From a virus, in the IMG/VR virus record IMGVR_UViG_3300032326_000420, positions 1 to 23,411 of that record: a stretch of DNA of 23,411 nt. One strand, given 5' to 3'. A model generated the notes under the pieces. It did no database searches, had not been told where the DNA came from, and saw only the letters and a program-made list of their open reading frames with translations. How positions within the stretch are numbered: the first letter of the stretch is position 1; each line of letters begins with the position of its first letter. Shown here one piece after another: positions 1-23,411 of the stretch. Both the position numbers and the translations under genes were made by a program.

Positions 1-408
1 CGGAGGGTTGTTTAATCGAACATTGATGATCTCGTTGTAATAATCATCTCTGAAAATCACATTTTCTTTCATTTGGTGGTAGAGTTCAGCATAAGCCACT
101 TCCCATTTGCTGCCGCAGATTTCAAGAATTTCTCTGGTAAAATTCTCTTTCCCGTATTTCTCGATATCGTCTTTCAATTTGTTTGATGACCCGTAGTAAG
201 TCTCGTAATCGCTCTTAACGTGGTCTATACGACAGCGCTTCTTACCTTTGAGTGGTTTTCTTCTGATTTTAGACCAAAGCTGCTTCTTGCCGATGTATTT
301 CTTGCCATTGACCTTATTCGTTATGAGATAGACAAACGCATAATGCTCGTCTTTGCACAGGTTTTCAGGTAAATTAATCCAAGAAGTGTTGGTGGGTTCT
401 TCGTTCAT
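1..408 (-). CDS. GIY-YIG-type nuclease domain protein, partial
   Basis: The frame is open from the ATG at 408 to the left edge, so the C-terminus is missing (136 residues seen). Residues about 24-40 read YAFVYLITNKVNGKKYIG, the two-strand GIY-YIG signature in its [V]Y..YIG variant, followed by a basic stretch (RRKPLKGKKR), a YYGSSN segment and a conserved-looking acidic helix (EVAYAELYHQ) that could carry the metal-binding Glu. Small proteins of this type are widespread in T4-like phages and are usually annotated as Seg-like homing or putative endonucleases; whether this one is a mobile homing enzyme is not shown. It has no Shine-Dalgarno sequence; a TAAATA box ends 7 nt before the ATG, suggesting late expression. 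It is separated from its neighbour by 388 nt of AT-rich non-coding DNA. Confidence 0.75.
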   Translation of the reverse strand, partial: MNEEPTNTSWINLPENLCKDEHYAFVYLITNKVNGKKYIGKKQLWSKIRRKPLKGKKRCRIDHVKSDYETYYGSSNKLKDDIEKYGKENFTREILEICGSKWEVAYAELYHQMKENVIFRDDYYNEIINVRLNNPP

Positions 409-415
409 TCGAGGT

Positions 416-423
416 TATTTAGC
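416..423 (-). promoter_or_regulatory. Candidate late promoter box (GCTAAATA)
   Basis: On the minus strand GCTAAATA ends 7 nt before the ATG at 408. It is a relative of the T4 late promoter TATAAATA and matches a series of similar boxes in this window placed just upstream of start codons. Confidence 0.4.
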
Positions 424-535
424 TCGTGATTTGGGGATTTCGAGGGGCGGTGGAATTTTTTTTGAGATTTTTACTTGATTTTTGGATTTTTGCATTTATA
501 TTTAATTATAATTAACTATAACTTATTCTTATTAT

Positions 536-574
536 TATATTGATTATGATTAACATTATAACATAATCAATATA
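536..574. repeat. Perfect 13-bp inverted repeat, 13-nt loop
   Basis: TATATTGATTATG at 536-548 is exactly reverse-complementary to CATAATCAATATA at 562-574, with a 13-nt AT-only-but-one loop. The stem is AT-rich and has no T-run following it, so it does not look like a simple rho-independent terminator; it may be a cruciform or protein-binding site. Confidence 0.6.
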
Positions 575-796
575 GGTATTGTTTTTTGTTTAGTTTTTAT
601 TTTTATTATGTTTAATATTATTAATTATAATAATATATAATTAAAAGAAAATAATAAGAAAATTAATTATAACCCCTTGACAAATCAAATTTTCATGATA
701 AGGTAATGGGTGGTGGGTGGGTAAAGATAATAATATATAATAAATATAGTTAAATTTAATCGGGAAAAAATTGAAAACGCGAATTTTGAACGCCTC

Positions 797-1036
797 TCAT
801 CGAGCCGATTTTCTCCGTTTTCGGGTCCTTTTAACTGGTTTCAATTTTCCTTTTCTTGTTGTCACACCCAAGCCGTATGGATTTCGTTGATCATTGGGTG
901 CGAACCAATCAGTGTTCGCTATGCCATTTTGTTCTGCTCCTGCTTCACCGCCATACACGCCACCAGCTGTCATCTCTTCATTCAATATACTTTGATAAAG
1001 TTTGCCGATTTCAATTTCATCTCTTGACTTTTGCAT
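797..1036 (-). CDS. Small basic-tailed hypothetical protein
   Basis: The preferred start is the ATG at 1036 (79 aa) because GATAAGTA ends exactly 5 nt before it, the same geometry as other minus-strand genes here; in-frame upstream ATGs at 1051 and 1066 would include that box. The protein starts with acidic and polar residues and an IGKLYQSILNE segment, has a Gly/Ala-rich centre, a WFAPNDQRNPYG segment, and ends in a strongly basic tail (KRTRKRRKSAR). The length and layout resemble short conserved proteins of unknown function in marine T4-like phages. The N-terminal K-x-Y-Q-x-x-[IL]-x-E pattern is similar to the capsid-targeting sequence of T4 internal head proteins, so packaging inside the head is a possible but unproven role. 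It is transcribed divergently from uvsY. Confidence 0.65.
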   Translation of the reverse strand: MQKSRDEIEIGKLYQSILNEEMTAGGVYGGEAGAEQNGIANTDWFAPNDQRNPYGLGVTTRKGKLKPVKRTRKRRKSAR

Positions 1037-1051
1037 ATTATTACTTATCAT
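1024..1051 (+). promoter_or_regulatory. Sigma70-like promoter for the uvsY-uvsW-55 operon
   Basis: TTGACT (1024-1029), 16-nt spacer, TATCAT (1046-1051). The predicted +1 is near 1058, giving a leader of about 18 nt before the uvsY ATG. It lies inside the 5' part of the divergent minus-strand gene and interleaves with that gene's late box. Confidence 0.5.
1042..1049 (-). promoter_or_regulatory. Candidate late promoter box (GATAAGTA)
   Basis: GATAAGTA on the minus strand is followed by ATAAT and then the ATG at 1036. It has the same box-5-nt-ATG spacing as 18522-18529 and 16839-16846. Confidence 0.4.
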
Positions 1052-1075
1052 AGTTGTAGCTATCAATTAATCCAT

Positions 1076-1468
1076 ATGGAACTACTCAAAAAATATCAAA
1101 CACAATATCAAGAATTTTGTAACATCGATGATTTCAATTTGGAAGATCGCACCAAGCGAGTTCCAGCAGAAAAACATTTTTGGGTCTGTCGTCTGATCGA
1201 TGCGAAAATTGAATTGGATGCATTGAATAAAAACAAAAACAATCTCAAAACAAATCTTCAACAGAAGATTATGAAAGAATCTCCTGTGGTGCTCAACAAG
1301 CAAGTTATGAACGAAGTTGATAATGCACCTTCGATTGAGACCATCAATCAAAAAATTAAAGAACAGATGTTTTTAATTGAATATCTGGAGAAGCTGGTGA
1401 ATCAAATTACATTCATTGGTAATGATATTAAAAATATTATTGCGATCAAAAATCTCCAAGAACAATAA
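1076..1468 (+). CDS. uvsY: UvsY-like recombination mediator protein
   Basis: This 130-aa protein is close to T4 UvsY in length (137 aa) and lies directly upstream of uvsW; the two genes also neighbour each other in T4. UvsY loads the UvsX recombinase on gp32-coated single-stranded DNA. The N-terminal part (LLKKYQ..., then an H-F-W segment near residue 38) is followed by a long charged helix and a C-terminal segment IEYLEKLVNQITFIGNDIKN, which fits the C-terminal helical region of UvsY-family proteins. The ATG at 1076 is preferred; an upstream in-frame TTG at 1031 would lie within the promoter. There is no Shine-Dalgarno sequence. The stop codon is 1 nt before the uvsW start. The call rests on length, pattern and context; the family is poorly conserved. 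Confidence 0.72.
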   Translation: MELLKKYQTQYQEFCNIDDFNLEDRTKRVPAEKHFWVCRLIDAKIELDALNKNKNNLKTNLQQKIMKESPVVLNKQVMNEVDNAPSIETINQKIKEQMFLIEYLEKLVNQITFIGNDIKNIIAIKNLQEQ

Positions 1469-1469
1469 T

Positions 1470-2882
1470 ATGATAGAAATTGATTACAAATCATCGAGAA
1501 AGCAATGTCAGATCATTACGGATTCTGACACGCTTGGTATGATACGTAATCATTTTTCAGTTAAAAATGACGGAGCTTTGTTTGCCAAGAAAAAAGGTAT
1601 GCGATTTATCAAAGATCGCAAATATGTTATCACTCCAACAGGATTGTTTGATTTTGGACTTTATGGTGAAATATTGAAATATCTCAGGGATCAACAATTG
1701 ACCGATATTACATTGACCGAACAATTTAAACAGAAATTGCAATGTGGTAAAGAAATTGAATTTTGGGACGGTCTACAATACGATGCGAGATATTATCAAA
1801 AAGATTCTGTTCTTGCTGGCTTGAGAAGAGGATATGGCATTTTTCTATTGGCTACTGGCGCTGGTAAATCTCTTTGTCAGGCACTTTTAATTGAGAATTT
1901 CAAGAGAAATTTTAAATCTGATAACTTCAAATGTTTATTGATTGTGCCAGGTCTTTCATTGGTTGAACAATTACAAAAAGACTTTAAAGATTATGGTGTC
2001 AATTTTACTTTTTCTGGTTGGACTGGTGTGAATCCCTTGCAAGACACCGAAGTGGTTATCTGCAACACTCAGAATTTAAATTCCAAATTCCTAGATAATA
2101 GTTGGATACTGAATGTTGATTTGCTTATTACCGACGAAGCACACGGTGTTAATAGTGATTCCAATTTGGCTAAAATTGTTAATAAAATCATCACACCCCA
2201 TAAATTTGGGTTTACGGGAACATTGTCTGATAAGATGATTGATAAATGGAAAACCATAGGTGTTTTCGGTCCTGTAATTTATGAAAAGAAATCTAAAGAA
2301 CTTAGAGATGAAAATTATCTGACAAATGTCGAAGTAACAGTGATACAATTAAAACATAGAACTCCGAATGTTTCTCGAAAATATAAACAAGAATTAGACT
2401 ATCTATATGGAAATCAAGAACGCAATAATTTCATTTACAAATTGGCTAGCAGAATTGGCAACAACACTCTTATTATGGTCAATCACTTGGAGCATGGTGA
2501 CAGCTTATTATCTCTTATGTCTGAAAGACATGATGGACGAGTATTTTTTGTCAAAGGTGAAACGCTGGTTGAAGATCGGGCGAAAATCATCGAAATGATG
2601 GAAATACACAATGACATTATATGTATTGCGATGTCGTCTATTTTTTCAACGGGTATTAATATTAAAAATCTACCCAATATTATTTTTGCAGGATTGGGTA
2701 AAAGTTTTATTCGAGTCGTCCAATCGATTGGTAGGGGTCTTCGTTTACACGAGAGAAAAAACAAATTGAGAATTTTTGATATTTGTGATGATACGAAATA
2801 TTCTTTGTCACATTCTCAATACAGGCAAGACATTTACAACAAAGAACAAATATACTGGAAAATAAAAGATATTGATATATGA
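1470..2882 (+). CDS. uvsW: UvsW-like DNA/RNA helicase (SF2)
   Basis: This 470-aa superfamily 2 helicase would unwind branched DNA intermediates (Holliday junctions, D-loops, R-loops), promote branch migration and help switch from origin- to recombination-dependent replication. An N-terminal domain of about 100 residues precedes the motor, as in T4 UvsW. Visible motifs are Walker A ATGAGKS (128-134), DEAH (222-225), GFTGT (motif III, 247-251) and QSIGRGLR (motif VI, 418-425). The start at 1470 gives MIEIDYKSS and a 1-nt gap to uvsY; an upstream in-frame ATG at 1416 would overlap uvsY by 53 nt and is less likely. The stop overlaps the next start (ATGA). It is somewhat shorter than T4 UvsW. Confidence 0.93.
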   Translation: MIEIDYKSSRKQCQIITDSDTLGMIRNHFSVKNDGALFAKKKGMRFIKDRKYVITPTGLFDFGLYGEILKYLRDQQLTDITLTEQFKQKLQCGKEIEFWDGLQYDARYYQKDSVLAGLRRGYGIFLLATGAGKSLCQALLIENFKRNFKSDNFKCLLIVPGLSLVEQLQKDFKDYGVNFTFSGWTGVNPLQDTEVVICNTQNLNSKFLDNSWILNVDLLITDEAHGVNSDSNLAKIVNKIITPHKFGFTGTLSDKMIDKWKTIGVFGPVIYEKKSKELRDENYLTNVEVTVIQLKHRTPNVSRKYKQELDYLYGNQERNNFIYKLASRIGNNTLIMVNHLEHGDSLLSLMSERHDGRVFFVKGETLVEDRAKIIEMMEIHNDIICIAMSSIFSTGINIKNLPNIIFAGLGKSFIRVVQSIGRGLRLHERKNKLRIFDICDDTKYSLSHSQYRQDIYNKEQIYWKIKDIDI

Positions 2883-3325
2883 ACAAAGAATTGAAAGAAA
2901 AATATTACGTAAATTCGAAAGAATTTAGACAATTGTTATCTGAGTATTATCAGACTGACAAGATGACCAACGAATTGGCTAAAAACATAGTCAATATTGC
3001 AGAGGGATTATCTTATAATCATCGATTCATTCGTTATTCAAAAAGTTGGAAAGAAGAAATGGTGGGGGATGCTATCGTTAAAATGTATCACGCATTGGAA
3101 AAGAAACTGTATAATATAGACTCGGACTTCAATCCTTTTTCTTATTTTAATCGTATTGCGTGGAATGCTTTCACCAATCGAATCAACAAAGAAAAAGGAC
3201 AACACGAAGGATTGCATGAATACAAAGACATGGTATATATGCAAAACATGTCTGGACCAGATTCCATGGGTCATGTTTATGTAAAACCAATAATGGAAGG
3301 CGACGAATATGACGATGAATTTTGA
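2879..3325 (+). CDS. 55: Late-transcription sigma factor gp55
   Basis: This 148-aa protein aligns by eye with T4 gp55 (185 aa) through its core: IAEGLSYNHRFIRYSKSWKEEM, the region-2-like DAI..MYHAL segment, FNPFSYFNRIAWNAFTNRI and the following KKE/KGQ helix. gp55 binds host RNA polymerase and recognises the late promoter TATAAATA, working with the sliding clamp and gp33. The C-terminal tail is shorter than in T4 and ends acidic (EGDEYDDEF). It overlaps uvsW by 4 nt and is expressed from the same operon. Its presence supports reading the TAAATA boxes in this window as late promoters. Confidence 0.93.
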   Translation: MNKELKEKYYVNSKEFRQLLSEYYQTDKMTNELAKNIVNIAEGLSYNHRFIRYSKSWKEEMVGDAIVKMYHALEKKLYNIDSDFNPFSYFNRIAWNAFTNRINKEKGQHEGLHEYKDMVYMQNMSGPDSMGHVYVKPIMEGDEYDDEF

Positions 3326-3470
3326 ACATATCGTAATAACAATAGCTGCCCTATTGTATTTTCTGGTTGGTGTGGTATACTGTGTGAAACAACAATATGC
3401 ATGGGCGATGACATGGTTTTGTTATTCCTTTGCAAACGTTGGATTGATACTGGCTTCTAAAAATGTTTAA
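3309..3470 (+). CDS. Small two-helix membrane protein
   Basis: A 53-aa frame that starts inside the end of gene 55 (ATG at 3309; a second ATG at 3315 gives 51 aa). Residues about 8-26 (IVITIAALLYFLVGVVYCV) form a clear transmembrane segment, followed by a short polar turn (KQQ) and a second hydrophobic segment with aromatic residues (AWAMTWFCYSFANVGLILA, about 31-49). It fills the 160-nt gap between gene 55 and gene 47 exactly. It resembles small two-helix membrane proteins seen in marine T4-like genomes; its function is unknown. Confidence 0.72.
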   Translation: MTMNFEHIVITIAALLYFLVGVVYCVKQQYAWAMTWFCYSFANVGLILASKNV

Positions 3471-3484
3471 TAACTATAATAAAA

Positions 3485-4504
3485 ATGATTAAAAAACCTA
3501 AAGTAGCAATATTTTCCGACCTTCATTTGGGTCTATATGGAAATTCGACCGATTGGCATAATATAGCCTTGAAATGGGCTGACTGGATAACCAATGATCT
3601 GAAACAAAAAAAGATCACTGACATATTTTTTCTTGGAGATTTTTTCCATAATCGAAGTGAGATTTCGGTTCAAACCATTCACGTTGCATCAGAATTGATT
3701 TCAAAATTTAAAGATTTTAACATGTTCATGATCGTTGGTAATCACGATGCCTATTACAAAAATCGTTCAGATGTTCATAGTTTGGGATTTTTAAAAGGTC
3801 ATGACAATATCACAATTGTTGATCAGAATCTTTCATTCGAAGCTTTTGGTAAAAAATTATTGTTCGTCCCTTGGAATCACGAATTGTCTGATGGTAAATT
3901 TGATTACATTTTTGGACATTTTGAAATCCAAAGTTTTAAAATGAATAATTTCAAAGTCTGTGATCATGGATTGCAGGTTATGGATTTCTTAGAATCCAGA
4001 ACTAGTGAAGTATTCTCTGGTCATTTTCATCTACGTAGCAGTAAAAAATATAATGAAGGAAATATTCATTATGTTGGTAATACTTTTCAACACGATTTCA
4101 ATGATTCTGGGGACACCAAGGGATATCATATTTTAAATATCGAAAGTGGTGAATTAGCATTCGTTCCGAACAATGTATCGCCAGAGTTTGTGAAGATACC
4201 ATTATCAAAAATAAAAGATTTTAAATCCGAACACGTCGAGGGTAATTTAGTCAAATTGATTATTGATAAAGATATCAGTGATGATAAAATTGATAAGTTT
4301 AAAATATATCTAAATAACTTCTCTCCTTACCGTTTGACTGTCGAATACAACGTTATGACGAAAACAATCGGAGAGGTCGAACAAGTTGATTCGATTGACA
4401 TTCTTGGAATGTTTGATGAATTTTACGAACAATTATCACTCGACCCTGAACAATTGGAACGAGTTAAAGTAATAAACAATGAATTGTATGATAAATGCAA
4501 CTAA
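3485..4504 (+). CDS. 47: gp47 recombination nuclease subunit (SbcD/Mre11-like)
   Basis: At 339 aa it has the same length as T4 gp47. It is the metallophosphoesterase subunit of the gp46/gp47 complex, which resects DNA ends for recombination-dependent replication and helps degrade host DNA. Catalytic motifs are in order: SDLHLG (11-16, D12 and H14), GDFFH (51-55), GNHD (85-88), GHFE (144-147) and GHFH (179-182). The C-terminal part is the capping/gp46-binding region. The gene directly precedes gene 46 (15-nt gap), as expected for the complex. An A-rich stretch precedes the ATG in place of a Shine-Dalgarno sequence. Confidence 0.96.
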   Translation: MIKKPKVAIFSDLHLGLYGNSTDWHNIALKWADWITNDLKQKKITDIFFLGDFFHNRSEISVQTIHVASELISKFKDFNMFMIVGNHDAYYKNRSDVHSLGFLKGHDNITIVDQNLSFEAFGKKLLFVPWNHELSDGKFDYIFGHFEIQSFKMNNFKVCDHGLQVMDFLESRTSEVFSGHFHLRSSKKYNEGNIHYVGNTFQHDFNDSGDTKGYHILNIESGELAFVPNNVSPEFVKIPLSKIKDFKSEHVEGNLVKLIIDKDISDDKIDKFKIYLNNFSPYRLTVEYNVMTKTIGEVEQVDSIDILGMFDEFYEQLSLDPEQLERVKVINNELYDKCN

Positions 4505-4519
4505 ACAATATACATAAAA

Positions 4520-6310
4520 ATGAAAAAAATCAATTTTAAAACATTAAAAGGTCAAAATTTTCTCAGTATTGGGAACGATCAAATCGTTGTCGATTTCCAA
4601 TCGGGATTCAATTTAATCACTGGTAAAAATTTAGACAATCCAGACAGAGTAAATGGTATTGGTAAGAGTTGTATCGCCGAACTTTTTTATTTTGCTCTTT
4701 TTGGTAAAACGATTCGTGAGATTAAGAAAGAATTCATCATCAATAATATCACCAAAGGAAAAGGTTATATCGAATTGCTGTTTGATGTTGAAACTGAACA
4801 AGACGTTCAATCATATACGATCAAACGACAAATAAAACCAAGCACAGTCACTTTGCTGAAAAACGATGAGGATATCACTAAAGATTCAATTGCTAATACT
4901 GATAAATTTATCTGTGATTTAATTGGATCTAATTCCGTTGTCTGTCGAAGCTGTGATATATTATCATTGTCTGATAACATTCCATTCATGGCTAAAAAAC
5001 CAGAGGATAAAAGAAAATTCATTAATGATATTTTTTCTTTGGAAATTTTTGGTAAAATGAATAATGAGTTGAAAAATCTTATTCGCGATAACAAAAATGA
5101 TATAAACATTTCTTCGACAAAATTGGATGAAATCAATCAGACTCTACAGACTCTTAATGCTCAACGGGAAGATTATGATAGAAAAATTGCCGAGAGAGAA
5201 GAACTTCTCGAAAGAAAGCGTAAAGAAATCCAAAGCAATATCGAAAAAACTTCTAAAGATATTGCCAAAATGAATATACCAGCCATCGATCCTTTACATC
5301 AAGAATTGAATAAATATAGCGATGCTTGGAGTAAAATAGATAGTAAAATTGAATCCATCAACCATAATGTTTCTTCCAAAGAAACGCTCAAAAGATTAAA
5401 AAATAATGAAATTAAAGCGGTTTCATCGGTTGATGGTGTTAAATGTGATAAATGCCTTCAGGACATTCCACATACCCATGTAGAACATCTAGAGAAATTG
5501 AGAACGCAATATGAATCAGAATTGAAAGAAATTATTTCGGAGATTGAAAGTCTCAATGAACAAAAACTTGAATTGATTTCTAAGAGAAGTAAAATTCAGA
5601 AGAAATTGGGTGAGTTGCAGGATCAAATCAATGATGCCAAAATCAATAAGCAAAAGTTGATTGGTCTGACGAATTCTCTCAAGCAGTATCAACAAGCTCT
5701 TGATGATTTGAAATTGGAGGAATTACCGAAACCTAATTTTGGGGAAAATATCGCCAATACTGAAAAACGCAAAGAGACAGAAGAATTAAATTTCCAATTG
5801 TTGAAACAAAAAGCTCAAGATTTTGATGTATGCAAATTTGTATTGAGCGAGGAAGGTGTTCGTAGTTTCGTTGTTAAACGATTATTGGCTATGATGAATT
5901 CGAGTATTCAAAAATATATTAATGATTTGGGTATGTCGATACGTTGCAAATTCGATGAATATTTTGATGAGCAATTATCAAATGATAAAGGTAAAGAAAT
6001 ATCATATTGGAATTTGAGTGGAGGAGAACGACGAACTGTCGATCTAGCATGTGCTTGGTCGTTCAAAGATTTAAAACGGAAAATTTCTGGTATTTCATCT
6101 AATGTTGAATTTTTCGACGAATATCTGGATTCGACGCTGGATTCGACTGGTATTGACAAACTCATCGAACAAATTAAATGCAGAATTGATAGAAATAATC
6201 TCTCGGTGTATGTTATTTCTCATCGAGTGGAAACGAACAAACATGTTACAGGTGAAATAGTTGAACTCGCAAAAGAAAACGGTTTAACTCGACGGGTTTT
6301 TAGTGCTTGA
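4520..6310 (+). CDS. 46: gp46 recombination ATPase subunit (SbcC/Rad50-like)
   Basis: This 596-aa SMC-like ATPase is the partner of gp47 (T4 gp46 is 560 aa). The Walker A region ends NGIGKS (45-50). Two long coiled-coil arms flank a zinc-hook CDKC (C309, C312), which would dimerise complexes. The ABC signature is LSGGE (499-503) and Walker B ends FFDE (D533, E534), followed by the D-loop LDST and a VISHR segment. The gene end overlaps the -35 of the next gene's promoter: the stop TGA is part of TTGACA. Confidence 0.96.
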   Translation: MKKINFKTLKGQNFLSIGNDQIVVDFQSGFNLITGKNLDNPDRVNGIGKSCIAELFYFALFGKTIREIKKEFIINNITKGKGYIELLFDVETEQDVQSYTIKRQIKPSTVTLLKNDEDITKDSIANTDKFICDLIGSNSVVCRSCDILSLSDNIPFMAKKPEDKRKFINDIFSLEIFGKMNNELKNLIRDNKNDINISSTKLDEINQTLQTLNAQREDYDRKIAEREELLERKRKEIQSNIEKTSKDIAKMNIPAIDPLHQELNKYSDAWSKIDSKIESINHNVSSKETLKRLKNNEIKAVSSVDGVKCDKCLQDIPHTHVEHLEKLRTQYESELKEIISEIESLNEQKLELISKRSKIQKKLGELQDQINDAKINKQKLIGLTNSLKQYQQALDDLKLEELPKPNFGENIANTEKRKETEELNFQLLKQKAQDFDVCKFVLSEEGVRSFVVKRLLAMMNSSIQKYINDLGMSIRCKFDEYFDEQLSNDKGKEISYWNLSGGERRTVDLACAWSFKDLKRKISGISSNVEFFDEYLDSTLDSTGIDKLIEQIKCRIDRNNLSVYVISHRVETNKHVTGEIVELAKENGLTRRVFSA

Positions 6311-6334
6311 CATTCATATTGTGTATAATATATA
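6307..6334 (+). promoter_or_regulatory. Sigma70-like promoter for the glycosyltransferase gene
   Basis: TTGACA (6307-6312), 16-nt spacer, TATATA (6329-6334), then 5 nt to the ATG at 6340. An overlapping TATAAT occurs at 6331-6336. The -35 contains the gene 46 stop codon. Confidence 0.6.
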
Positions 6335-6339
6335 ATCAC

Positions 6340-7551
6340 ATGTTCAATACAAGCCCTTTTCCGTCTCCATCACCATTCGCTCAACCGTTTCCTCAAAACG
6401 TATTTGAGTTGAAAAGTGAATTACCATCCTTTGAAAAAAAGGATAATAATTATGTAAATTTTGTAGCGGATCGACAAGGCTGCGGTCAATGGAGAATAGG
6501 TTGGCCCGAATTTCATATCAATATGAATAATTTGGGTGAATCGACTTCTTTGACCAAAATGATCTTTACTAAAGAATGGTATAACGATGTAAAAACCGTC
6601 AAACTTCAAAGACAGGCATCCACGCCACAAAAAGAATTTTTCAAATTCCTCAAAAGCATACAGCAAGAGATGGGATTTAAGATTATTTACGAAATTGATG
6701 ATGTGGTGTTTAAGGAAGAAATACCTGATTATAACTGTTATAAATCTTCATTTGATAATGAAGAAATTCGTCAAAATTGTGTTGAAATGATTAACATGGC
6801 TGATGAAGTCACTGTTACGTGTAAATACATGCGAGATCTCTTTATCGAAAAAACAGGTCAACATAAAATATCAGTAGTTCCTAATTTTCCACCTGAATGG
6901 TGGATTGGTAAATATTATGATTTTAATAAATTGATGCATAATCATCAAAAAAATAGAAAAAAACCCCGAATTTTGTATTCTGGTTCGGGAGCACATTTTG
7001 ATGTGAAAAATGCGACCAATCAACAGGATGATTTTTCCCATGTTATTAAATTTATCGTTGATAATCGACATAAATATCAATTTATTTTCATCGGGTCTTA
7101 CCCACCACCTCTTCATCCATTTATCACTAGTAAAGAAATTGAATATCACTCATGGCAGTCACTGATGAATTATCCTAAATTTATTCAAAGTCTTAACCCG
7201 CAATTATTATTAGCTCCTTTGATGGATATTCCATTCAATAGGTCAAAATCTGATATCAAATATATCGAAGGTGCTTGTTTAGGTATTCCTTGTATGTGTC
7301 AAGATATGGTGACTTATCAAGACGCTCCAGATTTTCTCAAATTTAAAGATTCTGAAGATTTGGCTATGAAGGTTGAATATTTATTGGATTGGAAAAATCG
7401 AAATAAATATTATAAATTAATTCCTGAATTGAGAAAATTGGGCGAATCGAGATTCTTAGAAAGACCCGAAAATATTGGAGCTTTCATGGAAGCGATGAAT
7501 ACGCCATTTGGTGATCCTAGTAGAAAATATTTGAGACCTTGGAATGATTAA
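6340..7551 (+). CDS. Glycosyltransferase, GT-B type (GT1/GT4-like)
   Basis: This 403-aa protein would transfer a sugar from a nucleotide-sugar donor; the acceptor (DNA base, host envelope or virion protein) cannot be told from sequence. The C-terminal half has the pattern of GT-B enzymes: PRILYSGSGAHFD starts the second Rossmann domain, FIFIGSYPP follows, and DIPFNRSKSDIKYIEGACLGIPCM resembles the donor-binding helix with its Glu. The N-terminus is Pro-rich (PFPSPSPFAQPFP). The start at 6340 is chosen over an upstream TTG at 6307 because that TTG lies in the promoter. It ends tail-to-tail with the next minus-strand gene, sharing 4 nt. Phages of this type often carry such enzymes. Confidence 0.75.
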   Translation: MFNTSPFPSPSPFAQPFPQNVFELKSELPSFEKKDNNYVNFVADRQGCGQWRIGWPEFHINMNNLGESTSLTKMIFTKEWYNDVKTVKLQRQASTPQKEFFKFLKSIQQEMGFKIIYEIDDVVFKEEIPDYNCYKSSFDNEEIRQNCVEMINMADEVTVTCKYMRDLFIEKTGQHKISVVPNFPPEWWIGKYYDFNKLMHNHQKNRKKPRILYSGSGAHFDVKNATNQQDDFSHVIKFIVDNRHKYQFIFIGSYPPPLHPFITSKEIEYHSWQSLMNYPKFIQSLNPQLLLAPLMDIPFNRSKSDIKYIEGACLGIPCMCQDMVTYQDAPDFLKFKDSEDLAMKVEYLLDWKNRNKYYKLIPELRKLGESRFLERPENIGAFMEAMNTPFGDPSRKYLRPWND

Positions 7552-7829
7552 TTTCTGGTAAACCCTGAATATTGTTGCAGAGTCGGTCGAAGACGCTCAA
7601 ACATTCCTTTTAAGTTCTCCAGAGGTGTCATGTTTGAAGGATTTTTGAAAAATTCTTCTCTGTTGTTTTGGTAATAAGCTATCGTTCCTTTTATATATTT
7701 TTCAATATATGAAGAAATTTCATTTACCTCACTCTTCATTTTTTCGATGGTTGGATCATAATTATCGTATGATGATTGAAAATCCATACTTTCATAAATC
7801 TTGCTCAAATCTTCGAAATAATTATCCAT
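7548..7829 (-). CDS. Small hypothetical protein with N-terminal LSKIYESM motif
   Basis: The start at 7829 (93 aa) is chosen because GTTAAATA ends exactly 5 nt before it; an in-frame ATG at 7844 would include the box. The protein is helical and charged, with a likely coiled coil in the middle (IEKMKSEVNEISSYIEKYI). Its N-terminal EDLSKIYESM resembles the KLYQSIL and KLYLESV motifs of two other proteins in this window. The function is unknown. It is divergent from repeat copy R1, so it forms the outermost minus-strand member of the repeat array. Confidence 0.65.
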   Translation of the reverse strand: MDNYFEDLSKIYESMDFQSSYDNYDPTIEKMKSEVNEISSYIEKYIKGTIAYYQNNREEFFKNPSNMTPLENLKGMFERLRPTLQQYSGFTRN

Positions 7830-7834
7830 AACAT

Positions 7835-7842
7835 TATTTAAC
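7835..7842 (-). promoter_or_regulatory. Candidate late promoter box (GTTAAATA)
   Basis: GTTAAATA on the minus strand, then ATGTT, then the ATG at 7829. It has the same 5-nt spacing as other late-type boxes here. Confidence 0.4.
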
Positions 7843-7848
7843 ATATAA

Positions 7849-7876
7849 TTGACTTTTTAAATTAAGTTAATATATA
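7849..7876 (+). promoter_or_regulatory. Sigma70-like promoter in front of R1
   Basis: TTGACT (7849-7854), 16-nt spacer, TATATA (7871-7876), 5 nt to the R1 ATG at 7882. The sequence around the -35 (ATTGACTTTYTAA) is shared with the region before R2. Confidence 0.55.
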
Positions 7877-7881
7877 ACGAC

Positions 7882-7980
7882 ATGTCTAATAATATCCAAA
7901 ACAACGATAAGCACATCCACGGCGATGTGCAAGACCCGAATGTAACAGAAGCAACTACGCCGTTGGATGATGCGTCTTGT
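7882..7980 (+). repeat. Repeat copy R1
   Basis: First of four roughly 100-nt direct repeats that begin with a start codon. It contains a 7-bp hairpin (7911-7917 with 7924-7930, loop CACGGC), a 6-bp outer pairing CAAGAC/GTCTTG (7930-7935 with 7974-7979) and an inner CAAC/GTTG stem (7952-7955 with 7962-7965). Confidence 0.9.
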
Positions 7981-7983
7981 TAG
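7882..7983 (+). CDS. 33-aa ORF encoded by R1
   Basis: The repeat is read as MSNNIQNNDKHIHGDV followed by QDPNVTEATTPLDDASC, and then a TAG stops it. In R2 and R3 the same peptide continues into longer proteins. It may be a short peptide, a leader, or just the coding shadow of a structured repeat. Confidence 0.3.
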   Translation: MSNNIQNNDKHIHGDVQDPNVTEATTPLDDASC

Positions 7984-8003
7984 CTTGATTTTTAAGATGG
8001 TAT

Positions 8004-8011
8004 GATAAATA
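8004..8011 (+). promoter_or_regulatory. Candidate late promoter box (GATAAATA)
   Basis: GATAAATA, then AAGAC, then the ATG at 8017: the same box-5-nt-ATG geometry as the minus-strand late genes, here on the plus strand. Confidence 0.4.
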
Positions 8012-8016
8012 AAGAC

Positions 8017-8244
8017 ATGGAATACAATATATGGATAGAACCCGATTCTTCGAGTGGTGATAATTATCTTAAATTCTCTGGAAAAGTTGCTCTTAATGAT
8101 AAAAATATAGAATGGTTACTAGCAATAATAAAAAAGGTTTCGAATAGGGAAATAAATTACGTCAATCCTCTATTTTCTTCAGATCCAACAAGCAATTCTG
8201 AAATATCTCTTGGACTTCTTCCAATCTCGAAGTCCTCAGAATAA
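8017..8244 (+). CDS. Small hypothetical protein in cassette R1-R2
   Basis: 75 aa from the ATG at 8017, chosen because of the box ending 5 nt upstream (an ATG at 8002 lies ahead of it). It has no recognisable domain; it starts MEYNIWIEPDSSSGDNY and has one likely helix (NIEWLLAIIKKV). Unlike the plus-strand genes after R2 and R3, it is not fused to the repeat peptide. Its 3' end overlaps the convergent minus-strand gene by 83 nt, so one of the two may not be real. Confidence 0.42.
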   Translation: MEYNIWIEPDSSSGDNYLKFSGKVALNDKNIEWLLAIIKKVSNREINYVNPLFSSDPTSNSEISLGLLPISKSSE

Positions 8245-8365
8245 TTTTATCATCACAAGATACTGCAACTAGAAGTGAATCGGTAGATAGAAGATTTGGA
8301 TTGGTCTTCATTGCTTCATCTCTGGTCATCGTCTTGGTGTTATTGATATTAAATTCTATCTTCAT
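8162..8365 (-). CDS. Small hypothetical protein in cassette R1-R2
   Basis: 67 aa, starting MKIEFNINNTKTMTRDEAMK, with a mixed strand/helix look and a C-terminal EEVQEIFQNCLLDLKK helix. It is not recognised. It starts 33 nt from the R2 start codon in divergent orientation, repeating the layout seen at R1, R3 and R4. No clear late box is seen upstream, unlike its neighbours. Confidence 0.45.
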   Translation of the reverse strand: MKIEFNINNTKTMTRDEAMKTNPNLLSTDSLLVAVSCDDKIILRTSRLEEVQEIFQNCLLDLKKIED

Positions 8366-8366
8366 A

Positions 8367-8393
8367 TTGACTTTCTAATTTTGGAAGTAAGTA
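8367..8393 (+). promoter_or_regulatory. Weak sigma70-like promoter in front of R2
   Basis: TTGACT (8367-8372), 15-nt spacer, TAAGTA (8388-8393), 5 nt to the ATG at 8399. The -35 block is shared with R1 but the -10 is poor. Confidence 0.3.
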
Positions 8394-8398
8394 GGAAC

Positions 8399-8499
8399 AT
8401 GGTAAATAATATCTCAGCTAACGTAGAGCACATCCACGGTGATGTGCAAGCCACTAATGTAACAGAAGCAACTACGCCGTTGGATGATGCGGCTTGTTG
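8399..8499 (+). repeat. Repeat copy R2
   Basis: Second copy. The hairpin is at 8428-8434 with 8441-8447 (loop CACGGT); the outer pairing is CAAGCC/GGCTTG (8447-8452 with 8491-8496), a pair change relative to R1. The first 30 nt differ more from the other copies than the structured core does. Confidence 0.9.
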
Positions 8500-8638
8500 T
8501 GCTTCGGATTTTGTGTTGGAGATTTATGAACGGGCAAAGTATCAGAGGAAATTAGCCGAAGAATCATACTCAAATACGATGAAAGCACTTCAAAAAATCA
8601 TTGATGATTGTGAGAAATCATTGCGTGATAGGCAGTAA
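8399..8638 (+). CDS. Repeat-fused small protein (R2)
   Basis: 79 aa. The first 36 or so residues are encoded by repeat R2 (HIHGDVQ..NVTEATTPLDDAACCAS) and the rest is unique: EIYERAKYQRKLAEESYSN and a charged helix ending KSLRDRQ, likely a coiled coil. A TTG at 8381 is an alternative start. Nothing in it is recognised. Its end overlaps the convergent minus-strand gene by 41 nt. The shared N-terminus with the R3 protein but different C-terminus points to a modular, cassette-like construction. Confidence 0.55.
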   Translation: MVNNISANVEHIHGDVQATNVTEATTPLDDAACCASDFVLEIYERAKYQRKLAEESYSNTMKALQKIIDDCEKSLRDRQ

Positions 8639-8849
8639 TAACTCTAGGACGTTGTTCCTCAATTTGCTTTTGGGTATTGTCTATCTCGGATAAATATTCC
8701 TTATACCTATTGAATCTGATATTCTGTTCCATTCCATTAAAATTTGTATCGAGAAATGATGACGCTTCAGATAATTTTCGGTAGTATGTGTTTAGTGTGT
8801 TAAACTCCGATTTAAAAATATCTTCGGGTGTTGGTGAATCTTCGTTCAT
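8598..8849 (-). CDS. Small coiled-coil hypothetical (MNE family)
   Basis: 83 aa, starting MNEDSPTPEDIF, with an IRFNRYKEYLSEID segment in a helical, probably coiled-coil protein. It resembles the next minus-strand gene (MNEES..., VRLNRFNAELLELR), so the two may be distant paralogues. It starts divergently 37 nt from R3. GCAAATA on the minus strand ends 7 nt before its ATG. Confidence 0.55.
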   Translation of the reverse strand: MNEDSPTPEDIFKSEFNTLNTYYRKLSEASSFLDTNFNGMEQNIRFNRYKEYLSEIDNTQKQIEEQRPRVITAYHAMISHNHQ

Positions 8850-8897
8850 GGCTTGCTATTTGCACTGTCGATGATAAATAAACAACATGTCTAATAA
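8839..8897. repeat. 59-nt perfect repeat, copy A (divergent promoter block)
   Basis: Identical over 59 nt to 9323-9381. It holds the start of a minus-strand MNE gene, a minus-strand GCAAATA, a plus-strand GATAAATA and the start of the R repeat. Confidence 0.9.
8857..8880. promoter_or_regulatory. Divergent pair of late-type boxes at R3
   Basis: GCAAATA on the minus strand (8863 to 8857) ends 7 nt before the ATG at 8849. GATAAATA on the plus strand (8873-8880) ends 6 nt before the ATG at 8887. Confidence 0.4.
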
Positions 8898-8986
8898 ATT
8901 TCAAAACAACGATAAGCACATCCACGGTGATGTGCAAGACCCGAATGTAACAGAAGCAACTACGCCGTTGGATGATGCGGCTTGTT
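8887..8986 (+). repeat. Repeat copy R3
   Basis: Third copy. The hairpin is at 8916-8922 with 8929-8935; the outer pairing CAAGAC/GGCTTG (8935-8940 with 8979-8984) has one A-G mismatch, an intermediate between R1 and R2. Confidence 0.9.
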
Positions 8987-9171
8987 GTGCTTCTTTGTTT
9001 GTTGAAGGTGTGTGCGTTGAAAGTTCTAGATTCCCACATTGGATTGGGAAAACCGCAGATCAAATTCTTGATATTATAGAAGATGGTGTGCAAGAAATTG
9101 CAAGTCGTCGCGGGGTTTCACTTCATCGATTTGAGAATCGTGATCTCGCGCTCAACGAACTCGATGCGTGA
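8887..9171 (+). CDS. Repeat-fused small protein (R3)
   Basis: 94 aa. The first 36 residues or so come from repeat R3 (ending DDAACCAS), then a unique part: LFVEGVCVESSRFPHWIG, then TADQILDIIEDGVQEIASRR and a polar C-terminus. No domain is recognised. Cysteines cluster at the junction (AACCAS, GVCVES). The gene overlaps the convergent minus-strand gene by 54 nt at its 3' end. Confidence 0.55.
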   Translation: MSNKFQNNDKHIHGDVQDPNVTEATTPLDDAACCASLFVEGVCVESSRFPHWIGKTADQILDIIEDGVQEIASRRGVSLHRFENRDLALNELDA

Positions 9172-9333
9172 TAATACCTCGTTCGAAGGATTTGGTATCA
9201 ACCTTAATTCGAGTAATTCGGCATTAAATCTGTTCAATCTTACTTCATCTTGTGATGAAGCACCGCCTTCCAATTTAGATAAGTTTGCGACAAGCTCATC
9301 CATAGTATCTATTTTTTCTGATTCTTCGTTCAT
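9118..9333 (-). CDS. Small coiled-coil hypothetical (MNE family)
   Basis: 71 aa, starting MNEESEKIDTMDELV, with EVRLNRFNAELLELR and a C-terminal helix RIEFVEREITILKS. It is probably related to 8598-8849. Its first codons and upstream region are part of the 59-nt perfect repeat. It is divergent from R4, 37 nt away. Confidence 0.55.
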   Translation of the reverse strand: MNEESEKIDTMDELVANLSKLEGGASSQDEVRLNRFNAELLELRLIPNPSNEVLSRIEFVEREITILKSMK

Positions 9334-9381
9334 GGCTTGCTATTTGCACTGTCGATGATAAATAAACAACATGTCTAATAA
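9323..9381. repeat. 59-nt perfect repeat, copy B (divergent promoter block)
   Basis: Identical to 8839-8897, shifted by 484 nt. It includes minus-strand GCAAATA (9347 to 9341) and plus-strand GATAAATA (9357-9364), the latter 6 nt before the R4 ATG. Confidence 0.9.
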
Positions 9382-9421
9382 TATCCAAAACAACGATAAG
9401 CACATCCACGGCGATGTGTAA
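9371..9421 (+). pseudogene. Truncated repeat ORF in R4
   Basis: The repeat frame is read for only 16 codons (MSNNIQNNDKHIHGDV) because CAA has become TAA. The downstream part of the repeat is intact at the nucleotide level, but there is no fused gene: gene 43 follows. Confidence 0.45.
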
Positions 9422-9471
9422 GCCACTAATGTAACAGAAGCAACTACGCCGTTGGATGATGCGGCTTGTTG
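9371..9471 (+). repeat. Repeat copy R4, abutting the gene 43 promoter
   Basis: Fourth copy. The hairpin is at 9400-9406 with 9413-9419; the last base is T instead of C, keeping a G-U pair. The outer pairing is TAAGCC/GGCTTG (9419-9424 with 9463-9468). The repeat end merges into the TTGACA of the polymerase promoter. Confidence 0.9.
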
Positions 9472-9496
9472 ACATTCATGATGTTTGTGCTATACT
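9469..9496 (+). promoter_or_regulatory. Sigma70-like promoter for gene 43, leaderless geometry
   Basis: TTGACA (9469-9474), 16-nt spacer, TATACT (9491-9496), 6 nt, then the ATG at 9503. The predicted +1 is the A of the start codon. The -35 and spacer (TTGACATTCATGATGTTTGT) are nearly the same as at 16852. Confidence 0.65.
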
Positions 9497-9502
9497 CGAT
9501 TC

Positions 9503-12031
9503 ATGTCTTATAGAAATTGTGTGTATAACAACCGCGAAAAAAAGATTTTTTTGTGGACTTGGAATGAGAATGGTGAGAGGATTAAAGAGGAATGGGATTT
9601 CAAGCCATACATTTTATTAGAAGATAAAAATGGCGATGAAAAATCTATTTACGGCACCAAATTAAAGAAAAGGGAATTCGATAGTGGTTATGATCGTAAT
9701 CAATTTATAAAAGATAGTAATATCAAAAGAATTTACGAGAATCTGCCACCTTACCAACAATTTCTAATTGACAATTATTGGTCTGTGTGTGAAAACGACG
9801 AATTCTCGCGATATCCCCTGAAGGTTGCTTATTTAGACTTGGAAAATCCAAAAGCAGATGGGTTTCCTGATCCTGTATTAGCAGATTCGGTTATCAACTT
9901 AATAACTTGTTACGATTCTTTTAGTAAAATATATCACGTATTTGGTTTGAAAAATTATCATACTACTAGAGATGATGTGAAGTATTATTGGTGTAAATCT
10001 GAACATGATTTGTTGAAATCTTTTATCAAATTCTTTAGAAAAGAAGAGTTTGATGTCATCACATCATGGAACGGTGCAGCATATGATATACCTACATTGG
10101 TCAACCGCATCACTTTTGAATTGGGTAAAGAATGGGCTGATAAATTATCCCCAATTGGAAGGATTTACGAGAAGACTAATCCTACTGGTAAATTTGGTAT
10201 GCCCACAAAAGAATACGTCATTGAGGGTATTTCATCTTTAGACTATTATGTGATTTATCAAAAATTCAATTTGGAAAAGCAAGAGTCTTACAAATTGGAT
10301 AACATAGGACAAGTTGAATTAGGTATTAACAAAATTCAACACGAGGGTAATTTATGGGACCTTTCAAAAAATGATTGGCATACATACACTGATTACAACA
10401 TAAGAGACGTTGAAATTCTTGTAAAATTGGAAGAGAAAAAAGGTTACATTTCGTTGTTACGATTTCTCGCGTATACAGGATTATGTGATTTAGAAAATGC
10501 CATTAAGACAGTCCCCCCTATGAATGGTGCCATCGCCATACGTGCGCGTATGCGGGGTGAATATATTCCTACTTTTATACGCCCAGTCACCGACTACAAA
10601 GCACCTGGAGGTTATGTTGCAGAGCCACGAATCGGATTCGCAGAGGATATTGTATCATTTGATGCTAACTCACTATACCCATCTGTAATGATATCTTTAA
10701 ATTTATCACCAGAAACTAAAATCGGCAGGGTTGAAAGAGTCAATGGTATCATAAAAATACACCATACATCAGGTAGGATATTTGAAATGTCTCCTGAAAA
10801 TTTTAAAAAGTTTATCGCAGAAGAAAAAGCATCGTTGACAAAGGCTGGCTTTTTGTTTTCCCAGAAAAAAGTTGGTTTGGTTCCAGAATTTTTGGATAAC
10901 TTATACACCAAACGTAAAGAGATGAAAAGCAAAATGTTGGATTCTCGAAAAAATGGTGATAAAGAGGGTGAGCAAAAATTCGACACGATCCAATATGCTT
11001 ATAAAATTCACCTCAACTCTTTATATGGTTACATGCTCAATAAATACGCCCCTATGGGTGATGAGGATATCGGGACATCTGTTACACTGACTGGTCAAGC
11101 TGTGATTAAAAAGAGTAACGAGTTGTTCTTAGAATATATGTCACAGAAACTTGATACTACGGATGGTATTGAAAAATCATTGATCTACAATGATACTGAC
11201 GCTTTATATGTCTCGTTGAGTATGTTGAAAGCTAAAGGTTTGGTGTTGAAAGATGGTAATAAAGTGTCGGCAGAATTTTACAAAGAATGTCAAGATATTG
11301 AAAACCATATTAATAGTGGTATCAACGAATGGGCCATCAAGAGTCTGAGAAGTAATGATCCCAGATTTGTATTCAAACGCGAATCTATTTGCGATTGCGG
11401 TATTTTTATTGGTAAAAAATATTATGTCCTGCACACGCTCGATGAAGAAGGTGTCGTGGTTGATAAATTTAAATATAAAGGAGTTGACGTAGTTAAGACC
11501 ACCATGCCAAAAAAGGTCAAACCATATGTTAAGAAAGTCATTGAGCATATGATTCTCACTCAATCACTTAAAGAGACCAATGATATCTTCAAAGAAGCAT
11601 ACGAACAATTCAAAAAATTACCAATCGAAGAAATTGCAAAAATCTCGGGAATGAACAATTATGCTAATTATTCGTCTAAATGTAATGGTATGACAACTGT
11701 CAAGGGAATGCCATCGCATTTAAAAGCTGCATATTATCATGATTTCATTTTAGATAAGAATGGGTGGACATCGAAATATGATAAGTTTAAAACAGGTGAT
11801 AAGATTAAGATGGTATATGTTCAAAAACCGAATAAATACGACCTATCCATGATTGGATTTAAAGAATTTTGGATGCCCGAATTTGATACTATATTTAAAG
11901 TTGATCACGAGAAAATGTTTGGTAAGATATTTTATGCTGCTATTGAAAGATTCTATAATGCTGTTGGTTGGAATTTGAGAAAACCTAATGAAAATTTAGT
12001 TGTTGAAATTGAGGATATTTTTGGAGAATGA
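9503..12031 (+). CDS. 43: Family B DNA polymerase gp43
   Basis: This 842-aa replicative polymerase with 3'-5' proofreading is somewhat shorter than T4 gp43 (898 aa). Exonuclease motifs: YLDLE (D112, E114), NGAAYD (N190, D195) and YNIRD (Y298, D302). Polymerase motifs: A, FDANSLYPS (D387); B, KIHLNSLYG (K501 to G509); C, YNDTDA (D564, D566). Motif C has Ala where family B enzymes nearly always have Ser (DTDS). The C-terminus VEIEDIFGE resembles the short hydrophobic tail by which T4-type polymerases bind the clamp. The start at 9503 is fixed by promoter geometry; an in-frame TTG at 9485 lies in the promoter spacer. Confidence 0.97.
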   Translation: MSYRNCVYNNREKKIFLWTWNENGERIKEEWDFKPYILLEDKNGDEKSIYGTKLKKREFDSGYDRNQFIKDSNIKRIYENLPPYQQFLIDNYWSVCENDEFSRYPLKVAYLDLENPKADGFPDPVLADSVINLITCYDSFSKIYHVFGLKNYHTTRDDVKYYWCKSEHDLLKSFIKFFRKEEFDVITSWNGAAYDIPTLVNRITFELGKEWADKLSPIGRIYEKTNPTGKFGMPTKEYVIEGISSLDYYVIYQKFNLEKQESYKLDNIGQVELGINKIQHEGNLWDLSKNDWHTYTDYNIRDVEILVKLEEKKGYISLLRFLAYTGLCDLENAIKTVPPMNGAIAIRARMRGEYIPTFIRPVTDYKAPGGYVAEPRIGFAEDIVSFDANSLYPSVMISLNLSPETKIGRVERVNGIIKIHHTSGRIFEMSPENFKKFIAEEKASLTKAGFLFSQKKVGLVPEFLDNLYTKRKEMKSKMLDSRKNGDKEGEQKFDTIQYAYKIHLNSLYGYMLNKYAPMGDEDIGTSVTLTGQAVIKKSNELFLEYMSQKLDTTDGIEKSLIYNDTDALYVSLSMLKAKGLVLKDGNKVSAEFYKECQDIENHINSGINEWAIKSLRSNDPRFVFKRESICDCGIFIGKKYYVLHTLDEEGVVVDKFKYKGVDVVKTTMPKKVKPYVKKVIEHMILTQSLKETNDIFKEAYEQFKKLPIEEIAKISGMNNYANYSSKCNGMTTVKGMPSHLKAAYYHDFILDKNGWTSKYDKFKTGDKIKMVYVQKPNKYDLSMIGFKEFWMPEFDTIFKVDHEKMFGKIFYAAIERFYNAVGWNLRKPNENLVVEIEDIFGE

Positions 12032-12053
12032 TACTTGACATTTTGACAATCTA

Positions 12054-12061
12054 TATAAATA
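12054..12061 (+). promoter_or_regulatory. T4-type late promoter (perfect TATAAATA)
   Basis: TATAAATA matches the T4 late consensus exactly and lies in the gap after gene 43. Two TTGACA sequences (12035-12040, 12043-12048) precede it, and GATAAGTA follows at 12070-12077. Unlike the other boxes it has a leader of about 55-60 nt, one that contains the only strong Shine-Dalgarno sequence seen in the window. Confidence 0.6.
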
Positions 12062-12114
12062 GATCTGATGATAAGTAGCGCCTATCTGATCTGGAATACG
12101 CAGGAGGAAGTCCA

Positions 12115-12150
12115 GTGAGAATGTATATAAACCCTGCACAATTTTTATGA
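12115..12150 (+). CDS. Possible 11-codon leader ORF with strong Shine-Dalgarno
   Basis: AGGAGG (12102-12107) lies 7 nt before a GTG (12115), followed by codons VRMYINPAQFL and a TGA that overlaps the ATG of the next gene (ATGA at 12147-12150). An internal ATG at 12121 gives 9 codons. The arrangement suggests translational coupling, but a peptide this short cannot be confirmed from sequence. Confidence 0.35.
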   Translation: MRMYINPAQFL

Positions 12151-12362
12151 TTTTGCAATTAAATCCAACTATACCTATGAATACCCCCAAAGGTAAAGGA
12201 TATGCTCATTTTCTCATAGATTATTCACAAGAACATGATTTATGTTGGGTGGTGTTTATAAATGATACAAAAGAATGCTGGACTTTTAAGAATTCTATGA
12301 TAAGAATAGAAGACAACGCAACATTAACAAATAATTATGACGATACAAGAAGCATACAATAA
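12147..12362 (+). CDS. Small hypothetical protein
   Basis: 71 aa. An alternative start at 12177 (MNTPKGKGYAHF) gives 61 aa and looks like a natural N-terminus. The core is probably beta-rich: GYAHFLIDYSQEHDLCWVVFINDTKECWTFKNSMIRIED alternates hydrophobic strands with turns, like a small barrel. It is similar in feel to short conserved proteins of marine T4-like phages; the function is unknown. It sits behind the late promoter at 12054 and overlaps the next gene by 26 nt. Confidence 0.65.
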   Translation: MILQLNPTIPMNTPKGKGYAHFLIDYSQEHDLCWVVFINDTKECWTFKNSMIRIEDNATLTNNYDDTRSIQ

Positions 12363-12591
12363 GGGTTTGGACGATGCGGAGAATAATGTTATTAATAACT
12401 TTATCAATTTATTAAATGATAAAGAATATGACATTCCTTTCCCTAATCCAAAATTGGAAATAGTCAGAAAAGTAATTAAAGAGAGATCTGATTATTACTT
12501 TAAAATGGCTGACGGTCAACATGGGGTTGCCAAGGGTTTTCAGAAAAAAATTGAAAACAACAAATTAGAGCTTGAAAAAGCCAGAGCATAA
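12337..12591 (+). CDS. Small helical hypothetical protein
   Basis: 84 aa, starting MTIQEAYNKGLDDAENNVINNF, followed by a short proline-containing loop (DIPFPNPKLE) and a charged helix (VRKVIKERSDYYFKMADG) with a coiled-coil-like C-terminus (KKIENNKLELEKARA). It has no known domain. It overlaps the previous gene by 26 nt, which suggests coupled translation. Confidence 0.65.
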   Translation: MTIQEAYNKGLDDAENNVINNFINLLNDKEYDIPFPNPKLEIVRKVIKERSDYYFKMADGQHGVAKGFQKKIENNKLELEKARA

Positions 12592-12613
12592 GCTAAATTC
12601 AAACATAACATAT

Positions 12614-12967
12614 ATGAAAAATACATACGTAGCAATTATCGATCAAATCGGTAGAAATATTATCGGCACATTGGTGAAAGAAACGGAGACCAGCATTACT
12701 CTCCATAATCCTGTAATTCTTTTTACACAGCCGACTCAGAACAAGCAATTGCAAGTTCAAAGTTATCCTGTTTTCTTTTTTGAATTTCTCAAAAAAGAAC
12801 ATAGAGAACAGAATAATTGGACTTATTCCAAATCTAGCATTGTTACTAGCGATGTGATTTTGGATGATTCGATTATTCTCCAATACCAGAAAATTAATAC
12901 GCCACCTTCTGTTGAAGAATTAGCCCCCACTAATAATCCAAAAGTGGTGAGTATTAATGATCTATAA
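12614..12967 (+). CDS. Sm-like small beta-barrel protein (putative)
   Basis: 117 aa from the ATG at 12614 (a TTG at 12572 would overlap the previous gene). The pattern YVAIIDQIGRNIIGTLVKETETSITLHNPVILF, namely strand, Gly turn, G-x-L, acidic turn, strand ending in an Asn-Pro, resembles Sm/LSm-type folds, which bind RNA in rings. This is a fold guess from pattern, not a family match. It lies just upstream of uvsX and ends 18 nt before a terminator hairpin. Confidence 0.6.
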   Translation: MKNTYVAIIDQIGRNIIGTLVKETETSITLHNPVILFTQPTQNKQLQVQSYPVFFFEFLKKEHREQNNWTYSKSSIVTSDVILDDSIILQYQKINTPPSVEELAPTNNPKVVSINDL

Positions 12968-12985
12968 TAAAAATAAATAACCAAT

Positions 12986-13018
12986 AAGCCTTTTCTGTGT
13001 CACACACGGAAAAGGCTT
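12986..13018 (+). terminator. Strong rho-independent-type hairpin before uvsX
   Basis: AAGCCTTTTCTGTGT pairs with ACACGGAAAAGGCTT through 15 bp (one T-G), with a 3-nt loop CAC, followed by TTTAATTT. It is the clearest terminator in the window and separates the small late genes from uvsX. An A-rich stretch upstream could let it act in both directions. Confidence 0.8.
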
Positions 13019-13038
13019 TTAATTTAAAAAATAAAAAT

Positions 13039-14163
13039 ATGAGTGATAAAATGGATAAAGATATTATGGCATCTTTGAATGCCTTGGACGATATGGTTCC
13101 TTATTCGGCGTATCTTCACGAATCGACATTATCATCCGTCGATGATTGGATTGATACGGGAAGTATGGTTCTCAATGCTTTAGTTTCTGGTTCACTGTAT
13201 GGTGGTATTCCAAAAGGGAGGATCACCCAATTGGCAGGACCGAGCCAAAGTTTCAAAAGTGGTTTAGTATTGCAGATTTTGGCAAATGCTCAAAAGAAAG
13301 GAATGATTCCTGTTATTTTTGATACGGAAGGTGCTATTGAACCAGAATCTGCTGCTAATTTTGGTTTAGATATTTCTAAAGTAAAATACGTTGGGTGTGA
13401 ATCGGTAGAACAAACTAGAAATGCTATTTACAAATTTTTGAAAAATGTTCGCGATAAAAAACAATTTGGTAAGTTTATTATTGCCATCGATTCGTTGGCA
13501 AATTTGAATTCTGAAATGGAATTATCAAGAATGGATAAAGATTCCACGTCTGCTGACATGGGAACATTTGCTAAATCGGTTAAGAGTTTGCTTAAAACAT
13601 GTACAAATATGTCTACGCTTACCAAGACCCCTATTGTCATTACGAACCATGTTTATGATGATCCTAGTGCGATGTATCCATCTTTGGAGAAAAATATGCC
13701 AGGTGGTAAAGCTGCGGTATATCTACCATCGGTGACTGTTCAACTTGCTAGAAAATTGGTTAAAGATGCTGATAACAAACAGGTAACTGATAAGCTTTCT
13801 GCATCTCAAAAGAATTACTCAGGCGTTGTTATTCGTGCTCTGACTGTTAAAAATCGCTTCATCAAACAATATCTCGAAGGTGAATTTTACCTATCCTTTA
13901 GTAAAGGATTGGATAAATATTATGGTCTTCTGGATATTATGAAAAATATGGGTGTTGTTGATAATGCTGGCGCATCCTATACTGATTGGCAAGGTAATAA
14001 ACTCGGATACTATAAAGTTTGGGCGAAAGATACCGATCTTTGGGAAAATACTTTATTACCCGAATTGGAAAAACGTATCAAAATTCATTGGGCTTACGGC
14101 TCTACTCCAGAGGATGACGATTTGGCTAATTTGGAGGATGAAGATATTGATAGCGAATCATAA
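13039..14163 (+). CDS. uvsX: UvsX RecA-like recombinase
   Basis: This 374-aa strand-exchange protein (T4 UvsX is 391 aa) forms filaments on single-stranded DNA with UvsY and drives recombination-dependent replication. Walker A is GPSQSFKS (67-74), the typical UvsX form, and Walker B is IIAIDS (D151). An acidic C-terminus (EDDDLANLEDEDIDSES) follows the core. The ATG at 13039 is chosen; an in-frame GTG at 12997 lies inside the terminator hairpin. No clear promoter is seen between the terminator and the ATG, only an A-rich stretch. Confidence 0.95.
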   Translation: MSDKMDKDIMASLNALDDMVPYSAYLHESTLSSVDDWIDTGSMVLNALVSGSLYGGIPKGRITQLAGPSQSFKSGLVLQILANAQKKGMIPVIFDTEGAIEPESAANFGLDISKVKYVGCESVEQTRNAIYKFLKNVRDKKQFGKFIIAIDSLANLNSEMELSRMDKDSTSADMGTFAKSVKSLLKTCTNMSTLTKTPIVITNHVYDDPSAMYPSLEKNMPGGKAAVYLPSVTVQLARKLVKDADNKQVTDKLSASQKNYSGVVIRALTVKNRFIKQYLEGEFYLSFSKGLDKYYGLLDIMKNMGVVDNAGASYTDWQGNKLGYYKVWAKDTDLWENTLLPELEKRIKIHWAYGSTPEDDDLANLEDEDIDSES

Positions 14164-14934
14164 ATGAAAATCCAAGACGGAATACATTTATTTCATGGTG
14201 ATTGTCTGGAAGTCCTGAAAAAACTTCCAGACAATTCTATTGATTTAGTATTGGCTGATCCCCCATATGGTAAAATGGCACATGGTAACAGGTGGGATAA
14301 AATTATCGATTTTGATGTGTTGTGGGCCGAGTTATCTCGCATCACTAAAGAAAAAACACCGATTGTTTTATTCTCTCAACAACCATTTGCATCTTCTCTT
14401 ATTAATAGTAATTTTTCTAAATTTAAATACGAATGGATTTGGGATAAACACATTTCTAGAGGAATGCAAACAGCAAAATTTAAACCTATGGTTCGCCATG
14501 AAAATATTTTAGTTTTTGGCGAGCAAGGTCATAACTATTTTCCCATAATGATCGAAAGGGATAAACCGATAAAAAGAAAAGCTTATCCAAAAGATGATAC
14601 TTATTTCAATGGTAAGAATGATGGTGAATACAGAACCTATACCCATAAAAATCCTGAAACAATTCTTGAGGGATTCTGGGAGAAAAACAGAGGCAAGATT
14701 CATCCAACACAAAAACCCATATCTTTATTGGAATATCTAATTAAAACCTACTCCAAAGAAGGTGATATAGTATTAGATTTTTGTTATGGATCTAACTCGT
14801 GTGGAGTCGCCGCATTCAACACTAAGAGAAAATATATAGGTATTGAAAAAGATGATAAATTTTACGAGGAAGGTAAAAACCGTTTGATTACTCATTTATC
14901 ATCATCCAATGGTGATAATTCTTCGGTTTCTTAA
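14164..14934 (+). CDS. DNA methyltransferase, beta class (N6-adenine or N4-cytosine)
   Basis: 256 aa. Motif IV DPPY (32-35) precedes motif I (D205 FCYGSNSCG), the order of beta-class enzymes; HPTQKP lies just before motif I, and RKYIGIEKDDKFYEE follows it. It would methylate an amino group in DNA, perhaps to avoid host restriction. Motif I reads GSNSCG where GSGTTG is usual. The gene begins right after the uvsX stop, so the two are probably co-transcribed, and its end overlaps the convergent gene by 47 nt. The DPPY form leaves open whether adenine or cytosine is the target. Confidence 0.88.
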   Translation: MKIQDGIHLFHGDCLEVLKKLPDNSIDLVLADPPYGKMAHGNRWDKIIDFDVLWAELSRITKEKTPIVLFSQQPFASSLINSNFSKFKYEWIWDKHISRGMQTAKFKPMVRHENILVFGEQGHNYFPIMIERDKPIKRKAYPKDDTYFNGKNDGEYRTYTHKNPETILEGFWEKNRGKIHPTQKPISLLEYLIKTYSKEGDIVLDFCYGSNSCGVAAFNTKRKYIGIEKDDKFYEEGKNRLITHLSSSNGDNSSVS

Positions 14935-16387
14935 ATCCACGATCTTTATACTCGCCGACTTTATTGGTCAACCTATCCTTTTCAATTTGCTCTGTCATGT
15001 AACTCATGATGGAGCTTTCTTTTAATGTGCCTTTTTCCATTTTTTCAATCAAATCTGCGAGCGCATTTATTTTTTCAAAGTCTGTAGTACCACTTCTAAG
15101 CATTTCGTCAAGTATCTCGTGTAGTTCATCGATTGATTTACCTGCATATTCATCGGTAGATGCTTTTTTCTTTGCTTTTTGGAGTTTTTCATCATCTTTC
15201 TTCTTTTTATCGACATATTTACGAATAGTCATATTCGTTTCGAGTTCTTCTTTCTTGCTCATACCACTACTCAAAGGTTCATCGTCATGCACAACGGCAT
15301 TTACGATGAGGTCTCTCCATTTATTCACAATAGCTTTTTCTTTTTCATTGATGATGTTTTTAGATACCAACATGTCTAAGAACTCATCCGTGTAAAACTC
15401 TAAACTGGATTTGAAAACTTTATAATCCATTGCGTCTTCGACTTCGCTTTCACTAGTGCCGATTTCGTAATAATAGTCGAACTCTTCGAAAACTTCCAAA
15501 GATAGATCGGGATCATCTTCATCCAAAGCTTGTTCAATACGAGCTTCGATTTCTTCTTTTGGTACTTCCACACCATTTTCTCTATCTTGTTGAAAACTAT
15601 TTAATAATGGCACGATTAACTCATAGTTATCAATTTTATACGAGATAAAAGTTTCGAGAACTGAAATAATCGTATCCAACGCATAATTTGGATCTATTGT
15701 GTTTTCTATGTCAGCTGAACCAGATATAGATGTATCATATTTTCCTTCTGACCTGATAGTCTTTAGGAAATTTGGTGGCATATATCTTTTAGCTTTTCTA
15801 TTAATTTTAACAATAATGGGCCAAACTTCACCACGTTTGCTTAAAAATGCATCAATTGGGGTTCCGTAATTAGACTCAATTTTCTTGATGTATCCTTTAG
15901 CTCTATTTTTTCCACGTAGTCCACTTATCCATTTTGATCTCCAATTTTCAATATAAAACGCATCGGTAATCTCGTCAAAAAATTCAGGAGTTAACAATTC
16001 ATCACTCATTTGATTAGCTAAATAAGACAACACCCATTGATTTTTTTTACCAGTATCATTCGAACCCGATTGTATGTATTCTATATAATCTTTTTGTAAT
16101 TCTGGTGATTTAGCCATTAAGTGGGTGAAATATTGACTCACTGAATCATATTGGAATTCTACTTTGTATTTTTTGCGATATAGGAATTCTACAATAAAAT
16201 CGTTTAGAGTTTTTGCAGTCGCTGCTGGCTTCCAACCCGAAAACAAAATTTTTCCAATAGCTGGTCTCACTTCTTTTAAAAATTTAGCAACGTTTTCGTC
16301 TTTTTCTGGTCTGGTGGTTATTTTTTTAGACATTTCACTCAAAATTGAATGTCTTTCCATCAGATAATTTAAATCATATTTATGCAT
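14888..16387 (-). CDS. Large hypothetical protein, late-type
   Basis: 499 aa, largely helical, unrecognised. The middle is very acidic (EIEARIEQALDEDDPDLSLEVFEEFDYYYEIG), followed by a Lys-rich coiled coil (KKKKDDEKLQKAKKKA) and a C-terminal FKKPKNYHHWM segment. The start at 16387 is supported by ACTAAATA ending 5 nt upstream; that box overlaps the stop codon of the preceding minus-strand gene. Minus-strand orientation and a late-type box among plus-strand replication genes suggest late expression, so a virion or assembly role is possible. Confidence 0.7.
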   Translation of the reverse strand: MHKYDLNYLMERHSILSEMSKKITTRPEKDENVAKFLKEVRPAIGKILFSGWKPAATAKTLNDFIVEFLYRKKYKVEFQYDSVSQYFTHLMAKSPELQKDYIEYIQSGSNDTGKKNQWVLSYLANQMSDELLTPEFFDEITDAFYIENWRSKWISGLRGKNRAKGYIKKIESNYGTPIDAFLSKRGEVWPIIVKINRKAKRYMPPNFLKTIRSEGKYDTSISGSADIENTIDPNYALDTIISVLETFISYKIDNYELIVPLLNSFQQDRENGVEVPKEEIEARIEQALDEDDPDLSLEVFEEFDYYYEIGTSESEVEDAMDYKVFKSSLEFYTDEFLDMLVSKNIINEKEKAIVNKWRDLIVNAVVHDDEPLSSGMSKKEELETNMTIRKYVDKKKKDDEKLQKAKKKASTDEYAGKSIDELHEILDEMLRSGTTDFEKINALADLIEKMEKGTLKESSIMSYMTEQIEKDRLTNKVGEYKDRGFKKPKNYHHWMMINE

Positions 16388-16392
16388 GATAT

Positions 16393-16400
16393 TATTTAGT
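16393..16400 (-). promoter_or_regulatory. Candidate late promoter box (ACTAAATA)
   Basis: Minus-strand ACTAAATA then ATATC then the ATG at 16387. TAAATAATATCATGCA is shared exactly (16 nt) with the start region at 16833. Confidence 0.45.
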
Positions 16401-16833
16401 AGTCTTGTTTAATTTCTCGATTTTCTTCTTTTGATAGTTTATTCAAAAGTCCCTTTCTGCGGTAGCCATAATCTTGTCTCTTCAAGTAATTATTGACTAG
16501 TTCTCTATCCAACATCTTCGATTTGAGTTCGTCAATATCTATATTATCGATATTATCATTTATCAATTTAACCACGAACGGTCTAAGATTTGTACCATAA
16601 GATTTTTTCTTCATTGTCACGACTTCTGGTGATTTAATTGAATCTGGTAGCAATCTGTAAATAAAATCCCACATCGCGAATGTAGATGCTGTAGTGAATC
16701 CCAAATCCAAAAATATATTGTAACTTTCTTTATACGCATCTCTCAATGACATATCATCAAACAAATGTTTTGATGTGCGATACTCGTTTAATACTTTTAT
16801 AGAATCGTTATAAAATTTTATAAATTCTTGCAT
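16396..16833 (-). CDS. Hypothetical protein, late-type
   Basis: 145 aa, starting MQEFIKFYNDSIKVLNEY, alpha-helical, with an aromatic central segment (FTTASTFAMWDFIYRLLPD) and a basic C-terminal region (KRQDYGYRRKGLLNKLSKEE). It is not recognised. GATAAATA ends 5 nt before the ATG. It sits 8 nt upstream of the 499-aa gene and is probably its late operon partner, though the downstream gene has its own box. Confidence 0.68.
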   Translation of the reverse strand: MQEFIKFYNDSIKVLNEYRTSKHLFDDMSLRDAYKESYNIFLDLGFTTASTFAMWDFIYRLLPDSIKSPEVVTMKKKSYGTNLRPFVVKLINDNIDNIDIDELKSKMLDRELVNNYLKRQDYGYRRKGLLNKLSKEENREIKQDY

Positions 16834-16838
16834 GATAT

Positions 16839-16846
16839 TATTTATC
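16839..16846 (-). promoter_or_regulatory. Candidate late promoter box (GATAAATA)
   Basis: Minus-strand GATAAATA, ATATC, ATG at 16833. It lies back-to-back with the plus-strand promoter at 16852. Confidence 0.5.
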
Positions 16847-16851
16847 TATAT

Positions 16852-16879
16852 TTGACATTTATGATGTTTGTAGTATGAT
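16852..16879 (+). promoter_or_regulatory. Sigma70-like promoter, leaderless geometry
   Basis: TTGACA (16852-16857), 16-nt spacer, TATGAT (16874-16879), 6 nt, then the ATG at 16886. The spacer shares ATGATGTTTGT with the gene 43 promoter. Confidence 0.65.
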
Positions 16880-16885
16880 ATTATC

Positions 16886-17557
16886 ATGTATAATCCAAAT
16901 GTTTCTTCAAATATGCGAATATTTACAGCATCTAAATGCGATGATTATCAATTTTTATTAAATGAAAGTCTAATCCAACATGATTTGGAAGATTTTTTGA
17001 TCGCAAAATTGAATAATAAAACACCTCTAGCTACAGTTTATAACGAGTTTCTGGACACCGCTCAGAAAGAAAACTATGAGTATGTTATACTAACACACGA
17101 TGATGTCATTTTTGAACACGATCCACGGTTGAAATTGGAAGATTTATTTCATCAATTTGATGTGGTAGGTGTTGCGGGTTGTTCTAATGCTACGATTAAA
17201 TCGCCAGCACTTTGGCACTTGATGGGTGAGGGTCACTTACACGGCGCAGTTGCCCATAAATACGGTGATAAAAAATTTATGACCAGTTTCGGTGTTTATC
17301 CACACCGTGTCGTCATGATTGATGGGGTGTTTATGGCATTGAATAGAAAAGCTATCGAGACTGTCAGATTTGATGACAACTGTCCATCGGCATGGCATTT
17401 TTATGATCTTCTAGCAACTTTATCAGCACATAAACAAGGTTTGAAAGTGGGGGTTGGTGATATATTAATCACACATGAATCACCGGGACTACAAGAATTT
17501 ACAGAGGATTGGAAAGCTGGTGAAAGATACTTTTTGAATAAATTTGGCCAAGATTAA
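16886..17557 (+). CDS. Glycosyltransferase-like protein, GT-A type (StrF-like)
   Basis: 223 aa. It has the layout of the glycosyltransferase domain related to StrF: an N-terminal strand, a YVILTHDDVIF segment with the acidic metal/nucleotide-binding residues (HDDV), a central MIDGVFMALNRKA segment, and WHFYD followed by AHKQGLKVGVGDILITHES. It probably transfers a sugar, but neither donor nor acceptor can be inferred. A diverged piece of the same family (C-terminal 35 residues or so) lies at 18591-18725, beyond the nuclease-like gene, so this locus has been rearranged. The gene meets the minus-strand gene tail-to-tail with 4 shared nt. Confidence 0.78.
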   Translation: MYNPNVSSNMRIFTASKCDDYQFLLNESLIQHDLEDFLIAKLNNKTPLATVYNEFLDTAQKENYEYVILTHDDVIFEHDPRLKLEDLFHQFDVVGVAGCSNATIKSPALWHLMGEGHLHGAVAHKYGDKKFMTSFGVYPHRVVMIDGVFMALNRKAIETVRFDDNCPSAWHFYDLLATLSAHKQGLKVGVGDILITHESPGLQEFTEDWKAGERYFLNKFGQD

Positions 17558-18516
17558 GGTATATATCTATTCAAATTTTTGTTTCTTTTTTCTTCTCTTA
17601 TTAAGATAAATTTACCGTTTGATTTCATCATCAAATCTTTAGCAAATTTTCTCTTCGATAAATCGTTTCTATATTTTTCTCGATATGTTTTATTCATTCT
17701 GGGTATCTTGACATTATTAAATGTAATAGCTTGGTCGATATTTGGATGCCAATGATTTCCATCATATTCTAAGATGATGGAAATATCTTCTATATTTTTC
17801 AATAATAATCCATCTAAACTTTTAAACACTACCAAATCGAAAAAGTATTCATTGTATATATCTTTTTTAATTTTTAATTCATCATTTCCATATAAACATA
17901 ACTTTTCATCTATGGAATTATCTTTAATAAATTTTTTAATATATTTTGTTGCGGATTTGGAATAATTACAACCGAACCGCTTATAGTAGTCATCTTTATA
18001 TCTTTTTATATGCGAGTCTTTAATTTTTCTTTTAACTTTTTTGTTTTTTGATGGGTGGATAAATCCATATTTTTCTAAATTAGTTTTATATATTTTTTCT
18101 TTAATAATAGGCGATCCACACATAAACCCCCCGTAATTTTCCATAATCGTTTCGACTTTTCTATTATGAATTATTTTAGATTTGGAAGGATTGTCAACAC
18201 CATAATTAGCCATACAAGTTTTTGATTTTTCTTTCTGTACATTTACATTATTATTTGAACATGTGGTGGAGCAAAATCGCCTGTATTCTCTTTCTTCTTT
18301 TCTCAAGTGATGTGGAAATCGTACAAAACCACCACAATGTTCACACACTGGTCTTTCTTTCATATTATTCAAAAGACAGTATATTCTTTCAGCGTAATGA
18401 GAATTTTCTGGTAGAAAATTGGTTATTACTAATAAATCATCATAATATGGTTGAGTGTAAATTTGTTTGGTTAATTTTCTCTCGTATTGTGTTTGGTAAA
18501 AATCATAAGTGGTCAT
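17554..18516 (-). CDS. Homing-endonuclease-like protein (zinc-binding, phage type)
   Basis: 320 aa from the ATG at 18516, chosen because GATAAATA ends 5 nt upstream; an in-frame ATG at 18531 includes the box. Near residues 70-105 a CEHCGGF...RRFCSTTCS cluster forms a four-Cys zinc site. It is followed by repeated KxxNxxxYG-type units (ANYGVDNPSKSK, ENYGG, LEKYGFIHPSKNKK), which probably bind DNA. Then comes ILEYDGNHWHPN, resembling the catalytic strand of Vsr/PD-(D/E)XK-type nucleases. Such proteins are common as free-standing endonucleases in T4-like phages. It sits between a glycosyltransferase and a remnant of a related one. Confidence 0.7.
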   Translation of the reverse strand: MTTYDFYQTQYERKLTKQIYTQPYYDDLLVITNFLPENSHYAERIYCLLNNMKERPVCEHCGGFVRFPHHLRKEEREYRRFCSTTCSNNNVNVQKEKSKTCMANYGVDNPSKSKIIHNRKVETIMENYGGFMCGSPIIKEKIYKTNLEKYGFIHPSKNKKVKRKIKDSHIKRYKDDYYKRFGCNYSKSATKYIKKFIKDNSIDEKLCLYGNDELKIKKDIYNEYFFDLVVFKSLDGLLLKNIEDISIILEYDGNHWHPNIDQAITFNNVKIPRMNKTYREKYRNDLSKRKFAKDLMMKSNGKFILIREEKRNKNLNRYIP

Positions 18517-18521
18517 ATTAT

Positions 18522-18529
18522 TATTTATC
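18522..18529 (-). promoter_or_regulatory. Candidate late promoter box (GATAAATA)
   Basis: Minus-strand GATAAATA, ATAAT, ATG at 18516. Confidence 0.45.
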
Positions 18530-18556
18530 ATTTCTATGATGAAATCGTAAAAATGA

Positions 18557-18584
18557 TTGACAATTACTCAATATCCATTAGAGT
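18557..18584 (+). promoter_or_regulatory. Sigma70-like promoter in front of the gene remnant
   Basis: TTGACA (18557-18562), 16-nt spacer, TAGAGT (18579-18584), 6 nt to the ATG at 18591. The register is the same as the gene 43 and 16886 promoters but the -10 is weaker. Confidence 0.45.
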
Positions 18585-18590
18585 AATGTT

Positions 18591-18725
18591 ATGAAATGTT
18601 TAGAAAAAAACTTGAAAATAGGAGTAGGTGATGTTATGATCACTCACGCATCACATGGACTTGAAAAAATCACGGATGATTGGAGAGTTGGAGAACAATA
18701 TTATTTGAATAATTATGGAAAATGA
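18591..18725 (+). pseudogene. Glycosyltransferase C-terminal remnant
   Basis: The 44-aa frame MKCLEKNLKIGVGDVMITH... followed by ITDDWRVGEQYYLNNYGK matches the last 40 or so residues of the 16886-17557 protein (GLKVGVGDILITHES, EDWKAGERYFLNKFG), with clear divergence. It keeps a start codon and a promoter in register, as if the interior of a former full-length gene had been deleted. It might still be expressed as a short peptide. Confidence 0.72.
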
Positions 18726-19047
18726 AGCATCTTATACAATAAAATCTGGTATATCGGCTACTCAAATAGCCATGCCTAAACTATTTCAAGGAAATATTGA
18801 TAATCTTTCGCAATTTCGTGAATATGTGAATGAAAAATTGAAAAGCGCACTCACGAAAGAGCGATCTGAATTGACCAATGATGAAGAATTTGCTATCGCA
18901 TACAGCGCAGGAGTGGAAATACGCACCATTTTAAATGAAAATGGTAAGTGGGTGCAACAAACAGAGCCAACTGGTATCATCAAAGATGGTGGTAAATGGG
19001 TGGTTTTAACGAATACAAACGGGTGGATTTTAAATGACAGAGATTGA
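18715..19047 (+). CDS. Hypothetical protein upstream of gene 41
   Basis: 110 aa, starting MENEASYTIKSGISATQIA. The middle is helical (FREYVNEKLKSALTKERSELTNDEEF), and the end is beta-like with repeated Trp-containing turns (GKWVQQTEPTG, GGKWVVLTNTNGWIL). It is not recognised. It overlaps the remnant by 11 nt and gene 41 by 14 nt, so translation is probably coupled to the helicase gene. Confidence 0.65.
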   Translation: MENEASYTIKSGISATQIAMPKLFQGNIDNLSQFREYVNEKLKSALTKERSELTNDEEFAIAYSAGVEIRTILNENGKWVQQTEPTGIIKDGGKWVVLTNTNGWILNDRD

Positions 19048-20350
19048 TTTAGATTATTTTGAGAAGATTTTGGTGAAAAATGCTATGACTAATTCTAGTT
19101 ATTTGGCATCTATCTCTGATTATGTCCAACCAAAATACTTCAATGATAAGTTTATCGCCAAATATTTCGAAATAGTATCGGATTTTTACGATAAAAGGCA
19201 AGCATTGCCGACTTTTACAGAGATAAAGACGTATTTGATCTCCGATGAATTGAAAAATGGGTTCAAAAAGCTCATAGAATCGTTTAAAGAGCTAGATTCC
19301 ACACAAAATAACGACGAATTGTATGCAAATACTGAAAAATTCCTCAAAGAAAGAGGAATGTATCACTCAATATTGGAATCTGCTGAGAAAATCTCCGAAG
19401 GAGACGTTGATACATCTGAAATTGTTGAAAAATTTGAGAAAATTGCGGGTATAAACCTCAATTTAGACAGAGGTATTGAGATTTATGGTGATGTTGAGAA
19501 GGTTATTGACGATATTTTGAACGATGAGACCATGATATCATCCAAATGGTCATGGTTGGATGATGCTTTGGGGGGTGGTTTTGCCGAAGTGGGCAAAGCA
19601 TTATACGTATTTGCTGGTCAATCCAATATCGGTAAGAGTATTTTTCTAGGTAATGTGGCTGCTAACATGGCATCACAGAACAAAAACATACTAGTAATAA
19701 CATTAGAGATGTCGGAAACGCTCTATGCGAAGAGAATAGCATCGAATATTACCAAAATACCGATGAAAGACTTCAGACATAACGTTCCGACACTGCGACA
19801 TGCTTTGGAAGAGGAGCATGACAAGACAGGTGGTAGGATTTACATTAAAGAGTTCCCCCCATCGACCATTACACCTAAACAATTAGGCGCATTTATCAAA
19901 AAAATGATTGATTCTGGCATCAGAATTGATGGTGTTGTGGTTGATTACCTAACATTGTTAACTGCTGCTGGTTCTAATTCATATGAGAAAGGTAAAAACA
20001 TCTGCGAACAGATCAGAGCATTATCTTATGTGTTTAAATGCCCATTTGTATCCGCTTGTCAGTTGAATCGTAGTTCCATTAATGAAAATAACCCTGATAT
20101 GTCGGGTATTGCAGAGAGTCTTTCTATTGCGATGACAGCAGACGTTATTGTGTCCATCTTTCAAAATGAAGAAGACCAAGAATTGGGCGTTATTCGTCTT
20201 GGTATGATGAAAAATCGATTCGGTCCAAGGGGTATGGTTCAAACTATGAGAATTGATTACCCTACATTATCGATTTATCAGTCTGATGAAGATGATGAAG
20301 AAATTATGTCTGATGATGATCTAAGTTTATTGGAAAAATTTAGCGATTAA
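19034..20350 (+). CDS. 41: Replicative DNA helicase gp41 (DnaB-type)
   Basis: 438 aa (T4 gp41 is 475). It is the hexameric 5'-3' helicase that unwinds the fork together with the primase and loader. A helical N-terminal domain of about 150 residues is followed by a RecA-type core: Walker A GQSNIGKS (195-202), VITLEMSE, the Walker B strand IDGVVVDYL, the QLNRSS sensor, and an arginine-finger-like region (MMKNRFGPRG). The C-terminus is acidic (DEDDEEIMSDDDLS). Neither a primase (gene 61) nor a recognised gene 59 loader is seen next to it. Confidence 0.95.
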   Translation: MTEIDLDYFEKILVKNAMTNSSYLASISDYVQPKYFNDKFIAKYFEIVSDFYDKRQALPTFTEIKTYLISDELKNGFKKLIESFKELDSTQNNDELYANTEKFLKERGMYHSILESAEKISEGDVDTSEIVEKFEKIAGINLNLDRGIEIYGDVEKVIDDILNDETMISSKWSWLDDALGGGFAEVGKALYVFAGQSNIGKSIFLGNVAANMASQNKNILVITLEMSETLYAKRIASNITKIPMKDFRHNVPTLRHALEEEHDKTGGRIYIKEFPPSTITPKQLGAFIKKMIDSGIRIDGVVVDYLTLLTAAGSNSYEKGKNICEQIRALSYVFKCPFVSACQLNRSSINENNPDMSGIAESLSIAMTADVIVSIFQNEEDQELGVIRLGMMKNRFGPRGMVQTMRIDYPTLSIYQSDEDDEEIMSDDDLSLLEKFSD

Positions 20351-20357
20351 TTAAATA
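20350..20357 (+). promoter_or_regulatory. Candidate late promoter box (ATTAAATA)
   Basis: ATTAAATA, TTAAT, ATG at 20363. It has the same 5-nt spacing as the minus-strand late genes. It begins at the last base of the gene 41 stop codon. Confidence 0.35.
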
Positions 20358-20362
20358 TTAAT

Positions 20363-20719
20363 ATGAATAAGAAAGATCAAGACCAATTAGCTAAGTTGTA
20401 TTTAGAATCTGTTGTTTCTGATAGCGTACCTATGCCTGATGCCGAATACGATATTAATTTGGATGATGAGTTTGATGACACCCCGCCAAAACCTCAATTT
20501 CCTGAAGAATTTGTCGAAATTGTTAAACCATTACTTGATCATCTTGAAAGCCTCGATAGTCATATGGATCGATATGAAAACGACATAAATGATTCATATG
20601 CGGATGAATTGAGGGAAGAATATTATAGTTTGTTACATAAATTAAACCAAATACAACGAGAATTTGGGGTTAAAAGTGATGATTGGAGACGATTATACCG
20701 CGATATCGAATTATATTGA
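20363..20719 (+). CDS. Acidic hypothetical protein with KLYLESV motif
   Basis: 118 aa. The N-terminus MNKKDQDQLAKLYLESVV resembles the KLYQSIL and KIYESM segments of the proteins starting at 1036 and 7829. It continues very acidic (YDINLDDEFDDTPP), then a helical part with a likely coiled coil (LLDHLESLDSHMDRYENDINDSY). The function is unknown. All three proteins with this motif have a TAAATA-type box 5 nt before their ATG. Confidence 0.65.
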   Translation: MNKKDQDQLAKLYLESVVSDSVPMPDAEYDINLDDEFDDTPPKPQFPEEFVEIVKPLLDHLESLDSHMDRYENDINDSYADELREEYYSLLHKLNQIQREFGVKSDDWRRLYRDIELY

Positions 20720-20743
20720 CTTCTCTTTATAGCGTGTTATGAT
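20716..20743 (+). promoter_or_regulatory. Sigma70-like promoter for the DHH gene, leaderless geometry
   Basis: TTGACT (20716-20721), 16-nt spacer, TATGAT (20738-20743), 6 nt, then GTG at 20750. The -35 overlaps the stop of the preceding gene. Confidence 0.6.
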
Positions 20744-20749
20744 TTCCAC

Positions 20750-21649
20750 GTGAAATCACCTATTGACATATTTACAAATACGCATAATTATATTATGCAG
20801 AAAATTTTTGCTTGGGTCAATTCAGATTTAGATGGAATAGGTTCTACTGTTCTATTAGGCAATATATTTAAAAATTTTGAATATCGTCATTGTTTCTTTG
20901 GTAATTTCGAAGAACAATATCTGCTATGGGCTAAAGAAAATAAAGAAGAATACGATAAAATTTTTATCGTTGGTATGGTTTTGGATCAAAATTTGATCAA
21001 AAAACTTGACGATCACCGTGTAGTATTTGTGTCTGATAGACATGAAGATTTTAAAACATGGGATTCTACTATTATTCATGATGAATGCTCATCTTGCACC
21101 AAATTATTGTATAAAAAATTCAAAGACAAAATAGAATTTACTAAAAATCTGAAAAAATTCTTTCTTTATGTTGACGATTACAATTCTTACGATCTAAAAC
21201 ACGAAGAAACCAAGTATCTAAATGCATTTTATAGAAAATCTGGTGGCAATCGTTTTATTAATTTTGTAAATAGATTTTGGAATGGTTTTGACGGGTTTAA
21301 AGAATCGGAAGTCAAACTTGCTGATGGATTCTTCGCAGAATTGGAAAAAGAATTGTCAGAGATTACTCTTTATAGTGGAGAATGGAGTGGATATCGAATC
21401 GTTTCGACTATATCCAAATTCTCAGTTAATGAACTAGCACACTCCATCATGAATAATTACGAAGGCGATGCTGTCATCGTTATGAACCCAGATACTCAAT
21501 TTGTTTCTTTTAGGAAATATAAAGGTTCCGATATAGATATTGCCAAAATTGCAAATATGTTATGTGATGGTGGAGGCGGCGAATGGGCGGCTGGTGGTAA
21601 AATCACAAAGGAATTTTTGAAATATAGTGAGACGCTAAAAGAAATTTAA
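20750..21649 (+). CDS. DHH-family phosphoesterase (nanoRNase/exopolyphosphatase-like)
   Basis: 299 aa from GTG 20750; the promoter register favours this start, while the ATG at 20795 gives a more usual N-terminus (MQKIFAWVNSDLDG) and 285 aa. Conserved elements: SDLDGIGS (D26, D28), an IVGMVLD strand, DRH (96-98) in place of the name-giving DHH, a DDYNSYD segment, and GGGGEWAAGG (274-283) in place of the DHHA1 motif GGGHxxAAGG. Family members hydrolyse phosphoesters in short RNA, cyclic dinucleotides or polyphosphate; the substrate here is unknown. It leads a run of three tightly packed genes ending in gene 32. Confidence 0.72.
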   Translation: MKSPIDIFTNTHNYIMQKIFAWVNSDLDGIGSTVLLGNIFKNFEYRHCFFGNFEEQYLLWAKENKEEYDKIFIVGMVLDQNLIKKLDDHRVVFVSDRHEDFKTWDSTIIHDECSSCTKLLYKKFKDKIEFTKNLKKFFLYVDDYNSYDLKHEETKYLNAFYRKSGGNRFINFVNRFWNGFDGFKESEVKLADGFFAELEKELSEITLYSGEWSGYRIVSTISKFSVNELAHSIMNNYEGDAVIVMNPDTQFVSFRKYKGSDIDIAKIANMLCDGGGGEWAAGGKITKEFLKYSETLKEI

Positions 21650-21651
21650 TT

Positions 21652-21954
21652 ATGTTTGACCCATCATCAGAACTCATAGAAGAGGAAACAAATCACCTTT
21701 TCCTTTGTTATTGCACGTTTGTTAATAATTTGAAAGGTAAGAAATTATCCATTCAAAATGTCTTCGTGACCACATTACAAGAAGAAAAATTAAAAAATGT
21801 CATAAAAACAATTCTTTCTATTGACTCTGACCAAGAACTTGTTAAAGTATTTCTCGAATACGATCCCAGCATCGCAAAAAGTAAATACGTAACTAGAGTT
21901 TTTAATAATAAAACAAAACGTTTGAATATTAAAAAATCGTCCAAGAAAACTTAG
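21652..21954 (+). CDS. Small hypothetical protein
   Basis: 100 aa, starting MFDPSSELIEEETNHLF. It is helical, with a hydrophobic centre (LKNVIKTILSIDSDQELVKVFLEY) and a very basic tail (NNKTKRLNIKKSSKKT). In T4 the genes near 32 include 33 and 59, but no similarity to either is visible. It follows the DHH gene by 2 nt. Confidence 0.65.
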   Translation: MFDPSSELIEEETNHLFLCYCTFVNNLKGKKLSIQNVFVTTLQEEKLKNVIKTILSIDSDQELVKVFLEYDPSIAKSKYVTRVFNNKTKRLNIKKSSKKT

Positions 21955-21955
21955 A

Positions 21956-22588
21956 ATGAACGATCTTCAAAAAAGAATTTACAACTCTCATTTAGCGATT
22001 TCCCGAAAATCCAAAAACAAACCATTTAAAATTAGAAAAGATTTTTCAAATTTGGAGCAAACCACGTTGGATGTGTTGGCTAGTTTAGAAAGATTTTTTA
22101 ACGCTCATCCATCTGTTAAGATTGATGATTATTTCACTGCTCCTTTTGTCATTTTTGAAAATGATGAATATTTCAATTTAGATTTTTATTTGACATCTAA
22201 AGCTAAAAAGGTGTATAGTCAATACATGAGAAAAATTGAGATCGACGATCCAGATTCTTCCGATAGCTTGCAGCGTTTGACCGATGGTCTTAAATTTGTT
22301 AAAAAATTCTGTATGGAAAAAAACTTGACATTAGACGAATATGCTGTATATTCAGAACATAATCTTCCCTCCTTCATAGATCATCTCAAGCAACACAATA
22401 TTAACATGTATTGTTTACACGCTTTGGGTGTCTCTAAGATAGATGTGGAAAATAGAATTCTGGATTTTATATTTTCGGATTTTTGGATTACTTTTCAAAA
22501 GACTAAAAATAAATTTTTTCTGAGTAAGAAAATGAAAGAATTCGCAAAACAAGCGACTAACAAACTAACATTAATACTAAAACAATAA
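21956..22588 (+). CDS. Hypothetical protein upstream of gene 32
   Basis: 210 aa, close in length to the T4 helicase loader gp59 (217 aa), which neighbours gene 32 in T4, but I see no convincing motif match. It starts MNDLQKRIYNSHLAISRKSKNKPFKIRKDF, then has helices with aromatic clusters (FTAPFVIFENDEYFNLDFYLTS, ILDFIFSDFWITFQ) and a Lys-rich end. It looks like a conserved hypothetical of marine T4-like phages. The stop and gene 32 start overlap by 1 nt (TAATG). Confidence 0.68.
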   Translation: MNDLQKRIYNSHLAISRKSKNKPFKIRKDFSNLEQTTLDVLASLERFFNAHPSVKIDDYFTAPFVIFENDEYFNLDFYLTSKAKKVYSQYMRKIEIDDPDSSDSLQRLTDGLKFVKKFCMEKNLTLDEYAVYSEHNLPSFIDHLKQHNINMYCLHALGVSKIDVENRILDFIFSDFWITFQKTKNKFFLSKKMKEFAKQATNKLTLILKQ

Positions 22589-23411
22589 TGACAACGAAAG
22601 CAAAAACAAAATTCGGTGCTGCAATGTTCGATTCGATCAAAGCAGCGTTAAACAAAACTAAGGACTCTTCCAGTGGGCAGTTTGCCAACATCATGAAGTT
22701 TCCCGATGGTCATACCTACACATTGCGATTAATCCCCAATGTGGAAAACCCTGAAAAAACATTCTTCCATCATTGGGTACATGGTTGGAATAGCAAAGCA
22801 ACTGGTTCTTATATGAGCTGCATTGGTCTTCAGACCTTTGGTGAACGCGATCCAATCGCAGAACTCAGATGGAAACTTTGGAAATCGTGGAAGGATGCAA
22901 ATCCCAAAGCAGAAACCAAGGAATATGTTGCTGATATTACTCAGAAAGAAAATTGGTTTGTCAATGTCTATGTGATTGATGATCCAGCCAATCCAGATAA
23001 TAATAAGACTGTTAAGATCCTTCGTATGGGACCGCAGCTTAAAAAAATTATCGATGAAGCCACTGAAGGTGAGCGTTCGGATGAACTTGGTTGGGACATC
23101 TTTGACTTGTCTAAAGGACATGATTTGAAAATCAAAGCCGAGAAGAAAGGTCCATACACGACATTTGAATCTTCTTTCTTCACGACCAAGTCTAAAACGG
23201 TTTTGTCTGAAGATGAAATTGAAAAGATTTGCTCTGAAATCCATGATTTGGAAGCTGTTTATTCGGTGAAAAATTATGAAGAATTGCAAAATGTTCTTGA
23301 TGAGCACTATTTCGTGGGTGCAGAGAAAGAAACTCCTCAACCACTTCAGAAAATCAAATCTGAAGCACCTGCACGTAAACTTGCAGTTGTAGAAGACGAA
23401 GAAGATGAAGA
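22588..23411 (+). CDS. 32: Single-stranded DNA-binding protein gp32, partial
   Basis: 274 codons before the right edge; the acidic C-terminus begins (VEDEEDEE) but the end is missing. gp32 coats single-stranded DNA, binds cooperatively through a basic N-terminus (here TTKAKTKFGAAM) and contacts polymerase, UvsX/UvsY and helicase loader through its acidic tail. Core segments match the family: FPDGHTYTLRLIPN, FFHHWVHGW, NWFVNVYVIDDPANP and the KKI helix. The zinc site of T4 gp32 (one His, three Cys) is not conserved: only one Cys (C78) is in that region. Confidence 0.93.
   Translation, partial: MTTKAKTKFGAAMFDSIKAALNKTKDSSSGQFANIMKFPDGHTYTLRLIPNVENPEKTFFHHWVHGWNSKATGSYMSCIGLQTFGERDPIAELRWKLWKSWKDANPKAETKEYVADITQKENWFVNVYVIDDPANPDNNKTVKILRMGPQLKKIIDEATEGERSDELGWDIFDLSKGHDLKIKAEKKGPYTTFESSFFTTKSKTVLSEDEIEKICSEIHDLEAVYSVKNYEELQNVLDEHYFVGAEKETPQPLQKIKSEAPARKLAVVEDEEDE

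Follow-up and report, generated by a model that had tools for sequence, protein, structure and literature searches.

An integron cassette opens with the end of an R' box, and the complement of these bases sits in the R'' box at its other end. PeSLs, reportedly described by Arbiol and colleagues in 2010, are repeated stem-loops with promoters that shuffle modules in T4-type genomes; they are not known to be attC sites or to have R boxes or cassette logic. Clusters of integron gene cassettes without an integrase (CALINs), with attC sites working with IntI1, have been reported in phages (Qi et al. 2023, PMC9892861). The locus described here has in common with those phage CALINs the tandem attC sites and cassettes in phage genomes, including virulent ones, and the lack of an integrase, whereas its carriers are uncultivated T4-type phages, its sites are of a verrucomicrobial type, and the occupancy of its port (0, 1 or 3 cassettes) can be compared among close relatives. 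Phage CALINs as such are already known; as far as our searches reach, the T4-type carriers, the site type, the comparable ports and the recurrence in unrelated phages are new. With the sedentary chromosomal integrons of Verrucomicrobiota the locus shares attC family, cassette length, ORF orientation and R-box logic, but those bacteria encode IntI and the phage contigs do not, and the cassette gene mC was absent from the 240 Verrucomicrobiota genomes searched. The sequence and structure of attC sites have been used to infer cassette origin, with models for 11 taxa (Ghaly et al. 2021, PMC8352920); Verrucomicrobiota is not in the list of taxa shown there, and the verrucomicrobial source proposed here comes from the present analysis.

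The window (the whole stretch of 23,411 nt that was analysed) is a 23.4-kb fragment of an uncultivated T4-type phage. PHROGs matches within it included a gene 43-type polymerase, a UvsX-like recombinase, a DnaB-like helicase, SbcC/SbcD-like nuclease subunits at the gp46/gp47 position, a late sigma factor and a DNA helicase; the best matches of the polymerase among public phage records were only about 30% identical. Next to the polymerase gene (9503..12031, plus strand; phrog_262, E = 1.2e-178) lie four copies of a repeat, which a first-pass annotation had placed at 7882, 8399, 8887 and 9371 with spacings of 517, 488 and 484 nt, and these positions were confirmed. All copies, R1 to R4, were detected by nhmmer at an E value of 1e-43 or better; their conserved core was 81 nt, with 3-10 differences between pairs. 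The repeat unit is an imperfect palindrome of about 87 nt that can be folded into an attC hairpin, not a peptide, and both of its ends run on into R boxes. Every interval between copies holds a small minus-strand gene, and a native 98-aa gene (mA, 7548..7844, minus strand), also present in relatives without the array, borders the far side.

The hairpin consists of AAC/GTT ends, 5-nt unpaired spacers, an L stem whose L'' arm carries two extra bases (in the orientation defined by the ORFs) and a variable loop, which differed among copies in both sequence and length. These parts match published descriptions of attC sites, namely AAC/GTT ends, spacers, an L stem with extrahelical bases and a variable terminal structure (PMC8946536, PMC8352920). 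A covariation count on six near-identical copies had no power, and remote homologs settled the question: a covariance model built from these six found two copies each in the phage contigs G025, G026 and G032, where the stem was preserved through paired changes and the loop differed in sequence and length. Over 46 distinct copies, 91% of the pair cells of the 23-pair structure were paired and 18 of the 23 pairs changed on both sides; the covariation score was 0.284, compared with 0.085 ± 0.007 in shuffles and at most 0.076 in slid controls. Among 115 distinct bacterial copies, 22 of 23 pairs changed on both sides, with a score of 0.322 (control, 0.091). The alignments (A7 and A8) were fitted to the model and lean towards it; the slid controls share the alignment and scored far lower. 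The AAC/GTT pairs were kept in nearly all copies, and pairs proposed within the spacer mostly failed. An alternative fold into two local hairpins per copy was absent from distant copies and was rejected. Covariation far above the controls, together with the match in parts, indicates that the four repeats are, by sequence and predicted fold, integron attC sites of the verrucomicrobial type.

In 13 of 14 bacterial cassettes the longest ORF lay on the strand opposite to the one modelled first (sign test, P = 0.002), the same orientation as that of the window's small genes mB, mC and mD, and on the ORF-defined strand the extra bases fell on the L'' arm, as expected of attC. Both observations speak against the plus strand as the cassette strand. 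They indicate that the cassettes of the window are read on the minus strand, which makes the plus strand, the one modelled, the recombinogenic bottom strand. Cassette boundaries were placed by the G^TT rule, all on the minus strand. Cassette D (484 nt, 8910..9393) would comprise mD (71 aa, 9118..9333), whose ATG lies 60 nt into the cassette, and attC R3 at its end (8904..8990; CM match 8907-8987, 111 bits). Cassette C (488 nt, 8422..8909) would comprise mC (83 aa, 8598..8849) and attC R2 (8416..8502; CM match 8419-8499, 104 bits; R' box GTTAGCT), and cassette B (517 nt, 7905..8421) would comprise mB (67 aa, 8162..8365) and attC R1 (7899..7985; CM match 7902-7982, 108 bits). The fourth site, attC R4 (9388..9474, minus strand; CM match 9391-9471, 110 bits; supported by structure and covariation), has the boxes TGTCAAC (R'') and GTTGTTT (R'), is orthologous to site S2 in L005, and is the resident or landing site adjoining the polymerase promoter. 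The three cassettes lie downstream of this resident attC and are divergent from the polymerase. With at least two tandem attC sites and no integrase nearby, the array is a CALIN.

Each cassette carried one ORF, which started 56-60 nt into the cassette and read towards the attC, and the small genes are presumably expressed from these leaders of their own. All three are orphans: searches with mB, mC and mD gave no match in PHROGs or PADLOC and none over the cut-off in Pfam, mC and mD showed no similarity to each other by BLASTP, and mB had no relative among the viral contigs. Searches for relatives of the cassette genes gave nothing convincing, and no cassette was traced to a bacterial array.

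In many adjacent pairs the R boxes followed the cassette logic. The outer four bases of the R'' box and of the cassette start matched fully in 21 of 42 adjacent site pairs; 10,000 shuffles gave 2.9 full matches on average and 10 at most, and matching inside a single site was rare (4/94). Perfect matches over seven bases were found in cassette B (GTTAGCT/AGCTAAC), where the R'' box of R1 is the exact complement of the opening bases, and in the cassettes of L005 (GTTGTGC/GCACAAC) and G025 (GTTCGGC/GCCGAAC). In G025 the two outer halves also matched each other (ACACAAC/GTTGTGT), as expected from one insertion splitting one resident attC. The R' boxes GTTGTTT, GTTAGCT and GTTGTGC fit the textbook GTTRRRY only loosely, and so do those of their bacterial counterparts of the same type. 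Cassettes C and D had only a 2/4 R-box match, and R4 had no matching partner. The leaders (first 60 bp) of cassettes C and D were nearly identical and resembled the far flank of the L005 site; homologous recombination probably overwrote them. The mosaic of GACCCG or GCCACT with GGC or GGT that the first-pass annotation had described is real and lies in or beside the hairpin loop. Its reading of this pattern as recombination between copies still gives the most fitting account, in that ordinary homologous recombination between copies would best explain both the loop mosaic and the near-identical leaders.

The HIHGDVQ form of the repeat occurred in only one other IMG/VR contig (IMGVR_UViG_3300032323_002909, 150 kb), which had two copies and a polymerase 92% identical to that of the window. 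In about 25 further relatives, with polymerases 74-92% identical, the repeat was absent from the stretches examined, and the content of the interval between the glycosyltransferase and polymerase genes differed widely. Comparison of this interval bore out the earlier suggestion of a recombining cassette locus: copy number was not fixed, and sister phages held 0, 2 or 4 sites (0, 1 or 3 cassettes at the same spot) with different cassette content. Four attC sites were found in the window, two in L005 and two in each of G025, G026 and G032. The interval is hypervariable beyond the cassettes. In some relatives it held a 467-aa gene instead (L009:1942-3345), and L021 has there a gene with 34% identity to a virion structural protein (phrog_1645) of L129. 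The polymerase match in a 184-kb phage contig (L030:6001-9549, L073:501-4049) spanned about 3.5 kb, not 2.5 kb. The extra length suggests that about 1 kb was inserted, for instance an intron, an intein or a homing gene.

Both R4 and its ortholog S2 terminate in GTTGACA, within which TTGACA forms the -35 box of the polymerase promoter (TTGACA-N16-TATACT, 9469..9496, plus strand); the TT of this box is shared with the GTT at the end of the R4 hairpin. The same promoter layout was present in several relatives that lack the array, indicating that insertion leaves the promoter intact. In the window (9469-9503) the polymerase ATG lies six bases after the -10 box TATACT, a layout shared by the same region of L009, L012, L016, L020, L029 and L030, and the polymerase mRNA may be leaderless.

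A second port was found in another T4-type group, where two attC sites and one cassette lie between a gp41-type helicase gene and a conserved downstream gene (L095:4121-4757 in G025, L094 in G032, L096 in G026, and L100, L105 and L108). The gapped stem pattern matched 38 viral contigs, 36 of which were confirmed by the model or held known copies, and some 30 other viral contigs, several of which had clear phage genes, carried related attC sites. Some of the attC-bearing contigs were unrelated, non-T4 phages with terminase, tape measure and DNA polymerase genes. Single or tandem sites of the same type were seen in other phage contigs among L098-L134 (for example L103:7249-7957, L116:1605-2576, L132:430-2864 and L098:2513-4799). 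A 32-bit CM match in G005 (145119-145201; L039, L097:7120-7202) was without the AAC end and was not counted; it sits at the start of a gene for a small CxxC protein and is either a degenerate attC or chance. Weak matches in Synechococcus phages spanned a gene junction and were attributed to chance.

Among bacterial genomes the stem pattern matched at least 117 stretches, and about 63 of the 80 loci among the matches listed were in Verrucomicrobiota. Of 13 Verrucomicrobiota genomes that carry these sites, 11 had a match to the IntI model TIGR02249 above its threshold. A site of the verrucomicrobial type was also present within each of four integrase loci of roughly 4 kb. By contrast, TIGR02249 had no match in eight phage contigs, all of them fragments (the window, G001, G025, G026, G032 and G054-G056). 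A complete integron has an intI gene and an attI site; no intI was found in the phage contigs. Of 17 non-verrucomicrobial genomes with the bare pattern, 16 had no CM match. The exception was a Sulfurovum MAG, one contig of which (L270, G307:C1:59240-59322) held an attC of the verrucomicrobial type, either through a binning error or through cross-phylum cassette transfer. Since the site type occurs in Verrucomicrobiota together with IntI and is nearly absent from the 17 non-verrucomicrobial genomes with the bare pattern, the host of the phage is most likely a verrucomicrobium, as judged from site type.

We conclude, with a probability of about 0.92, that this T4-type phage carries a CALIN, into which a host IntI most likely inserted cassettes at the G^TT of a resident attC. 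The integrase would act in trans. The starting site would be the resident attC directly beside the polymerase promoter, whose folded, single-stranded bottom strand host IntI most likely recognises during phage replication. Circular cassettes would then be inserted at the G^TT, each adding one gene and one attC that read divergently from the polymerase, and host IntI would also remove cassettes there.

It is unlikely, though the case deserves weight, that homologous recombination, with IntI not acting on phage DNA, imported the array as a unit from a bacterial integron or another phage, or passed it from phage to phage. Such routes are considered for phage CALINs by the authors of PMC9892861, and the almost complete identity of cassettes C and D over their first 60 bp points to at least one homologous exchange. 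However, phages with the same resident site and junction carried different cassettes exactly at the G^TT, with full R-box matches, which is the signature of IntI.

A structured RNA element, such as a regulatory leader or processing site upstream of the small genes and copied with them, is very improbable. The strong fold and the covariation would suit such an element, but the polymerase promoter begins at the very end of R4 and leaves this copy outside the transcript from that promoter; complementarity of neighbouring sites across a cassette is meaningless for RNA, there was no Rfam match above the cut-off, and bacteria that encode IntI carry arrays of the same sites.

The chances are equally slight that the repeat encodes a conserved leader peptide, such as a signal for capsid targeting, which was joined to unrelated small phage proteins and spread by gene duplication. 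The reading frames themselves were as first described: on the plus strand, the R1 frame stopped after 33 codons (7882..7983; probably no gene, the frame not being conserved) and the R4 frame after 16, at a TAA (9371..9421), and those of R2 (8399..8638, 79 aa) and R3 (8887..9171, 94 aa) continued into C-termini unrelated to each other. Third-base changes in the core were synonymous in R1, R2, R3 and S1, and R2, R3, S1 and copy A of G025 continued into longer ORFs; shuffles of synonymous codons gave a mixed result. Against this, R4 and S2 had no usable frame yet kept the hairpin, the hairpin covaried, and distant copies retained it as the frame shifted, as in the G025-type copies, where the 5' half of the HIHGDVQ frame was shifted. 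Of 91 bacterial copies, 89 were closed in this frame, two were open and none encoded HIHGDV, and the leader peptide had no convincing database match in phages. With the reading frame not conserved across homologs, the peptide is refuted as the origin of the repeat. Reading through attC in the antisense direction yields the HIHGDVQ ORFs, and those of R2 and R3 are antisense to the attC and its cassette. The initial proposal that the repeat seeds the N-termini of genes was therefore wrong: the shared peptide arises incidentally when the bottom strand of attC is read, the hairpin was kept in G025-type phages where the frame was not, and the cassette genes lie on the opposite strand. A PeSL-type system of mobile regulatory stem-loop cassettes, shuffled within T4-type phages, would account for the phage type, the stem-loop beside a promoter and the modular gene content, but is hardly credible for a hairpin that has attC boxes and belongs to a family also found in bacterial integrons and in unrelated, non-T4 phages.

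Read as integron cassettes at a resident attC, the array connects lytic T4-type phages with the integron gene pool of a phylum that has little-known phages, and the phage appears to have acquired genes from a bacterial gene-exchange system. A host prediction is gained for an uncultivated phage group, and the locus allows cassette gain and loss to be compared between close relatives. The attC sites in about 30 other viral contigs suggest that phages may be a regular vehicle for these cassettes. More tentatively, at less than even odds, the phage lineage may keep the resident attC as a standing docking port, drawing in every infection on the IntI of a verrucomicrobial host to sample that host's pool of cassettes; if so, the cassettes in the phage population would be replaced much more quickly than the core genome evolves.

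Follow-up and report, generated by a model that had tools for sequence, protein, structure and literature searches.

A mobile endonuclease cassette in a phage glycosyltransferase gene that probably carries a replacement for the gene end it displaces

Engineered home-and-rescue gene drives place a nuclease in a target gene and supply a recoded segment through which that gene stays functional. In fungal mitochondria, endonuclease elements called mORFs are described in atp6 of Allomyces macrogynus and in atp6, atp9, cox2, and nad3 of Glomus; the endonuclease ORF lies in the gene, a foreign C-terminal end is present in frame so that the gene is a hybrid, and the native C-terminal end, which resembles that of close relatives, is left downstream (PMC3630166). 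The same account gives the Glomus endonucleases as LAGLIDADG or GIY-YIG enzymes co-transcribed with the gene (PMC3630166). Free-standing phage homing endonucleases (HEs) are described as lying between intact genes and cutting hundreds to thousands of base pairs away (PMC2988022), and the phage methylase gene of ShiLan is reported to contain an HNH insert that is out of frame (PMC11855218). Here we analyze a phage locus in which a mobile HE cassette of ~1.15 kb has very probably entered a glycosyltransferase (GT) gene at the codons for HFYD, bringing a replacement 3′ end and displacing the native end to a downstream stub.

The DNA analyzed (the window) is a virus record of 23,411 bases with T4-type replication genes, among them what we take, by eye, to be UvsX, DNA polymerase, and gp46/47. 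The GT gene (16886-17557, + strand) encodes 223 aa and matches Pfam Glyco_tranf_2_5 (E = 3.2e-12). It is followed by a divergent HE gene (17554-18531, - strand; 325 aa; PHROG 3339, DUF7487) and by a 44-aa stub ORF (18591..18725, + strand) with homology to the GT from codon 2 (18594). The end of the stub overlaps by 11 nt the start of g110 (18715..19047, + strand), a short gene that is native to the interval between the GT and gp41, just as a native GT end overlaps its next gene. The conserved right neighbor, gp41 (19034..20350, + strand; phrog_19, 2.2e-75), encodes a gene-41-type DnaB helicase that is 97% identical to gp41 of L003/L014. As the original prediction proposed, the stub resembles the C terminus of the GT (residues 183-222, 21/40 identical, BLASTP E = 4e-17), is clearly diverged from it (53% protein identity), and is separated from it by an endonuclease-type gene on the other strand. 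Its view that the GT locus had been entered by a gene of the homing-endonuclease type also held. GT and stub are the only two GT-like places in the entire record. The pN/pS of the stub against relatives was 0.35-0.50, a value that says little on selection (43 codons; intact pairs gave 0.09-0.37).

The arrangement had been attributed to a tandem pair of GT genes that was invaded by an endonuclease, with the second copy mostly deleted, and an HE flanked by a GT and a GT-like tail is what such an event would leave. We gathered relatives via gp41 (26 loci) and via the GT (best 80 of 528 and best 80 of 514); tallied by contig name over the gp41 and GT collections, these comprise 93 different GT-bearing contigs. 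The GT lies upstream of gp41 in relatives, usually close or overlapping (gp41 was not found in L058, L068, and L115). In all 21 relative records searched whole, some of them 108-202 kb long, the GT was single-copy, and tandem GT genes were seen in 0/21. Among 135 loci searched, a second GT-like match occurred only in L105/L106, which carry the cassette, and in the distant L141. Because the GT is single in 21/21 relatives, we dropped the tandem-pair model; moreover, the L093/L102 comparison below goes from one gene to gene, HE, and stub without a tandem stage, and we consider such a pair very improbable. Rather than what was left of a second, deleted GT copy, the stub appears to be the original GT end, and it is the full-length GT that has the foreign tail. 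Neither do relatives always have the short form, nor is the fragment an independent small protein. The window HE and g110 proteins had matches in 0/21 relatives, and the GT had no match in the annotated phage collection. One GT relative (L131, 42% identity) comes from the uncultured Candidatus Marinamargulisbacteria genome AG-905-D08; this could be a phage contig that was assembled into the genome of its host, in which case it hints at the host.

An empty allele was found for one carrier of a homologous cassette, L102. L093 and L102 are 98.4% identical over 1,362 nt of left flank, ending at CATTTTTACGA (HFYD), and 99.0% identical over 2,824 nt of right flank, starting at L093 position 1463. 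Between these exact borders, L102 has 1,321 nt in place of 100 nt of native GT. The GT body of L102 (N-part) is identical to that of L093 at 176/180 residues, and its stub, 15 codons long with an end that overlaps the gp41 start, is identical to L093 and L095 at 15/15 residues. The new C-part of L102 is sister to that of L105 (support 99/96), and holding the N-parts of L102 and L105 together was rejected (p-AU 2e-6). Placing the C-part of L102 with its N-relatives was not rejected in the larger set (p 0.11); we take the DNA break to decide the L102 case despite this value. Judged from these comparisons, the GT tail and the HE travel together, and the GT body does not travel with them.

A group I intron or an intein-like split gene, with the N-part of the GT spliced to the stub, would also put an HE between two GT segments, and the split gp41 of L024 indicates that intervening sequences occur in these phages. 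However, the GT frame stays open up to a stop codon of its own ahead of the HE, and there was no Rfam match at gathering scores in the window, L102, or L105. Since 100 nt of native GT are gone in L102, splicing cannot restore the gene, and since the HE is on the strand opposite the GT, it is not part of a translated insert. We regard splicing as an extremely unlikely explanation. In L024 (6001-8954), ~1.6 kb interrupts gp41 at residue ~362, a gap in which a weak PHROG 3339 match appears to lie; this interruption is likely an intron or intein.

A homologous cassette also occupies the same GT codons in L105. L105 and L106 represent a single phage (3499/3500 nt match where the two were compared), to which L156 also belongs (99.97% over 3,405 nt, the contig ending inside the HE). 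The order in L105/L106 is GT, an opposite-strand HE homologue directly behind it, a native-type stub, two GIY-YIG-type genes, and gp41. The L105 stub is nearest to L097 (36/43); a C-part grouping of L105 with its own stub was not rejected in the larger set (p 0.38). The HEs of L102 and L105 are 49-54% identical to that of the window (L105, 54%; L102, 52%) and 70% identical to each other. This architecture therefore recurs in three phages, with carriers making up 3/93 contigs (two phages) plus the window. As 15-codon stubs like that of L102 escape tblastn, these counts are lower bounds. In viral_contigs, a single-protein query found no close HE relatives, and an alignment of the three HEs found only the known carrier contigs and one more of the same phage. 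Plasmids yielded no HE, and the phage collection gave weak partial matches in 20 records.

The interval between the GT and gp41 varies in other ways. In L105, further GIY-YIG-type endonuclease genes lie between the GT stub and gp41 at 6142-6966 and 7603-8457 (the first matches PHROG 314 at 1.8e-36; the second was judged by eye); this site is a hotspot. Small lineage-specific insertions recur in L007, L012, L017, L019, L020, L024, L070, L073, and L075. More divergent g110-like ORFs were seen by eye in L070 (4840-5316) and L073 (4671-5051), and in L073 the start of this ORF overlaps the GT end as in the window.

The HFYD codons are conserved across most GT orthologues. Taking the left border of L102 versus L093 as the guide, the homing or insertion site in the window would be CATTTTTATGAT (17396..17407, + strand). 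The native N-terminal part of the GT would then be 16886..17407, which trees group with L003/L014, and 17408..17557 (+ strand) would be a foreign, cassette-borne C-terminal coding segment, in frame and with its own stop. At the right border of the cassette, the target codons recur in inverted orientation (CATTTTTACGAT on the - strand, 18544..18555). An inverted copy of this kind is present just upstream of the HE start for all three HEs. L102-L105 DNA homology (73% over 1,320 nt) ends rightward at this inverted copy (CATTTTTAYGAT), as does window-L102 homology; window-L105 homology continues through an adjacent TTGACA, which in both the window and L105 is directly beside the copy. A degenerate pattern of the target codons, expected 0.03 times in the window, was found twice, in the GT and in the inverted copy. 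Among the best 80 of 528 GT loci, the only opposite-strand matches were the copies in L102, L105, and L106 and one in L075. When the inverted block was combined with a late-promoter-like TAAATA, a scan of viral_contigs found it in four contigs, each belonging to one of the two carrier phages already identified. The inverted block may be an operator, or it may be an element end. For I-TevI, binding to an operator at the enzyme's late promoter is described as being just as tight as binding to the homing site (PMC2988022).

Beyond the inverted copy, an outward promoter-like site, TTGACA-N16-TAGAGT (18557..18584, + strand), lies ahead of the stub. The proposal that stub and GT share a leaderless register is borne out in part: the GT has TTGACA-N16-TATGAT-N6-ATG and the stub TTGACA-N16-TAGAGT-N6-ATG, so both have TTGACA, N16, and N6-ATG, although bare consensus matches are not significant (18 found versus 15.9 expected). 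A TTGACA-like box at matching distance precedes most GT orthologues, L016 being an exception. Upstream of the GT, in window 16834-16885 and the corresponding regions of most relatives, the sequence is of the leaderless type TTGACA-N16-hexamer-N6-ATG. Late-type TAAATAAT boxes sit almost on the start codons of the HE and m145.

We built separate trees for the two parts of the GT, with lineages labeled A (L005, L007-L010, L012, and kin), B (L003/L014), and D (L017-L021, L024, and L027), and carried out AU tests on a small set of 18-19 rows and a larger set of 64 rows. In N-part trees, the window GT grouped with L003/L014 (93/88 in one tree, 99/91 in another), and grouping it with the distant D group was rejected (p-AU 0.0028, small set). 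In C-part trees, which cover the last 43-48 GT residues, the window GT instead fell outside A/B, the group to which the stub and all near relatives belong (96/93 and 99/97), and the stub joined the L003/L014 GT (91/92 and 95/88). For the C-part, the small set rejected a clade of window GT and stub (p-AU 0.0045), window GT with L003/L014 (p 0.023), and stub with the D group (p 0.009). In the larger set, window GT with stub, L003, and L014 was not rejected (p 0.23), and the window GT as nearest outsider of A/B was compatible with the best tree (63/81). Because the replaced segment is short, its trees are weak; in raw residue matches, the window stub is slightly closer to L008 (30/43) than to L003 (26/43). 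Among the relatives, none was found to supply a close empty allele for the window. There is nonetheless a good, if not closed, case from these trees that the full-length window GT is a chimera, native up to HFYD (about 17407) and foreign from there to the stop. An origin of the whole full-length GT as an A-type import was dropped after the separate N-part and C-part trees.

If the GT tail had been duplicated locally in the phage, one copy had then evolved fast, and the HE had later inserted between the copies, similar trees could result, as short tail trees leave room for this. Yet L102 and L105 share HE and GT tail and not the GT body, and the cassette borders are alike in all three phages, so that we give a duplication almost no credence. 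Another possibility is that long co-conversion with an A-type left arm brought in an ordinary free-standing HE, with a junction that fell in the GT and left the old 3′ end over. HEs are known at exchange borders in phages, according to PMC10448857, and the window is a mosaic in which the methyltransferase (75% versus 62-64%), m145, and m500 are A-like, and pol, gp41, and DHH are B-like. However, the N-part of the GT groups with B and not A, which puts the exchange border inside the GT; the left flank of L102 is 98% native right up to HFYD; and the same codons were struck in three phages. We therefore regard co-conversion as unlikely and favor a cassette that carries its own GT end.

The mosaic block at 12572-16833, where methyltransferase, m500, and m145 are like the L009/L012 lineage (pol, gp41, and DHH being like L003/L014), appears from these comparisons to be a second exchange besides the cassette. 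The N-part of the window GT is 65% identical to that of L003, far below the 97% of gp41, which points to either fast divergence or an earlier exchange at this locus. Elsewhere in the window, two short stretches (8381-8638 and 8887-9171) inside otherwise unmatched ORFs are 93-96% identical at the protein level to the L014 genome and are perhaps regulatory DNA or RNA.

The window HE matched PHROG 3339 'homing endonuclease' (4.5e-14) and Pfam DUF7487 (1.7e-9; 38.4 bits, above the gathering score of 27 bits), as did the L105 and L102 HEs. It contains zinc-finger-like Cys pairs, DUF7487, and a C-terminal LEYDGNHWH motif. The C terminus of all three HEs contains LEYDGxxWH, which we take to resemble Vsr. 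A six-row profile of the C-domain gave one PDB match at E ≤ 10, a weak one (E = 0.011) to 3R3P, 'Mobile intron protein', which is presumably I-Bth0305I. Vsr models matched only the remote relatives L151 (4.6e-5, under the cut-off) and L048 (0.0058), and a profile search with the whole HE returned only a weak match to an unrelated protein. Structure predictions of the HE were poor (pLDDT 40 and 63), and Foldseek with these models found nothing at E ≤ 0.001. The motif and the 3R3P match hint weakly at a Vsr/EDxHD-like enzyme. An HE of the I-Bth0305I type would share the C-terminal motif hhE-x-x-G-x-x-W-H; unlike that type, the window HE is not in an intron.

Compared with described systems, the cassette is most like the fungal mORFs. 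A foreign end is fused in frame to the gene, as indicated in L102 by the DNA break and the tail shared with L105 and, more weakly, in the window by trees; a native end is displaced past the endonuclease ORF in the stubs of L102, the window, and L105. Unlike the Glomus mORFs, the phage cassette has an opposite-strand HE with DUF7487 and a Vsr-like motif, a phage GT as target, and an inverted target copy at its far end. The resemblance appears to be one of architecture, with a nuclease that, by family matches, is of a different type. Like the Seg and Mob endonucleases of T4-like phages, the HE is beside conserved replication genes, sporadic, and mobile between related phages; unlike them, the cassette interrupts conserved codons within a gene and brings an end for that gene. 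Because the insert lies within the GT at HFYD, we rejected its classification as a free-standing, intergenic HE of the T4 type. ShiLan, as described in PMC11855218, is similar in having an HE inside a phage gene with no intron or intein, and differs in that one reading frame is kept through the insert and that no replacement gene end is described there. Titles and abstract starts in a limited open-access literature gave no phage example of an end-carrying endonuclease element, making this the first phage case as far as searched.

If the GT is a chimera and the stub its native end, the HE would have inserted as a cassette carrying an in-frame replacement end. At its left end, the cassette would hold the last ~49 GT codons in a foreign version that continues the reading frame of the resident gene, so that GT of full length could still be produced; this would be followed by the opposite-strand HE, the inverted 12-bp target copy, and the outward promoter. 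During co-infection, the HE would cut uninvaded GT alleles at or near HFYD, and repair off cassette-bearing genome copies would bring in the replacement end and the HE. As the sequence downstream of the site is different in the replacement end, the filled allele would no longer be cut. A cut at HFYD would sever the last ~50 codons, within which G189, V190, I195, H197, S199, G201, L202, and G212 are invariant in 17/17 aligned GTs, so a bare insertion would probably kill the GT; the sequence suggests that the replacement tail restores it. That all three phages have kept the stub is plausibly due to the start of the following gene lying within it, as that of g110 does in the window and that of gp41 in L102; in L105, overlap of the stub with the next gene was not seen.

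More tentatively, the cassette could be a natural phage home-and-rescue drive, in which the re-encoded end resists cleavage and the inverted target lets the HE repress its own late-type promoter; we hold this to be possible and would not yet favor it. Unlike the engineered drives, it would be natural, work in a phage, and do without a guide RNA. If true, a single recognition sequence would determine where the element homes and how strongly the nuclease itself is expressed.

Replacing the part that is destroyed would be a third way, besides introns and inteins, for selfish endonucleases to occupy a conserved gene and leave it functional. The principle is already known from fungal mitochondria, and a phage case with another type of nuclease would make it a recurrent solution, which the L093/L102 pair makes testable. 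The arrangement of gene, opposite-strand HE, and orphan gene tail provides a signature for searches; annotators would otherwise label the stub an unknown small protein. The cassette also illustrates a route by which the tails of phage enzymes may be swapped between lineages.
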